Origin: Methanocaldococcus fervens AG86 | Lineage (GTDB): Archaea > AGJL01 > Methanococci > Methanococcales > Methanocaldococcaceae | Assembly (NCBI RefSeq): GCF_000023985.1 | Contig: NC_013156.1 | Location: 186,001-250,000 of the forward strand | Reading direction: 5' to 3' | Length of the DNA: 64,000 nt | Shown here: positions 1 to 64,000 of the stretch, piece by piece | Numbering within the stretch: position 1 is the stretch's first letter | Layout: each line of letters opens with the position of its first letter | The notes under the pieces: model-generated | Database searches by the model: none | Told to the model about the DNA's origin: nothing | The model's input: only the letters and a program-made list of their open reading frames with translations | Made by a program: the position numbers and the translations under genes

Positions 1-89
1 TAAAAATAAAAACTAAAAGTAAGCTGTAACCTTATGGGCGTCTATTTTATTATTTTTAATCTTACTATAAAAAGGCATTGGTGAAGGTA

Positions 90-596
90 ATGGAACATAG
101 ACATGTCATATCTGCATTAGTTTTAAATAAACCAGGGGTCTTACAGAGGATTTCGGGATTATTTACAAGAAGGGGTTTTAATATTTCAAGCATAACAGTT
201 GGAGTAACAGAGAATCCACAGATTTCAAGGGTTACGATTGTTGTTAATGGCGATGATAAGATATTAGAGCAGGTTGTTAAACAACTCAACAAATTAATTG
301 ACGTTATAAAGGTTAGTGAGCTAGAGGAAAAGAAATCCGTTCAGAGAGAACTCTGCTTAATAAAAGTATATGCACCAACGGAAAGTGCTAAATCTCAAGT
401 TATTCAATATACGAGCATATTTAGAGGAAATGTTGTCGATTTAAGTCCTGAATCTTTAATTGTGGAGATAACTGGTAGTGAAGATAAAATAAACGCATTC
501 ATTGAATTAGTTAAACCTTTAGGAATTAAAGAAATGGCAAGAACTGGAATAACAGCGTTGGCAAGGGGACCTAAAGTTTTAAAGCCAAAAAGTTAA
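90..596 (+). CDS. ilvH: Acetolactate synthase small (regulatory) subunit
   Basis: Regulatory subunit of acetohydroxyacid synthase, the first step of branched-chain amino acid synthesis. The N-terminal ACT domain (about residues 1-75) opens [20 protein letters not shown] and has the family's RRGFNISS stretch; the C-terminal half matches the ALS small-subunit C domain. I chose ATG at 90 because GGTGA at 80-84 sits 5 nt upstream; an in-frame TTG at 78 would add four residues. The length of 168 aa is normal for the family. gatB follows after 16 nt, so the two are probably co-transcribed. The catalytic subunit is not in the window. Confidence 0.95.
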
Positions 597-612
597 TGTT
601 AAGGTGAAAAAC

Positions 613-2019
613 ATGGATGAAGCTAAAATGAAATGTGGTTTGGAGATACACGTTCAAATTGATACAAAGTCAAAATTATTTTGTAATTGTTCAACAAATT
701 ATTTAGATGCTGAACCAAATACAAACGTTTGCCCTGTCTGTTTAGGTTTGCCTGGAGCTAAGCCACTCTCTCCAAATAAAAAAGCAGTAGAAGTTGCTAT
801 AATGGTAGCAAAGATGCTTGGATGTAAAATTGTTGTTGATAAAGATATTTACTTCCAAAGAAAGCATTACGATTATCCTGATTTACCAAGCGGTTATCAA
901 AGAACTTCAACACCTATTGGAGTTGATGGGGAGTTTATGGGTATTGGAATAGCTGAAGTGCATTTAGAAGAAGATCCTGGGCAGTATAACCCAAGTTTTG
1001 GAATTGTTGATTACAATAGGAGCGGAACTCCTTTGATTGAGATTGTTACAAAGCCAGATATAAAAAGCCCTGAAGAGGCAAGAGAGTTTTTAAAACAGTT
1101 AATGACTTTGTTTAGGTATCTTGGTTGTTTGAGAGGAGAAGGGACGATGAGAGCTGACGTAAACATATCTATCGAATATATGGGCGTTCAAGGAAACAGG
1201 GTTGAGGTTAAAAACGTTAACTCAATCAAAGGAGTTTATAAAGTTTTAAAATATGAATTAATTAGGCAGAAAAACATTATTAAGAGAGGGGGAGAAGTTA
1301 AGAGAGAAACAAGGGCATTTTTGGAAAGCCAAATGATAACTAAGGCTATGAGAAGTAAGGAAACAGCTGAAGATTATAGATACATCCCAGACCCTGACAT
1401 TCAGCCAATTGTTATCTCTGAAAAATGGGTTAAGGAAATAGAGGAGAAGATGCCTGAAACTCCTTTAGCTAAGAAGAAGAGATTTATTGAAGAGTATGGG
1501 ATAGATGAAGATGATGCCAGTGTATTAGTTTCTGATTTAGATATGGCTGAGATGTTTGAAGAAGTTGTTAAATCTTTAGGAATTAATAAAGAAAATGTTG
1601 ATTTGGCTGTAACTTGGATTAGAAATGAGTTGAGAAGAAGTTTACAGTATCACAAAGTAGATTTATATGAAAGTGGGGTTAAGGCAGAGCATATAGTTGA
1701 GTTAATAAAATTAATTAAAGAGGGAGTTATATCACAAAAGATAGCTAAGGAGATTGTTGATTTATTGGTTATAAATAGAGGAAGTAAGATGCCAAAACAA
1801 ATAGTTGAAGAGCTTGGATTAACAGTAATTAAAGATGAAGACGCCTTAATCAAAGCTGTTGAAGAGGCTATTAAAAACAATCCAAAGGCAGTTGAAGATT
1901 ATCTAAGCGGTAAGAAAGAAGCGCTAAACTTCTTAATGGGGCAGGTAATGAGATTAACAAGGGGAAGAGCAGAGCCTAAGAGAGTTATTGAGTTATTGAA
2001 AGAGAGATTAGATAAATAA
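613..2019 (+). CDS. gatB: Asp-tRNA(Asn)/Glu-tRNA(Gln) amidotransferase subunit B
   Basis: Subunit B of the GatCAB amidotransferase, which converts misacylated Asp-tRNA(Asn) or Glu-tRNA(Gln) to the amide form. The family signature CGLEIHVQI is at the N-terminus, followed by the zinc-binding Cys pairs CNCS and CPVCLG, the kinase-like core (DYNRSGTPLIEIVTKPD) and a C-terminal YqeY-like tail. ATG at 613 is preceded by GGTGA at 603-607; a GTG at 604 overlaps that site and is rejected as start. At 468 aa the gene is full length. It lies directly behind ilvH. Confidence 0.96.
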   Translation: MDEAKMKCGLEIHVQIDTKSKLFCNCSTNYLDAEPNTNVCPVCLGLPGAKPLSPNKKAVEVAIMVAKMLGCKIVVDKDIYFQRKHYDYPDLPSGYQRTSTPIGVDGEFMGIGIAEVHLEEDPGQYNPSFGIVDYNRSGTPLIEIVTKPDIKSPEEAREFLKQLMTLFRYLGCLRGEGTMRADVNISIEYMGVQGNRVEVKNVNSIKGVYKVLKYELIRQKNIIKRGGEVKRETRAFLESQMITKAMRSKETAEDYRYIPDPDIQPIVISEKWVKEIEEKMPETPLAKKKRFIEEYGIDEDDASVLVSDLDMAEMFEEVVKSLGINKENVDLAVTWIRNELRRSLQYHKVDLYESGVKAEHIVELIKLIKEGVISQKIAKEIVDLLVINRGSKMPKQIVEELGLTVIKDEDALIKAVEEAIKNNPKAVEDYLSGKKEALNFLMGQVMRLTRGRAEPKRVIELLKERLDK

Positions 2020-2062
2020 ATTTATTTTCTTTTTTATTGTTTTTTGGATTTTAGGTGATAAA

Positions 2063-3682
2063 ATGGCAGACCTTGATAGAAAGCTAATTGAGATTTTAGA
2101 TATTTTATCTAAATCAAAAGAGCCTGTAGGGGCTAAGGTTATAGCCAAAGAACTTAATAAAAGAGGATATAAGATCGGGGAGAGAGCGGTTAGGTATCAT
2201 TTGAAGCTACTGGACAGTATGAAACTAACAAAAAAGGTAGGTTATGCCGGTAGGGTTATAACTGAGAGAGGTTTAGAAGAGTTAGAGAAAGCCAATATCT
2301 CCTATAGATTGGGGAGTATTTACTCAAATATATTGGAGAAAACAATTTCCGCAAATTACAATTTTGGATACGTTGTTATAAATAGATGCCATGTTTATGC
2401 TGATTTTAACGATGTTTTAAAAATCATTAAAAGCGTTTATGAATCTGGATTAGCTGTTGGAGATAGAATAGGAATAATGGATAGAGAAAAGTTTGTAGAG
2501 GTAAACACGCTCTGCTCATTGAATTTTGATAATATACTATTACAAAATGGCATCTTCCCATTACATTTATGTGCTGGAGTAGTTAAATATGAAGACGGAA
2601 AGCCGGTAGAATTTAAAGAAATTATAAAGTATAAATGCACATCCATAGATCCGTTGAGGGCATTTATTGAAAAGAAAGAAACTGATGTTATGGGGATTAT
2701 AGAGAATGGGGAGGGTTATCTGCCAGCAAACTTTAGATGTTTTGGAGTTGGATTTTTAGAAAAATTTAAAAGTATTTTGGAGAAGGATGAGCTAAAGTGT
2801 GTAATTAGCTACGGAACAGAGAACGTTTTAGGTTTGGATGTTGGAGACGATAAAGTTGGAGTAGCTTTGATTGGAGGTTTAACACCAATAGCTCCGTTTG
2901 TAGAAAACGATTATTATGTAGAGATGTCCCCAATGTCATCAACTGTTAGATTGGAATCATTATACAAAATTAAGAAGAATCCAAGAGACATTGTAACAAA
3001 GAAGGCAAATATAAGAATAAAAACTGCACTATCAAAGATGTTCAATGCCATGGCAAAGGTAACCTACGATATAGATGAAGAAGATGGGGATGTTGTTGTA
3101 AACACTGCATTTATTGATAAAAATTACATAGATGAGGCTTTAGATTTATTAAAAGAGGCATACAAAAAAGGTTTAGGAATATCCGATAGATTTGGGATTG
3201 TTGAGGAAAAGGATAAGGTAAAGATTCAAACAGTTTGTGCGGTAACATTGGATGGAATATTTTTAAGAAACTCAATTCCTGTAATTCCAAAGTATGGAGG
3301 GGTTTTAGAGATAACTGAAGAGAAGGAGAGGTTTATTGATATAATTGGCTATGATGGGTCATCATTAGACCCACATGAGGTTTTCTTTAATTCTGTTGAT
3401 TGTGAAAAAACATTTTTAGCAGGATTTAGGGAAGTACATAGAGTTGCAAGGGAAAGATTGGAAGAGATTTTAGAGAGGTTGGGTTGGAACGGTATTAAAA
3501 CCATAGGAGAACCAAACAATGAACTTTACGGCATTAATGTAAATAAAGACATGTGTGGAGTTGTAACCCTTGGGGGAACTAACCCATTAGTATTATTAAA
3601 AGAAAATGAAATACCAATTGAATTAAGGGCGATGCATGAAGTTGTTAAATTCTCAGATTTAAAAAGTTATGATGATGTATAA
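2063..3682 (+). CDS. nrpR: NrpR-type transcriptional repressor of nitrogen assimilation
   Basis: The first 65 residues form a winged helix-turn-helix (ILDILSKSKEPVGAKVIAKE). Two tandem NrpR regulatory (DUF128) domains follow; both contain the repeated pattern GLxxGDRxGI...VCA/LCSLxxDxI with later GGTxP-type loops, so the protein is the two-domain form. In Methanococcus maripaludis NrpR represses nif and glnA, and 2-oxoglutarate releases it. GGTGA precedes the ATG by 5 nt. None of the genes around it is an obvious nitrogen gene, so targets cannot be read from context. Length 539 aa is normal. Confidence 0.9.
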   Translation: MADLDRKLIEILDILSKSKEPVGAKVIAKELNKRGYKIGERAVRYHLKLLDSMKLTKKVGYAGRVITERGLEELEKANISYRLGSIYSNILEKTISANYNFGYVVINRCHVYADFNDVLKIIKSVYESGLAVGDRIGIMDREKFVEVNTLCSLNFDNILLQNGIFPLHLCAGVVKYEDGKPVEFKEIIKYKCTSIDPLRAFIEKKETDVMGIIENGEGYLPANFRCFGVGFLEKFKSILEKDELKCVISYGTENVLGLDVGDDKVGVALIGGLTPIAPFVENDYYVEMSPMSSTVRLESLYKIKKNPRDIVTKKANIRIKTALSKMFNAMAKVTYDIDEEDGDVVVNTAFIDKNYIDEALDLLKEAYKKGLGISDRFGIVEEKDKVKIQTVCAVTLDGIFLRNSIPVIPKYGGVLEITEEKERFIDIIGYDGSSLDPHEVFFNSVDCEKTFLAGFREVHRVARERLEEILERLGWNGIKTIGEPNNELYGINVNKDMCGVVTLGGTNPLVLLKENEIPIELRAMHEVVKFSDLKSYDDV

Positions 3683-3685
3683 GAA

Positions 3686-3747
3686 GAAACTTTTCTTTAA
3701 GAAAGTTTCATCAAAACTAAAGTGGGGTTGCCAAAGGCTACCTCACT
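3686..3747 (+). repeat. Pair of intergenic hairpins after nrpR
   Basis: Two inverted repeats lie between the convergent genes nrpR and the SelA-like gene. The first (3686-3709) has arms GAAACTTT and AAAGTTTC with extra pairing inside. The second (3721-3747) pairs AGTGGGGTTGCC with GGCTACCTCACT around AAA, 11 of 12 positions. A similar AT hairpin plus GC hairpin pair recurs upstream of purE. They may act as terminators for both genes or be a small dispersed repeat. Confidence 0.6.
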
Positions 3748-3771
3748 CCAGGTATACCAATAGGGCGTAAG

Positions 3772-4899
3772 CTATGGTTGACAAAAAACTGATTTTATTG
3801 ATTCAGTAATGGCTTTGATAATATAGTCATCACTTATCCTCTCGGCATCTTTTGATGTTAAATCAATCCTCAAGCTTTTACTTGCTCCAGGCATACCAGC
3901 TACAGTTATGGTTATGATTCCAAAATTTTTTAACAAATTAAACCCAATTTCAACGAGTTTTTTAATATTTACTTCATCATTTTTATAAACCCTTTTTATT
4001 GCAAATCCAGTCGGTGTTTTTTCATACACAATCTCTATGTTTGTATCAACTTTTTTAAGTTCTTTATTTAACTGCTCAATCTTAGACAAATCAAAGTTTT
4101 TTGCTCTTTCAAATGCTTTTTTTACCCTCTCTAAATTAAAGTTTTCTAAAGCCCTATAAATTCCAGCCAATAATGGAGGCTGAGCCTCTAAACCAAACTT
4201 AGTACCTTCAATATATATTTTATCAACAAGCTCTTTTTTTCCTGCCAATAACCCTCCTCTTGGACCTTCCATAAGCTTATCTGTGCTTGTAACCACTAAA
4301 TCAGCTCCCAATTTTAATGCTGGTGGTTGATTAAATAACAACCTAACTCTCGCTCCAGAAGCATCATCAACAAAAACAATAGCCCCCTTATTTTTCGCTT
4401 CATCAATAACCTTTTTAAAATTCTCAAGCTCTACAACTTTTAGGTCCATTGTTGAGCCAGTAATGACAACTAAACTATCTTTATCTATTTTGTTTAAAAT
4501 TTCTTCTATGTTATCGGATTCAAAATACTCAGCATTGGTTATTTTACAACTTCTCTCTATTGAAGGATGTCCAGGAAGTTCTGGAAGATAGTGAACAACT
4601 TTTTTTGGTTTTAAAGCTAAGATTGTTGCTAAGATTGCGGAAGAGGTTCTATTGAAGGCGACACATTTATCATCCTCATCTCCACCTAAATGTTTCAGTC
4701 CATATTCGTCAACTTTTTCTGCAAAATAGGATGCTCCAATGTATGTATTTAGTAAATTTTTGTCCTCTTCAGTTATTAAAAACCCTCCTGACAATCCACT
4801 TAAATCATATAATCCTTCCCTACCTTTTTCATTTAATATTTCTAAAATAATCTTTCTTGCTTTTTCTAATCTTAAAAATTCCTCATAATCAGAAGGCAT
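3772..4899 (-). CDS. SelA-like PLP-dependent protein (UPF0425, MJ0158 type)
   Basis: Fold type I pyridoxal-phosphate protein of 375 aa related to bacterial selenocysteine synthase SelA. The PLP lysine is in [12 protein letters not shown] and the cofactor aspartate in [11 protein letters not shown]. The M. jannaschii homolog MJ0158 has been studied as a candidate Sec synthase; from memory it did not act as one, and the archaeal Sec pathway uses SepSecS, which is present at 29634-30938. The true reaction is unknown. The start has an upstream GGTGG. It could share a transcript with the DUF2098 gene upstream, 51 nt away. Confidence 0.85.
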
Positions 4900-4950
4900 T
4901 AGACCACCTGTTGGATTATTAAAAATAAATAAAATGTATAAAATAATGAT

Positions 4951-5232
4951 CTATCCAGCTCCACAAGCTTCTCCTAAATCTATGTCTTTTAATTTTCCAT
5001 CCTCCAACTCCTCTTCTTCTAATTTTTTAACAACTTCATCGATATCTTCTCTTCTCTCTTCTATCTTTGACTTATCAATAACCTTTAATAGATGAGGTCT
5101 GTACATTAAGTTGTTATCTAACAAAACCCAAACTTCGCCATTTTCGTCTTTTTTTATATCAACAACTTTTCCTTTTGTTCCTGTATTAATGTAGACTACA
5201 TAGTCCCCAACTTTGATGTCAATCTCACCCAT
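4951..5232 (-). CDS. DUF2098 family protein
   Basis: Small acidic protein of 93 aa (from ATG at 5232; GTG at 5241 is an alternative). The N-terminal 50 residues form a small beta-barrel-like domain (VGDYVVYINTGTKGKVVDI...RPHLLKVI) typical of DUF2098, a family I know mainly from methanogens. A charged helical tail and a terminal GEACGAG follow. Function unknown. It is transcribed away from the rRNA operon. Confidence 0.8.
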   Translation of the reverse strand: MGEIDIKVGDYVVYINTGTKGKVVDIKKDENGEVWVLLDNNLMYRPHLLKVIDKSKIEERREDIDEVVKKLEEEELEDGKLKDIDLGEACGAG

Positions 5233-5278
5233 ATGCCTCACGCTCTAAATTTTATAAGAAATATTTAAAGACTTCATG

Positions 5279-5290
5279 TGTTATATAATT
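5279..5290 (+). promoter_or_regulatory. Candidate TATA box of the rRNA operon
   Basis: GTTATATAATTT lies about 190 nt before the 16S gene and ahead of the GC-rich leader, which fits an archaeal TATA element with a start near 5305-5312. It was placed by eye. Other AT-rich stretches nearby could serve. Confidence 0.45.
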
Positions 5291-5365
5291 TATTCAATAT
5301 TGTTCTATTCCTAAAAACGTTGCATGTAACAATTTCTCGCTATAGGGTGCACTCGAAGGATGCGT

Positions 5366-5460
5366 CCCCAATCTGAAGAGGTTGGGGCTGAGGCAAGCCC
5401 ACGACTGGTGGTGAAACCCCGCAGCAACCAGCCGCAAGAAAGGTTTATCCTTTCTTGCGA
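5366..5460 (+). other. rRNA leader hairpins and 5' half of the pre-16S processing stem
   Basis: Three structures precede 16S: a hairpin CCCCAA/TTGGGG (5366-5371 with 5382-5387); the 5' processing arm 5390-5409, which pairs perfectly over 20 nt with 6988-7007; and CCCCGCAGCAACCAGC (5417-5432), which pairs with GCTGGTTGCTGTGGGG at 6965-6980. The junction between the last two helices has bulges on both strands, as expected of a bulge-helix-bulge cut by the archaeal splicing endonuclease. A further 11-bp hairpin (5433-5459) sits just before 16S. Confidence 0.85.
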
Positions 5461-5476
5461 CCGTACCTCCCACTTA

Positions 5477-6953
<1,477 letters not shown>

Positions 6954-6987
6954 GAGAAAAAAGGTGCTGGTTGCTGTGGGGCACTAA

Positions 6988-7007
6988 ACCAGTCGTGGGC
7001 TTGCCTC
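6988..7007 (+). other. 3' half of the pre-16S processing stem
   Basis: Twenty nt perfectly complementary to 5390-5409, placed between 16S and the tRNA. Together they loop out 16S for release by splicing-type cleavage. Confidence 0.85.
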
Positions 7008-7018
7008 ATAGGAGAAGT

Positions 7019-7091
7019 GGGCCCGTAGCTCAGCTGGGAGAGCGCCGGCCTTGCAAGCCGGAGGCCGTGGGTTCAAATCCCACCGGGTCCA
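7019..7091 (+). tRNA. tRNA-Ala (anticodon UGC)
   Basis: A complete cloverleaf. The acceptor stem GGGCCCG pairs with CGGGTCC (one G.U). The D-arm is GCTC-AGCTGGGA-GAGC, the anticodon stem CCGGC/GCCGG carries loop CTTGCAA, and the T-arm contains GTTCAAATC. Discriminator A at 7091, CCA not encoded. This is the usual spacer tRNA of euryarchaeal rRNA operons. Confidence 0.97.
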
Positions 7092-7150
7092 CTATATGTG
7101 CAGCCTGCAACTCCAAAGAGTTGCAGGTGAAGGGCCTGACAAAACATGAA

Positions 7151-7174
7151 GGCCATGCATAGGCTTCCACATCC
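7151..7174 (+). other. 5' half of the pre-23S processing stem
   Basis: GGCCATGCATAGG followed by CTTCCACATCC is perfectly complementary over 24 nt to 10214-10237, so the two arms enclose 23S. Confidence 0.85.
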
Positions 7175-7185
7175 CGGTGAAATCT

Positions 7186-10202
<3,017 letters not shown>

Positions 10203-10213
10203 AGACACTAAGC

Positions 10214-10237
10214 GGATGTGGAAGCCTATGCATGGCC
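10214..10237 (+). other. 3' half of the pre-23S processing stem
   Basis: Pairs perfectly with 7151-7174. After it come a T-rich tract (10268-10283), a plausible terminator, and AT-rich DNA up to the convergent cdhC gene. No 5S rRNA sequence is present. Confidence 0.85.
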
Positions 10238-10355
10238 TGAAAAAGTTTGGGATAATGTTGGTTTGAGTTTATTTTTATTTTACACCATTATATTCATTAA
10301 TTTAAATGTTTAGATTAAGAGTGAAAATAAAAAAATAAATAAAAAAAGAAAGATA

Positions 10356-11762
10356 TTACCTTTTCTTTTTCTTTTTATCATCTTCTTTTGTAATGATTAT
10401 TCTTTCTGCCTTAATTACTGCATTTTGTAAAACTATTTTTATTCCTGAAGGTAGGCCTGCAAATGTTCCTGGCAAAGTCATTGTTGGGATTTCAATTCCT
10501 CCAACTTCTTCTTCCATCTCTTCCTCAACTTCTACCTCTTCTGTTATTTCCTCAACTTCAGCAGCCCCTATTCTTTCAGCACATGGATGCCCTTTTTCTT
10601 TCAAAAATTTAGCTAATTCATCAGTGGTCTTAACATCCTCTTCAGTGGCTATCTTATCATATAACTCTTCAGGTATTGCCTCTTTAACTCTCTCTTTTAA
10701 CTCTTTTGGTAACCAAACTACTCTCTCCCAACCACCATCTCCTTGCAAAAACTTGGATGATTTCATATAAGCTATGGAAACTCCAAGAAATCCTGGAACT
10801 TGCTTTCCACCACTACACTGTCCAGCTAATGTTGAAAATGGAATTCCCATTGGAGTTTCTCCTTTGAACCCCCTATGTGCTATTCCAAAACCATCAATTT
10901 CAGGGATGTAGAAAACAACCGCTTCAAAACAACCACATGACGTGCAAGGCTTTTCTAATGCACTATGTAAAGCGACTTCTTCAACAGTTCCTTGAGATCT
11001 TTCTTTAACTACTTCATTAACTCCGCTATACACTCCCAATTTTTCATCTAAGCATTCTCCTTTTGGAATCTCGAATATTGGACCATTAGGATCTATCTTT
11101 GCAGCTGCTCTTGCATCTAAATAGTTGATACCACCACACAAAGCTGGTCTATCTGGTGTTATAACGCATACGTGTGTTGGGGCAAAACTCTGACACATTA
11201 TACAGCCATAGAATACATCAACATCCTCTTCATGCAATGCTTTTGTTCTCTCATCTCTCTTGTTGTAAATTTCCCTTGCCTTCTCTAACTCTTCTTTAAC
11301 TTTATCTGGATCAGTAATTAAGATAACGTCACACTTTTCAATGAATGGAAACTCAGCCTTAAATAACCTTTGAATTACCTTTCCAATATGCTCCAATCTT
11401 AGCCCTTTATTGAAAGAATCTTTGTTTATTCTAATCCAAACTTGGTCTCTTTGGTTTAAGTGCATAACTCCCTCCATATAGTTAAAGAATTCGTGTACTC
11501 TTCTCTCTAAAACTCCCTCTAAATCTTCCTCTAACTTTTCACCACTAACTTTAACAATTATGGCAAATGGGGTCCTACTCCCCTCTTCCATCTCATCTAT
11601 GTCCTTTCCGACAATTTCAACTTTATCATCTGCCTTATCAACTACTTTAACCAATTCAAAACCATAACTCTTAGGCCCTGCTAATTCAACATACATATCA
11701 GGACCTCTAACTCTTTCCCCTTCATTCATCGGTCCTACAGAAACTGGAATGTCGCTAAACAT
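10356..11762 (-). CDS. cdhC: Acetyl-CoA decarbonylase/synthase beta subunit (acetyl-CoA synthase)
   Basis: CdhC carries the nickel-iron A cluster that joins CO, a methyl group and CoA. Cluster ligands are visible in CIMCQSFAPTHVC and CTSCGCFEAVV. At 468 aa it has the archaeal form without the bacterial N-terminal domain, and ends in an acidic stretch (EEVEVEEEMEEEVGG) and a lysine run. AAGGTGAG precedes the ATG. It lies last in a minus-strand cluster cdhA-cdhB-ferredoxin-cdhC, with 15 nt to the ferredoxin gene. The methyltransferase subunits CdhD and CdhE are not in the window. Confidence 0.95.
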   Translation of the reverse strand: MFSDIPVSVGPMNEGERVRGPDMYVELAGPKSYGFELVKVVDKADDKVEIVGKDIDEMEEGSRTPFAIIVKVSGEKLEEDLEGVLERRVHEFFNYMEGVMHLNQRDQVWIRINKDSFNKGLRLEHIGKVIQRLFKAEFPFIEKCDVILITDPDKVKEELEKAREIYNKRDERTKALHEEDVDVFYGCIMCQSFAPTHVCVITPDRPALCGGINYLDARAAAKIDPNGPIFEIPKGECLDEKLGVYSGVNEVVKERSQGTVEEVALHSALEKPCTSCGCFEAVVFYIPEIDGFGIAHRGFKGETPMGIPFSTLAGQCSGGKQVPGFLGVSIAYMKSSKFLQGDGGWERVVWLPKELKERVKEAIPEELYDKIATEEDVKTTDELAKFLKEKGHPCAERIGAAEVEEITEEVEVEEEMEEEVGGIEIPTMTLPGTFAGLPSGIKIVLQNAVIKAERIIITKEDDKKKKKR

Positions 11763-11777
11763 GTTTTCTCACCTTAA

Positions 11778-12233
11778 TTAGATTTTTTCACTAATTTCCT
11801 CTCTTAAAATTTCTAGTATCTTTTTCCTTTTCTCTTCCTTCATCATGTCAAGTGTTTCGTCTGATACTAAAAACAGGGCTTTATCTTTACATGCCTCAAT
11901 ACAGGCAGGAGTTATTCTATCGGTGTCTAGGCATAGAGTGCATTTATGTGCAACTTTATCTTTTATAAATATAGCCCCTATAGGGCAGGCAATTGCACAC
12001 ATCCCGCAAGCTATGCATCTCTCTTTCTCCACAATTGGAATACCTTCTTTTAGGTAAATTGCATCAACAGGGCAGATTTCTTTACAAGGGGCATTTTCAC
12101 ACTGCATACAAAATATAGGAATGCCATTAACCTTCCTTACTCTACTTTCTCCATGAATCTCTTTACATTTATTTATACAGTCATAACACTTAGTACATTT
12201 TTCAGGATTTAAAATAATGATTTTTGGGTTCAT
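11778..12233 (-). CDS. 4Fe-4S ferredoxin-type protein of the CODH operon
   Basis: A 151-aa iron-sulfur protein of the CooF/HycB type with four Cys clusters: CTKCYDCINKC, CMQCENAPCKEIC, CIACGMCAIACP, and CTLC...C..AC in the last third. It probably carries electrons to or from CODH. It begins 1 nt after the cdhB stop and ends 15 nt before cdhC, so translational coupling is likely. Confidence 0.88.
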   Translation of the reverse strand: MNPKIIILNPEKCTKCYDCINKCKEIHGESRVRKVNGIPIFCMQCENAPCKEICPVDAIYLKEGIPIVEKERCIACGMCAIACPIGAIFIKDKVAHKCTLCLDTDRITPACIEACKDKALFLVSDETLDMMKEEKRKKILEILREEISEKI

Positions 12234-12234
12234 A

Positions 12235-12675
12235 TTACCCCTCCAACAACTTATTAAGGTAGTCTAAATACTCCTCCATGCTGAGGTTTGGAAAAGAGTA
12301 GAGGGTGTTTGGCTGATAGTACTTATCTATCGAAACTGTAATTACATTTGAGAATTGTTTTAGATGTGTTGCTGCCTGAGCTAAATAATAATAAGTTATT
12401 CCAACAAATAATGCCAAATCATAGCTACTGTTTGCCAAAAATTTAATTAATGCCATTAAATTCATCTCTTCAGGTGTTTTTATCACTTCTAAATTATATT
12501 TCTCAATGAATTTTTCAATCAACTCTTTTTCTTTGTCTTCTAAGTTTTCTCCCAGTATTAAAATTGGTTTCTTAGCCCTTTTAATCATCATTTTTACGAG
12601 TTTTGGAGAAGTTATTTCAGCATGAGCCACATTACTCCCAGCTGTTGGAATATAGGCGATAAATCTCTCGTCCAT
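12235..12675 (-). CDS. cdhB: Acetyl-CoA decarbonylase/synthase epsilon subunit
   Basis: CdhB is the small, cluster-free subunit bound to CdhA. The Rossmann-like core PILILGENLEDKEKELIEKF and the VGITYYYLAQAATHLKQF segment match the family. I chose ATG at 12675 because GGTGA lies about 4 nt upstream; an in-frame TTG at 12687 is weaker. 146 aa. It lies between cdhA and the ferredoxin gene. Confidence 0.92.
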   Translation of the reverse strand: MDERFIAYIPTAGSNVAHAEITSPKLVKMMIKRAKKPILILGENLEDKEKELIEKFIEKYNLEVIKTPEEMNLMALIKFLANSSYDLALFVGITYYYLAQAATHLKQFSNVITVSIDKYYQPNTLYSFPNLSMEEYLDYLNKLLEG

Positions 12676-12722
12676 TACTATCACCAAGTTTAAAAAATTA
12701 AATTTAATGTTAAAGTTTTAAT

Positions 12723-12760
12723 TTAGTACAATATCGTTTGGTCTTGAGATACTTCTCTAA
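12723..12760 (-). repeat. Degenerate copy of the last 38 bp of cdhA
   Basis: On the minus strand this segment (TTAGAGAAGTATCTCAAGAC... ending ATATTGTACTAA) aligns with the true 3' end of cdhA at 12834-12872 with a single 1-nt gap and several substitutions. It sits downstream of cdhA and is separated from the real end by two hairpins. It encodes nothing by itself. Confidence 0.75.
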
Positions 12761-12762
12761 GC

Positions 12763-12820
12763 ATAGAGGGAAACCCTCTATTGCTATACACCATAACAAC
12801 TCCTCGCTTACGCTCGGAGG
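12763..12820 (-). repeat. Two hairpins between the cdhA end and its copy
   Basis: Hairpin 1 (12763-12781) pairs ATAGAGGG with CCCTCTAT around AAA. Hairpin 2 (about 12800-12820) reads on the minus strand CUCC-GA-GC-GUAA-GC-GA-GGAG: an outer stem, a tandem G.A motif, two GC pairs and a GNRA tetraloop. The tandem G.A pairs and tetraloop form only in the minus-strand RNA, the sense of the cdh operon. Confidence 0.65.
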
Positions 12821-12833
12821 TGCAAATTATTAT

Positions 12834-15152
12834 TTAATATAATATCGTTGGATCTTGTGGGTATTTCTCTAAAGGTTTCCAGCCTTTTTCTTCTAAGTAA
12901 GCCATTATTTTATCTTTCATCATGAAAGGAATATCTTTTTCAGTTCTAACGAATTTCTCTAAATCTGGAGGCATTCTTCCAAAGTATTTTTCATAGACAT
13001 CAACGTAGTGGTAGATTTTGTTTGCCCTACCTTTTGGAGTATCGTTAGGCCTCATACAAAGCTTTGGAATCATACAAATGCATTCTTTAACGTTTTCAGC
13101 AGTTACAATTAAATGCTCTGGAACTGGGTCTATCTCTAAAATTTCCCCTGTTTTTTTATCTTTTGCTTTAAACTTCTCCCCATTGCTTAAATACAACCTT
13201 CTATATTTTGCCCCATGTGGCCCTACAATAACTGGGATTCCCCACCTGTTAACTCCAGTAGCAATTGCAGCTGCCTTTTGGCTCATAGCTCCCCATGCAA
13301 CTCCAACAGCTCCAACTTTGTTTAGTATGTAATCAGCAACCTCTGCATAATTTCCTCTCAATGGAACTTTAGCAAAGATATTTGCTATTTTTATAGCTGC
13401 TCCACTTATGTGGCAGTTTGATAAGCAAGAACCGCAATTTACAAGCCCTCCTGCTCTAAACTCTCCAGGATATTTTTCATATAGTGTTTTTCCATCTTTA
13501 TCTTTCCACATTCCAATAGCCATAGCAGCACAACCAGTAGCTACAATTATATACTTCCTCTCCAAAAACTCTTTAGCTATTAAAGCTACTTCCTCTTCAC
13601 CATTTGGATGGTTTGAGCAACCAACTAAAGCAACAACTCCTGGAATATCCCCAAATACAATTGGAGCTCCAACACTTCTAATTTCAACATCTTTGATTGG
13701 CCCCCTACCAGCCCTTATCTTGAATTTTAAATCTTTATAATATGCCTCTCCAACCTTTGTAGTCATGCTAACTATTGGTAGATTCCTTGGACATATTGCT
13801 TCACATCTTCCACAGCCGTAACATCTCTTGTATAAATCAACGAATCCATCAAAATTACCCTGTTTTGCTAAAGCCATTGCTTCTTTAACTTTAAATGCAT
13901 TTGGACAGTTTCTGTTACACCATCCGCATTCAGTACATTGCCTTGCCAACTCAACGACTTCGTCCAAGTTTGGTAATGTTTTTTTATCCTTCCTTTCTTT
14001 AGCCACTATTTTAGCAACTTCAACAGCTACTTTTCCAACCTTTTCCTCATCCAAAATTAAAGCCGCCCTATTTCTTAATAAGTAGCTAATGATCTCATCT
14101 TCATTCATGTGAGAAACATCTTCTAAACCTAAACACATTTTTTCATTTGTTGCTATCAAAACAGCCCCTGTTTTTAAAACCTCTTCTAAAATATCAGTCC
14201 TTATACATTGCTCATCTACAACTACAACATCCGCTACCCCACTTCTAACAAACATCAACTGCCTTGATAAAGGTCCAACAACCTTAGCCTTATCAGAAAC
14301 TCTTGTAATATCTATAGCCGTACAGCAGATACCACAAACTTCTACTTCATCTTCCATATTTTTCTCTTCCAAGTATTCCAATATATAGCCCCCAGGAACT
14401 ACATTATGCCCTATACATAAGATAACCGGCTTGTTTTTATCAATGCAACCAAATCCTAAATCTATCAATGGAGTGTCTTCATCTCCTTTTGGCATATTGT
14501 AAGCAACTATTTGGGCAATATCTCCAACTTCTCTTGCCAAGTCATCAATCATTCCTGCATGTAGAGCTTTGCTTTCAAAATCTAAATAATCCCCTTCTTG
14601 CCCAGTATGTGTTGCCGATAATAAGTGAGTTATTTGCTCTTCACAATAATCCAAGATTTTTTCCAAATCTCCCAATGTTTTTGGTTTCATTCCCATAACA
14701 GTTCTTGCTATTGGCATTTCAACTTCTATCTCATTACCTAAATCAATTGGGTAATTTCTACCAAATTTTTCAATTAGGTGGTGAACTAAATGCCTACTAT
14801 GTCCTGCATGGCATGCTGCTCCAATACAGCAGGCAAGTAAAACTACTCTTGCTTGCTGAGCTTTAATGTTTAAACCACAAGCTCCTTTCTTCCCTTTACT
14901 TAAATCACACTTTCCAAATGTACACAAACAACACATGTCACAGATTGGCATATAAAATGGAGGATACCTCTCTAAAAGCTTAAAATCCCAATATCTTAAT
15001 GTAGGAACTTTTGGTTTCGGTGTAGGTCCCATCGGTTCCCAATCTTCCTCTTCTTCCTCTCCAACTTTTATCTTCATTGATATATTGGCGTTTTTCATCT
15101 TAACTAACGGATTGAGAAGTTTTTTTGCATCAATTTCTATTTTATTCTCCAT
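12834..15152 (-). CDS. cdhA: CO dehydrogenase/ACDS alpha subunit
   Basis: CdhA oxidises or reduces CO/CO2 at the nickel C cluster. N-terminal B/D-cluster cysteines are in [14 protein letters not shown]; two ferredoxin-type motifs ([12 protein letters not shown] and [12 protein letters not shown]) occur in the middle, which distinguishes the archaeal form. Later C-cluster ligands are in [24 protein letters not shown] and [13 protein letters not shown]. 772 aa from ATG 15152; a GTG at 15161 is an alternative. First gene of the cdh operon, with a palindrome (15168-15191) just upstream. Confidence 0.96.
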
Positions 15153-15167
15153 AACCATCACTTTTTA

Positions 15168-15191
15168 ATTATCATGATTAATCATTATAAT
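15168..15191. promoter_or_regulatory. Palindrome in front of cdhA (candidate operator)
   Basis: ATGATTAATCAT at 15174-15185 is a perfect 12-nt palindrome; extended to 24 nt it is symmetric at 22 positions. A minus-strand TATA-like stretch (TTTATATATAAAAG, about 15215-15228) puts the expected start near 15195, so the palindrome would lie at the very start of the transcript, between it and the ATG. This is a typical repressor position. No regulator is implied. Confidence 0.4.
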
Positions 15192-15356
15192 TCTTAAGGT
15201 TAGTTTGTAAAACTTTTATATATAAACTTTGTTATGATTAAAAGCAGATTTTGTATGAAAATTTTCTAAAGCTTTTACGATATCTTTTTCACAAATAGTC
15301 AATAATTTTATATGAAGCAATCTGCTATTATTAATTAAAACTACTTCAATGATATC

Positions 15357-15560
15357 ATGCTTAGAGATGTTGCATTTGAATTTTTTATGATAATTGCATT
15401 AAGTATTTTTATTGGTTATATTATAGCAGAAAATACAAATAATAAGTTATGGATAGTTATCTTCCTATTATTTGGCATTTTTTGTGCATTTGGGAGATTA
15501 TTTAAAATGATTGAGGATTATGAAAAAGGTGATTCTATTGGAAAAAAAGGTAAAAAATGA
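15357..15560 (+). CDS. Small two-helix membrane protein
   Basis: A 67-aa protein with two predicted membrane helices (about residues 8-24 and 31-47) and a basic tail ending GKKGKK. It resembles AtpZ/AtpI-like small membrane proteins in layout, but I cannot assign it. Its 3' end overlaps the likely cbf5 start by 23 nt, which suggests coupling. The ribosome site is weak. Confidence 0.55.
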   Translation: MLRDVAFEFFMIIALSIFIGYIIAENTNNKLWIVIFLLFGIFCAFGRLFKMIEDYEKGDSIGKKGKK

Positions 15561-16524
15561 GGAGCTTATAGTTAAGGAAGAAGCTGAAACAAACTGGGAT
15601 TATGGTTGCAACCCTTACGAAAGAAAAATAGAGGATTTAATAAAATACGGTGTTGTCGTTATTGATAAGCCGAGAGGCCCTACATCTCATGAGGTATCAT
15701 CATGGGTTAAAAAAATCTTAAATTTGGATAAAGCTGGACATGGGGGGACATTAGACCCTAAAGTTACAGGGGTTTTGCCAGTAGCTTTAGAGAGAGCTAC
15801 AAAAACAATACCTATGTGGCACATCCCTCCTAAAGAATACATCTGCTTAATGCATCTTCATAGAGACGCTTCTGAAGAAGATATATTGAGAATTTTTAAA
15901 GAATTCACTGGAAGAATTTATCAAAGACCTCCATTAAAGGCAGCTGTTAAAAGAAGATTAAGAATTAGAAAAATTTATGAGTTAGAATTATTGGATTTGG
16001 AAGGTAGAGATGTTTTATTTAGGGTTAAATGCCAATCTGGAACTTATATAAGAAAACTTTGTGAAGACATAGGAGAGGCATTAGGGACATCTGCCCATAT
16101 GCAGGAGCTAAGAAGGGTTAAAAGTGGATGCTTTGAAGAGAAGGATGCCGTTTATCTTCAGGATTTGTTAGACGCTTATATATTTTGGAAAGAAGATGGG
16201 GATGAAGAAGAGCTGAGAAGGATCATAAAACCAATGGAATATGGATTGAGGCATTTAAAGAAGGTTGTTGTTAAAGACTCTGCTGTTGATGCTATTTGCC
16301 ATGGAGCGGATGTTTATGTTAGAGGGATAGCAAAATTAAGTAAGGGTATTGGTAAGGGAGAGATAGTTTTAATTGAGACATTAAAAGGAGAGGCAGTTGG
16401 AGTAGGAAAGGCGTTAATGAATACAAAAGAGATATTAAATTCTGATAAAGGGATTGCCGTTGATGTTGAGAGGGTTTATATGGATAGGGGAACATATCCA
16501 AGAATGTGGAAGAAGAAGAAATAA
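15538..16524 (+). CDS. cbf5: H/ACA RNA-guided pseudouridine synthase Cbf5
   Basis: Catalytic subunit of archaeal H/ACA RNPs and tRNA Psi55 synthase. The TruB-type core has the catalytic aspartate in GHGGTLDPKVTGVLPV, then GTYIRKLCEDIG, and a C-terminal PUA domain (about 245-328, VDAICHGADVYVRGI...IAVDVERVYM). I favour TTG at 15538 because GGTGA at 15528-15532 sits 5 nt upstream; ATG 15520 and GTG 15529 are possible. A guide RNA for this enzyme is predicted at 30976-31136. Confidence 0.93.
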   Translation: MEKKVKNEELIVKEEAETNWDYGCNPYERKIEDLIKYGVVVIDKPRGPTSHEVSSWVKKILNLDKAGHGGTLDPKVTGVLPVALERATKTIPMWHIPPKEYICLMHLHRDASEEDILRIFKEFTGRIYQRPPLKAAVKRRLRIRKIYELELLDLEGRDVLFRVKCQSGTYIRKLCEDIGEALGTSAHMQELRRVKSGCFEEKDAVYLQDLLDAYIFWKEDGDEEELRRIIKPMEYGLRHLKKVVVKDSAVDAICHGADVYVRGIAKLSKGIGKGEIVLIETLKGEAVGVGKALMNTKEILNSDKGIAVDVERVYMDRGTYPRMWKKKK

Positions 16525-16645
16525 TAAGGTATATATAATTGCTAAAATATAGGGTAAATTTGTATAGTTTTTCTGACTGACTTTTAACTTAAGCTTATAA
16601 CAATTTAAACTTAAGGCTAATCTAAAATTTAAAAGGATGATAATT

Positions 16646-17746
16646 ATGAAACTTGTAAAAGATGCTTTATCAAGAACCGATACGACCAAATACTTAAGAG
16701 ATGAATTTGGAGAAGCAAGAATATTAGTAGTTGGTTGTGGTGGAGCTGGAAACAATACAATCAACAGATTGATGGAAATAGGCATTCAAGGAGCTGAAAC
16801 AATAGCTATCAACACCGACAAACAGCATCTGGAAGTAATACAAGCTCATAAGAAAATTTTAATTGGTTCTGCATTGACAAGAGGTTTAGGAGCTGGAGGT
16901 TATCCGGAAATTGGTAGAAAAGCTGCTGAAATGGCCAAAAGTACATTAGAAGAGCTTTTAAAAGGAGCTGACTTAGTGTTTGTCACCGCAGGAATGGGTG
17001 GTGGAACTGGAACAGGTTCAGCTCCGGTAGTGGCTGAGATAGCTAAAGAACATGGGGCCATAGTCGTTGGAGTTGTAACATATCCATTTAAAATTGAAAG
17101 AGCAAGAATGAAGAAGGCAGAGGAAGGAATTGAAAGAATGTCGGAGATTTGTGACACAGTAATTATTATAGATAACAACAAACTTTTAGACTTGGTTCCA
17201 AACTTGCCAATAAACGATGCATTTAAAGTGGCTGATGAGATTATAGCTCAAGCGGTTAAGGGAATAACTGAAACAATAGCTGTTCCAAGTTTAATAAACA
17301 TTGACTTTGCAGATGTTAAGGCTGTTATGAGTGGTGGAGGAGTAGCGATGATTGGTGTTGGAGAAGTTGATAGTAGTGATAGAGGAGATAGGGTTCAAAA
17401 TATAGTAAGAGAAACATTAAGCTGTCCATTATTGGATGTTGATTACAAAGGAGCTAAAGGAGCTTTAATCCACATAACAGGAGGACCTGATTTAACGTTA
17501 AAAGAAGCTAACGACATTGGAGAAGGAATAACCGCTCAACTTGACCCAGAGGCAAATGTTATATGGGGTGCAAGAATAGACCCTGAGATGGAGGGATGCA
17601 TTAGGGTTATGGCAATAATTACTGGAGTAAAATCACCAAACATTATAGGAAAGGACACAAAACCAAGAAGAATAATTCCAAGAGTTTCAAAAGAACCTGC
17701 TCAAAGAAGAGAGCAAAAGAAATGTAACATTGATTTTATAGTATAA
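16646..17746 (+). CDS. ftsZ: Cell division GTPase FtsZ
   Basis: Tubulin-like GTPase that forms the division ring. The N-terminal nucleotide site [17 protein letters not shown], the tubulin signature [19 protein letters not shown] and the T7 catalytic loop [11 protein letters not shown] are intact. The C-terminus ends CNIDFIV, a short partner-binding tail. GGATGA precedes ATG 16646 by 5 nt; ATG 16637 overlaps that site. 366 aa. The downstream gene order matches the M. jannaschii ftsZ2 (MJ0622) neighbourhood, so it is probably that paralogue. Confidence 0.95.
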
Positions 17747-17806
17747 ATCAACTTTATTTTTATTTTTAATAACTTTTTAGAATTATTTTAATTTTAGGGG
17801 TTGTTT

Positions 17807-18325
17807 ATGAAAGCTTGTGAGAGATTATTGTTAAAAATTGAATCTCCAGAAAAATTTGTTGAAGAATTTAAAAGAATATTGCTTGAGTTAGGACTAACTT
17901 TAAAGGAATTTTCTGAAATTTCCGGAATTCCTTACAGCACTTTATATAAAGTTGCCCAAGGGAAAGATTTTAGAGTTTCAACCCTTATAAAAATTTTAAA
18001 GACTATACGGTCTTTTGAAGAAGATGAAGACATTGATACAATAGCAATTATAGCTGCAAGACCTGCTTTAAATAAGATTACAACGAGAAAATTGGAGATT
18101 AATGGAAAAACTTATTTGATAAAAGAATATCCTGCTGGTTCTTTGGAGGAGTGTATTGTTGCCGCTGTTAGAGCTGAGAGGGAGGGAGTTAAGGGCATTG
18201 TTTGTGCCCCTATTGTTAGTGCAACTATTGAAAAAATTGTCAATGTTCCTGTAGCTGTCATTATCCCAGAAAAAGATGCGTTTATGAAAGCTTTGGAAAT
18301 AATTGCAAATAAAATAAATGAATAA
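17807..18325 (+). CDS. HTH (XRE-like) predicted transcriptional regulator
   Basis: 172 aa. Residues about 25-65 form a lambda-repressor-like helix-turn-helix (LTLKEFSEISGIPYSTLYKV). The C-terminal 100 residues are a separate domain (IAARPALNKI... ECIVAAVRAEREGVKGIVCAPI) found in archaeal homologs such as MJ0621, ligand unknown. ATG 17807 is preceded by a GGGG-type site; TTG 17801 is an alternative. It follows ftsZ by 60 nt. Confidence 0.75.
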   Translation: MKACERLLLKIESPEKFVEEFKRILLELGLTLKEFSEISGIPYSTLYKVAQGKDFRVSTLIKILKTIRSFEEDEDIDTIAIIAARPALNKITTRKLEINGKTYLIKEYPAGSLEECIVAAVRAEREGVKGIVCAPIVSATIEKIVNVPVAVIIPEKDAFMKALEIIANKINE

Positions 18326-18351
18326 TATTACAAAGATAAATAATATTAATA

Positions 18352-19227
18352 TTATTGTTTAACATGCTGAATTATTTTTTCTAAAAGTTTGTCAGCTATA
18401 TTAACTTTAGAAACCTTAGATAATCCAATCCAAGAAGGTGTTGAGTTAACCTCCAAAACTTTTAACCCCTCTTCTGATTCGATTAAATCGACTCCAGCAT
18501 AAAATAAACCAAGAGCATTTTTTGCTTTTAAAGATAATTCCTCTATTTCGTCAGTTATCTCACACCTCTCCACCCTTCCCCCTTGAGAAACATTATTTTT
18601 CCAATTGTCCCCTCCAACCCTATACATTGCTGCAACAACCTCATCATCAATAACAAAAGCCCTTATATCCCTATACTCATTTCTTAAAGGTTTTATAAAC
18701 TCCTGAATATAGAATGTTTTATATTTCTTCCTAAATTCATCTAAGATATTTAATTTTACTGAAATTGGAGAATCTTTTTTAACTTTTACAATTCCCTCCC
18801 CCTCACATCCAAATATCGGTTTTAAAACGGCTTCTTCAAATGCATCTATCCAAACTATAGCCTCGTTTATACTTTCTGTAACAACAGTTTTTGGTTGTGG
18901 GATATTGTTTAATTCAAGAAAAACAGAGGTTAAAAATTTGTTTGAAGCCCTATCTATCCCTTCAGGAGGATTTATAACTGGAACATATTGATTTAAATAT
19001 TTTAAAACATCAAATCTAAAAAAACTATCCCAGCCAAGATTCCTCACAAAACAGCAATCCAACTCATCTAAAAATGATTTGTAATATTTTAGTTTAAAAT
19101 TTAAATTAAATCCTGCTAAAATGTTCATGGGGTTTATAATTTTGTGATCAACATTAAACCTCTCACAAGATTTTATCAATTCATCGACAACCCTATCCCT
19201 ATCTATTGTAACTATGCCAAGCTTCAC
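18352..19227 (-). CDS. mptN: Tetrahydromethanopterin:alpha-L-glutamate ligase (RimK-like ATP-grasp)
   Basis: Adds glutamate to tetrahydromethanopterin to make tetrahydrosarcinapterin, the C1 carrier of methanogenesis. ATP-grasp features: EAVLKPIFGCEGEGIVKV (phosphate loop), YIQEFIKPLRNEYRDIRAFVI, and the metal-binding end LKVLEVNSTPSWIG. GTG at 19227 with GGGGGAT upstream gives 291 aa, the length I remember for MJ0620; ATG 19239 would add four residues. Divergent from the next gene, another tetrahydromethanopterin gene. Confidence 0.87.
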   Translation of the reverse strand: MKLGIVTIDRDRVVDELIKSCERFNVDHKIINPMNILAGFNLNFKLKYYKSFLDELDCCFVRNLGWDSFFRFDVLKYLNQYVPVINPPEGIDRASNKFLTSVFLELNNIPQPKTVVTESINEAIVWIDAFEEAVLKPIFGCEGEGIVKVKKDSPISVKLNILDEFRKKYKTFYIQEFIKPLRNEYRDIRAFVIDDEVVAAMYRVGGDNWKNNVSQGGRVERCEITDEIEELSLKAKNALGLFYAGVDLIESEEGLKVLEVNSTPSWIGLSKVSKVNIADKLLEKIIQHVKQ

Positions 19228-19351
19228 AATATCCCCCATTAAAGTTTTTTATAAAACACTACCAATAAAAAATTTAACTGTGAATAGCAATTATTAAGTA
19301 TTGGTTATTAGAACTTTTCTATTAACTACATTAAATTATTATGGTGATGAA

Positions 19352-20857
19352 ATGGAGAAAAAGACATTATCACTTTGCCCTATATGTTTAAAAAGAATTC
19401 CTGCAACAATCTTAGAAGAAGATGGAAAAATCATTATTAAAAAAACATGTCCAGAACATGGGGAATTTAAAGATATTTACTGGGGGGATGCTGAGCTGTA
19501 TAAAAAATTTGACACCTACGAGTTTGTTGGAAAAGTTGAAGTAACAAATACTGATACAAAGAAGGGATGCCCATTTGATTGTGGTCTCTGCCCTACTCAT
19601 AAATCTCCAACTGTATTGGCTAATATAGATGTAACAAATAGGTGTAATTTAAATTGCCCTATTTGCTTTGCAAATGCAAACAAATCAGGTAAGGTTTATG
19701 AACCATCTTTTGAGGAAATAAAAAGAATGATGGAAAATTTAAGGAAAGAGATTCCTCCAACACCAGCTATTCAGTTTGCGGGTGGAGAACCTACTGTAAG
19801 ACCTGATCTTCCTGAATTAATAAAACTTGCAAGAGATATGGGGTTTTTACATGTGCAGTTGGCAACAAACGGTATAAAATTAAAGAATATAAATTATCTT
19901 AAAAAATTGAGGGAGGCAGGGTTATCAACGATTTATTTACAGTTTGATGGAATTTCTGAAAAACCTTATTTGATTGCGAGAGGTAAAAATATCCTTCCTA
20001 TAAAACAGAAAGTTATTGAAAATTGTAGAGAAATCAATTTTGGTAGTGTTGTTTTAGTTCCTACTTTAGTTAGGGGAGTTAATGATAATGAAGTTGGAGG
20101 AATTATAAAGTATGCTGCCAAAAATGTAGATGTTGTTAGGTCAGTTAATTTCCAGCCGGTTTCATTTACTGGGAGGGTTGATGAAAAAACATTGTTGGAG
20201 GGAAGGATAACAATTCCTGACTTTATAAAATTGGTTGAAGAGCAAACAGATGGGGAAATAGCTAAAGAGGATTTTTATCCAGTTCCATCAGTAGCTCCAG
20301 TTTCAGTTTTAGTTGAGAAAATAACCAATGATAGAAAGCCAGTTTTAAGCAGTCATCAACATTGTGGGGCATCAACCTATGTTTTTGTTGATGAAAATGA
20401 AAAATTACTCCCGATAACAAGATTTATAGATGTTGAAGGGTTTTTAGAGATTGTTAAGGAAAAAATCGATGAAGTAGGCAAATCAAAAATGCAGGATGTT
20501 AAAGTTATAGGAGAAATTGCCTTAAAATTGCCATCTTTAATTGATCTTGATAGAGCTCCAAAATCACTAAATATGAAAAAAATAGTTGATTTAATTTTAG
20601 GTGTTTTAAGAAGTGACTACAATGCTTTAGCTGAATTCCACTACCATATGTTGATGATTAGCTGTATGCACTTCATGGATGCATACAACTTTGATGTTAA
20701 GAGGGTTGAGAGATGTTGCATCCACTATGCAACTCCAGATGATAGAATAATCCCATTCTGTACATACAACACATTATACAGGCAAGAAGTTGAAGATAAA
20801 TTTTCAATACCATTGGAAGAATGGAGAAAAATGCATAGAATGGGATACAATGATTGA
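19352..20857 (+). CDS. Radical SAM pterin methylase (7,8-dihydro-6-hydroxymethylpterin dimethyltransferase type)
   Basis: 501 aa. The radical SAM cluster is CNLNCPIC (CX3CX2C) near residue 92, followed by AGGEPTVRPDLPEL, the glycine-rich SAM loop. Additional cysteine sites CPICLKRI and CPFDCGLCPTHK lie N-terminal, and CCIHYA near the C-terminus. The M. jannaschii homolog MJ0619 is reported to put the methyl groups on the pterin ring of methanopterin. GGTGA lies 4 nt before ATG 19352; the longer open frame upstream lacks such a site. The gene overlaps the next one by 8 nt. Confidence 0.87.
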   Translation: MEKKTLSLCPICLKRIPATILEEDGKIIIKKTCPEHGEFKDIYWGDAELYKKFDTYEFVGKVEVTNTDTKKGCPFDCGLCPTHKSPTVLANIDVTNRCNLNCPICFANANKSGKVYEPSFEEIKRMMENLRKEIPPTPAIQFAGGEPTVRPDLPELIKLARDMGFLHVQLATNGIKLKNINYLKKLREAGLSTIYLQFDGISEKPYLIARGKNILPIKQKVIENCREINFGSVVLVPTLVRGVNDNEVGGIIKYAAKNVDVVRSVNFQPVSFTGRVDEKTLLEGRITIPDFIKLVEEQTDGEIAKEDFYPVPSVAPVSVLVEKITNDRKPVLSSHQHCGASTYVFVDENEKLLPITRFIDVEGFLEIVKEKIDEVGKSKMQDVKVIGEIALKLPSLIDLDRAPKSLNMKKIVDLILGVLRSDYNALAEFHYHMLMISCMHFMDAYNFDVKRVERCCIHYATPDDRIIPFCTYNTLYRQEVEDKFSIPLEEWRKMHRMGYND

Positions 20858-21146
20858 AAGTATTGTTAAAGAAAGTAAAGATGGTGTTTTAATTGACATA
20901 GATGTTCAGGCAGGGGCTAAAAAGGATGAGATTACAGGAATAAATGAGTGGAGGAAAAGGCTGTCTATAAAAATAAAAGCTCCTGCAACTGAAGGAAAGG
21001 CAAATAAGGAGATAATTAAATTTTTTAAGGAAATTTTCAAAAAAGATATTGAAATAGTCGCTGGAAAGTTAAATCCACAAAAAACTATATTGGTAAAAGA
21101 TATTAAAAAGGATGAAGTTATTGAAACATTAAAGAAGTATTTATAA
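20850..21146 (+). CDS. DUF167 (YggU-like) protein
   Basis: 98-aa basic protein of the DUF167 family, with the hallmark VQAGAKKDEI...LSIKIKAPATEGKANKE. Function unknown. ATG 20850 overlaps the end of the radical SAM gene by 8 nt, so the two are translationally coupled; an open frame upstream inside that gene is not real. Confidence 0.85.
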   Translation: MIESIVKESKDGVLIDIDVQAGAKKDEITGINEWRKRLSIKIKAPATEGKANKEIIKFFKEIFKKDIEIVAGKLNPQKTILVKDIKKDEVIETLKKYL

Positions 21147-21164
21147 TTTATTTAAAAGCTCTTT

Positions 21165-21272
21165 TATAGTTCTTTTCAAAATATTTTATTAATAGGGTAT
21201 TAATGAACTCCTTCCATAGGAAGGAGTTCAAATTTCCTTAATTAAATTTTATTGACTTTGAAAAGAACTATA
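21165..21272. repeat. Inverted repeat enclosing a perfect hairpin between convergent genes
   Basis: TATAGTTCTTTTCAAA (21165-21180) recurs as its exact reverse complement at 21257-21272, which is inside the last codons of the fumarase gene. Between them is a perfect 11-bp hairpin, GAACTCCTTCC/GGAAGGAGTTC with loop ATA (21205-21229). The nested structure lies where two convergent transcripts end and may terminate both. Confidence 0.65.
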
Positions 21273-21839
21273 TAGTTTTTTATGAACGTTTTTATTTACT
21301 TCTTCATATATACTGTTTCCGTGGCTATCCATTGCTACAATTAACGGTCCGAAGTTATCAACTTCCAATTCCCAAACAGCCTCTGGCATCCCCAACTCCT
21401 CTAAAAAATAAACGTTATTAACTTTTTTTACTGAATTGGCCAATAAAGCTGCACACCCTCCAGGAGCTGCTAAGTAAACTACCCCATACTCTTCAAAAGT
21501 TTTTAACAATTCTTTTTTCATTCCTCCTTTTCCAACAATTGCTGATATGTTGGTTAATTTTATAAACTCCTCTTCAACATCGTTCATTCTTGCAGAGGTT
21601 GTAGGCCCTATTGAAACACAAATCCATTCATCATTTACTTTTTTCATTATTGGGCCAGCATGATAAATAACAGCCTCATTCAAATCAAAAGGAAGTTTTT
21701 CATTATTTTTTATCATTTCAATGATTTTTAAATGAGCTTCATCTCTCGCAGTATATACTTTACCATTTAAATAAACAATATCTCCAACTTTCAATTTTTT
21801 TACGTCTTTTTTTGTAAGCCCATTAAATGTATATTCCAA
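21249..21839 (-). CDS. Class I fumarate hydratase, beta (C-terminal) subunit
   Basis: 196-aa beta part of the two-subunit iron-sulfur fumarase. Family markers are VGDIVYLNGKVYTARDEAHL, IYHAGPIM, GPTTSARM, VGKGGM and APGGCAALLA. The alpha subunit is encoded elsewhere. It acts in the incomplete reductive citric acid pathway. The start is the first ATG. Confidence 0.92.
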   Translation of the reverse strand: MEYTFNGLTKKDVKKLKVGDIVYLNGKVYTARDEAHLKIIEMIKNNEKLPFDLNEAVIYHAGPIMKKVNDEWICVSIGPTTSARMNDVEEEFIKLTNISAIVGKGGMKKELLKTFEEYGVVYLAAPGGCAALLANSVKKVNNVYFLEELGMPEAVWELEVDNFGPLIVAMDSHGNSIYEEVNKNVHKKLYSSFQSQ

Positions 21840-21909
21840 TATTCCACCCCTTAGTATGCATTTTTATCTTAAATTTAAAACCATAACTTATTTATAAGTA
21901 TTTTTAATT

Positions 21910-21964
21910 GAAACTTTACTAAAAGTTTCAACGAAATGTAATGTCTCCTCACTCACGCGTGGAG
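21910..21964. repeat. Bipartite hairpin element upstream of purE
   Basis: GAAACTTT/AAAGTTTC (21910-21929, loop ACTA) is followed 15 nt later by CTCC...GGAG (21945-21964). The layout and sequences echo the elements at 3686-3747 and 12763-12820. It lies between divergent genes, so it cannot simply be a shared terminator here. Confidence 0.5.
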
Positions 21965-21984
21965 GTTTAAGTTTTGGTGAAATG

Positions 21985-22458
21985 ATGATATGCGTTATAA
22001 TGGGTAGTGAAAGTGATGTAAAAATAGCTGAAAAGGCAGTTAATGTTTTAAAAGAGTTTGGCGTAGAGTTTGAGGTTAGAGTTGCCTCTGCCCATAGAAC
22101 TCCAGAATTTGTTGAAGAGATTGTTAAAAATTCAAAGGTAGAAGTTTTTATAGCAATAGCTGGATTGGCTGCCCATCTACCTGGGGTTGTGGCAAGCTTA
22201 ACAACAAAGCCAGTTATTGCCGTCCCTGTTAATGCAAAACTTAATGGCTTAGATGCATTGTTAAGCGCTGTTCAAATGCCCCCTGGAATTCCTGTTGCAT
22301 GTGTTGGAGTTGATAGAGGGGAGAACGCCGCTATATTAGCCTTAGAAATTTTGGCATTAAAGGATGAAAATGTCGCAAAGAAATTAGAGGAATATAGAGA
22401 AAAGATGAAGAAAAAAGTTTATGCATCAGATGAAAAGGTTAGAGAAATGTTTAAATAG
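21985..22458 (+). CDS. purE: N5-carboxyaminoimidazole ribonucleotide mutase
   Basis: Purine synthesis enzyme of 157 aa. The substrate motif GSESD is near the N-terminus, SAHRTPE holds the catalytic histidine, and [12 protein letters not shown] follows. GGTGA at 21976-21980 sits 4 nt before ATG 21985, so the second ATG is preferred over ATG 21982. Alone on its transcript as far as visible. Confidence 0.95.
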
Positions 22459-22535
22459 CTATAACCATTAACTTTTTATGTTATAATTTTATTAATGTTA
22501 ATAATTGGTGATTATAAAAGTAGAGAGGGATTTAC

Positions 22536-23186
22536 ATGCAGAGAGTGAATCCAACAAGAATGGAATTGTTGAAGTTAAAAAACAAAATTAAACTGGCAGA
22601 AAAAGGGCATAAATTATTAAAGCAGAAAAGAGATGCTTTAATTATGGAGTTCTTCCAAATTATGGATCAGGCATCCGACTTAAGAGACAAAGTTGAGGCA
22701 AAATTAGCTGAAGCATACAAAGATTTAATAATGGCTCAAACTGTTATGGGAACTTTGGCTGTTAAAGAGGCTTCTTTAGCTGCAAAAAATGATAAATTAG
22801 AAGTTGACATGGATACAAAGAATATTATGGGTGTTACTGTTCCTACTTTTGAAATATACAACGTTAGAAGAAAAGTTGGAGAGAGAGGATATTCACCTTA
22901 CGGTGTTAGCTCAAAGTTAGATGAAGCTGCTAAGAAATTTGAAGAGGCTTTGGAATTAATAACCGAATTGGCTGAAATAGAGACATCAATTAAACTCTTA
23001 GCTGAAGAAATTATTACAACAAAGAGAAGAGTTAACGCTTTAGAATATGTTATAATCCCAAGATTAAAAGAACTTAAAAAATACATATCTATGAGATTAG
23101 ATGAGATGGAGAGGGAAAACTTCTTCAGATTGAAATTAATTAAGTCCAGAATCGAGAAAAGAGAAGCAGAAGGAGAGGCTTTATAA
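22536..23186 (+). CDS. atpD: A-type ATP synthase subunit D
   Basis: 216-aa central-stalk subunit of the A1Ao ATP synthase. The N-terminal [20 protein letters not shown] and the long coiled coil running into the C-terminal helix ([21 protein letters not shown]) are typical. GAGGGATTTAC precedes the ATG. The other atp genes are not in the window. Confidence 0.95.
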
Positions 23187-23223
23187 TTGACGAATTACAA
23201 GAATTCCATTTTTGGTGGTATTT

Positions 23224-23601
23224 ATGGTATTTAGAATACTTGGAAGGATGACTGAAATAGAAAAGAAAATTAGAGAGGAGGAAGTAAAATACGATATAAT
23301 CATTAAAAATGAAGCAAAAATTGAGCCAATAGTTGCTGATGAAGATAAAAAATTTAAGCAAGGAGACATAAAACCAATAAAAATTAGAAATATTAAAATT
23401 CCTCCAATGTCAGTCCTTTTAATTTGTCCTTATGGTAGACATAGAGTAGGGCATGTCATAGCTGTTGGGGAGGAAGTTCCAATGCCTATAGAAGCTGAGA
23501 GAGAAGTAGATATGGCTACTTTTGCCTGTGGGGTTGATGGTGAAGTTAAGAAAGGAGATTTAATTGGAATGTTGCTTATAATTAAAGCTGAAAAGAAATA
23601 A
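23224..23601 (+). CDS. DUF22 family protein
   Basis: 125 aa. The N-terminal half is charged; the C-terminal half (PPMSVLLICPYGRHRVGHVIAVGEE...FACGVDGEVKKGDLIGMLLI) is a beta-rich domain of the archaeal DUF22 family. Function unknown. GGTGG at 23214-23218 precedes ATG 23224. It begins 37 nt after atpD, as in M. jannaschii, so co-transcription is likely. Confidence 0.78.
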   Translation: MVFRILGRMTEIEKKIREEEVKYDIIIKNEAKIEPIVADEDKKFKQGDIKPIKIRNIKIPPMSVLLICPYGRHRVGHVIAVGEEVPMPIEAEREVDMATFACGVDGEVKKGDLIGMLLIIKAEKK

Positions 23602-23812
23602 ATGATAAACTAAATTTTATTTTTTATTTTTAAATTAAAATAAATTGAAATTTTTTTCTCATCGATTATCTCAATTTTATTTTTTCTTTTTTTATTACTT
23701 TAATTAAATTTTTAAATATTTGTTAAAATAAATTAATTTTTGAATTACTCATTAATTAATTAAATAAAACAAAAGCATAAGTTATTATATAGATAAACGC
23801 AAGGTGGGCTAA

Positions 23813-25447
23813 ATGGAACGTGTGTTTAGAAATTCATCTTACTTAAATGCAATGTCTACAACAGGGACTAGAACTAAAGTTAAAGACGTTAACCCTCAAA
23901 GCGGAATGTGTCCAATTTGCATAAAAGATTGTCCATTTTTATGTGAGATTGGTCTTTCAACCTTCAGGGGTAGGGAGGTTTTGTATCCAGATCCTGAATA
24001 TTTTGGAGATAGCACAGCATCAGGTTTAAAAGATTACGGCCTCGACTGGTCGCATTTTAACATACTGTCAAGACTTATTGGAGCTGAAGGAGTCGAGCCA
24101 GATCCAGATAAAATGCTTTTCCCAAATGTAAATGTTGAGAGCAGTATAGGTGGGATTAGAGTTAAATTACCTTTAGCTATTGGAGCTTATGGGTCAACTG
24201 ATGTGGCAAAAAAATACTGGGATGGAATTGCTGTTGGTGCAGCTCTTGCAGGAGTTATTTTAATAGTTGGAGAAAATGTTTGTGGGGTGGATCCAAAATC
24301 CGAGTTTAAAGATGGAAAGGTTATAAAATCTCCTGAAATGGAGAGGAGAGTAAAGCTTTTCAGAGAATTCTGGGATGGAAAATATGGAGATATTGCAGTT
24401 CAGACAAACATTGAAGATCAGAGGGTCGGTGTAGATGAATACGTGCTCTCAAAACTTGAGGTGAATATTATTGAGAGAAAATGGGGGCAGGGTGCAAAGG
24501 CAATTGGTGGTGAAATTAGAATTAATTCGCTTGAGAGGGCAATAGAGCTTAAGAAGAGAGGTTATCTCATAATTCCTGATCCTGAAGATCCCGATGTTCA
24601 ACAGGCATTTAAGGATGGAGCCTTTAAAACATTTGAGAGGCATAGTAGAGTAGGCTCTCCTACAAAAAGTGATGTTATTGAAGATGTAGAAATGTTAAGA
24701 GAAATGGGAGCAAAGGTTGTTACAATAAAAACAGGGGCTTATCGCCCTGTAGATGTTGCATGGACTATGAAGGTTGCCTCAGAGGCAAGAGTGGATTATA
24801 TTACCTTTGATGGTGCTGGCGGTGGAACTGGAATGTCTCCCGTCCCAATGATGAACGAGATGGGAGTTCCAACTGTGTATTTAGAGGCCATAGTGCTCAA
24901 AGCTGCCAGAATGTTGAAGGAGCAATGCAAGTTTGTTCCAGATATAAGTATGGCTGGTGGCTTTATAGATGAAACTCAAATATTTAAAGCAATTGCCATG
25001 AGTAATTTTGGAGAAGGGCCTTTCGTAAAAACGATAACGATGGGAAGGGCTCCACTCACAGCTGTTATGAAAGCATCTAACTTCTGCGAACTTGCAGAAA
25101 AAGGAAAATTACCAAAAGAGTTTGTAAGAAGATTTGGAGATTCTCCAGAGAAGTTCTTCATAATGGCTGATGAATTAAAAGCTAAATATGGAGATAAGGT
25201 TGGAAGAGAGATTCCATGGGCCGCTGTTGGGCTTTACACATACCTTGATAGAATAAAATGTGGGTTAAAACAGCTTATGGCTGGAGCAAGAAAATTCAGA
25301 TTGGATCTCATAGATAGGTCTGATCTTGCAGCTCTAAAACCTCTTGCTTCCGAAGTTACGGGAATTCCAATGATTCACGAGGTTGATAAAGATATCTTTG
25401 AACTTATTTTGGGATCAGATAGTGATGAGATGGACAAATATTTCTAA
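23813..25447 (+). CDS. Glutamate-synthase-like FMN-dependent oxidoreductase
   Basis: 544 aa. Most of the protein is the FMN-binding TIM barrel of the GltB family (AVQTNIEDQRVG..., VVTIKTGAYRPVDVAWT, DYITFDGAGGGTGMSP). The N-terminus has a cysteine set CPICIKDCPFLCEIG in place of the usual ferredoxin domain, and there is no glutaminase domain. Reaction not assigned. Codon use differs from the neighbours (CTC and CTT for leucine, CGC for arginine), and it separates two genes that I recall as adjacent in M. jannaschii. These point to horizontal acquisition. The 200 nt before it are very AT-rich with no gene. Confidence 0.8.
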   Translation: MERVFRNSSYLNAMSTTGTRTKVKDVNPQSGMCPICIKDCPFLCEIGLSTFRGREVLYPDPEYFGDSTASGLKDYGLDWSHFNILSRLIGAEGVEPDPDKMLFPNVNVESSIGGIRVKLPLAIGAYGSTDVAKKYWDGIAVGAALAGVILIVGENVCGVDPKSEFKDGKVIKSPEMERRVKLFREFWDGKYGDIAVQTNIEDQRVGVDEYVLSKLEVNIIERKWGQGAKAIGGEIRINSLERAIELKKRGYLIIPDPEDPDVQQAFKDGAFKTFERHSRVGSPTKSDVIEDVEMLREMGAKVVTIKTGAYRPVDVAWTMKVASEARVDYITFDGAGGGTGMSPVPMMNEMGVPTVYLEAIVLKAARMLKEQCKFVPDISMAGGFIDETQIFKAIAMSNFGEGPFVKTITMGRAPLTAVMKASNFCELAEKGKLPKEFVRRFGDSPEKFFIMADELKAKYGDKVGREIPWAAVGLYTYLDRIKCGLKQLMAGARKFRLDLIDRSDLAALKPLASEVTGIPMIHEVDKDIFELILGSDSDEMDKYF

Positions 25448-25480
25448 AAAAATTTTTATTAATTTTATTTTGTGATATCC

Positions 25481-26515
25481 ATGGAGTTGATAGATATTTT
25501 ATTAAAAAAAATTAATAAAAATGCTGTTGTTACTGAAATAGCAAGAGATAGAGATCCATTTAAAGTTTTGGTTTCAACGATAATAAGTGCAAGAACAAAG
25601 GATGAAGTTACTGAAGAAGTTTCCAAAAAGTTATTTAAAGAAGTTAAAAGTGTTGATGATTTATTAAATATTGAGGAAGAAAAATTGGCTGATTTGATAT
25701 ATCCTGCCGGATTTTATAGGGTTAAAGCTAAAAATTTAAAGAAATTAGCTAAAATTTTAAAAGAAAAATATAATGGAAAGGTTCCAGATTCTTTGGAAGA
25801 ATTGTTAAAGCTTCCAGGAGTTGGGAGGAAAACAGCAAATTTAGTTATAACCTTAGCTTTTGATAAAGATGGAATATGTGTAGATACTCACGTTCATAGG
25901 ATCTGTAATAGGTGGGAGATAGTAGATACTGAAACACCTGAAGAGACGGAGTTTGAACTGAGAAAAAAGCTCCCTAAAAAATACTGGAAGGTAATAAATA
26001 ATCTATTGGTAGTTTTTGGGAAAGAGATTTGTTCTCCAAAGCCAAAATGTAACAAATGCTTTGAAGAAATAAGAAAGAAATGCCCCTATTATGAAAAAAT
26101 TATGCATTTTAAAAGAATTTTAAAAAAATTTAACTTTAGAAAGGTATCAAAAAATAACATACCAAATGAGAAAGGAACTTACATCTTAAAAATTAGATTA
26201 AAAGAAGGTAAAAAAATAAAATTTGGTAAAACAGAGAGATTTTTTAAAAAAGGATATTATTTTTATGTTGGATCTGCCCTAGGGAATTCAATTAATTTAA
26301 AAAATAGAATTGAGAGGCATCTAAGAGAAAATAAAAAAATGCATTGGCATATCGATTATCTATTAAAATTTGGAAAGGTTGAAGAGATTTATATCACAAA
26401 TGAGAGAGTTGAATGCGATGTTGCCAACGAATTTATAAAAAAATTTGATTTTGTTGAAAACTTCGGATGCTCTGATTGCAAATGTAAGAGCCATCTGTTT
26501 TACTTGAAGCCCTAG
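25481..26515 (+). CDS. nth: Endonuclease III fused to a DUF123 domain
   Basis: DNA glycosylase/AP lyase for oxidised pyrimidines. Residues about 1-205 form endonuclease III: the HhH motif [13 protein letters not shown] includes the catalytic lysine, the catalytic aspartate is in [12 protein letters not shown], and the iron-sulfur cysteines are in [10 protein letters not shown]...KKC. The last 110 residues are a DUF123 domain ([19 protein letters not shown]...[11 protein letters not shown]...RIERHLR), which has a GIY-YIG-like pattern. The fusion is known in M. jannaschii (MJ0613). ATG 25481 has GTGAT upstream. Confidence 0.9.
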
Positions 26516-26530
26516 TAAAATTTCAAAATT

Positions 26531-27868
26531 TCATTTAAACCTCTCTTTTCCACCAATATTTTTAATTATATTTAAAAATTCTTTCTCTATATTCTTTAAT
26601 TCCTCTTTGTTGTATCCGTAAATTCTAAATGTTATGCTTTTATACCCCTCTTCTATGTTATCTCCTTCATAAACATCAATTATCTCAATATCGAATATCT
26701 TTTTCAATAAGTTTAAAATAACATTTTCATCAACGTCTTTTTTAAATAAAATTGATATGTCTATGTACTTTCTCTCTAAATATTTCTTTTTTAACTCATT
26801 TAATTCATCCCCAAAAAACACCTCAACCTTTAAAATATTAAATCTCTGCTCTTTTCCATTTTTATCCAATATTAAATAATCATTCTCAATATCCTTTAAA
26901 ATTCCAAAATGAATCACATTTGAGTTTATGTTTTTTACTGCAATTTCTCTGCCTATGAGTTTATTTAGCTTCTCTATTTCTGAAGCTAAAGCAAATATTG
27001 CCTTATCTGAATAATAGGCCCCTCTCTTTGCCTCACTACCAAAATGTTTAGCTGCTTCTTTCATTATCTTAACAAATCCCTCTCTATCCTTATTTTTAAC
27101 AATTTTACTAATCTCTTTGCATTGGTTTATAAAAGTCTCATGAATCTCCTTTATTCTTGGATTGAACATTTGGATATCCGCATATAAATAAGGATTCTGC
27201 CCTATAATCCTGCCAATAATAGAAATCATCAACTCGTATATTGGTGAGGCAAATTTTCTCGATTCTTTTATATCAACATTAAGCTCTTTCAACGTAGCCC
27301 CTAAAGAAATAAATGCAAAGTGTGTTAATCCCTGAACAATTCCCATAATTTTATCGTGTTTCTCAGCTGGAATAACGATAACTTTGGCTCCCTCTTTCTT
27401 TAAAAAGTTATAAACTTTTCCAAACCACTCACTCTGTTTATGCTTTTCAGATGGAGTTAGGATAACAACCTGTCTTAATAAAGATGGAGTTGACGGCCCA
27501 AACATTGGATGAGTTGGAATAACAGTAACTCCTTCTTTAACATTTTCTTCCATAGCTCTTTTAGGAATCTCCTTTATTGAAGTTATGTCCATTAATAAAC
27601 ATTCTTCTCTAACATGAGGAGCTATTTCTTTAATAACTCTCTCGGTAACGTTTATTGGTACCGCTACAATGACAACATCCCCTCTTTTAGCAGCTTCAAT
27701 GTTGTTATTTGTAAATTCAACTCCAAGTTCTTTTTCAACACTTTTTCCCTTCTCTACGTCTCTTCCTGTAATTATTACATTAAATCCTTTATTTTTTAGA
27801 TATTTAGCGAACCATTTTCCTAAACCGTCTGTTCCACCAATAATTGAGATTGTTAGTTTATTTTTCAT
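26531..27868 (-). CDS. tyrA: Prephenate dehydrogenase with C-terminal extension
   Basis: Tyrosine biosynthesis enzyme. The N-terminal NAD-binding fold has SIIGGTDGLGKWFAKYL, followed by VIPTHPMFGPSTPSL, a family motif. The first 280 residues are TyrA; the remaining 165 form an uncharacterised extension found in Methanocaldococcus homologs, possibly regulatory. ATG 27868 has GGTGGG upstream; GTG 27877 is unlikely. The gene ends 13 nt from the nth stop (convergent). 445 aa. Confidence 0.9.
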   Translation of the reverse strand: MKNKLTISIIGGTDGLGKWFAKYLKNKGFNVIITGRDVEKGKSVEKELGVEFTNNNIEAAKRGDVVIVAVPINVTERVIKEIAPHVREECLLMDITSIKEIPKRAMEENVKEGVTVIPTHPMFGPSTPSLLRQVVILTPSEKHKQSEWFGKVYNFLKKEGAKVIVIPAEKHDKIMGIVQGLTHFAFISLGATLKELNVDIKESRKFASPIYELMISIIGRIIGQNPYLYADIQMFNPRIKEIHETFINQCKEISKIVKNKDREGFVKIMKEAAKHFGSEAKRGAYYSDKAIFALASEIEKLNKLIGREIAVKNINSNVIHFGILKDIENDYLILDKNGKEQRFNILKVEVFFGDELNELKKKYLERKYIDISILFKKDVDENVILNLLKKIFDIEIIDVYEGDNIEEGYKSITFRIYGYNKEELKNIEKEFLNIIKNIGGKERFK

Positions 27869-27887
27869 AGTACCCACCTTAGATTAT

Positions 27888-28406
27888 CTAAATGAAATTT
27901 AACAAACAGCAATTAACTAAAAATCCCAATACAGTTCCAGCAATTACCTGCAGAGGTGTATGCTTATTTAAATAAATCCTCGCATATCCTGTAATAATTG
28001 TTAATATTAAATATAGAATGGAGAGAAAAACATCTCCCGTAAATGCATATACAAGATAAGCCATGCCAGATAGTCCATAGCAGTGCATGCTTATCTTCCA
28101 AAATTTTGTGATTATTAAAACTACAAGAACATTAGCCAAAAAGATTATTATAAAGATATTTTTCCAAAATAATGTCAATATCGATAAATAAATTAGGGTA
28201 AAAGTTAGAGGAGCTATCCTATTTTCTTTATTTTCTATATCCCATTTTTCATTTTTTATTTTTACCCAAAACATCCAAAAAACAAATGGAATGAAAAATG
28301 CCAATAATAATAAAGATACGTTAGATTTCGAGATAATCATAAATCCTAAGAATAAAAACAACAAATACAGTAAGGAAAATATTTGAAAAACCTCCTTTCT
28401 ATTCAC
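27888..28406 (-). CDS. PAP2-superfamily membrane phosphatase-like protein
   Basis: 172 aa with five or six membrane helices. Motifs of lipid phosphatases are recognisable: [17 protein letters not shown] (in the place of PSGH) and [20 protein letters not shown] (R-x6-H-x3-[DQ]). Likely substrate a polyprenyl or lipid phosphate, but this is inference. It lies 4 nt from the M50 protease gene and is probably in an operon with it. Confidence 0.7.
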
Positions 28407-28410
28407 AATT

Positions 28411-28986
28411 TCACCAAAACATCATGTATATCATGTATCCAATTAAAGGCAATCCAAATACTGCCCAAATTATTGGATTCCATCTTAAAACCTTTTCTCC
28501 ATCAAATGGCGGGATTGGAAGCATGTTAAACCCTGCCAAGAAGAGATTTATATAAAATCCATATTTTCCCATCCACCACAATAAAGAATTTGGTTTAAAT
28601 CCTAATGTTAATATTAAAAATATAAATGCCAAAGCAACATTTGTTATTGGCCCCGCTAAGGCTATTTTTCCATTTTCTTCAGTGGTTAAATAATCCTTGT
28701 AGATATAAACAGCCCCAGGAGCTATAAATGTAGCTCCTAAAAAAATCTTTAAGATTAAAGCCAACAACAAGCCCTCATACCATGCCCTAAACTCACTCCA
28801 AGCTCCGTATCTCCTCGCTACAGTTCTATGCATCAATTCATGAAATATAAATCCACTACCTACGGCTATTAAACTAATGATAAAAACAATCATTGAAAAA
28901 TTTGGATAAGTAAAGATAAATGCTATTGCTAAAACCGATATGGTTAAATCAATTATTTCCCTCTCTGAAAATTTAAATATATTCAT
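28411..28986 (-). CDS. Site-2-protease-type membrane metalloprotease (M50)
   Basis: 191-aa multispanning protein. The zinc motif HELMH is at about residues 48-52 in a membrane segment, and [14 protein letters not shown] near the C-terminus provides the third ligand (the NxxPxPxxDG motif of S2P). The archaeal homolog MJ0611 type is a minimal site-2 protease. Middle gene of a three-gene membrane-protein run. Confidence 0.88.
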
Positions 28987-28998
28987 TTTTTCACCTTT

Positions 28999-29571
28999 TT
29001 AATAATATATTGAGTAAATTTTATCACGCAACATTTTTCCAAGGATTAAACCAGTTATAAGCCCAGCTAAATGCGTTATATGTGCAATTCCTGTTTTTGA
29101 AGTGTAGGGGAGCAATATCAAATCAATAAGTGCAAATATAATCACTGCCAATTTTATACTTATTGGAACTGGTAGTGGAAACACAACAACCCTTAAATGT
29201 GGAGCTAAAATAGCCAAAGCACCCATTACCCCAAATATAGCCCCAGAAGCTCCAACTGATGGGGCATAATCGCCAGTTAAATAAGCATACAATATATAAG
29301 CCAAATTCCCAACAATTCCAGAAGTTAAAAATATCAACAAATAGTTTTTTGAGCCGACAATTCTTTCCAAATATGTCCCAAATATAAATAATACAAACAT
29401 ATTAACCAATAAGTGTGTTATGCTCCCATGCATAAAAATGCTCATGACTATCTGCCATGGCATATTGATAAAGAGAGTTGGCCATAATGCAAAATAATAA
29501 TATAGTTGTGGTATAAGAACACTAGCAATAAACATAGCTACACAAATTTCAACTATTAAAATGTTAATCAT
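28999..29571 (-). CDS. Rhomboid family intramembrane serine protease
   Basis: 190 aa with about six helices. The rhomboid features are HLLVNMFVLFIFG, the catalytic serine in GASGAIFGVMGA and the catalytic histidine in AHITHLAGLITG. First gene of the run rhomboid - M50 protease - PAP2-like, all minus strand with gaps of 4-12 nt. Having two intramembrane proteases together suggests serial cleavage of a common substrate, as inference only. Confidence 0.92.
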   Translation of the reverse strand: MINILIVEICVAMFIASVLIPQLYYYFALWPTLFINMPWQIVMSIFMHGSITHLLVNMFVLFIFGTYLERIVGSKNYLLIFLTSGIVGNLAYILYAYLTGDYAPSVGASGAIFGVMGALAILAPHLRVVVFPLPVPISIKLAVIIFALIDLILLPYTSKTGIAHITHLAGLITGLILGKMLRDKIYSIYY

Positions 29572-29633
29572 TCTAACCCTCCATTTGCTAACTAAATTAA
29601 ATATTTTCTACTTAGCTATAAAAAGGTGATTGA

Positions 29634-30938
29634 ATGGAACTTAATATAACTGGTTTAATTCCAAAACACATGGAAAATAGGGGAAGATTAACTTTAAAAG
29701 AAAATTTGAAAATTATTGAAAATATTTTAGAGCAGAGAAAAGCTCCTGAAAACGGGATTGATGAGGAGCATATAAAATTTTTATTGAGGGTTTTATCTTT
29801 TATGGACACAGATAAAGATCCAAATGTCGTGCAAATTGGTGAAAGGGAAGCAAGAGTTTATACCAAACTGCAAAGGGAAGGAGTTTTTGATTTCTGCCAT
29901 GGAGTTGGAAGGAGCGGAAATTTAATAGACCCCCAACCAAAAGCTCCCGGAGCAAGTGTGATGTATAAACTAACCAATAAATTGTTGGAGAGTTTTTTAA
30001 AAGCTTTGGGCTTAAAGGTTAAGGCAATAGCGACACCTGTAGCTACTGGGATGAGCTTAGCCCTTTGCTTATCGGCTTCAAGGAAAAAATATGGTTCAAA
30101 TGTTGTCATATACCCATATGCAGCTCACAAAAGTCCTATAAAGGCTACATCATTTGTTAGTATGAGGATGAGATTGGTTGAGACGGTTTTAGATGGAGAT
30201 GTGGTTAAAGTTGATGTTTCGGATATTGAAGATGCCATAAGAAGAGAGATTAAAGATAACAACAATCCAGTGGTTTTAAGCACCTTAACCTTTTTCCCGC
30301 CAAGAAAGAGTGATGATGTTGAAGAGATAGCAAAGATTTGCGAAGACTATGACGTTCCCCATATAATAAATGGGGCTTATGCAATTCAAAACTTCTACTA
30401 TATCGAAAAATTAAAAAGAGCTTTAAAATATAGGGTTGATGCTGTAGTGAGCTCATCAGATAAAAACCTATTTACACCAATTGGTGGGGGAATAGTATAT
30501 ACAAAAGATGAGAGTTTTTTAAGGGAGATATCTTTAACTTATCCAGGGAGAGCTTCAGCAAATCCAATAGTAAATATCTTAATATCTCTTTTAGCAATTG
30601 GAACTAAAAACTACCTAAATTTAATGAAAGAGCAGAAAGAATGTAAAAAGTTGTTAGATGAGTTGTTGGAAGATTTAGCAAAGAAAAAAGGTGAAAGAGT
30701 TTTAAATGTAGAAAATCCAATATCTTCATGTATAACAACAAAAAAAGACCCGTTGGATGTTGCGGGTAAGCTTTACAATTTAAGGGTTACTGGACCAAGA
30801 GGGGTTAGGAAAAATGACAAATTTGGAACCTCATATTTAAAAAAGTACCCTTATGATTACATAGTTGTAAATTCAGCTATTGGAGTTAAAAAAGAGGATA
30901 TTTACAAAGTTGTTGAAAAATTGGATGAAGTTTTATAA
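29634..30938 (+). CDS. spcS: O-phosphoseryl-tRNA(Sec) selenium transferase (SepSecS)
   Basis: PLP enzyme that turns Sep-tRNA(Sec) into Sec-tRNA(Sec) with selenophosphate. The catalytic lysine is in SSSDKNLFTPIGGG. The phosphate-binding parts GVGRSGNLIDPQPKAPGAS and ATPVATGMSLALCL are intact. 434 aa, as in MJ0610. GGTGATTGA precedes the ATG. It supplies the Sec incorporated at the five UGA codons of the 44.3-52.2 kb cluster. Confidence 0.95.
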   Translation: MELNITGLIPKHMENRGRLTLKENLKIIENILEQRKAPENGIDEEHIKFLLRVLSFMDTDKDPNVVQIGEREARVYTKLQREGVFDFCHGVGRSGNLIDPQPKAPGASVMYKLTNKLLESFLKALGLKVKAIATPVATGMSLALCLSASRKKYGSNVVIYPYAAHKSPIKATSFVSMRMRLVETVLDGDVVKVDVSDIEDAIRREIKDNNNPVVLSTLTFFPPRKSDDVEEIAKICEDYDVPHIINGAYAIQNFYYIEKLKRALKYRVDAVVSSSDKNLFTPIGGGIVYTKDESFLREISLTYPGRASANPIVNILISLLAIGTKNYLNLMKEQKECKKLLDELLEDLAKKKGERVLNVENPISSCITTKKDPLDVAGKLYNLRVTGPRGVRKNDKFGTSYLKKYPYDYIVVNSAIGVKKEDIYKVVEKLDEVL

Positions 30939-30975
30939 AAATACAAACAATAAAATAAACAGAATAAACATTAAG

Positions 30976-31136
30976 ATTTGTAGGAGGTCATGCTGTATCG
31001 TGGTCATCTTCATTGAGCAAAAGCTCTCTTCCCACAACTCGCCCAGACCTCCTTTTTTGTCCCCCCAACTTCGAACCCTCTATCATCGCAACCTTTTATG
31101 GATGTGCTCCATTTGGGTCGGTTCGTTGGGGGCAGT
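30976..31136 (-). ncRNA. Two-hairpin H/ACA guide RNA
   Basis: GC-rich RNA read on the minus strand. Hairpin 1 is closed by CCCCCAA/TTGGGGG and followed directly by ACA (31060-31058). Hairpin 2 is closed by GGAGGTC/GACCTCC and followed by T-ACA (30981-30979). In each, a guide pair fits one rRNA site with exactly 14 nt to the ACA. Hairpin 1 (GAACCGA and TCGA) fits 23S U9793; hairpin 2 (GGGCGAGT and CAGC) fits 16S U6739. Hairpin 2 has GA/GA next to its upper stem, suggestive of a K-turn. A TATA-like box (31156-31164) stands about 25 nt upstream. It is transcribed between two converging protein genes. Confidence 0.85.
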
Positions 31137-31155
31137 TATATATTTATATTATTAA

Positions 31156-31164
31156 TATATAAAA
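31156..31164 (-). promoter_or_regulatory. TATA box of the H/ACA RNA gene
   Basis: TTTTATATA on the minus strand, about 20-28 nt before the first nucleotide of the guide RNA (31136) and just past the stop of the ABC ATPase gene. Confidence 0.5.
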
Positions 31165-31173
31165 GTTCTCATC

Positions 31174-31848
31174 TTATTTTTCAATTATTTCAATCAACTC
31201 TCCATCTCTCAATTTAATAATCTTTGACGCATACTTCAACAACTCCTGCTCATGTGTAACCATAACTATAGTTATTCCTTTTTCATTTAGCTCCTTTAGG
31301 ATGTTCATCACTATAGCCCCGCTTTTACTGTCTAAATTACCTGTTGGCTCATCTGCAAATATTATTCTTGGATTGTTTGCCAAAGCCCTTGCTATTGCCA
31401 CCCTTTGCTGCTGCCCTCCACTCAGTTGGTGAGGGTAGTAATTTAACCTATCTCCCAAACCAATTTTCTCTAAAAGCTCCTTCGCCCTCTTTTTTCTATA
31501 ATGCTTATCTTTTTCATCTAAAATCATTGGTAATTCAACATTTTCCAAAGCAGTTAGTGTTTTTATCAGGTGGAATTGTTGAAATATAAAACCTCCAACT
31601 TTTCTTCTAAAAATTGCCCTCTCATTTTCGCTCATCGTGCTTGTTCTTCTCCCCTTATAGTAAACTTCCCCCTTTGTTGGAACATCCAGTAAAGCCAAAA
31701 TATTTAGTAAGGTAGATTTTCCACAACCAGAAGGACCAATAATCATAACAAACTCTCCTTCTTCGATTTTCAAATTAATATTTTTTAAAGCGATAGTTTT
31801 TGCCTCTCCACTACCATAAATTTTCCATATGTTTTTAGCTTCTATCAT
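31174..31848 (-). CDS. MacB/LolD-type ABC transporter ATPase
   Basis: 224 aa nucleotide-binding domain. Walker A GPSGCGKSTLLN, Q-loop in FIFQQFHLIKTL, signature LSGGQQQRVAIARAL, Walker B IIFADEPTGNLD and the switch histidine in VMVTHEQ are complete. Almost identical in layout to MJ0796, a structural model for ABC ATPases. It starts 1 nt after the permease gene, so the two form one exporter. Confidence 0.95.
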   Translation of the reverse strand: MIEAKNIWKIYGSGEAKTIALKNINLKIEEGEFVMIIGPSGCGKSTLLNILALLDVPTKGEVYYKGRRTSTMSENERAIFRRKVGGFIFQQFHLIKTLTALENVELPMILDEKDKHYRKKRAKELLEKIGLGDRLNYYPHQLSGGQQQRVAIARALANNPRIIFADEPTGNLDSKSGAIVMNILKELNEKGITIVMVTHEQELLKYASKIIKLRDGELIEIIEK

Positions 31849-33036
31849 CTATTCCCCTCTTAATGTGTCTATTGGATTTAACTTAGCTCCACTTCTTGCC
31901 GGGAAGTAGCCACTCACAACACCAACTAGGAATGAAAATGCCAAAACTCCAACAATTAACTCCCATGAAATCCATGCATTAACCATTAAATAACCCATTT
32001 TATGGGCTAAAATTTCTACACCTTTCGCTACTAAAATTCCAAGTATTAGACCAATAATCCCACCAAATAATCCTAAAAATCCAGATTCAACGACAAATAT
32101 TGCCAATATATCTGTTGTTTCAGCCCCTATTGCCTTTAATATTCCAATATCTTTTCTCCTCTCTAAAATGCTCATGTGCATAGTATTTGAAATACCAATA
32201 GCTCCAACTAATAAGGAGATGGCAGCAACTCCGACAACAAATATTGTTATAACCCCAAGAATTGAGCTTACAGTCTCTGATAACTGCTTAGCAGTTAAAA
32301 CAGAAAAATCTTCATCTCCAAATGACCTTTCTAAAGCTTTTTTAATATCCTCCGAAACTTTTTCAATATCCTCCCTTTCTTTTATAGTTACCAGAATAAT
32401 GTTGAATTTGTCTTCATTTCCAAATAAATCTTCCCCAACATCCAGATTTAAAATTACTGAGTTATCATCCTGTTGATTCCCAATTTGCTTTAAAATCCCA
32501 ACAACCTTAAATTTTTTATCTTTAATTTTTATTACATCTCCAACATCTATTTCTCTATCAAACAAATTATGTGCAGTTCCATAACCAATAACACAAGCAT
32601 ATTTATCATTATTTTCTAACCATCTCCCTTTTTCAAGGTCATATCCGGTCTCTTCATAAACAGCTCTCAATTCTGAAGGATTTGCATAAAAATACGACAC
32701 AAATTTTTTTTCCCCATTGTACTCTATTTCACACCCTCCATACCATCCATACATAATTTTATCAATGCCCTTTACATTTTCAATGGCTCTAACTTCTTTT
32801 CTTGTAAATAAGTGTGAAGGGGGAACTCCTAACTGTTTTACTGGCAATATGGTTATTTTATTTGAACCCATCTTCATCATTTCTTCATGTATATAATTTT
32901 GGACACCATACCCTAAAGAAATTAAGCTGACAATTGCCAAAACCCCTATTACAATACCAATAATTGTTAATAAACTCTGAGTTCTTTTTTGCTTTATATT
33001 TTTAAATGCAAAAGCTACAATATCTTCGATTTTCAT
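31849..33036 (-). CDS. MacB/FtsX-type ABC transporter permease
   Basis: 395 aa. An N-terminal helix (QSLLTIIGIVIGVLAIVSLIS) is followed by a large extracytoplasmic MacB core domain (about 45-240) and three C-terminal helices with the FtsX pattern (SMLERRKDIGILKAIGA in the coupling loop). Partner of the adjacent ATPase. ATG 33036 is preceded by GGGAT; ATG 33054 would add six residues. Substrate unknown. Confidence 0.92.
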   Translation of the reverse strand: MKIEDIVAFAFKNIKQKRTQSLLTIIGIVIGVLAIVSLISLGYGVQNYIHEEMMKMGSNKITILPVKQLGVPPSHLFTRKEVRAIENVKGIDKIMYGWYGGCEIEYNGEKKFVSYFYANPSELRAVYEETGYDLEKGRWLENNDKYACVIGYGTAHNLFDREIDVGDVIKIKDKKFKVVGILKQIGNQQDDNSVILNLDVGEDLFGNEDKFNIILVTIKEREDIEKVSEDIKKALERSFGDEDFSVLTAKQLSETVSSILGVITIFVVGVAAISLLVGAIGISNTMHMSILERRKDIGILKAIGAETTDILAIFVVESGFLGLFGGIIGLILGILVAKGVEILAHKMGYLMVNAWISWELIVGVLAFSFLVGVVSGYFPARSGAKLNPIDTLRGE

Positions 33037-33135
33037 GTTATCCCAATTATACATTTTATTATACTTAAGCTATATATAGGTCGCAGTATTATATAACCTT
33101 ATTAAGTTGTTCAAATTAGTTTAATGAGGGGAACT

Positions 33136-34314
33136 ATGTTTAAGAAAATATTTAAAAAGATAGCTTTGTCGATGATTTTGCTTGTGGCTATATCTTCAGT
33201 TTCTGCCTTACAGGTTGATGAGCTTCAGTATCAGCCTAACGTCATTCATCCAGGGGATGACGTTGATGTTTGGATTAAGGTAACTAACGACAATTATGAT
33301 GATGAGGTTAAGGACATAGTTGTTGAAATATCCCCACACTATCCATTTGAATTAAGGCAGGTAAATCCAATTAAGGGAAAGGCAACGATAAGCCATCTAA
33401 ACCCTGGAGAAGCTGATACCGTCCACTTCAAACTACATGTTGATGAAAACGCTCCATCAAGAGATTATAGGATTGATGTGAAGGTAAGTTATGATGAAGT
33501 TGATGATGAAGACACTCACCACTACGAATTCACAAAAATATACTACATACACGTATATGGAATAGCAAGCTTTGAATTAAAGATAAATGACACTTCAATA
33601 AACCCTGGAACAACAAAAAATATAATGCTAATGATAAAAAATGTTGGGACTGGAAATGCAAAATATTTAAACATCTATTTAACTGGAAATGAGAAGATAA
33701 ATATTTTAGGAGGTTCTTCAGCATTTATTAGATGTTTAAGTCCTGATGATGAATATATGATCCCTCTAAATGTGTATGCAGTTCCAGAAGTTGAAAATGG
33801 GATATATTCAATTAACGCAAAACTTACATGGATTGGAGAAGATGGAAATAACTATGATTTAACAATTCCTTTAAATTTAAAAGTTGTAAAAAAGATTTAT
33901 GAAAATCAGCCCTACATATATTTGGATGATGTAAAAAATAAAAGGGATTATGTTGAAATAACAATTGGAATCGCTAATAGGGGTAGTTCTAAGATTAAAC
34001 ATTGTGTAATGACTTTAAATGTAAATGAAAACAATTATACAAGATATATTGGAGATTTAGATGAAGATGATTACGATACCTTAATTTTTGAAATAGATGA
34101 TTTTGGGAATATATCAATTAAAGCAGCTGTTACATACTTTGATGACTACCACAACCAATATAATATAACAAAAACATTTAATGTCTATGTAGAAAAGACA
34201 GAAACTCAAAAAACTGTGAATCCGATATACTTAATTGTTGGAGCATTTTTTATTATAATAATTGTTCTATACATAAGAAAAAGAAAAAGATATAAAGAAC
34301 TTGAGGAAATTTAA
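33136..34314 (+). CDS. Secreted or surface CARDB/COG1361-like protein
   Basis: 392 aa with an N-terminal signal peptide (KKIFKKIALSMILLVAISSVSA), then several Ig-like NEW3/CARDB repeats (VDVWIKVTNDNYDDEVKDI, NIMLMIKNVGTGNAK, VEITIGIANRGSSKIK), a C-terminal membrane helix (NPIYLIVGAFFIIIIVLYI) and a basic tail. It should be anchored outside the membrane. Divergent from the MacB-like exporter, so it may work with it. Start at the second ATG (GAGGGG upstream). Confidence 0.8.
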   Translation: MFKKIFKKIALSMILLVAISSVSALQVDELQYQPNVIHPGDDVDVWIKVTNDNYDDEVKDIVVEISPHYPFELRQVNPIKGKATISHLNPGEADTVHFKLHVDENAPSRDYRIDVKVSYDEVDDEDTHHYEFTKIYYIHVYGIASFELKINDTSINPGTTKNIMLMIKNVGTGNAKYLNIYLTGNEKINILGGSSAFIRCLSPDDEYMIPLNVYAVPEVENGIYSINAKLTWIGEDGNNYDLTIPLNLKVVKKIYENQPYIYLDDVKNKRDYVEITIGIANRGSSKIKHCVMTLNVNENNYTRYIGDLDEDDYDTLIFEIDDFGNISIKAAVTYFDDYHNQYNITKTFNVYVEKTETQKTVNPIYLIVGAFFIIIIVLYIRKRKRYKELEEI

Positions 34315-34357
34315 TAACAACATAAACTTTTCTTTTAAAAATATCTAAGGTGAGAAT

Positions 34358-35281
34358 GTGAGGTACGTAGTAGGGCATAAAAACCCAGATACTGACAGTA
34401 TAGCATCAGCTATCGTCTTAGCTTATTTTTTAGATTGTTATCCAGCAAGATTGGGGGATATAAATCCAGAAACAGAATTCGTTTTAAGAAGATTTGGAGT
34501 TATGGAGCCAGAGTTGATAACTTCAGCTAAAGGTAAAGAAATAGTTTTAGTTGACCACTCAGAGAAGAGTCAAAGCCTTGATGATTTAGAAGAAGGAAAG
34601 TTAATAGCTATTATAGACCACCACAAAGTTGGTTTAACAACAACTGAGCCAATTTTATACTATGCAAAACCAGTTGGCTCTACAGCAACAGTTATTGCTG
34701 AATTATACTTTAAAGATGCAATTGACTTAATTGGTGGAAAGAAAAAAGAACTAAAACCAGACTTAGCTGGACTTTTATTAAGTGCAATAATATCAGATAC
34801 GGTTTTATTCAAATCACCAACAACTACTGAGTTAGATAAAGAAATGGCTAAGAAATTAGCTGAGATTGCTGGAATAAACAATATAGAAGAGTTTGGTATG
34901 GAAATTTTAAAGGCAAAGTCAGTTGTTGGTAAATTAAAACCAGAAGAAATTATAAACATGGACTTTAAGAACTTTGACTTTAATGGAAAAAAGGTTGGAA
35001 TTGGGCAGGTTGAGGTCATAGATGTTAGTGAAGTTGAGAGTAAGAAAGAAGATATTTACAAATTGTTAGAAGAGAAGTTGAAAAATGAAGGTTATGATTT
35101 GATTGTATTTTTAATAACTGATATTATGAAAGAAGGTAGTGAAGCGTTAGTTGTAGGAAATAAAGAGATGTTTGAAAAGGCATTTAATGTTAAAGTTGAA
35201 GGAAATAGTGTATTCTTAGAAGGAGTTATGTCAAGGAAGAAGCAGGTTGTTCCGCCGTTAGAGAGGGTTTATAATGGCTAA
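34358..35281 (+). CDS. ppaC: Manganese-dependent inorganic pyrophosphatase (DHH family)
   Basis: 307 aa. Family II pyrophosphatase with the metal motifs GHKNPDTDSIASA, VDHSE and IIDHHKVG, and the C-terminal DHHA2 substrate residues (SRKKQVVPPLE). Start codon GTG at 34358 with GGTGAG 5 nt upstream. It hydrolyses PPi from biosynthesis. Confidence 0.96.
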   Translation: MRYVVGHKNPDTDSIASAIVLAYFLDCYPARLGDINPETEFVLRRFGVMEPELITSAKGKEIVLVDHSEKSQSLDDLEEGKLIAIIDHHKVGLTTTEPILYYAKPVGSTATVIAELYFKDAIDLIGGKKKELKPDLAGLLLSAIISDTVLFKSPTTTELDKEMAKKLAEIAGINNIEEFGMEILKAKSVVGKLKPEEIINMDFKNFDFNGKKVGIGQVEVIDVSEVESKKEDIYKLLEEKLKNEGYDLIVFLITDIMKEGSEALVVGNKEMFEKAFNVKVEGNSVFLEGVMSRKKQVVPPLERVYNG

Positions 35282-35344
35282 ATATTTTTATTTTTTATAA
35301 GAAAGGGTTGTTAAAGATTTAGCTTCATAATTGAGGGATAACTT

Positions 35345-35584
35345 ATGCACTATTCTATAATAAAACCAAAGTGCAAAAAGGATGTTGTTGAAATAGATAA
35401 GGGTTCATTAAAAACAAAGAGGAAATTTGCATTTTTGTTGGAAATAGGGGATAAAATATTAGAAAATAAAGAATTTTGGGCGAATGATGAAGTTGAGGTT
35501 GTAGTTGATTACTCTTTTACAGATTCAAAAAGGCCTAAGGAGAAGATAGAGATTTATACAATAGAAGATATAAAGAGGGATTAA
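35345..35584 (+). CDS. Conserved hypothetical protein, 79 aa
   Basis: Short charged protein with alternating strands (AFLLEIGDKILENKEFWANDEVEVVVDY); no domain recognised. GAGGGATAA lies before the ATG. It ends 1 nt before the next small gene, and both probably share a transcript. Homologs seem limited to Methanocaldococcus-like methanogens (inference from memory). Confidence 0.6.
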   Translation: MHYSIIKPKCKKDVVEIDKGSLKTKRKFAFLLEIGDKILENKEFWANDEVEVVVDYSFTDSKRPKEKIEIYTIEDIKRD

Positions 35585-35585
35585 T

Positions 35586-35861
35586 ATGGATTTAGAAGGA
35601 AAATGTTGCTTAATCCATACAATTGGAGGAATTATTTTTGGATATTTTGCGAATTATGTATATACTGCTGGATTAGGAATATTTAGTGGAATCTCTACCT
35701 TGATATTTTTATTTATTGGAGCTGTTATTTTTGGGCATATCTCAGCTAAATTATTCGGGGAAGAAAGTTTAAATCAGAAACAATGGCTCGGATGTGGAGT
35801 TTTGCCTTTCTTTTTGGTGGCTGTGGTTGTTTGGGTATTAAAGTTTAATGGATTAGTCTAA
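35586..35861 (+). CDS. Small membrane protein, 91 aa
   Basis: Three hydrophobic segments (about residues 8-26, 30-52 and 70-88) with a short soluble loop HISAKLFGEESLNQKQW. No family assigned with confidence. The 275 nt that follow are AT-rich with no gene except a 3-codon frame (36101-36112) behind a GGTGA site. Confidence 0.6.
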   Translation: MDLEGKCCLIHTIGGIIFGYFANYVYTAGLGIFSGISTLIFLFIGAVIFGHISAKLFGEESLNQKQWLGCGVLPFFLVAVVVWVLKFNGLV

Positions 35862-36137
35862 TAATCAAATTTTAACTTAAATACATTCTCCAAACTTTAC
35901 TTTTATTATTTTAAATAGATTTATTATGACATTATAAAGGTACATACTCTCAAATACTACTTTGCTTATTTTCACTAGTAGAATAATACGTACAATATAT
36001 TAAATTAATGTAACTTTAGGCTTATAAATATAGTTGTAGAAATTTATTTATATTTTTACATTAAATAATTATTAAATAATTGTTTATTATGGTGAAATAT
36101 ATGAAATTATGATTTTATGGATTTAATGGGTGTCATT

Positions 36138-37232
36138 ATGCAAGTAAGTATTATTGGAGCCGGATTAGCAGGATCTATAGTGTATAGATTACTATCAAAA
36201 CAGGATTATCATATAGATATTTACGACCATCTATTAGTTAGGGGATGTAAAAGTATGAACTTCATATTTTCCAACAAAAATGAACTTTTGATTACAAAAA
36301 AGATATTAAAAACTGTAAATTTGGATATTAATGATTATATTATTAATGAAGTAAAGGACATAAATGTGGGAGGGGATGATTATTACCCCAATAAAAAATT
36401 TTATGTTATAAACAAATCTAAATTAATTGAAGATTTGGTGCCAAGAACAATGATTACCAATAGAGAATTCAATCCAATCATCAAAAGATATATGACAAAA
36501 GTTAGCAGTAATGGAACTTTAGCAAGAGAGTTTGTAGAAGAAACTGAGACTAAATTTTATGATTTAATCATTGACGCATCTGGTAATGCAAAAGTACTTC
36601 AGTTGGAAGATGTGAATGCCAAATATAAAAATGACATTAGAACGTGTCAATTTTTGATATACTACAATAACTCCTCAGAAGATTTTAATAAACTCTTTAT
36701 TGATGAAATAAAAATACATAAAGGAAAACCTATGATTGGTCATACCTGGATTGTTCCTGTAGGAGATGGGTTGTATCACGTTGGATGTGCATACTATAAA
36801 AATGACCATGAACTTTGGGAATTTTTAAATAAATATGTTAAAAAAATGTTTGGAAATGATTATACAAAAGTTTGTGAATGTTATTCAAGAATAAATGGAA
36901 ATTTAATTTCTGAAAGTTTTATAGGGAGAATGCATGGAAAAAGAGGTATTGCAGGTGTGGGGGAGAGTATAGGCTTAACGACACCATTAGGTCATGGAAA
37001 TATCTATGCAATACATTCCGCTTATGTATTGTCAAAGCTTATAATCCACTATGAATTAAATAAAGCAATCTTAAAATATAAAAAATATGTAGTAAAAAAA
37101 TTTAGAAAATTGGATGAAGATAAAAAATCTGTAAAAAGCTTTAATTTATTAAGAATTAAAAAATTGCTTAAAGAATATTACAATATACCTACCTACGAAT
37201 CCATAAAAATCATGGTTAAATCCTTATGTTAA
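36138..37232 (+). CDS. FAD-dependent oxidoreductase, geranylgeranyl reductase-like
   Basis: 364 aa. The N-terminal dinucleotide fold VSIIGAGLAGSIVYRLL and the later FAD motif GIAGVGESIGLTTPLGHGN are typical of the GGR/p-hydroxybenzoate hydroxylase superfamily. Substrate unknown; a role in lipid or quinone-like saturation is a guess. ATG 36138 has GGTGTC upstream; an in-frame start at 36117 lacks a site. It is followed 10 nt later by a DUF2124 gene. Confidence 0.7.
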   Translation: MQVSIIGAGLAGSIVYRLLSKQDYHIDIYDHLLVRGCKSMNFIFSNKNELLITKKILKTVNLDINDYIINEVKDINVGGDDYYPNKKFYVINKSKLIEDLVPRTMITNREFNPIIKRYMTKVSSNGTLAREFVEETETKFYDLIIDASGNAKVLQLEDVNAKYKNDIRTCQFLIYYNNSSEDFNKLFIDEIKIHKGKPMIGHTWIVPVGDGLYHVGCAYYKNDHELWEFLNKYVKKMFGNDYTKVCECYSRINGNLISESFIGRMHGKRGIAGVGESIGLTTPLGHGNIYAIHSAYVLSKLIIHYELNKAILKYKKYVVKKFRKLDEDKKSVKSFNLLRIKKLLKEYYNIPTYESIKIMVKSLC

Positions 37233-37242
37233 TGGTGATACA

Positions 37243-38204
<962 letters not shown>

Positions 38205-40073
38205 TTATTCAATTCTCCAATCAATCCCTAAAAGTTGGGAATATTTATCTAAAACTCTTTTTACATACTCATCCACATTTTCCCTATTTTCAAATTTCTT
38301 AACCCACTCTTCATTGTTGAATTCTTTTGCCAATGCTATAATTAAATCTCTAACCCTTTCACTCTCAACTTTTTTAGCATAACCGATTTTTTTGTTATAG
38401 TTACAAATCTCCCTATACAGGTTTATTGAATCTTCAACAATATCTTCTATTCCCAACAACTCTTTAGCCAAGTCATTTAGTATTGGTTTTACCCAGTTTC
38501 TATGAAACCTACAAATACCGAGGTTTTCTATTGGCATCTCCAACTTTATACTTTCAAAAACTAATTCAGCAAATTTTTCTGGTTCATGAAACTCTGGTTT
38601 GTAATACGTTAAATATCTCCCCTGAACAACAAACGGCATAAAAAACCCTGGAGTCCAATATAGATTTGGAGCTATCTCTCCCCAATCACCAAATGGAATA
38701 TAAGCAGCGTAGTCATTGAATTTTTTATTAGATTTTTCAACTCTGCTTTTAAATCTCTCATTTAATATCTTAGCAGCTTTTCTCTTTCCTAAAGATAAGA
38801 TTTTATAAATTTCATTCGAGTTTTCAGCCAAATTATGCAATAATTTTATCGCCTGATCTGCATTGTGCTTTGAAATTTCTTTAATCTCTTCTTCATCCCC
38901 ATTAACAATTTTTTTATGGTCAAATATTGGCTTCTTTATATTTAACTCTTCCTCTTTTAACAATCCTACATCTAAAAGTTCAAAAACCCATGCAGTTAAG
39001 TTTCCAACTTCAATTGCATCAAAGCCAAGTGCATCTACAGTTTTAACTACCCTATCCACTTCATACAAGTCAAAAATTCCCAATAACGTTCCATTTGCTG
39101 CATAAGGCTCATAATCAACTTTATTTTTATTTCTATGCTTTTTACATAAAACTGGGCAAGGTTCTCCACAGTTTGTCCATTTTTTTGTCTCTATGCATTC
39201 TTTATTAAATGTTTCAAGGTAAAATTTCAATATCTTCTCCAAAATCTTTTTTCTGTCTTCTCTATCTATATACGGCATTCTCCAATTAAATATAGGAACT
39301 TTCTCTTTATACAAAAGCCAGTTATTTCCAAAAGTTCCACCAGTAGCTGTGCTCTCATCATACCTATATTTTTTTGTGTGCTCTAAAACAACTTTAGTCA
39401 TAGGTTTTTTGTAATAATCTTCAATGATTTTTTTGGCCTTCTCCTTATCATCTTTATTTTCTTTTTCATTTCCAAAGAATACAATCCCTATTATATTGTG
39501 AGCTCTATAGAGGACAGAGCCTCCTCCCCCTCTTGCTGCCCAGTCTTCTGAACCTTCAACAAATTTTCCATTTCTAACTGTTTGAGAAAACAAACCTCCC
39601 ATATTTGTTCTTTTTGAAGCCTCTCCAACTACAACGCTCCTTAAATTTTTATCTTTGTATAAATCAAGGATGTAGTTGCTAACATCATAAACAGTTTTTA
39701 ATTCCTCATTAACTTCAATAAAATCAATTTTTAACTGCCCCTCATTCTCTATGACCAATATAGATGGCTTTTCACATTTTCCAATGATTGCCACATTATT
39801 CAACCCAGTACTTTTAAATTGATAACCTGCCCCTCCCATTGATGAGAAGTAAAAACCATCCCAAAGTGGAGATCTAAAGGAAAATATTAGCCTATGTCCT
39901 CCAATAATTGGCAAAACTCCGCTACCAAAGCAAAATACATTTTTTTCATCATAGACGTCATATTTCCATGTCTCAAATTTATTATGCCAATACAACCCCC
40001 AAGTTATTGGCAATATGTTCTTCTCAATAATCTCAAACTTTTTTGTTGTTGCATTTATCAGGATATTTTTCAT
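38205..40073 (-). CDS. Tungsten-dependent aldehyde:ferredoxin oxidoreductase family protein
   Basis: 622 aa. N-terminal tungstopterin domain (VVVGEASKRTNMGGLFSQTVRNGKF, EDWAARGGGGSVLYRAHN). Iron-sulfur cysteines are in CGEPCPVLCKKH. The length and layout match the AOR/GOR family (MJ1185 type). Substrate unknown. The tungstate-binding protein gene wtpA is divergent from it, 141 nt away, which supports tungsten use. Confidence 0.9.
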   Translation of the reverse strand: MKNILINATTKKFEIIEKNILPITWGLYWHNKFETWKYDVYDEKNVFCFGSGVLPIIGGHRLIFSFRSPLWDGFYFSSMGGAGYQFKSTGLNNVAIIGKCEKPSILVIENEGQLKIDFIEVNEELKTVYDVSNYILDLYKDKNLRSVVVGEASKRTNMGGLFSQTVRNGKFVEGSEDWAARGGGGSVLYRAHNIIGIVFFGNEKENKDDKEKAKKIIEDYYKKPMTKVVLEHTKKYRYDESTATGGTFGNNWLLYKEKVPIFNWRMPYIDREDRKKILEKILKFYLETFNKECIETKKWTNCGEPCPVLCKKHRNKNKVDYEPYAANGTLLGIFDLYEVDRVVKTVDALGFDAIEVGNLTAWVFELLDVGLLKEEELNIKKPIFDHKKIVNGDEEEIKEISKHNADQAIKLLHNLAENSNEIYKILSLGKRKAAKILNERFKSRVEKSNKKFNDYAAYIPFGDWGEIAPNLYWTPGFFMPFVVQGRYLTYYKPEFHEPEKFAELVFESIKLEMPIENLGICRFHRNWVKPILNDLAKELLGIEDIVEDSINLYREICNYNKKIGYAKKVESERVRDLIIALAKEFNNEEWVKKFENRENVDEYVKRVLDKYSQLLGIDWRIE

Positions 40074-40178
40074 AGTATCGCCTTTTTTATTGTTTAATTC
40101 TTATTTTTGAATTTTAAATGTTTTATAAGTTTTGTTAATTAAAAGTGATGAACATAATATTTAAATATGAAATTTTGA

Positions 40179-42040
<1,862 letters not shown>

Positions 42041-42121
42041 TATGCCACCGCTAAATATTTTTTTATTAATCTTAAACTTACTATATAATTTATAAAAGGT
42101 ATTTATTATTTTGGTGGAATT

Positions 42122-43030
42122 ATGGAAAAAATGAAAGATAAAGTATTTGGTTCTGTTTTTGGGGCAGTTATTGGAGATGCTTTAGGAATGCCTACTGAAA
42201 ATTTAACAAGAGATGAAATAAGAAAAATATATGGATTTGTAGATGATTACGTTGAGCCGAAAAATTATTTAGCTGGAAAGCTAAGTAAAGGAGAGTGGAC
42301 TGACGATACAGAGCAGGCAATATGTATAATAAAAAGCTTAACAAAAGAAGGAGTGGATATAAAAAAATTTGCTAACTGCTTGATAGCATGGAAAAATAAA
42401 AATCCCCCAGATATTGGCATAACATCTTTAACTGCTATTGAAAAATTAGAAAACAATGATTATTCTGGAGTTAATAGCAGTAGTTGCGGGGCTGCAATGA
42501 GGATATATCCATTAGGAATTGTATTTTACAACAACTTAAAAAAACTAAAAGAGGAAGTTATAAAGGTATCGAAGATAACCCATAACAACAAAACAGCAAT
42601 TGCTGGAGCTTTGGCTGTGGCATTTTTTGTTAGCTCTGCATTAAGAGATGAGAAGGATTTTAGCTTATTAGACAGCTGTTACGAATATATAAAAGATGTG
42701 GATGAGGAATTTGCCAAAAAACTATTGGAACTTAAAAATTTTAAAAGCAAGGATTTCTTTGATATTTATGATTATTTTGGAACAGGTGTTTTAACTGAGG
42801 AAGTTGTTCCCTCAGCAATAGCAACTTATTTATTAACGAGCAATTTTGAAAATGGAATGTTGAAATGTATAAACGCTGGTGGAGATACTGACAGCTTAGC
42901 CTCTATGTATGGGGCAATGGCTGGAGCTTATTATGGTTTTAAAAGTATTCCAAAAAAATGGATTAATGGCTTAAAAAATAGAGACTATATTTATAAGCTT
43001 GCCAAAAAATTGTATGAACTAGTTCTCTAA
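42122..43030 (+). CDS. ADP-ribosylglycohydrolase family protein
   Basis: 302 aa. The dinuclear metal motifs are all present: [17 protein letters not shown] and [20 protein letters not shown]. It removes ADP-ribose from proteins or small molecules; the target is unknown. The 3' end overlaps the convergent membrane protein gene by 12 nt. Confidence 0.9.
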
Positions 43031-43873
43031 CTCTTCTTTTTCTTCTTCTATATTATCTTTATAATACAATGCAATAGCTCTTTTTGAAAACAATGACATG
43101 AAAAATCCAATAAATCCAGAAACTATCGCTGAAATTAACTGAATAGCTAATAACGTGGGTGGTATTACTGCATTATGATGTGGAACATTAGGGTTTGTTA
43201 GAATCTCCATAAGCATAAATGGGGCTGATGCTATAAGCCCTATTATTAATACTATAATGGTAACAACAATAACTAATAATACATACTTTACAGACATTAG
43301 CTTGAATATTTTTTTGAATTCAAAAAATCCTAAAAATCCCTTAACTGAAAAATTAACTTCCGCGAGTGGGAGGTAAAAAATCAACGCTATCAATAATATT
43401 CCAAATATTACAAAGGATATTATCAAAAATGCTAAGCCAATTGAATTACTTTGCGTAGCTAATAATATACTGACAAATAATAATATAATTGGAACTATTA
43501 AAAATACAACTGCCAAGATTAAAGACCCAATAACATATAGAATTCCTTTAACAAACAAATCGGCAAAATTATTCCATTCCGGTAAGTTGTTGAAACCTTC
43601 AACTGTAGTTTTCATAACCCTTACATAATACCCATCAATTATAAATCCAATTATCAAACTTATTAAAAATCCAACAGCCATTACTGTCAATAAACTTGTT
43701 AATATTTCAAAATTAGGAATGTTTGAGCTAACATCTGTAGCAATCATGAATACTGAGAACAAAATACTGAAAACTTCAGAGATAGATAATAACAATCCCC
43801 CAACTATGCCTTTTTTAATATCTGAAAACGCATATTTAAAGGATTCAATGATATAGTCTTCAAATTTTCTCAT
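43019..43873 (-). CDS. DUF4013-type multispanning membrane protein
   Basis: 284 aa with six or more hydrophobic helices in the DUF4013 arrangement ([13 protein letters not shown] at the N-terminus, [18 protein letters not shown] in a loop, acidic tail). Function unknown. The stable RNA gene 43984-44104 is upstream on the same strand, ending about 110 nt before the ATG. Confidence 0.75.
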
Positions 43874-43983
43874 TGCCTTCCCCTTAGTTTTTATACTACT
43901 TATTTTGTTTGAAGATTTTTAAATATTTTTCTAAAAAAATATAAATTCAAATATTTAAATATACAAATAAAAACACCGAATAA

Positions 43984-44104
43984 AAAAATCCGTGTGGGGG
44001 AGGGGTGTTAAGCTGTAAATTTTGTTAATCCGACTGGAGCCGGCTCCCACGGCGCGGGTTATCAGCGGTGAGGTGGGGGGCTCACCACTGTCCCACCCAC
44101 GCCA
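43984..44104 (-). ncRNA. GC-rich stable RNA of unknown class
   Basis: A GC-rich island in AT-rich DNA. Read on the minus strand it has CAGTGGTGAG/CTCACCGCTG (10 bp with one U.G; on the plus strand that pair would be a C.A mismatch), a GGAG-CCGG-CTCC hairpin that is also a 12-nt palindrome, and a broken terminal helix joining CGTGGGTGGG to CCCC...CACACG. It ends in a run of seven U. A strong archaeal promoter (CGAAAA then TTTATATA) lies upstream. No tRNA, SRP, RNase P or C/D signature was found. Confidence 0.75.
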
Positions 44105-44126
44105 ACTTGTTATACTACACTTTATC

Positions 44127-44141
44127 TATATAAAGTTTTCG
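44127..44141 (-). promoter_or_regulatory. BRE plus TATA box of the stable RNA
   Basis: Minus strand CGAAAACTTTATATA: a BRE-like CGAAAA directly followed by a consensus TATA box, as seen before stable RNA genes of methanococci. About 25 nt before the predicted 5' end near 44104. Confidence 0.65.
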
Positions 44142-44293
44142 ATACAACTAACTTTAATTAAACTAAAATATTTTTAAATTGAATGGCACCATTAGATTAA
44201 CTAATAACTTCCATTAGGTAGTTTAAGAATATATATTTTTATAGTTATCCTCCTAATTAGTAATTGTGATTTCTATTCTTTGGAGGTGAATCT

Positions 44294-46267
44294 ATGTCCC
44301 CAAGAGTTGGGGTATTTGTCTGTTACTGTGGAGCAAACATCAACGGTGTTGTTGATTGTGAAGCAGTGAGAGATTTTGCTGAAAAGCTAGATGGAGTAGT
44401 TGTAGCTAAAACCTATCCTTTTATGTGTGCTGACCCAGGACAAAACTTGATTAAAGAGGCAATAAAAGAATACAACCTCGATAGAGTTGTTGTCGCTGCA
44501 TGTACACCAAAAATTCACGAACCTACTTTTAGAAACTGTATAAAAGAAGCAGGGTTATCTCCATACTACTTGGAGTTCGTTAACATTAGAGAACACTGTT
44601 CTTTTGTTCACATGAATGAGCCAGAAAAGGCAACCAAAAAAGCAATGGAATTGGTTGCAGGAGCTGTTGAAAGAGCTAAAAGATTAGAAGATGTTCCACA
44701 AAAAATTGTAGATGTTGATAAATCTTGTTTAATTATTGGAGGAGGTATTGCTGGAATTCAGGCAGCTCTTGATTTAGGAGACCAAGGTTATAAAGTATAT
44801 TTAGTTGAGAAGGAGCCATCAATTGGAGGAAGAATGGCTCAGCTTGCTAAGACATTCCCAACTGACGATTGTGCTATGTGAATTTTGGCTCCAAAGATGG
44901 TTAGCGTTGCAAACCACCCCAATGTTGAGCTCATAACCTATGCCGAAGTTAAAAATGTTGAAGGATACATTGGAAACTTTGAAGTTACAATTGAAAAGAA
45001 ACCAAGATATGTTGATGAAGATGTCTGTACCGGATGTGGGGCTTGTGCCGCTGTATGTCCAATTGAAGTGCCAAACGAGTTTGACTTGGGTTTAGGTACA
45101 AGAAAAGCTATTTACGTTCCATTCCCACAGGCAGTTCCTTTAATCTACACAATCGATATGGAGCACTGTATAAGATGTGGACTATGTGAAAAAGCTTGTG
45201 GTCCAGGAGCTATAAGATATGATCAAAAACCTGAAGAAATCAAATTAAAAGTAGGAACTATCATCTGTGCAGTTGGTTACGACGAATTTGATGCTACATT
45301 GAAAGAAGAGTATGGATATGGAGTTTATGATAACGTCATAACCACATTAGAATTAGAGAGAATGATCAACCCAGCAGGGCCAACAGGAGGACACGAAATA
45401 AGACCAAGTGACGGAAAGCATCCTCACAGAGTTGTGTTCATCCAGTGTGTTGGTTCAAGGGATGCAAAAGTCGGAAAGCCATACTGTTCAAGAATCTGCT
45501 GTATGTTCGCTTTGAAGAATGCTCAGTTAATTAAGCAGCACGACCCAAGCACCGAAGTATATATCTGCTACATGGATATCAGAGCGTTTGGTAAGGGATA
45601 TGAGGAGTATTACAGAAGAGCTCAAGAGCAGTTTGGTGTTAAGTTTATCAGAGGAAGACCAGCTTGTGTAATGGAAGATCCAGAAACAAAGAACTTAATT
45701 GTTAGAGTAGAAGATACATTACTTGGAGAAATCGTAGAGATTGAAGCAGATTTAGTTGTATTGTCAGCTGGTTTATCAGCAAGACCAGAGAATCCAAAAT
45801 TGGCTAAGATGCTCGGTTTAGAATTAAGCCCAGATGGATTCTTCAAAGAGTTGCATCCAAAGTTAGCTCCAGTTAATACAAAAGTTGATGGTATAGCAAT
45901 TGCTGGAGTTGCTCAAGGACCTAAGGATATTCCAGATACTGTAGCTCAAGCTAAAGGGGCTGCAAGTGCTGTAGCAATACCAATGGCACAGGGAGAATTC
46001 AGAATTGAAATGATTAGGGCTGTTGTTGATGAAGATGTCTGTGGAGGATGTCAAGTTTGTGCTAAGATGTGTCCATACAACGCTATAAGCTATGTTGAAA
46101 AAGATGGGCACTTAGTAGCTCAAGTCAATGACGTTGCTTGTAAAGGATGTGGTGCATGTGCTGGAGCATGTCCAAGTGGAGCAATGCAGTTAAGATACTA
46201 TAGAGATGAGCAAATCATCTCGTTTATTGATGGAGTATTAGAAGCTCACCAAAAATTAGAAAGCTAA
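44294..46267 (+). CDS. hdrA: Heterodisulfide reductase subunit A, selenoprotein (Sec196)
   Basis: Flavin electron-bifurcating subunit of the Hdr/Vhu complex. The frame reads through one in-frame TGA (44879-44881) in DDCAM-U-ILAPKM, where other HdrA proteins have Cys, giving 657 aa. FAD fold: [20 protein letters not shown]. Four [4Fe-4S] motifs: [36 protein letters not shown] and [12 protein letters not shown]. The start has GGAGGTGA upstream. The SECIS is in the 3' UTR (46413-46444), 1.5 kb from the UGA. Nucleotides 44917-44945 are complementary to the UTR at 46365-46393. Confidence 0.96.
44917..44945 (+). promoter_or_regulatory. hdrA 5' arm of the CDS-3' UTR helix
   Basis: CCCCAATGTTGAGCTC followed by ATAACCTATGCCG in the coding sequence, starting 35 nt after the UGA. 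It pairs with 46365-46393 over 29 consecutive positions, 27 Watson-Crick and 2 G.U. Confidence 0.8.
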
Positions 46268-46364
46268 GCTAAAAACTCAAGCACAAGCCCCACATCCAAC
46301 TTATCAGAAATTATCTTAATCCTAAAATTAAACAAATATCAAATAAAGCTAAGAACTAAAAATA

Positions 46365-46393
46365 TGGCGTAGGTTATGAGCTCAACATTGGGG
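46365..46393 (+). promoter_or_regulatory. hdrA 3' arm of the CDS-3' UTR helix
   Basis: Reverse complement of hdrA codons just after the UGA. It begins 97 nt after the stop codon and ends 19 nt before the SECIS. A local alternative exists: ATGGC at 46364-46368 and TAGG at 46370-46373 can pair with CTTAGCCAT at 46463-46471. Confidence 0.8.
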
Positions 46394-46412
46394 GCAGAAA
46401 AAGCCAGATGAG

Positions 46413-46444
46413 GCATCACCCGAAGGCACTTGCCAGGGTGGTGC
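46413..46444 (+). promoter_or_regulatory. SECIS element of hdrA
   Basis: Archaeal SECIS fold: lower stem GCATCACCC/GGGTGGTGC, the conserved GAA facing a single A, a 3-bp GGC/GCC helix and loop ACTT. A GGGC/GCCC hairpin (46452-46463) follows. Confidence 0.92.
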
Positions 46445-46540
46445 TGATGGGGGGCAGGCGCCCTTAGCCATTTTATTGTAACTTTCATAATCTTCACCAA
46501 ATATAAATTAAATTGCTACAATAAACTTTGAGGGATTAAT

Positions 46541-46945
46541 ATGGAACCAGTAATAATCGCTTTCTGCTGTTATCAATGAGGTTATGGGGCTGCTGACTTA
46601 GCAGGGACAAGTAGAATGCAATACCCTGCAACCGTAAGAGTCGTCAGGCTCCCTTGCACTGGTAAATTTGATGTTACCTATGCTTTAAGAGCTTTCCAAA
46701 AGGGAGCCGACGCGGTTATGGTTGTAGGGTGAAAGAAAGGAGAATGCGCTTACGAAACAGGTAACTTGAAGGCTGAGGAGAGGGTTAGGTTCGCTAAACA
46801 ATTATTAGATGAATTGGGAATCGGCGGAGACAGAATTGAAATGTACTTCATGACAGCTGCTGAAGCTGATAAGTTTGTCTCCGCCGTTAATGAAATGACC
46901 GAAAAACTCCAAAAACTCGGACCTAACCCTCTCAAAGCTCAGTAA
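46541..46945 (+). CDS. vhuD: F420-non-reducing hydrogenase subunit D, selenoprotein with two Sec (Sec13, Sec64)
   Basis: 134-aa electron-transfer subunit that links the Vhu hydrogenase to HdrA through a [2Fe-2S] centre. The frame contains two in-frame TGA codons: 46577-46579 (CCYQ-U-GYGAADLAG) and 46730-46732 (VVG-U-KKGECAY). Both positions are Cys in the MvhD homolog, so both are read as Sec. GAGGGATTAAT precedes the ATG. SECIS at 46967-47000. Codons in two blocks are unusually GC-rich because they form long helices (46624-46654 with 46701-46729; 46773-46793 with 46918-46942). No single open frame covers the gene, so it is easily missed. Confidence 0.94.
46624..46729 (+). promoter_or_regulatory. 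vhuD helix I, between the two UGA codons
   Basis: 5' arm 46624-46654 pairs with 3' arm 46701-46729: 14 bp (CCCTGCAACCGTAA with TTATGGTTGTAGGG, two G.U), an internal loop, then 4 and 8 bp (AGGCTCCCT region with AGGGAGCC). The 5' arm starts 44 nt after UGA13 and the 3' arm ends on the base before UGA64. Confidence 0.7.
46773..46942 (+). promoter_or_regulatory. vhuD helix II, from after UGA64 to the stop codon
   Basis: 46778-46793 pairs with 46918-46933 over 16 bp (one U.G), and CTGAG 46773-46777 pairs with CTCAG 46938-46942 across a 4-nt bulge. A nested 13-bp helix (46822-46834 with 46874-46886, core CGGCGGAGAC) lies inside. The 5' arm begins 40 nt after UGA64 and the 3' arm ends at the last sense codon. 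Confidence 0.75.
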
Positions 46946-46966
46946 AGCCGGAGATTAAAGGGATGA

Positions 46967-47000
46967 GTTCTCTCGGGAACCCGTAAGGGACCGAGAGGAC
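46967..47000 (+). promoter_or_regulatory. SECIS element of vhuD
   Basis: Lower stem GTTCTCTCGG/CCGAGAGGAC (10 bp), GAA facing A, CCC/GGG helix, GTAA loop. An outer stem GCCGGAGA/TCTCCGGC (46947-46954 with 47022-47029) encloses it together with a CCCC-ATGTGA-GGGG hairpin (47007-47020), making a three-way junction. Confidence 0.93.
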
Positions 47001-47068
47001 AACCGCCCCCATGTGAGGGGTTCTCCGGCAAAACATAAAATAAATTTAAACTTTTTAGGGTGATTACC

Positions 47069-47926
47069 TTGGCAGTTAAGGTGGGGATGATTCAGTTATG
47101 TTCATGTTCTGGGTGTCACGTTTCTTTATTAGATTTGCACGATAAGTTATTGGAGGTTCTACCAAATTTAGAGATTGTATACGCCCCAATAATTGCAGAC
47201 CCTAAGGAGATTCCTGAAGGAATAGATGTATTTTTAGTTGAAGGAGGAATAAGAAACGAGCACGATGAGCATTTAATCCATGAAATAAGAGAAAAATCAA
47301 AGATTGTCATTGCTTGGGGAAGCTGTGCTGCTTTTGGAGGAATACCAGGTTTAGCTAACTTATACACAAAAGAAGAAATATTAAATACAGTATACTCAAC
47401 CGATTCAACTGAAAACAAGGGGGAGATTCCTTCTGAAGAAGTTCCTCCATTAGAAGAGTACGTTAAACCAATAAGTGATTTTGTTAAAGTAGATTATGTC
47501 ATTCCAGGATGTCCTCCAACACCAGAAATGATTGCAAGTGCAATTGTTGCATTATTGAATGGAGAAGAGCCAAAATTACCAACAAAGATTGTATGTGATG
47601 AATGTCCAAGAAAAAAAGAAAATGTATTCCCAGAGAAGTTTAAGAGAACTTATGAAGGAAAACCAGATCCAGAAAAATGTTTGTTTGAACAAGGATACAC
47701 TTGCCTAGGGTTTGCTACAAGAGCTGGATGTGGAGCGAAGTGTCCAAGTGCAGGAGTTCCATGCAGGGGATGCTTCGGTAAGACAGACAAATCATTGGAC
47801 TTAGGAGCTAATGCAGCTAACGTATTAGCTAACGCTGGAGAAGCTGCTTTAGAAATCCCAGATAAAGTAGCATTATTAAACAGATTCACACTACCTGCTG
47901 CTTTAATTAATAGAAAGGTAAAATAA
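47069..47926 (+). CDS. vhuG: F420-non-reducing hydrogenase small subunit
   Basis: 285-aa small subunit holding the iron-sulfur chain of the NiFe hydrogenase. The proximal cluster motif CSCSGCHVSLLD and further ligands in WGSCAAFGG, PGCPPTP, CLFEQGYTCLG and CRGCFG are visible. TTG start at 47069 with GGGTGA 5 nt upstream; GTG 47060 overlaps that site. Its leader is the vhuD SECIS region. Confidence 0.94.
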   Translation: MAVKVGMIQLCSCSGCHVSLLDLHDKLLEVLPNLEIVYAPIIADPKEIPEGIDVFLVEGGIRNEHDEHLIHEIREKSKIVIAWGSCAAFGGIPGLANLYTKEEILNTVYSTDSTENKGEIPSEEVPPLEEYVKPISDFVKVDYVIPGCPPTPEMIASAIVALLNGEEPKLPTKIVCDECPRKKENVFPEKFKRTYEGKPDPEKCLFEQGYTCLGFATRAGCGAKCPSAGVPCRGCFGKTDKSLDLGANAANVLANAGEAALEIPDKVALLNRFTLPAALINRKVK

Positions 47927-47950
47927 TTAAAATAAAATAAGGGTGAATTT

Positions 47951-49207
47951 ATGGGGAAAATAGTAATTGAGCCCCTATCAAGATTGGAAGGGCATGGTAA
48001 GGTAACCATTACCTTAGATGAAAATGGAAAGCCAAAGGATGTTAAGCTACATATAACAGCATTGAGAGGATTTGAGCAATTTGTTGTTGGTAGACCTGCT
48101 GAGGAAGTTCCAAGAATTGTTCCAAGAATTTGTGGTATTTGTCAGACAGCTCACCACTTAGCGAGTGTTAAAGCAGTTGATGCTGCTTGGGGTGTAGAGA
48201 TTCCAGAACCTGCAAAAAAATTGAGAGAATTAATGCACATAGGAAACATGATTCACAGTCATGCTTTGCACTTCTACTTCTTGGCAGCACCTGACTTCGT
48301 CCTAGGAGTAGATGCGGATCCAGCAATAAGAAACGTTATAGGGGTTATAGACAAAGCACCTGAAGCTGCAAAGCAGGCAATTGCATTAAGAAAATATGGG
48401 CAGAAGATTGTTGAAGCAATTGGAGGAAAGGCAATTCACCCAGTTACTGGAATTCCTGGAGGGCAGGCAAAACAATTAAAAGAAGAAGAAAGAGATGAGC
48501 TGTTAAAAGATGCTGACCAGATGATTGAATATGCTAAAAATGGTATTGAATTAATAAAACAAATAAACGAACAATACATGGAACAAATAAAAACATTAGG
48601 AGTTATTGATACATGGTATTTAGGTCTAGTTAAAGGTGGAAAACACAACTTCTATGACGATACATTAAGATTCCTATCACCAGATGGAAAAGAAAAGGTT
48701 GATTTCAAACCTGCTGAATATTTAGACTACATAGGAGAGCATGTAGTTTCTCACAACTATGTAAAATATCCATTCTACAAAAAAGCTGGATACCCAGATG
48801 GTATTTACAGAGTAGGACCTTTAGCTATGCTAAACGTATGTGATTCAATGGAAACACCTTTAGCTGAAGAGTATAGAAAAGAATTCTTTGACATCTTCGG
48901 ATTCCCAGCTAATCAATCATTAGCTTACCACCACGCAAGATTGATAGAGTTAGTTGAAGCTTGTGAAAAAGCTAAGATATTATTGGAAGATAATGACATA
49001 ACATCAGACGATATTAAAGCAGAAGTTGAGCCAAAAGCTGGAAACGGTGTTGGAGTAGTTTACGCTCCAAGAGGGGTTTTAATCCACAACTATGAAACTG
49101 ACGAAAATGGAATTGTTGTTAAAGCAAACATGATCGTTGCTACAACTCACAATGTCCCAACAATGGAAAAAGCTATTCAACAAGCTGCTCAGGAAATCTT
49201 TAAATAA
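47951..49207 (+). CDS. vhuA: F420-non-reducing hydrogenase large subunit (without C-terminal motif)
   Basis: 418 aa. NiFe hydrogenase large subunit with the N-terminal nickel ligands RICGICQTAHH. The usual C-terminal DPCxxCxxH motif is absent; it is supplied by the separate VhuU peptide encoded 118 nt downstream. The end at ...AAQEIFK is therefore natural and not a truncation. Confidence 0.95.
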   Translation: MGKIVIEPLSRLEGHGKVTITLDENGKPKDVKLHITALRGFEQFVVGRPAEEVPRIVPRICGICQTAHHLASVKAVDAAWGVEIPEPAKKLRELMHIGNMIHSHALHFYFLAAPDFVLGVDADPAIRNVIGVIDKAPEAAKQAIALRKYGQKIVEAIGGKAIHPVTGIPGGQAKQLKEEERDELLKDADQMIEYAKNGIELIKQINEQYMEQIKTLGVIDTWYLGLVKGGKHNFYDDTLRFLSPDGKEKVDFKPAEYLDYIGEHVVSHNYVKYPFYKKAGYPDGIYRVGPLAMLNVCDSMETPLAEEYRKEFFDIFGFPANQSLAYHHARLIELVEACEKAKILLEDNDITSDDIKAEVEPKAGNGVGVVYAPRGVLIHNYETDENGIVVKANMIVATTHNVPTMEKAIQQAAQEIFK

Positions 49208-49324
49208 ATTTATAATAGAACGAATATCGAACCATAAGCGTAATATATGTATCAAAAATAAGGTAAAAACTAATTGCTTACTTACTTCTTATCATGATTA
49301 TTTAATCACTATGTGGTGATGAGT

Positions 49325-49477
49325 ATGGCTGAAAAGAGCACAGTCAAAGTTGATGAAGTAAAGTTAAACCTAATTGAAGTTGTATTAAGAGCTTACGACC
49401 CTTGATACTCATGTGCTGCCCACATAATAGTTAAAGATGAGAAAGGAAACAAAATTATAGAGGTTGTCAGGGAATAA
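49325..49477 (+). CDS. vhuU: F420-non-reducing hydrogenase selenopeptide subunit U (Sec27)
   Basis: 50-aa precursor that provides the C-terminal nickel ligands of the large subunit. Motif DP-U-YSCAAH with Sec from TGA 49403-49405. In hydrogenase maturation the peptide is cut after this His, so the tail IIVKDEKGNKIIEVVRE would be removed. GGTGATGAG lies before the ATG. The SECIS overlaps the last base of the stop codon, only 71 nt from the UGA. Confidence 0.95.
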
Positions 49478-49513
49478 GCTCACAACCGAACCCAGTTTGG
49501 GAGGTTGTGAGCT
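49477..49513 (+). promoter_or_regulatory. SECIS element of vhuU
   Basis: Lower stem AGCTCACAACC/GGTTGTGAGCT (11 bp), GAA facing A, CCC/GGG helix, loop AGTTT. A CCCCC-ATGCA-GGGGG hairpin follows (49519-49533), similar to the one behind the vhuD SECIS. Confidence 0.94.
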
Positions 49514-49537
49514 ATATCCCCCCATGCAGGGGGAATT

Positions 49538-49565
49538 CGCTAAAATCCTTTTATGGATTTTAGCG
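49538..49565 (+). terminator. Hairpin before vhuB (attenuator or processing site)
   Basis: CGCTAAAATCC/GGATTTTAGCG, 11 bp with loop TTTTAT, then CACAATTTTT and the vhuB ribosome site. It may attenuate or mark RNA processing between the hydrogenase and polyferredoxin genes. Confidence 0.5.
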
Positions 49566-49590
49566 CACAATTTTTAGGAGGATGGGATTG

Positions 49591-50763
49591 ATGAACATAA
49601 CAATCCAGAATGATGCTTGTTTGGTCTGCTATGCTTGTCAGGCAGAATGTCCGACTAAAGCGATAGACATAGACAATTTTAAAGTTTGTAATTTATGCAT
49701 GCAGTGCGTTAACGTTTGTCCGAATGGAGCGTTGGTAGAGGAGGAAGTAGAGATTAACGGAAAGACTGTAAAGAGGGTTAATTACTTAGCTCACAAGTGT
49801 GAGAAGTGTGGAAATTGTGCGGAAGCTTGCCCTGTAGGGATTAAGAAGGTTGATGATGAATTCCCTTACTCGAAAGGGCATTGTGTCCTCTGCCAAAAGT
49901 GTATTGACGTCTGTCCAATCGAAATTATCTCCTTACCTGGAATCATCGATAAGCCAAGAAGAGAAGTTAAGGCTCCAAAGGATCCGATAGCAGTTACGGA
50001 CGCTTGTGTTGGTTGTGGAGTTTGCGTTCCAGAATGTCCTGTAAATGCTATTAGCATTGAGGACAATAAAGCAGTTATCGATAAGAGTAAGTGTATCTAC
50101 TGTAGTATTTGTGCTCAAACATGTCCATGGAATGCTATCTATGTGGCTGGAAGAATACCTAAGAAGAGGAGGAAGGAAGTTAAGAGCTTTAAAGTCGAAG
50201 CTGAGAAGTGTATTTATTGCCTAAAATGTGTCGAAGTTTGTCCTGGAGACATGATTAAGGTTGATAACGAAAACATGATTGTCGTTCCTCCAAAATCATG
50301 TCCTGCTTGTGGTTTGTGTGTGAATATTTGCCCAGTCAATGCTTTAGAATTGGATGTTAAGTTAAGCTCACCACATCCAATAACAGATGAGGGTTTAGTT
50401 ATTGTAGAAGAGGATTACGAGGTTTTGAAGAAGTGTGCTTCTGTATGCCCAACTGAGGCTATTGTAGTGGATGATGAGAAGAAGGAAGTTAAGATGTGTA
50501 TTGTCTGTGGGGCATGTACTGTCGCATGTCCAACAGGGGCTTTAAAGCTTGGTAAGATTGAACATAACGGAAAAGAATACAATAGGATTGAATTCAGCCC
50601 ATACTTATGCGATAAGTGTGGAAAGTGTGTTGAAGTCTGTCCAATGAAGACTTTGAAGTTAGCTGACGATGAAAAACTGCCATTGAAAGGATACTGTGTA
50701 ATGTGCCTCCTCTGCCTATCATGCGCAGAAGGAGAGAAAAAGAAAGTTTTAGAATTGAGATAA
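49591..50763 (+). CDS. vhuB: Polyferredoxin of the Vhu hydrogenase
   Basis: 390 aa made of tandem ferredoxin modules; ten complete CxxCxxCxxxCP motifs are readable (from [12 protein letters not shown] to [12 protein letters not shown]), plus a partial one (CASVCP) and a terminal [10 protein letters not shown]. It could hold up to about twelve [4Fe-4S] clusters and carry electrons from hydrogenase to partners such as formylmethanofuran dehydrogenase, encoded next. ATG 49591 with GGAGG upstream. Confidence 0.94.
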
Positions 50764-50786
50764 ATTAGAGAAGGGGTGAATCCCTT

Positions 50787-52094
50787 ATGGTAAAAGTTAT
50801 TAGGAATGTAGTTTGCCCATTCTGTGGGACATTATGTGATGATTTAGAGATTTTAGTTGAAAATAACCACATAGTTGGAACAAGACATGCTTGTAGAATT
50901 GGAAACGCAAAGTTCATGCACTTTGAAGGAGCGGTTAGATATACTGAACCTTTAATGAGAGAGAATAAGAAAGATGATTTCAAAAAAGTTGATTATGAAA
51001 CAGCAATTGAAGAGACAGCAAGATTATTAACCGAAGCTTCATTACCTCTAATCTACGGATGGAGTGCTACTGAATGCCATGCACACATGTATGGGATTGA
51101 GTTGGCTGAGCTCGTTGGGGCAGTTATTGACAACACCGCAAGTGTTTGACACGGGCCTTCTGTCTTGGCTTTGCAGGATGTAGGATACCCCGTCTGTACT
51201 TTAGGAGAAGTCAAAAACAGAGCTGACGTTATAATATACTGGGGTTCAAACCCAATGCACGCCCACCCAAGGCATATGAGTAGATATACAACATTCGCAA
51301 GAGGTTTCTTCAGGGAGAGGGGTAGAGAAGATAGAACTTTAATTGTTGTCGATCCAAGAGAGACCGATACCGCAAAATTGGCTGATATTCACTTGCAAGT
51401 TGAACCTCACAAGGATTATGAGTTAATTAGTGCGATGAGGGCTGTATTAAAAGGCTTCGAATTACAAGTAGATAAAGTTGCTGGAGTTCCAGCAGAGTTG
51501 ATATATGAGGCAGTAGATATTTGTAAAAACGCTCAGTTTGGAGAATTGTTCTTCGCTATGGGAATGACAATGACAAGAGGTAAGCACAGAAACATCGACA
51601 ACGCTATCCAGTTTGTTATTGATTTAAACGCATACACAAAATTCACACTAACACCAATGAGAGGACACTACAACGTTAATGGATTCAACCAGGTATGTAC
51701 ATGGGTTACAGGTTATCCATTTGCAGTTGACTTCTCAAGAGGTTATCCAAGATACAACCCAGGAGAAACATCAGCTAACGACTTACTGCAGAGAGGAGAA
51801 ACCGACATGATGTTAAACATAGCTTCAGACCCTGGAGCACACTTCCCACAAAAGGCAGTTCAGCACATGGCAAAGATACCATTAGTTTGTATAGATCCAC
51901 ACGAAACACCAACAACACAGTTGGCAAATATCATTATCCCTCCAGCAATTGCTGGAGTTGAGGTTGAGGGAACTGCTTATAGAATGGATGGAGTCCCAAT
52001 TAAGTTGAAAAAGGTTATCGACCCACCAGAAGGAGTCTTACCAGACAGAGAGATATTGAAGATACTCATTAAGAAAGTTAAAGAGATGATGTAA
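50787..52094 (+). CDS. fwuB: Tungsten formylmethanofuran dehydrogenase subunit B, selenoprotein (Sec121)
   Basis: Catalytic subunit (435 aa) of the enzyme that fixes CO2 onto methanofuran in the first step of methanogenesis. The frame crosses TGA 51147-51149 in NTASV-U-HGPS, where Sec replaces the Cys ligand of the tungsten. N-terminal cluster [14 protein letters not shown]...C; later molybdopterin contacts [19 protein letters not shown] lies before the ATG. SECIS at 52204-52239, about 1.05 kb away. Nucleotides 51172-51192 are complementary to the 3' UTR at 52172-52192. Confidence 0.95.
51172..51192 (+). promoter_or_regulatory. fwuB 5' arm of the CDS-3' UTR helix
   Basis: GCAGGATGTAGGATACCCC (51173-51191) plus one wobble base each side, starting 22 nt after the UGA. 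The reverse complement is present exactly at 52173-52191. Confidence 0.8.
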
Positions 52095-52171
52095 AAACTC
52101 TAATGAGAAAATTATAAATATTGGCCGATACTTAATAAATTACGGGGTGGGCGTGCAACGCTAACCATCTT

Positions 52172-52192
52172 TGGGGTATCCTACATCCTGCG
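52172..52192 (+). promoter_or_regulatory. fwuB 3' arm of the CDS-3' UTR helix
   Basis: GGGGTATCCTACATCCTGC, an exact 19-nt reverse complement of codons downstream of the UGA, flanked by G.U at both ends (21 bp). It ends 11 nt before the SECIS. Local pairing of CGTGCAACGC (52152-52161) with GCGTTACACG (52190-52199) would show most of this arm in a loop. Confidence 0.8.
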
Positions 52193-52203
52193 TTACACGT
52201 CGT

Positions 52204-52239
52204 ATGTTGGAGGGGAACCCGTAAGGGACCCTCCAACAT
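52204..52239 (+). promoter_or_regulatory. SECIS element of fwuB
   Basis: Lower stem ATGTTGGAGGG/CCCTCCAACAT (11 bp), GAA facing A, CCC/GGG helix, GTAA loop. The apical part is identical to that of vhuD. Confidence 0.94.
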
Positions 52240-52329
52240 TTTATTATTTTGGATGTTTTAATTAATTTATTTGAATTGATGAATTAATTTAAAAAATAAA
52301 ATAAATAAAAAAATAAAAAATAAGAAAAT

Positions 52330-53886
52330 TTATTTTTCTCTTTTTGCTAAAATTTTGTTAATCCCATCTATAACTGCTTCAACTGAAGCTCTGACTATAT
52401 CTTCACTTGCTGCTTTTGTCGTTATTTCCCTACCATAACCTTCCAGTGTTACAATAACTTCTGCTAAAGCATCAGTACCTCCAGTTATGGCATTTATGTG
52501 GTATTCTTTAAGTTTAATTTTTTCTCCAATTGCTCTTTGTATTGCTTTTACTGCTGCATCTACAGGTCCAACACCAATAGCTGAGGTTTTCTTAATCTCT
52601 TCTTCAATCTTTAAAGCAACCGAAGCTGTTGGTATAACCCTATTACCCGTCATAACTGCTATTTGCTCCAACTCAACAACTCTATCTTCTTTAGCCAATT
52701 TTCCTACAACATCTTCAACTATTGCTTCAACATCTCTATCTGTAACTCTCTTACCTTTATCTCCAAGAGCTTTAATTCTCTTAACAATTTCTTCAAACTG
52801 CTCATTGTTTATATCTTTACCAACTACAATTCCAAGCTCTTTTAACTTTGCCTCGATTGCATGAGTTCCAGTATGCTTACCCAATATAATCCTTCTCCTC
52901 TGTCCAACTAACTCTGGGGGAATTGGTTCATAAGTTAAAGCATGAGCTAAAACACCATGGGCATGAATTCCACTTTCATGTGCAAAGGCGTTTTCTCCAA
53001 CAATAGCCTTATTTGGCTGAACTTTAATTTCAGTGTATTTTGATACAAGTTGAGATGTTTCATACAACTTTTCAGTTTTAATATTGGTTTCAATTCCATA
53101 TATTGACATTAAGCTCATAACTACCTCTTCTAATGCTGCATTTCCTCCCCTTTCCCCTAAACCATTTATTGTACAGTGAACTTGTTCAGCTCCTGCTTCA
53201 ACTGCGGCCAATGAGTTGGCAACAGCTAAACCAAAATCATTGTGGCAGTGCACAGAGATAGGAACTTTTATCTCTTTCTTTAACTCATTTATTAGATAAT
53301 ACATAGCCCTTGGTATCATAACACCTACTGTATCTGGAACGTTGATTATATCAGCTCCAGCCTCAACTGCCTTTTTATAAACCTCTGTTAAATAGTCAAG
53401 TTCTGTTCTTGTTGCATCTTCTGCTGAAAACTCCACCTTAATTCCGTGTTCTTTTATGTATTCAATCGCCTCAACCGCTATATCAATAATTTCTTCTTTA
53501 GATTTTCTTAATTTATATTCCCTGTGTAGCGGAGATGTTGCTATAAAAGTGTGAATCCTATCTACTCCGCAATCTATTGCCACATCAATATCTTTTTTTA
53601 CAGCTCTCGCCAATCCACAAATCTCAGCATTTAAATTCAATGAACAAATCTTTTTAATGGCTTCTTGCTCACCTAATGAAGATACTGGAAATCCTGCTTC
53701 AATAACATCAACACCTAAATCATCCAATTTTATAGCTATTTCTATCTTTTCTTCTGGTGTTAAAGAAACTCCAGGAGTTTGTTCACCATCCCTAAGTGTT
53801 GTATCAAAAATATAAACCCTCTTTGGGATATTTAGATTCTCTAATGCTTTTTTTATAATTTCATTCTCTTCCCTATAAATTATCAT
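52330..53886 (-). CDS. leuA: 2-isopropylmalate synthase
   Basis: 518 aa. First enzyme of leucine synthesis. The catalytic barrel has [21 protein letters not shown], the metal histidines in [10 protein letters not shown], and [10 protein letters not shown]; the C-terminal LeuA dimer/allosteric domain ([11 protein letters not shown]...[19 protein letters not shown]) is complete. GGTGGGAT before the ATG. It could be one of several paralogues (citramalate or homocitrate synthase); the length and the C domain favour LeuA. Confidence 0.88.
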
Positions 53887-53978
53887 AATCCCACCAAAAG
53901 CTCTTAACTTTGATAATTATCTATTCACAAATAATATAAAAATTTTTATAGAAAAATCTTTCCATAAAATTATAAAAC

Positions 53979-54116
53979 TTAAACAATATTAGCACTCCAG
54001 TAGTCTAAAAATCTCTGCAATAAAAAGTTTTTTATATGATTACCTACATTATTAATATTGAGTATTCTATCAATTTTTTGTATGCTTAAATCTTTGAATG
54101 AGCGTTCTATTTTTAA
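53979..54116 (-). pseudogene. Possible 45-codon gene remnant
   Basis: A minus-strand open stretch without a start codon reads ERSFKDLSIQKIDRILNINN and then NHIKNFLLQRFLDYWSANIV before a stop. Its composition looks protein-like although it lies in the 345-nt gap between leuA and the aminomutase gene. No family recognised. Otherwise that gap is AT-rich and shows only promoter-like tracts. Confidence 0.3.
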
Positions 54117-54231
54117 TTATAAAGTATGAGTTTTTGGGATCTGTTTGCATATGAAAATTACGTTATAGATGTGTTAAAAAGATAAACAAAACATTTAATT
54201 ATTTAAATTAAGTACTATGTGAGGTGGAATT

Positions 54232-56094
54232 ATGGGAGTAAATTTAACCGATAAATACGAAACACTCGACTTTAAAACGTTTTTAGAAGTTTTCAATATA
54301 GTTCCAGAAATTGGGGGGATTTTAGAAGAAAGTGAAAGTGTGGGGGAAGCAAGGGAAAAGTTATTTGAATTTTGTAAAGAATTGGAGTGGGAAATTAGGA
54401 TGGGGAGGATAAAGTTTGATAATGAAGTAGATAGATGGCTCGCTTTAAAAGCTATAAATATATTTTTGAATATAATATCCAAAGACAATGAGAGATTAGC
54501 AGGTTTTAGTACTTTAGAATATTTGTGGAGAGCATATAAAGGAGATGAGAAAGTTTTAAAAGAAATTACGGAAGGATTTGTTGAAGAATTCAGGCATTTA
54601 TTTTTGGCAATGTCTGGAAAAGCCAACTACTCCTTAGGATTTTTAGGAGAAAGATTATTGGAAGAAGGTGTTGAATTTGTTGATTTCAGCAAAATAAAAG
54701 GTAGGGAGGCAGGAATAGCAAGGTCTAACTTTTTGGACAAGGTTTATGATATAATGAGGGAGTATATAAGCAGATATCCAAGCGGATTGGATAAGAGAAT
54801 TATCTTGAAAAGAAAGAAAAATAGAGAGATTTTAGAGGAGTTCTTTGGAATAAGTGATGAAGAGTGGTTTAACTACAAGTGGCAATTTAAGAATGTTATA
54901 AAAGGTTTGAAAGGAATTGAAACTTTAAAAGAGCTTAGAGAAGAGACAAACTTTAAAATATCTGATGAAGATTTAGAGATAATTGAAAAAGCTGTAAAGA
55001 ATGGTATACCATTTGGTATAACTCCTTACTATCTACACTTATTTGACTTTGAAAATCCATATGTTGAGGATTTAGCAGTTAGAAGGCAGGTTATTCCACC
55101 AGAGTGGTATGTTGAAAAGATGATGGAACATAAGGAGGATAGAGACAAAGCATTTGACTTTATGGGAGAACATGACACTTCACCAATAGATCTAGTGACA
55201 AGGAGATACGTCCCTATAGCAATTATAAAGCCTTATGAATCTTGCCCACAAATTTGTGTCTATTGTCAGAGAAATTGGATGGTTCAAGATTTTGATACTA
55301 AAGCATTTAAAGGTTGGGAAAAAGTTGAAAAAGCTTTGGATTGGTTTGCTGAACATGATTCAATGATTGAAATCCTAATTACTGGAGGAGATCCTTTCAG
55401 CTTAAGTGATAAAGCAATTGAAAGGATATTAAATAGAGTTTCTGAGATGGATCATGTTATTGGGGTTAGGTTTGGAACAAGAACAATAGTAACAGCTCCA
55501 ATGAGGATAACTGATGAGTTGGCTGAACTATTGGGAAGCTTTGAAAAGAGTTTAATGGTTTCAACACATGTAGAGAGCTGTTATGAAATAACTCCAGAAG
55601 TTAAGGAGACTGTTGAAAAATTGAGAAAAAACAACATATATGTCTATAATCAACACGTATTCCATAGGTATGTAAGTAGAAGATTTGAAAATGTAGCTTT
55701 AAGAATAGCTTTAAAGAAGGTTGGAATTATCCCATACTATACATTCTATCCAAAAGGAAAAATGGAACATAAAGATTATTTAGTTCCAATAGCAAGATTG
55801 GCTCAGGAAGTTAAAGAGGAAGCAAGGTTGTTGCCAGGTTCATTTAGAACAGATGAGCCTATATTCAACGTCCCAAGGATGGGAAAAAATCATTTAAGAG
55901 CTTGGCAGGATAGGGAGTTGATAGCAATAAAACCAAATGGAAGTAGGGTTTACTTAATGCATCCATGGGAGAAAGGTATTTATCCTACAAAACTCTACAC
56001 TTATGAAGATGTGCCAATTAAAGAGTATCTAGACAGTTTGAAAGAAATTGGGGAGAATGTTGAAGATTACAAAACAATCTGGTATTACTACTAA
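54232..56094 (+). CDS. Lysine 2,3-aminomutase-like radical SAM protein with N-terminal extension
   Basis: 620 aa. The radical SAM site is CPQICVYC (CX3CX2C) near residue 342, with TGGDPFSLSD as the glycine-rich loop. PLP-aminomutase-like features follow (STHVESCYEITPEV, NQHVFHRYVSRRFE). About 250 residues precede the usual aminomutase core, longer than bacterial KamA (about 416 aa). In Methanocaldococcus (MJ0634 type) the function is not settled; a beta-lysine role is possible, but no AblB acetyltransferase is next to it. The gene is followed 9 nt later by a flavoprotein. Confidence 0.8.
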   Translation: MGVNLTDKYETLDFKTFLEVFNIVPEIGGILEESESVGEAREKLFEFCKELEWEIRMGRIKFDNEVDRWLALKAINIFLNIISKDNERLAGFSTLEYLWRAYKGDEKVLKEITEGFVEEFRHLFLAMSGKANYSLGFLGERLLEEGVEFVDFSKIKGREAGIARSNFLDKVYDIMREYISRYPSGLDKRIILKRKKNREILEEFFGISDEEWFNYKWQFKNVIKGLKGIETLKELREETNFKISDEDLEIIEKAVKNGIPFGITPYYLHLFDFENPYVEDLAVRRQVIPPEWYVEKMMEHKEDRDKAFDFMGEHDTSPIDLVTRRYVPIAIIKPYESCPQICVYCQRNWMVQDFDTKAFKGWEKVEKALDWFAEHDSMIEILITGGDPFSLSDKAIERILNRVSEMDHVIGVRFGTRTIVTAPMRITDELAELLGSFEKSLMVSTHVESCYEITPEVKETVEKLRKNNIYVYNQHVFHRYVSRRFENVALRIALKKVGIIPYYTFYPKGKMEHKDYLVPIARLAQEVKEEARLLPGSFRTDEPIFNVPRMGKNHLRAWQDRELIAIKPNGSRVYLMHPWEKGIYPTKLYTYEDVPIKEYLDSLKEIGENVEDYKTIWYYY

Positions 56095-56103
56095 GGTGAG
56101 CTA

Positions 56104-57273
56104 ATGAAAATAGCTGTTGTTGGAGCAGGGCCTGCTGGAAGAACATCAGCTATGTTTTTAGCAAAAAATGGCTTTGATGTAGATTTATTTGAGAAGGAGA
56201 GGATTGGAGGAACGTGCTTAAACTACGGATGCACTTATATAACAGGATTAAGAGAGATGGCAGATATTATCAATAATTTGAGTATTTTGAAAGGGGAAAA
56301 AATCCATTTAGAAGAAATAATTTCATTTAAAGAGTTGCAGGAAAAGATAAATAAAATTCAAGATAGAATAAGGAATAAATTGGAAAAAGAAACAAAAGAA
56401 GCTGGAGTAAATATAAAATACAAAGAATTTAAGGAAAAATATGAAGATAACTACGATTATGTAGTTTATGCCACTGGAAAAAATTATCCAACTTCCTATG
56501 ATGGTTATGAGGTATTAACTCACAAAGATATTCCGAATTTGAGAGAATTGCCAGAAAATATTTTAGTAATTGGTGGAGGAGCTGTTGCTGCAGAATACGC
56601 CTCAATATTTTCTGATTTTGGAAGTAATGTTGTTGTATATACAAGATCTAAAATCTTAAAGGAAATTAAGGATGAGGATATTAGAGATTACCTAATGAAA
56701 AAAATTATAAATTTTAAAATAATTAATGACAAAGAAGAATTTGAAAAGCTTTTAAAAAATGAAGATTATACAAAAATTTTAGCAATTGGTGGAAAAGGAG
56801 TTTTTGAAACTGATGAATATTTAAGGGTTAAAAATAAAGAGAAAACTTACGCCTGCGGAGATTGTGTAATAAATGGAGGAGGGAACACACCAATATCAAG
56901 AATGGAAGGAAGGGTTGTGGCTCAAAACATTTTTAATGAAATAAACAATAAACCTTTAATAAAGCCAAATTATGAGTTAATCCCAAAGAGTATTAGGCTG
57001 TCTTTGCCAATATCCTATGTAGGAAAGCAAACAAATGAATACAAAACAATAAGAAGCTGTGTAGGTAAAGGTAATTTCTTTAAAGTTTTGAGTGGCGTTG
57101 GGATAAATAAAATCTATTATGAAAATGGAAAGATTGTTGGAGCTATAGCTATGATGCCCTGCTCTGAAATTTTGCCATATTTCACTCAATTAATTAAAGG
57201 AATAGATGTTTATTATGATTTTATTGAGATTCATCCTTCAACGGATATATTCTATAAAGAGTTTAGGCAGTAA
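56104..57273 (+). CDS. Dihydrolipoamide dehydrogenase-like flavoprotein
   Basis: 389 aa. FAD site IAVVGAGPAGRTSAMFLAK, redox disulfide GTCLNYGC, NAD site ILVIGGGAVAAEYASIF and the second FAD motif YACGDCVINGGGNTP. It is about 70-80 residues shorter than true Lpd, with a reduced C-terminal dimer domain. As no 2-oxoacid dehydrogenase is expected, it is probably a disulfide reductase of other substrate. Operon with the aminomutase-like gene; GGTGAG before the ATG. Confidence 0.8.
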   Translation: MKIAVVGAGPAGRTSAMFLAKNGFDVDLFEKERIGGTCLNYGCTYITGLREMADIINNLSILKGEKIHLEEIISFKELQEKINKIQDRIRNKLEKETKEAGVNIKYKEFKEKYEDNYDYVVYATGKNYPTSYDGYEVLTHKDIPNLRELPENILVIGGGAVAAEYASIFSDFGSNVVVYTRSKILKEIKDEDIRDYLMKKIINFKIINDKEEFEKLLKNEDYTKILAIGGKGVFETDEYLRVKNKEKTYACGDCVINGGGNTPISRMEGRVVAQNIFNEINNKPLIKPNYELIPKSIRLSLPISYVGKQTNEYKTIRSCVGKGNFFKVLSGVGINKIYYENGKIVGAIAMMPCSEILPYFTQLIKGIDVYYDFIEIHPSTDIFYKEFRQ

Positions 57274-57274
57274 G

Positions 57275-58084
57275 CTATTCAAAAACAGGATATCTACCTA
57301 AAAGAATGATAAAGGTTGTATATTTCTCTAAAGATTTTAAAATTTCATCCAAATTTTCTTTGTTATTTTCAAAGTCAATGTAAAATATGTAAGTTCCTAA
57401 TCTCTTTTTTGAAGGTCTCGACTCAATCCTCGTTAAGTTTATGTTTCTTTCAGCGAATTCTTTTAAAATGTGATATAAAGCCCCTGGCTTATCTTCTTTT
57501 AATTCAAAAACTATCGAAACCTTATATTTTTCTGGAATATTTTTAAATTTAACATATTTACCAATTAAAATAAATCTCGTCTTATTGTTTTTATAATCCT
57601 CAATATTTTCATCCAATATTTTTAGGTTGTAATATTCGGCAGACTCTTTTGAACCAATAGCCCCCAAAGTTTCATCTCCACTCTCAGCAACAATCCTTAC
57701 AGCCTTAGCTGTGCTTTCTACTGCCTTAACTTCCCAGCCATGTTTTTTTATGTAATTTCTACATTGAGCCAAAGCCTGAGGATGGGAGATAACTGTTTTT
57801 ATCTTATTTTTATCATACCCAATTAAATTGTGGTGAATATCTAAAGCCAATTCCCCTAATATCTTAATATCTTTAAATTGCAATAACAAATCCTGTGTTA
57901 AGGATACCGAGCCCTCAATAGAGTTTTCTATTGGAACTACTCCTAAGCTATTATTAGCTACTTTCTCAAACACATCGTATATTGAATTACAATAATCTAT
58001 CTTATAATTCCCATCAATATAGTTTAAAAATTTTTTAGCTGCTATTTCGCTGTACGTTCCTTTTGGTAACGTGTAAATAATCAT
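57275..58084 (-). CDS. pheA: Prephenate dehydratase
   Basis: 269 aa. Catalytic domain with PKGTYSEIAAKKF, VPIENSIEGSVSLTQDLLL and the essential NKTRFILIG (TRF) motif, followed by an ACT domain (GALYHILKEFAERNINLTRIESRPS) for phenylalanine control. The start overlaps the methyltransferase stop (ATGA), so they are coupled. Its stop is 1 nt from the convergent flavoprotein stop. Confidence 0.94.
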   Translation of the reverse strand: MIIYTLPKGTYSEIAAKKFLNYIDGNYKIDYCNSIYDVFEKVANNSLGVVPIENSIEGSVSLTQDLLLQFKDIKILGELALDIHHNLIGYDKNKIKTVISHPQALAQCRNYIKKHGWEVKAVESTAKAVRIVAESGDETLGAIGSKESAEYYNLKILDENIEDYKNNKTRFILIGKYVKFKNIPEKYKVSIVFELKEDKPGALYHILKEFAERNINLTRIESRPSKKRLGTYIFYIDFENNKENLDEILKSLEKYTTFIILLGRYPVFE

Positions 58085-58767
58085 TCTTTCACCATCTCTA
58101 TAATCAAAAACTGCCCTCTATTTTTAAAGATTTTTGAAAGTTTTTTGTCTACAATTTTCCAGTGCTTTAAGATTTTTGATAAAATTATTGGGGGAAATAT
58201 CTTAAAAATTGAAGGTAGGTAATATACTGAGCTTATGTAATTGATTTTAAACCCATTTACTTTAAAATCTTCAGCAGATAAAGGTCTATGATAAATCTCA
58301 AAGTCGTTAAATATCTCTTCCTTAATTAGGCTGTCTTTATTTACAACAACAACTATTAACTTTCCATTATTTTTTAAAACCCTTTTTATTTCATTTAAGG
58401 CATTTAAATGATTTACATGTTCCAAAACGTTTATGCATACCACTAAATCAAAAACCTCATCTTTAAAAGGTAAATGTAGGATGTTGGCACAAATTTTCCT
58501 CTCATTTAGTTTAAATTTTTTGAGTAAATTTAGGGAAATATCCAAATATAAGGTATTAAAATCTTTTGTTAAATTATAAAAAGCTCCAAAACCACATCCA
58601 CAGTCCAAAACTAAAAAATCTTCTTTATTTTTAAAATTTTTAAATTTTTTTAATAATAAATTTAATTCTTCAAAAATTAACTCATCGGCAAAATTTATAA
58701 GCAGTTGTATATAATTTGGGAAACTCTCTGGCTCCCATTTATCATAAAAATTTTTAACTTCTTTCAT
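58081..58767 (-). CDS. SAM-dependent methyltransferase (type 11)
   Basis: 228 aa class I methyltransferase: motif I LDCGCGFGAF, acidic post-I YLDIS, motif II DLVVCINVLEHVNHL. Substrate unknown. Overlaps pheA by 4 nt at its end and the upstream small gene by 4 nt at its start. Confidence 0.82.
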   Translation of the reverse strand: MKEVKNFYDKWEPESFPNYIQLLINFADELIFEELNLLLKKFKNFKNKEDFLVLDCGCGFGAFYNLTKDFNTLYLDISLNLLKKFKLNERKICANILHLPFKDEVFDLVVCINVLEHVNHLNALNEIKRVLKNNGKLIVVVVNKDSLIKEEIFNDFEIYHRPLSAEDFKVNGFKINYISSVYYLPSIFKIFPPIILSKILKHWKIVDKKLSKIFKNRGQFLIIEMVKE

Positions 58768-59051
58768 AGTATCTCACATGTTAGTGTATAAATTATTTCA
58801 TCCTCAAACAGCTTTTTAATTTTTTCTTTAATTTCGTTAATCTCCTCCCTGTTTAACTCTTCCTTTAACGGTTTGTCGAGCATAAATCCACATCTATAAT
58901 AATAGCCGTTTTCTGAAATTAAAGCCAACTCTGGGTATTCAACAGACAATATTCTAACATCCTCTCCCAAAATCTTTAAAACTTCTTTAAATGCTTTTTC
59001 AAAGTCAAATCCCTCTCTTACATAAAAAACAGCATCTACAGCCAATTTCAT
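58764..59051 (-). CDS. Conserved hypothetical protein, 95 aa
   Basis: Starts MKLAVDAVFYVREGFDFEKA. GGTGA precedes ATG 59051; a longer open frame to 59120 would run into hsdR and has no ribosome site. Mixed alpha/beta pattern with a cysteine in YYRCGFML; no domain recognised. It overlaps the methyltransferase by 4 nt and starts 19 nt after hsdR. Confidence 0.65.
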   Translation of the reverse strand: MKLAVDAVFYVREGFDFEKAFKEVLKILGEDVRILSVEYPELALISENGYYYRCGFMLDKPLKEELNREEINEIKEKIKKLFEDEIIYTLTCEIL

Positions 59052-59070
59052 AGTTTCACCTAAAATATGT

Positions 59071-61521
59071 TTAAGTATGGTTATAAATTTCCAACTCGTA
59101 GATATTACTTTTAATTTCATTTATAAACTGTGGAATATTTTTCACTTTTGCTTTTAATTTATTTAAAGCTCCTTTTCTTTTCATATCTTGTGTTAGTAGA
59201 ACTTTTGGTGATAAATTATCGATACCTCCTCTTTTATACTTTTCAAGCATTGATAAAACAATATCTCTAATATCTCTACCATATTTGTCTATTTTATAAA
59301 GATGTTTATTTATGAAATAATTCACCCTATCATTTCTCGTTAATAAAGGGACATCAAATACAAGATGTGCCATAATATCAAAGCCATCCACTTCATCCAT
59401 ATCTTCGAGGTCTCTTATAAGGTCAATATCTATGCATTTTTCTTTTAACTTATCTAAAAATTCTTTTCTTTTTTTATCATTTATCCAAACATCTTTTAAA
59501 TCTTCTAAGGTGTGTATTTCTTTTACTATGTTTTCTTTCACATATCTTTTATATTCTGCATAAGATACATTAGTTCCATTAACTTCAACTTCTATTTCTT
59601 CTGCAATTTCAACGACAATTCCTCTAACAGTTATTTTCTTAGGTTTTTTCTTTATTGGCTTTAATTCAAAGAAATAATTTTCTTCGTTGGGAGCTACTTT
59701 CCTTCTTAATGGAACATAGCCATCTTTTGAGATGATTATATTTAGCAGTGGATTTGATGGCAGTTCTTTTAATTCAAAGTATCCATATTTGTTTGTGTAA
59801 GTTTCTTTTTCAAATCTTCCAATTTTTATTTTTACTCTTGCATCAAATATTGGTTCTTTGGTATCTTTATCTATTACATAGCCTTTTATTATTTTGTTGT
59901 ATGGCTCTTCTGGGATTTCTTCAACCTTCAACTTTGGTGGTTTTGGTATGTCCCATTCATCTATTAGCCGTGTAGCATTTGTAAAATCAATTATTCTAAA
60001 AAATCCTTTATTATTTGCTAATCTTGAACCTCTTCCAATAATTTGTTTAAATAAAACTCTTGAGCTTATAGGCCTCATAAAAACGATATTTTTAACATCT
60101 GGGATATCAACTCCAGTTGATAACAAATCTACTGTTGTTGCTACTATTGGATAATTGCTTTCAGAATCTCTAAATATTTCTAAGTCATTTTTGTCTTCAT
60201 GAACAATTTTTACAGCAAAATTCTCATTGTTTGTAAGTTGGTTTATGGTGTTTTTCACTATCTCTGCATGTTCAGTATCTACACAGAATATTATTGTCTT
60301 TGCTTTTTTATCAGTTTTATTCATAATATTAAGAAGTTTTTCACACATTTTTCTTGTTCTATCTGGTAGAGATATAGTTCTTTCAAATTCAGAAGGAAGG
60401 TAGAAATCTTTTAAGTTTTCTGGATTAATTTCGTCATCATAAATTATCTCTTCTGCTTGGGAAATGTCTAATCCCTCAATATCTATATTTGTTAGGATTT
60501 TGTATATTTTATATGGAACGAGGTAACCATCCTCTATTGCTTGTGCCAATGAATATTCAAAAACTGGCTCTCCAAAGTATTCATAAACATCTATGTTGTC
60601 TTCTCTTCTTGGTGTTGCAGTCATTCCTAAGTGATAGGCATCTTTAAAATGCTCTACTATCTCTCCCCATCTTCCATATCTCGACCTGTGGCATTCATCT
60701 ATAATAATTAAATCAAAAAAGTCCTCTGGAATTTGTTTATAAAAGTTGTCTGTATAGAGTGTTTGATATGTTGAAAAATAGATTTGCCTATTTTTGTTAA
60801 ATTTTCCTGATTCTATTTTAAACCTTGCACCTTTAAATGGTTCATAAGCTTCATAAGCTTGGTCTCTTAAAAATATCCTATCAGTTAAAAACAAAACCCT
60901 TGAAATAAACCCGCTTTTTATCAATTTCCAAACAATTTGAAAGGATGTGAATGTTTTTCCGGTTCCAGTAGCCATTGTTAATAAAATTCTTTTCTGTCCT
61001 TTTAGCATTGCCTCTATAACTCTTTTTATTGCTGTTTCTTGGTAGCTTCTTAATTTTTTTGTTGGGTCATTGTAGTAAGGATATTCCAATGGAGATAGAT
61101 TTTTATCTTCAAGTCCTTTCCATTCTTTATATATTTGGTAGAGTTCTTTTGGGGATAGAAAGTTATCAACTCTCTCAGTTTTTGGGATTCTTCTATCGTA
61201 GATAATTATTTCTTTCCCATTTGTTGTGTAAGCAATTGGAACATCTAATCTTTTTGCATAGTCAATTGCTTGAGGTAGCCCTTTATCTGCTGGAATGTCT
61301 TCTCTCTTTACTTCTACAACCCCGACTATTATGTTATTAACTTTTAAAACAATATCTGCAAATTTGTTTGGTGATTTTATTATTTCGTAATCCTCTCCTT
61401 TTACATAAAACCTATCGCTTTTTATTTTATATTCTCTAATTATATTCTCTTCTGTCCATCCATATTCTTTTAGTTTTGGAATAACAAATTTTTCTCTCGT
61501 GTCTGCCTCACTTAAAGGCAT
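59071..61521 (-). CDS. hsdR: Type I restriction enzyme R subunit (EcoEI-like) with an inserted beta-sandwich domain
   Basis: 816 aa. N-terminal nuclease (FADIVLKVNNIIVGVVEVKR), helicase core with Walker A MATGTGKT, DECH box, TATP, then TGVDIPDVKNIVFMRP and QIIGRGSR, and an EcoEI-type C-terminal domain after residue 640. Between helicase and C-terminal domain (about residues 555-635) lies GYVIDKDTKEPIFDARVKIK...TNKYGYFELKELP...ISKDGYVPLRRKV, the pattern of carboxypeptidase regulatory-like domains. That insertion is unusual for HsdR. GGGGGAT precedes ATG 61521. Confidence 0.9.
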   Translation of the reverse strand: MPLSEADTREKFVIPKLKEYGWTEENIIREYKIKSDRFYVKGEDYEIIKSPNKFADIVLKVNNIIVGVVEVKREDIPADKGLPQAIDYAKRLDVPIAYTTNGKEIIIYDRRIPKTERVDNFLSPKELYQIYKEWKGLEDKNLSPLEYPYYNDPTKKLRSYQETAIKRVIEAMLKGQKRILLTMATGTGKTFTSFQIVWKLIKSGFISRVLFLTDRIFLRDQAYEAYEPFKGARFKIESGKFNKNRQIYFSTYQTLYTDNFYKQIPEDFFDLIIIDECHRSRYGRWGEIVEHFKDAYHLGMTATPRREDNIDVYEYFGEPVFEYSLAQAIEDGYLVPYKIYKILTNIDIEGLDISQAEEIIYDDEINPENLKDFYLPSEFERTISLPDRTRKMCEKLLNIMNKTDKKAKTIIFCVDTEHAEIVKNTINQLTNNENFAVKIVHEDKNDLEIFRDSESNYPIVATTVDLLSTGVDIPDVKNIVFMRPISSRVLFKQIIGRGSRLANNKGFFRIIDFTNATRLIDEWDIPKPPKLKVEEIPEEPYNKIIKGYVIDKDTKEPIFDARVKIKIGRFEKETYTNKYGYFELKELPSNPLLNIIISKDGYVPLRRKVAPNEENYFFELKPIKKKPKKITVRGIVVEIAEEIEVEVNGTNVSYAEYKRYVKENIVKEIHTLEDLKDVWINDKKRKEFLDKLKEKCIDIDLIRDLEDMDEVDGFDIMAHLVFDVPLLTRNDRVNYFINKHLYKIDKYGRDIRDIVLSMLEKYKRGGIDNLSPKVLLTQDMKRKGALNKLKAKVKNIPQFINEIKSNIYELEIYNHT

Positions 61522-61545
61522 TTTATCCCCCACATAGCTAAAAAT

Positions 61546-62640
61546 TTATAGCAATTTCTTTATAGCGTTCCAAACTAAATAAGATTGAGGTTTTAAAGTT
61601 CCTTCTATTGGATTTAGGAATAGGATGTTTTTCTTAATTAAATAAACATAAATCGGCTTTGCTATATTATCATCACTAACTTCATAATTTTCTTTAAATA
61701 ATTTTAACGCCTCTATAATATCTTCTTTTTTAATCTCAACAATTTCATTTCCAACTTCAACTTTAGGTTTTATATAATCCAAGTCCTTTAAGAAATATTT
61801 CAGTTTTTGAGTAGTATCTTTAAGCATTGAATCTAAAATGTCCTTTAAACGTTCATATCTCAATTTATTAATAACTGTTTCTATTGATATCGGCTTCCCA
61901 CCTACATAGGAATAAATTAACTCTTTATCCTCATCAGATAATTTTTTATTTAAAATATCATCTGCTAAAAAATCCATAAACTTTAAAGCAGTTTCTTTAT
62001 CAAAATCATCCACTAAAATATAATCAGCTCTCCCTTCTAACTCCCCAGTGTTATAAACATATTCAATAAATAAGCTATCCGATGATAGACAAAAAACATG
62101 ACATAAATGCTGTTCTTTTGTTAAAGATACTAAAAACTGAAACAATTCTTTTAACAAATATTTTTGCCCATTTAGAACTACATCTTTAATCATCTGCAAT
62201 TCATCAAATATTAATATCGGCTTTTTCCCACTCTTTTTAACAGCTAACAATAAGCTGTTTAAATACTGGAAAGCGTCGTTTATCTTTTCTTCAAATAACT
62301 TATCAAACTCTACCTCTGGTATAGGGATGCCAGTTAAAATCCTAACACCTTTGGTTATTAAATTCAAAACCTCATCCTTATCTTTAATCTTTTCAAAGAA
62401 ATCATATTTTTTAGTTGTGAAGATTGCCTCAATAAACTCCCTCTTTTCTGAGATTAAATAGGTTCTGAAATTAATATAGAAAACCTTATAGTCATCAGTT
62501 AGTTTGTTTTCTATGATATGTTTTATTAAAGCAGTTTTTCCACTATTTATAGAGCCGTAGATAAAATAAATTAAATTTGGCTCTCCTTCTAAGATTGATA
62601 GAATTTCTTTTATTTCTTTTTCTCTGTTGAAAAATTTCAT
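61546..62640 (-). CDS. Archaeal AAA ATPase (archaeal ATPase family)
   Basis: 364 aa. Walker [16 protein letters not shown], Walker [14 protein letters not shown], sensor-like [10 protein letters not shown], then a C-terminal winged-helix-like region. This family is expanded in Methanocaldococcus, and its role is unknown. Here it is placed inside the restriction locus, 24 nt upstream of hsdR. GGTGAAAAA before the ATG. Confidence 0.85.
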
Positions 62641-62702
62641 TTTTTCACCAGATTAAATTTTATATCTATATATGAAAATAAACAAAATGATAAGAATAGC
62701 CC

Positions 62703-62897
62703 CTATTCCCCCATCTTTGATAACGGTTCTAATATCCCAATTTCCCAGGGAGTTGCAACATTTTCTATGAATTTTGGTAGGTAGTTAAGTAAAGCATCAG
62801 GATTATTGATATTAAACACCAAATATATTGATGCTCCGATTATTACGGGTATTAAAAAAATTAATCCAATAATTTCTCCAATAGTTGTATTTCCCAT
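62703..62897 (-). CDS. Small single-span membrane protein, 64 aa
   Basis: One hydrophobic helix (IGEIIGLIFLIPVIIGASIYLVF) near the N-terminus and a soluble tail. A strong GGTGA site lies before the ATG. Located between hsdS and the ATPase gene, same strand. No homolog recognised. Confidence 0.6.
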   Translation of the reverse strand: MGNTTIGEIIGLIFLIPVIIGASIYLVFNINNPDALLNYLPKFIENVATPWEIGILEPLSKMGE

Positions 62898-62915
62898 AGC
62901 TTCACCAAATTTATA

Positions 62916-64000
62916 TTATATCAACTCCCCCTCAAATGCTTTATTTAAAATACTCTCTTTTAATTCTTTGAATAAGTTTAACTGCTTTTCTTGTAGTTGC
63001 TCTAATTGTTTAATTTTTTCACTTAAATTGTCTAAATAGTTTGCTATTTGTTTTTGTTTCTCTATGTCTGGTTTGTTATCTTTGTATGGTATTGGGATTA
63101 AGAGATTCTTTAAAATTTCCTTATTTAATGTATGTCCTTTTATTGCTGGATTTATGTATTTTTTATAATCAATTGATTGCAGAACCCAATATAAATAATC
63201 TCTCAAAATTTCTTCTTTTGGATAAATTGATATAATTGCTTCATTATGGACAGCATCAATATTTAAAATTGCAGTTCTTCCAATAGTCAATTTAAAACTC
63301 ATTAATAATGTTCCTTTTGGAACAATTTTCCCTTTAAAAACTTCTCTAAATGCTTCTTCTGAAATTTTTTCTTTTGTAGTGTTTATATATTTATCTTGCA
63401 TATCTCCAATAGAAACCCAATGATAAACCCCATTTTCCCAATATCTTTTCTCACTTCTTTTTGGTGTTTTTCCCATTTTAAAATCAACAATATTTTCAAA
63501 TTTAACCCATTTCCACCTTTCTCCTTCCTCTGCCTCTTTAAAAATCTTATTTAACACTGCATTAAATAGCTCTTTTGTTTCATTTATTGCCTTTTCTCTT
63601 AATTTTATTGCCTTGTCTATTTCATTAAAGATTTTTTCAATCTTTTCAACGATTTGTTTTTGTTTTTCTAAATCTGGCTTTCCATCTTTAAATGGGATTG
63701 GGATTAATAAGTTATTAAATACTTCTTTTGAGACGTGTGGAATTCCAGCACCAGTTGTATTTTTATTAAGAATTGGGAAATAATGCTTTATAACAAAATA
63801 AATAAATTTTGGATGAACCTCTTTATTTTTAATAATTAATTTTACCATTGTTGAAGCCAATATCCCTTCAATATCTGAAATAAAAATATCTCCTGCTTTT
63901 GAACCATCCCATATTAAAACCAAATCCCCTGGCTTTACTATTCTTAATTTTTCATTTTCTTCTGAATATTGTTTTAAAATTCCTGTTCTGAAATAATCTG
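62916..64000 (-). CDS. hsdS: Type I restriction specificity subunit HsdS (partial, cut by the window edge)
   Basis: The frame is open to base 64000, so the N-terminus lies outside. What remains is the end of target-recognition domain 1, the central conserved coiled region (LEKQKQIVEKIEKIFNEIDKAIKLREKAI), target-recognition domain 2 (WKWVKFENIVDFKMGKTPKR...) and the second conserved region (IEKQKQIANYLDNLSEKIKQL). Both halves share LLIPIPxKDxKPD. The methyltransferase gene hsdM is not in the window and may lie further right. Confidence 0.9.
   Translation of the reverse strand, partial: DYFRTGILKQYSEENEKLRIVKPGDLVLIWDGSKAGDIFISDIEGILASTMVKLIIKNKEVHPKFIYFVIKHYFPILNKNTTGAGIPHVSKEVFNNLLIPIPFKDGKPDLEKQKQIVEKIEKIFNEIDKAIKLREKAINETKELFNAVLNKIFKEAEEGERWKWVKFENIVDFKMGKTPKRSEKRYWENGVYHWVSIGDMQDKYINTTKEKISEEAFREVFKGKIVPKGTLLMSFKLTIGRTAILNIDAVHNEAIISIYPKEEILRDYLYWVLQSIDYKKYINPAIKGHTLNKEILKNLLIPIPYKDNKPDIEKQKQIANYLDNLSEKIKQLEQLQEKQLNLFKELKESILNKAFEGELI

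Follow-up and report, generated by a model that had tools for sequence, protein, structure and literature searches.

In E. coli, pseudouridines 955, 2504 and 2580 are made by RluC, a protein-only enzyme of the RluA family (PMC7600485). In the same peptidyl-transferase loop of 23S rRNA, position 2603 of Pyrococcus is modified by Cbf5-Gar1 in the absence of a guide (PMC6138745). The pseudouridines mapped here in Pyrococcus/Thermococcus, namely P. abyssi 2585, 2588 and 2603, lie at -11, -8 and +7 from the 2504 position when counted on the Thermococcales 23S rRNA, and the 2504 equivalent is absent from those listed for the region in PMC6138745. Among guide RNAs, the closest described relative of the locus reported here is HgcG/Pab40 (RF00064), which in Thermococcales consists of three consecutive hairpins: Pab40.1 is directed to 23S 2588, Pab40.2 to 1932, and the third hairpin carries a guide for H69 (PMC4652768). 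RNAs related to HgcG/Pab40 also occur in Archaeoglobaceae-like genomes. An H/ACA motif for 23S L2015 with a Pab40.3-like guide has been described from M. jannaschii in the same study, whose energy rule was set with RNAsnoop (PMC4652768).

The locus described here lies in a 64,000-nucleotide stretch of the Methanocaldococcus fervens AG86 genome (NC_013156.1, positions 186,001 to 250,000), referred to below as the window. It has two hairpins rather than three, and both their guides and their predicted targets, the equivalents of E. coli 23S 2504 and 16S 1317, differ from those of Pab40.1 and Pab40.2. The predicted position in 23S rRNA is shared with bacterial RluC, but would be reached through a guide RNA instead of a protein-only enzyme; with the Pyrococcus 2603 system the locus shares the catalytic protein and the peptidyl-transferase loop, yet that modification is guide-free and 7 nt downstream. 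The idea that Pyrococcus pseudouridine 2603 is the same site as 2504 was rejected, as the spacing on the Thermococcales 23S rRNA places it at E. coli 2511. The M. jannaschii L2015 motif comes from the same genus and is the same kind of RNA, but corresponds to a separate third hairpin at another locus, with H69 as its target.

In the account that we consider probable as a whole, a free-standing gene would yield a two-hairpin archaeal box H/ACA sRNA, with L7Ae bound at the kink-turns and Cbf5-Nop10-Gar1 at the pockets and ANA boxes. Hairpin 1 would pair through its pocket with the 23S sequence UCGA-U-G-UCGGUU(C/U) and offer U2602 to Cbf5 for conversion to pseudouridine, and the pocket of hairpin 2 would most likely act in the same manner on 16S U1263 (E. 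coli C1317). The gene would be derived from, or share an origin with, the three-hairpin HgcG/Pab40 RNA, its hairpins 1 and 2 having been retargeted.

Architecture and conservation of the locus

The sRNA island is flanked by genes for SepSecS (29634-30938, plus strand) and for the ATPase of an ABC transporter (31174-31848, minus strand), the 3' ends of which converge on it, and its G+C content is approximately 0.49-0.51 compared with approximately 0.18-0.41 in the immediate flanks. The fold of the whole RNA is better than that of shuffled sequences (z = -4.7), none of 200 shuffles being as good. Each of the two hairpins combines a pocket, a G.A kink motif and an ACA at its 3' end, and lower and upper stems covary in both. 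A two-hairpin H/ACA RNA on the minus strand, each hairpin ending in ACA, had been proposed in a sequence-only reading of the window; the structure, the stem covariation and homologues throughout the order bear this proposal out, and both ACA boxes are found in place (Table 1). We therefore regard the locus as an archaeal box H/ACA sRNA with near certainty. The TATA-box-like element TTTTATATATTA is probably the archaeal promoter of this sRNA: in most homologues an element of the TTTATATA type precedes the hairpin-1 stem by about 28 nt, at near-constant spacing, while the other upstream sequence is divergent.

Table 1. Features of the H/ACA locus, its predicted targets and associated genes (window positions unless stated otherwise).
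Feature	Position	Strand	Details
Two-hairpin box H/ACA sRNA gene	31135 to ~30976	-	sequence, fold
TATA-box-like element TTTTATATATTA	31153..31164	-	sequence
H/ACA hairpin 1	31058..31135	-	covariance model R1, 97.9 bits here
Hairpin-1 lower stem	31132-31125/31069-31062	-	
Hairpin-1 5' guide GAACCGA	31118..31124	-	7 Watson-Crick pairs with 23S UCGGUUC (9795-9801)
Hairpin-1 kink-turn	31083..31109	-	GA 31109-31108, C-stem GCA/UGC, 3-nt loop GAU, GA 31084-31083
Hairpin-1 3' guide UCGA	31071..31074	-	pairs with 23S UCGA (9789-9792)
Hairpin-1 ACA box	31060-31058	-	
Hairpin-1 predicted target, 23S U2602 = E. coli U2504	9793	+	alignment with E. coli rrlH
H/ACA hairpin 2	30979..31053	-	covariance model R2, 94.7 bits here
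Hairpin-2 lower stem	31053-31046/30989-30982	-	
Hairpin-2 5' guide GGGCGAGU	31037..31044	-	8 Watson-Crick pairs with 16S ACUCGCCC (6741-6748)
Hairpin-2 3' guide CAGC	30992..30995	-	pairs with 16S GCUG (6735-6738)
Hairpin-2 ACA box	30981-30979	-	
Hairpin-2 predicted target, 16S U1263 = E. coli C1317	6739	+	alignment with E. coli rrsH
Cbf5, H/ACA pseudouridine synthase	15553..16512	+	TIGR00425 566 bits; DKCLD, TruB_N, TruB_C_2, PUA domains
Separate third hairpin	G000:C1:434993-435137 (outside window; L108, L128)	-	HgcG 46.9 bits

Of the 36 genomes searched from the order, covariance model R1 identified hairpin 1 in 35; the one in which the R1 search did not find it, G031, is a fragmented, 89%-complete assembly. 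By blastn the locus was located in many of these genomes but missed in G003 and G010, both of which were recovered by the covariance model. Among 25 genomes from other archaeal groups, R1 gave no convincing match, and the matches in G052, L030 and L031, along with weak R2 matches in G036, G042 and G000, are regarded as chance. G020 contains an additional match to hairpin 1, a partial one, at G020:C2:874051-874107 (47.5 bits, model positions 12-69). Model R2 matches 34 of the 36 loci searched, the exceptions being loci of G015 and G028 that contain hairpin 1; G015 has another copy of the locus in which hairpin 2 is present, and none was found by the R2 search in G028.

Both sides of the pair change in 10 of the 18 base pairs of hairpin 1 and in 15 of 18 in hairpin 2, and the covariation scores are 0.340 against 0.166 in shuffled alignments for the former and 0.518 against 0.237 for the latter, in alignments fitted to the models and with shuffles that ignore relatedness; slid controls were beaten as well. 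The unfitted alignment A1 gives the same picture. In hairpin 1, the kink-turn letters GGAGC...GC and GAUGAUA are near-invariant across the alignment, and this kink-turn is a predicted L7Ae site. The M. fervens hairpin 2 possesses a tandem G.A, likewise a predicted L7Ae site, together with the loop AAU and the C-stem GAGC/GCUC; the motif is less canonical in Methanococcus-like genomes. When hairpin 1 is folded in isolation at 37 C its guide arms pair with each other, such that opening the pocket costs approximately 4.4 kcal/mol.

Predicted rRNA targets of the two hairpins

Hairpin 1 can form 7+4 Watson-Crick pairs around 23S U2602, of which the 3' guide arm contributes just 4 bp, and this site is the sole match of the fixed-register pocket scan in the rRNAs. 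A match of this quality was equalled in 5 of 2000 dinucleotide-shuffled rRNA sets in fixed register and in 3 of 600 shuffles in loose register. Among the aligned homologues, the 3' guide is conserved in 33 of 33, and in the same 33 the distance from guide to ANA box is 14 nt. The corresponding spacing in hairpin 2 is 14 nt in 29 of 34 homologues and 13 nt in the other 5; archaeal box H/ACA sRNAs have 14-16 nt between pocket and ANA box. In M. fervens, both hairpins have exactly the 14 nt between the target-side guide base and the ACA that the sequence-only reading had assigned to them, and each target occurs once in the window.

Guide and rRNA letters of hairpin 1 and its predicted target also change together: the 5' guide co-varies with 23S rRNA at two sites, E. 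coli 2510 and 2512. Nearly all genomes carry UCGAUGUCGGUU in 23S rRNA, whereas G003 and G010 carry UCGAUGUCGGCU. Opposite the UCGGCUC of these two genomes the guide reads AGCCGA, a G-for-A change that had been predicted before the covariance model found either homologue. In the genomes with UCGGUU the guide is AACCGA in all but G002, where GGCCGA faces the usual 23S sequence and pairs through wobbles, and this guide could be an intermediate. At position 2512, Methanococcaceae have U with guide A and most Methanocaldococcus have C with guide G, although the guide is mismatched here in 6 of 21 genomes (G002, G003, G010, G011, G016 and G024). When guides were randomly reassigned among genomes, none of 10,000 reassignments paired as well as each guide with its own genome's target, in a comparison that ignores the tree. 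At E. coli position 2499, no clear co-variation with the guide is seen in the full alignment.

That the hairpin is aimed at U9793 of the window, as the sequence-only reading had claimed, is thus upheld by the constant 14-nt ruler, by guide/23S co-variation and by the rarity of such matches in shuffled rRNA. The alignment with rrlH confirms that this residue is the equivalent of E. coli U2504, and the statement that U2504 is a pseudouridine made by RluC agrees with PMC7600485. Guidance of pseudouridylation at the 23S 2504 position is consequently the best reading of hairpin 1, and on these sequence comparisons we judge it very likely. A gene for Cbf5 lies within the window itself, and no RluA/RluC-family synthase gene was detected in this genome, which is in line with convergence on the bacterial 2504 site.

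For hairpin 2, the 16S site at U1263 is the top match of the pocket scan with 8+4 pairs, and was equalled in 3 of 2000 dinucleotide-shuffled rRNA sets in fixed register and 5 of 600 in loose register. Six homologues, however, read GGGCGCG in the 5' guide and therefore have one internal mismatch to 16S rRNA, and in G014, G017 and G032 (L075, L076, L077) the target position is C instead of U. In these same three genomes, CAGU or UAGU has taken the place of CAGC in the 3' guide, and the upper stem has become CCCUG/CAGGG where it was UCGUG/CACGA. Such drift fits the expected outcome of target loss; the hairpin nonetheless persists. The earlier assignment of U6739 of the window as the target is supported as well, but less securely: its extensive and rarely equalled pairing speaks for it, and the mismatches and the three genomes in which the target is C speak against it. 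We favour 16S U1263 as the likelier target, but the case is clearly weaker than that for hairpin 1.

Two other readings of hairpin 2 were weighed against these observations. The main target might instead be 23S U2652 (E. coli U2554, in the A-loop), for which a loose scan finds GGGGCUG-U-U-CGCCC, where CAGC:GCUG and GGGCG:CGCCC would form and leave three letters of the guide unpaired. The guide letter that mismatches 16S rRNA in six genomes would be unpaired in this register, and U2652 is present in rRNA of both the M. fervens type and the G014 type. Yet the pairing amounts to 5+4 with a 3-nt skip as compared with 8+4 contiguous pairs at 16S U1263, loose matches as good arose in 60 of 600 shuffles, and the drift of the 3' guide in precisely those genomes that lack the 16S target U points to the 16S site, so that we consider U2652 an unlikely main target. 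The persistence of hairpin 2 in G014, G017 and G032, where stems, ANA box and most of the 16S complementarity are kept despite the C, also raises the possibility that, at least in this lineage, the hairpin is an aid to rRNA folding or has another target, with pseudouridylation secondary. The scanned rRNA stretches of G014 contain no good alternative site. It is in just these three genomes, however, that part of the guide has drifted, as would fit a recent loss of function, and hairpin 2 may persist because hairpin 1 is carried on the same transcript; we find the folding-aid reading rather improbable. It is similarly doubtful that two things hold jointly, namely that a retargeted HgcG-type hairpin guides 2504 and that hairpin 2 still pairs with 16S h42 in a lineage whose target uridine is gone, with a possible role beyond pseudouridylation, in rRNA folding.

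A more sweeping objection would be that the locus is a conserved structured RNA or a terminator, and that its rRNA complementarity is accidental. In an AT-rich genome, many structured RNAs are indeed expected to have GC-rich stems. But this would leave the ANA ruler, the kink motifs and the co-variation of guide and target unexplained, and target matches in fixed register are rare among shuffles; we give this objection hardly any credence. Modification of 23S U2602 by way of hairpin 1, and more tentatively of 16S U1263 by way of hairpin 2, is the reading retained here.

While the class of RNA is known, the guided 2504 site is apparently new. No earlier report of it was found in a search that did not extend to Muller 2008, which reportedly covers H/ACA targets of Pyrococcus abyssi, or to Klein 2002 and Schattner 2002, which are said to be RNA screens of M. 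jannaschii. If the prediction is true, bacteria and one archaeal order arrive at pseudouridine 2504 by unrelated means, the former through a protein-only enzyme and the latter through a guide RNA, and an H/ACA hairpin has gained a new rRNA target while keeping pace with a drifting rRNA. Since the order includes genetically tractable Methanococcus species, the 2504 prediction is directly testable.

Relation to HgcG/Pab40 and the third hairpin

At gathering thresholds, no Rfam family matched at the locus. A relaxed search returned HgcG/Pab40 on the same strand across hairpins 1 and 2 with 25.7 bits (E 1.7e-5), and neither this score nor that of the separate third hairpin (Table 1) reaches the family's gathering cut-off of 77 bits. 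The same model placed a match in G082 at 382332-382604, which are the coordinates of P. abyssi Pab40 in PMC4652768. As the general H/ACA shape may explain part of the 25.7-bit score, kinship with HgcG rests on the arrangement of the hairpins and on the third hairpin.

Three consecutive hairpins are present in Methanotorris- and Methanococcus-like genomes, where the full HgcG model is matched with 31-44 bits; an arrangement of three hairpins with an H69 guide in the third occurs in several related genera. The third hairpin shares its guide, GGGUUAG/UGUUA, with Pab40.3, and probably guides modification of H69 (E. coli 1915). In a loose scan its best 23S site was H69 U2022, the equivalent of E. 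coli 1915, with a score of 10, in agreement with the Pab40.3-like guide described from M. jannaschii (PMC4652768), but the scan is a weak control because a 16S site scored higher overall (12.5) and shuffled sequences often reach scores of this size. In its arrangement, the M. fervens locus resembles two thirds of an HgcG/Pab40-type RNA that has diverged and been retargeted, a relationship absent from the sequence-only reading.

The hairpins behave as modules. In G015 (L021/L022) there are two hairpin-1 loci, one with hairpin 2 and the other with the third hairpin directly after, and G028 has a single type of locus, hairpin 1 followed by the third hairpin (loci L095 and L106 belong to this G015/G028 set). 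In Methanococcaceae and Methanotorris-like genomes, the third hairpin is found directly 3' of hairpin 2. In Methanocaldococcus the third hairpin forms a gene of its own, and in the M. fervens genome (G000) the start of the gene that follows it resembles a HAM1-type NTPase.

Two further observations concern neighbouring features. In the Thermococcales-like genome G040 (L032/L033), the 23S rRNA reads CUCGCUGUCGG, with C at the equivalent of E. coli A2503, adjoining the 2504 position, and Pab40.1 pairs across this stretch. Elsewhere in the window, a flpD RNA motif (Rfam RF01737) is present at 46404-46450 on the plus strand, its 49.9 bits being above the cut-off.

Follow-up and report, generated by a model that had tools for sequence, protein, structure and literature searches.

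A conserved long-range helix in fwuB of Methanocaldococcus and a candidate guide-tethered SECIS module that also addresses hdrA

How does a SECIS in a 3' UTR communicate with a selenocysteine (Sec) UGA about a thousand nucleotides upstream? The question is raised by fwuB in the window analyzed here (the whole 64-kb stretch of Methanocaldococcus fervens DNA), where UGA and SECIS are about 1,057-1,060 nt apart in linear sequence. The original prediction had pointed to a complement between codons behind this UGA and the UTR next to the SECIS. It did not note that fwuB has a further helix, that this UTR also contains a guide directed at hdrA, or that three genomes carry unlinked copies of the module. 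The elements of the locus are:

50787-52094, plus strand: fwuB, Sec-containing formylmethanofuran dehydrogenase subunit B, 435 codons including the UGA (open reading frame read with TGA=U)
51147-51149, plus strand: in-frame Sec UGA of fwuB, from the sequence and aligned to Cys in fwdB paralogues
51172-51192, plus strand: fwuB ORF arm 1 (UGA+23..+43), partner 52172-52192; based on pairing, covariation and synonymous-site conservation
51256-51268, plus strand: fwuB ORF arm 2 (UGA+107..+119), partner 52145-52157, 13 bp
52145-52157, plus strand: UTR guide 2, pairing over 13 bp with fwuB ORF arm 2 (UGA+107..+119)
52172-52192, plus strand: UTR guide 1, for fwuB UGA+23..+43; based on pairing, shuffles and covariation
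52204-52239, plus strand: fwuB SECIS with GAA/A kink-turn-like motif and a T-rich tract behind it (generic SECIS model, E = 3.0e-6)

The fwuB helix in the window

Positions 51173-51191 (GCAGGATGTAGGATACCCC) and 52173-52191 (GGGGTATCCTACATCCTGC) are exact reverse complements over 19 nt, as predicted, and one G.U pair at each end extends the helix to 21 bp (51172-51192/52172-52192). Within the 64 kb, even with up to three mismatches allowed, the 19-nt arm sequence occurs nowhere except at its two sites (chance expectation 0.01). The helix score of 50 compares with 19.2 +/- 2.9 after dinucleotide shuffling of the UTR (100 shuffles, none as high; z = 10.6). When the whole mRNA of 1.47 kb is folded in silico, the mean pair probability is at least 0.977 at 37, 65 and 85 C and the SECIS stays intact; in whole-mRNA ensemble folding at 85 C the corresponding helices of fwuB, hdrA and vhuD reach 0.98, 0.94 and 0.82, respectively. 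The second helix, between ORF arm 2 and guide 2, is kept in Methanocaldococcus, including genomes G012 and G002, with only 10 bp in G008.

The SECIS itself follows the archaeal plan of a stem, a GAA (52215-52217) opposite an A (52228), a G-C-rich upper stem and a small loop, with a T-rich, unpaired 3' flank. It thus shares the GAA/A kink-turn-like loop between two stems and the 3' UTR location with canonical archaeal elements, which differ in that they are thought to act in cis without a strict distance rule (PMC9622424), guides or trans action not being described for them.

With the helix formed, the SECIS is attached at the UGA-proximal end of the duplex and the backbone path from the UGA shrinks to about 33 nt in the window. 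Among fwuB-type genes in general, the helix lies 21-31 nt from the UGA and 10-41 nt from the SECIS, giving a path of 31-70 nt instead of about 1,030 nt linear; for hdrA the path is 41-54 nt instead of about 1,470 nt. These tethered distances are in the range of genes needing no helix, i.e., 72 nt in vhuU (this analysis) and 88 nt in fruA of M. maripaludis (PMC9622424). The bacterial arrangement, a hairpin in the ORF immediately past the UGA, does not apply to a SECIS some 1,057 nt away, which becomes comparable only once tethered.

Conservation and the same design in other selenogenes

Genes and modules were inventoried by model searches across 36 Methanococcales genomes (a search at the phylum level gave the identical 36 and no Methanopyrus), including the genome of the window (1,507,251 bp in two contigs). 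Orthologues of fwuB are present in 34 of the 36. Those having a UGA and a SECIS carry the helix at about UGA+22..+49; it measures 14-26 bp in the thermophilic genera, and most mesophilic ones have 9-11 bp at that site. Scores in most thermophiles are 31-66 against nulls near 19, with z up to 20; the mesophile helices are short (z 1.3-3.6).

Covariation, named in the original prediction as a check to make, is pronounced. Both sides changed in 60 cells (shuffled mean 19), the covariation score is 0.331 versus 0.142 +/- 0.012 (0/500), and 83.9% of the cells are paired in register versus 31-43% with the register slid. Changes on both sides affect 11 of 22 pairs, and at UGA+30 all four of U-A, C-G, G-C and A-U are seen. 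Even substitutions that change the amino acid (GAT to GAG, GTA to ATA) are compensated in the UTR arm. Synonymous codon identity within the fwuB arm is 0.81 among Sec genes versus 0.50 among Cys genes, compared with 0.63 versus 0.51 outside the arm. The complement is a real, conserved long-range helix.

The presence of the UTR arm beside Cys-encoding fwdB genes had been named as an observation that would speak against the helix. The helix is absent from all nine ordinary Cys fwdB genes and from 13 of 13 Cys hdrA paralogues, with shuffle-like z values of -1.8 to 1.8. Both checks named in the original prediction thus speak for it. The only Cys genes with an arm are locus L022 (G018) and the tandem Cys copy in L043 (G033). 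Each of them retains a SECIS and is closely related to Sec genes, so that a recent replacement of Sec by Cys seems to lie behind them. L043 contains a tandem Cys/Sec pair of fwuB-type genes.

The prediction that placement rather than sequence is shared was borne out, as fmdB-like paralogues, hdrA and selD pair via unrelated sequences at UGA+7..+70. In the window, all three selenogenes with a distant UGA contain a helix: hdrA one of 28 nt with a nested one of 17 nt, vhuD one of 16 nt, and fwuB those of 19 and 13 nt. The hdrA and vhuD elements are:

44879-44881, plus strand: Sec UGA of hdrA
44917-44944, plus strand: hdrA ORF arm 1 (from UGA+36), partner 46366-46393; 28 nt, 96% complementary, z = 19
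45032-45048, plus strand: hdrA ORF arm 2 (UGA+151..+167), partner 46281-46297, 17 bp exact
46281-46297, plus strand: hdrA UTR arm 2, partner of hdrA ORF arm 2
46366-46393, plus strand: hdrA UTR arm 1, directly 5' of the hdrA SECIS (46404-46450)
46778-46793, plus strand: vhuD ORF arm (second UGA +46..+61), partner 46918-46933; 16 nt, 94%, kept in other genomes
46918-46933, plus strand: vhuD 3' arm, inside the last codons, about 30 nt 5' of the vhuD SECIS (GAACCC core near 46975-46994)

The spacing originally given for fwuB, 22 nt from UGA to arm and 11 nt from arm to SECIS, is correct, and the statement that it repeats hdrA is approximate: in hdrA, 35 nt precede the helix and about 18 nt follow it (10 nt to the Rfam flpD match). 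The hdrA arms slide among lineages, from UGA+26 to +70, yet remain. The fmdB-like paralogues L046-L049 have an unrelated helix of 17-19 bp at UGA+28..+46. Methanocaldococcus and Methanotorris-like genomes have a selD helix of 17-27 bp at UGA+7..+36; in other genera, this ORF segment pairs with the last selD codons, directly 5' of the SECIS. The published 5'-UTR pairing of fdhA was reproduced at UGA+26..+42 and +43..+53. Two hesB-like genes, L265 and L273 (G012, G035), form helices of 14-18 bp between UGA+33/37 and the last codons 5' of the SECIS; no such helix is present in the other hesB-like genes checked. Two Asgard hdrA loci gave no helix and no Sec example (L210 encodes Cys; L211 is without a match).

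No helix of this kind is present in vhuU, which has its own SECIS 72 nt from the UGA, and genes in which the UGA is already close to the SECIS (vhuU, fruA) do not need one. The SECIS of vhuU (49403-49513 of the window) overlaps the stop-codon region and constitutes a natural untethered control. The vhuD gene has two Sec UGAs (46577-46732 of the window) with a single tether past the second; only one UGA is left in G004, G009, G012 and G026.

A putative hdrA guide in the fwuB UTR and unlinked modules

When all SECIS flanks of the window's genome were compared with all UGA contexts, the matrix was diagonal with one strong exception, the fwuB UTR against hdrA. The segment TGCAACGCTAACCATCTTTGGGGT, located between the two fwuB-pairing arms, is the complement of codons just past the hdrA UGA:

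44888-44911, plus strand: hdrA ORF target of the fwuB-UTR guide (UGA+7..+30)
52154-52177, plus strand: hdrA guide in the fwuB UTR, complement of hdrA UGA+7..+30, 24 bp with wobbles

This match is unique in the 1.5-Mb genome at up to three mismatches. The guide is found in 12 of 12 Methanocaldococcaceae for which both sequences are available, pairing over 22-24 bp, with two compensated changes in G002 and one in G008; it is absent from the other genera examined. The guides for fwuB and hdrA overlap by a few bases, so that one module cannot occupy all targets fully at once. A local stem of 52150-52161 with 52189-52201 (GGCGUG.AACGC/GCGUU.CACGUC) could hold the guide region in a closed loop as long as it has no target. 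The conserved ACACGTC between guide 1 and the SECIS has no target in the selenogene loci of its own genome that were checked and can pair locally with GGCGUG, which would close a guide loop.

In three genomes (G002, G008 and G012), fwuB has no downstream SECIS, and all that is left of the hdrA SECIS is a small hairpin that lacks GAA/A. In each of them the module was located elsewhere by means of a covariance model. In G012 it lies at C1:315231-315332, flanked by two genes on the opposite strand and 447 kb from fwuB (C1:762768). In G008 the module is on contig C6, fwuB on C16 and hdrA on C12. The G002 copy lies behind a gene on the opposite strand and follows a ksgA-like gene, 4.8 kb away from the UGA of fwuB. 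All three unlinked modules retain the GAA/A SECIS, pair over 17-20 bp with fwuB and 23-24 bp with hdrA, and score 42-60 with these two genes versus 18-22 with the other selenogene contexts found (the fdhA context of G012 is not among these). The fwuB codon change GTA to TCA in G008 is matched by a change in the unlinked module. One feature of a trans-acting guide RNA, antisense segments that covary with their targets from unlinked loci, was thus found in G008, G012 and G002. Since fwuB and hdrA are single-copy genes carrying the UGA in each of these genomes, and belong to pathways that methanogens need, their UGA must be decoded there.

In the hdrA tree, G002 and G008 are sisters and G012 forms a separate, weakly placed branch, which suggests that the module moved more than once or became re-linked. 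The loss of the GAA/A loop from the hdrA 3' UTR concerns five loci (L062, L063, L065, L068 and L069 in G013, G007, G012, G002 and G008, respectively), where a hairpin flanked by AUGA...UGAU-like sequence is left and the hdrA long-range helix is also gone; these residual hairpins might retain some SECIS function. A fwuB module with the hdrA guide is present in G013, G012, G002 and G008 and was not found in the incomplete genome of G007. When the 36 genomes were searched with a generic SECIS model for further unlinked modules, the good hits among the unassigned matches inspected were fruA and hesB-like and the weak ones resembled chance. Rfam has no family for the fwuB module or its unlinked forms; the flpD RNA (RF01737) matches the hdrA SECIS only.

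Potential signals for separate transcription accompany the module in linked species and in the unlinked copies of G008 and G012. The element in the window is:

52112-52122, plus strand: element TTATAAATATT, resembling a TATA box and located some 22-31 nt 5' of the module, conserved in eight Methanocaldococcus fwuB UTRs with a diverged spacer to the module

It is a possible promoter of a separate RNA, which would start near GGGGUGGGCG of the module. In G008 a TATA-like box (TTTATATA) lies 25 nt 5' of the GGGG of the module and in G012 another (TATATATA) lies 22 nt 5' of it, each module having a T-rich tract behind. In species with a linked module, TATAAATATT is kept at a similar place in the fwuB UTR and the spacer that follows diverges; for this reason independent transcription is possible for the window's module as well, as far as TATA-like and T-rich sequences indicate. 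A free module can, according to the predicted fold, fold its guides into a loop.

We consider it probable (roughly 0.8) that the fwuB 3' UTR represents a guide-tethered SECIS module that also serves hdrA and is able to act in trans. Its best-surviving competitor, nonetheless improbable, is a tether acting in cis only. Here the helix would fix the SECIS close to a UGA on its own mRNA, or on a polycistronic hdrA-to-fwuB mRNA, and the hdrA complement and unlinked copies would be relics or serve some other purpose. In favor of this, the great majority of the helices are in cis, and hdrA and fwuB are co-directional and a few kb apart in the window. A module that reaches hdrA only inside one long transcript is possible in the window and not in G012, where the module is 447 kb from fwuB and has opposite-strand genes on both sides. 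Moreover, fresh compensatory changes in the unlinked modules are unexpected for relics, and this explanation leaves fwuB and hdrA without a canonical SECIS in three genomes.

Two further explanations, each slightly less credible again, separate pairing from SECIS delivery. The duplex may act alone by slowing the ribosome or protecting the mRNA, with the closeness of the SECIS being incidental. Structures past stop codons do stimulate readthrough in plant viruses (PMC3234231), and flanking duplexes altered mRNA abundance in a reporter (PMC11881835). However, the 3' partner always adjoins the SECIS and is lost together with it, vhuU with its nearby SECIS has no duplex, and the helix positions range from UGA+7 to +70, a wider spread than would be expected of a pausing element. 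Alternatively, the module could be an antisense regulator that raises or lowers translation of fwuB and hdrA, e.g., by selenium supply; pairing inside the coding sequence of these central Sec genes would suit such a role. Yet all copies, including the unlinked ones, keep the GAA/A SECIS, and the targets are exactly the two genes without a local SECIS in G002, G008 and G012. Although helices of 9-10 bp are common at random, chance or a compositional artefact is excluded for practical purposes by the shuffles, slid registers, Cys paralogues and whole-genome uniqueness test.

Proposed mechanism and relation to known systems

The guide-tethered module would consist of antisense guide segments followed by the SECIS. 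Guide 1 would pair with fwuB codons from 22 nt past the UGA and guide 2 about 85 nt further. With the UGA in the A site, the mRNA entry channel would not yet have reached the helix, and the SECIS and a putative binding factor would thereby be held beside the decoding ribosome. Docked just beyond the ribosome's leading edge, the SECIS-bound factor would meet the Sec-tRNA complex at high local concentration, and the moving ribosome would later unwind the guide helix. The third guide, between those for fwuB, would pair just past the hdrA UGA, and hence one SECIS could serve HdrA as well. As the local SECIS of both genes is gone and the module is unlinked in G002, G008 and G012, it must there be a trans-acting SECIS guide RNA if it is functional at all.

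Somewhat more cautiously, we regard it as likely that in Methanocaldococcus and close relatives a small natural RNA of about 110 nt acts in trans as a SECIS guide. Its antisense guides would bring the SECIS to the UGA of the essential selenoprotein mRNAs for FwuB and HdrA at least, so that a separate RNA gene would be responsible for recoding a stop codon. The helices, their covariation and specificity and the unlinked positions were computed here; we infer that the RNA is transcribed separately, base-pairs in vivo and brings about Sec insertion in trans.

Long helices would be needed at 80-90 C, which fits the longer pairing in hyperthermophiles noted for fdhA1. In M. maripaludis, a reporter without any designed tether is active when its 3'-UTR SECIS lies 520-679 nt away from the UGA (PMC9622424), and tethering flanks on a 5'-UTR SECIS left reporter activity unchanged but doubled the activity per mRNA (PMC11881835). 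A tether is therefore not strictly required, at least in a mesophile. Because distance alone is no block and tethering alters activity little in these reporters, the tether in cis probably improves rather than permits decoding; in trans, pairing would be needed to make the SECIS specific.

The prior art for a tethered SECIS is limited to the fdhA1 5'-UTR SECIS in Methanococcales, whose flanks are complementary to the ORF (Peiter et al., 2025; PMC11881835). The fdhA1 and fwuB elements share SECIS flanks that pair with codons shortly past the UGA and longer pairing in thermophiles. They differ in that fdhA1 has a 5'-UTR SECIS with both flanks paired, whereas the fwuB module is in the 3' UTR, has one-sided guides (its 5' flank pairs with UGA+23..+43) and belongs to a design of several gene families, with a cross-gene guide and unlinked copies in addition; the sections covered of that paper describe none of these. 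The cis helix extends the published fdhA1 case to 3'-UTR SECIS elements of several families, and the cis part alone is a variant of the fdhA1 kind. As expected of an archaeal SECIS, the module of the window lies in the UTR of a gene it serves, fwuB; with respect to its second target, hdrA, it does not, and in G002, G008 and G012 such a location applies to neither of the two genes.

Tombusviridae readthrough resembles the fwuB module in that a distant 3' RNA element pairs near the recoded stop codon, but is viral, without SECIS or Sec, and in cis only (PMC3234231). A literature search with partial coverage yielded no counterpart of the cross-gene guide and the unlinked modules, which are the main novelty. 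The nearest idea is the antisense tethering hypothesis of Taylor and co-workers, where a SECIS is likewise supplied in trans via antisense pairing near the UGA (PMC11510084). It concerns viral capture of a host SECIS, viral and human mRNAs and single-site complementarity, whereas the module here is cellular and dedicated, with evidence from covariation and from unlinked genomic positions.

Archaeal C/D and H/ACA sRNAs, which direct RNA modification, similarly combine a protein-binding structural core with an antisense guide; unlike the proposed module they do not recode codons in translation. If the unlinked modules work, the meaning of a codon would be set by a guide RNA encoded elsewhere, for which we know of no natural precedent. 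The system would then be programmable, as a change of guide should redirect Sec insertion.

A base-paired tether offers a physical answer, in archaea, to how a distant 3'-UTR SECIS communicates with the UGA, and would explain why the SECIS may sit in the 5' UTR, the 3' UTR or elsewhere. No SECIS-binding protein is known in archaea (PMC11881835). Guide pairing also provides a sequence signature by which selenoprotein genes seemingly without a SECIS may be annotated.

Four fmdB-like genes (L050, L052, L053 and L054 in G020, G023, G029 and G015, respectively) contain an in-frame UGA at the Sec/Cys position; neither a SECIS in the surrounding several kb nor a pairing guide was found for them. Four fdhA genes (L152, L156, L158 and L170 in G011, G005, G004 and G017, respectively) carry one extra in-frame TAA or TAG in addition to the Sec UGA and are possibly decaying.
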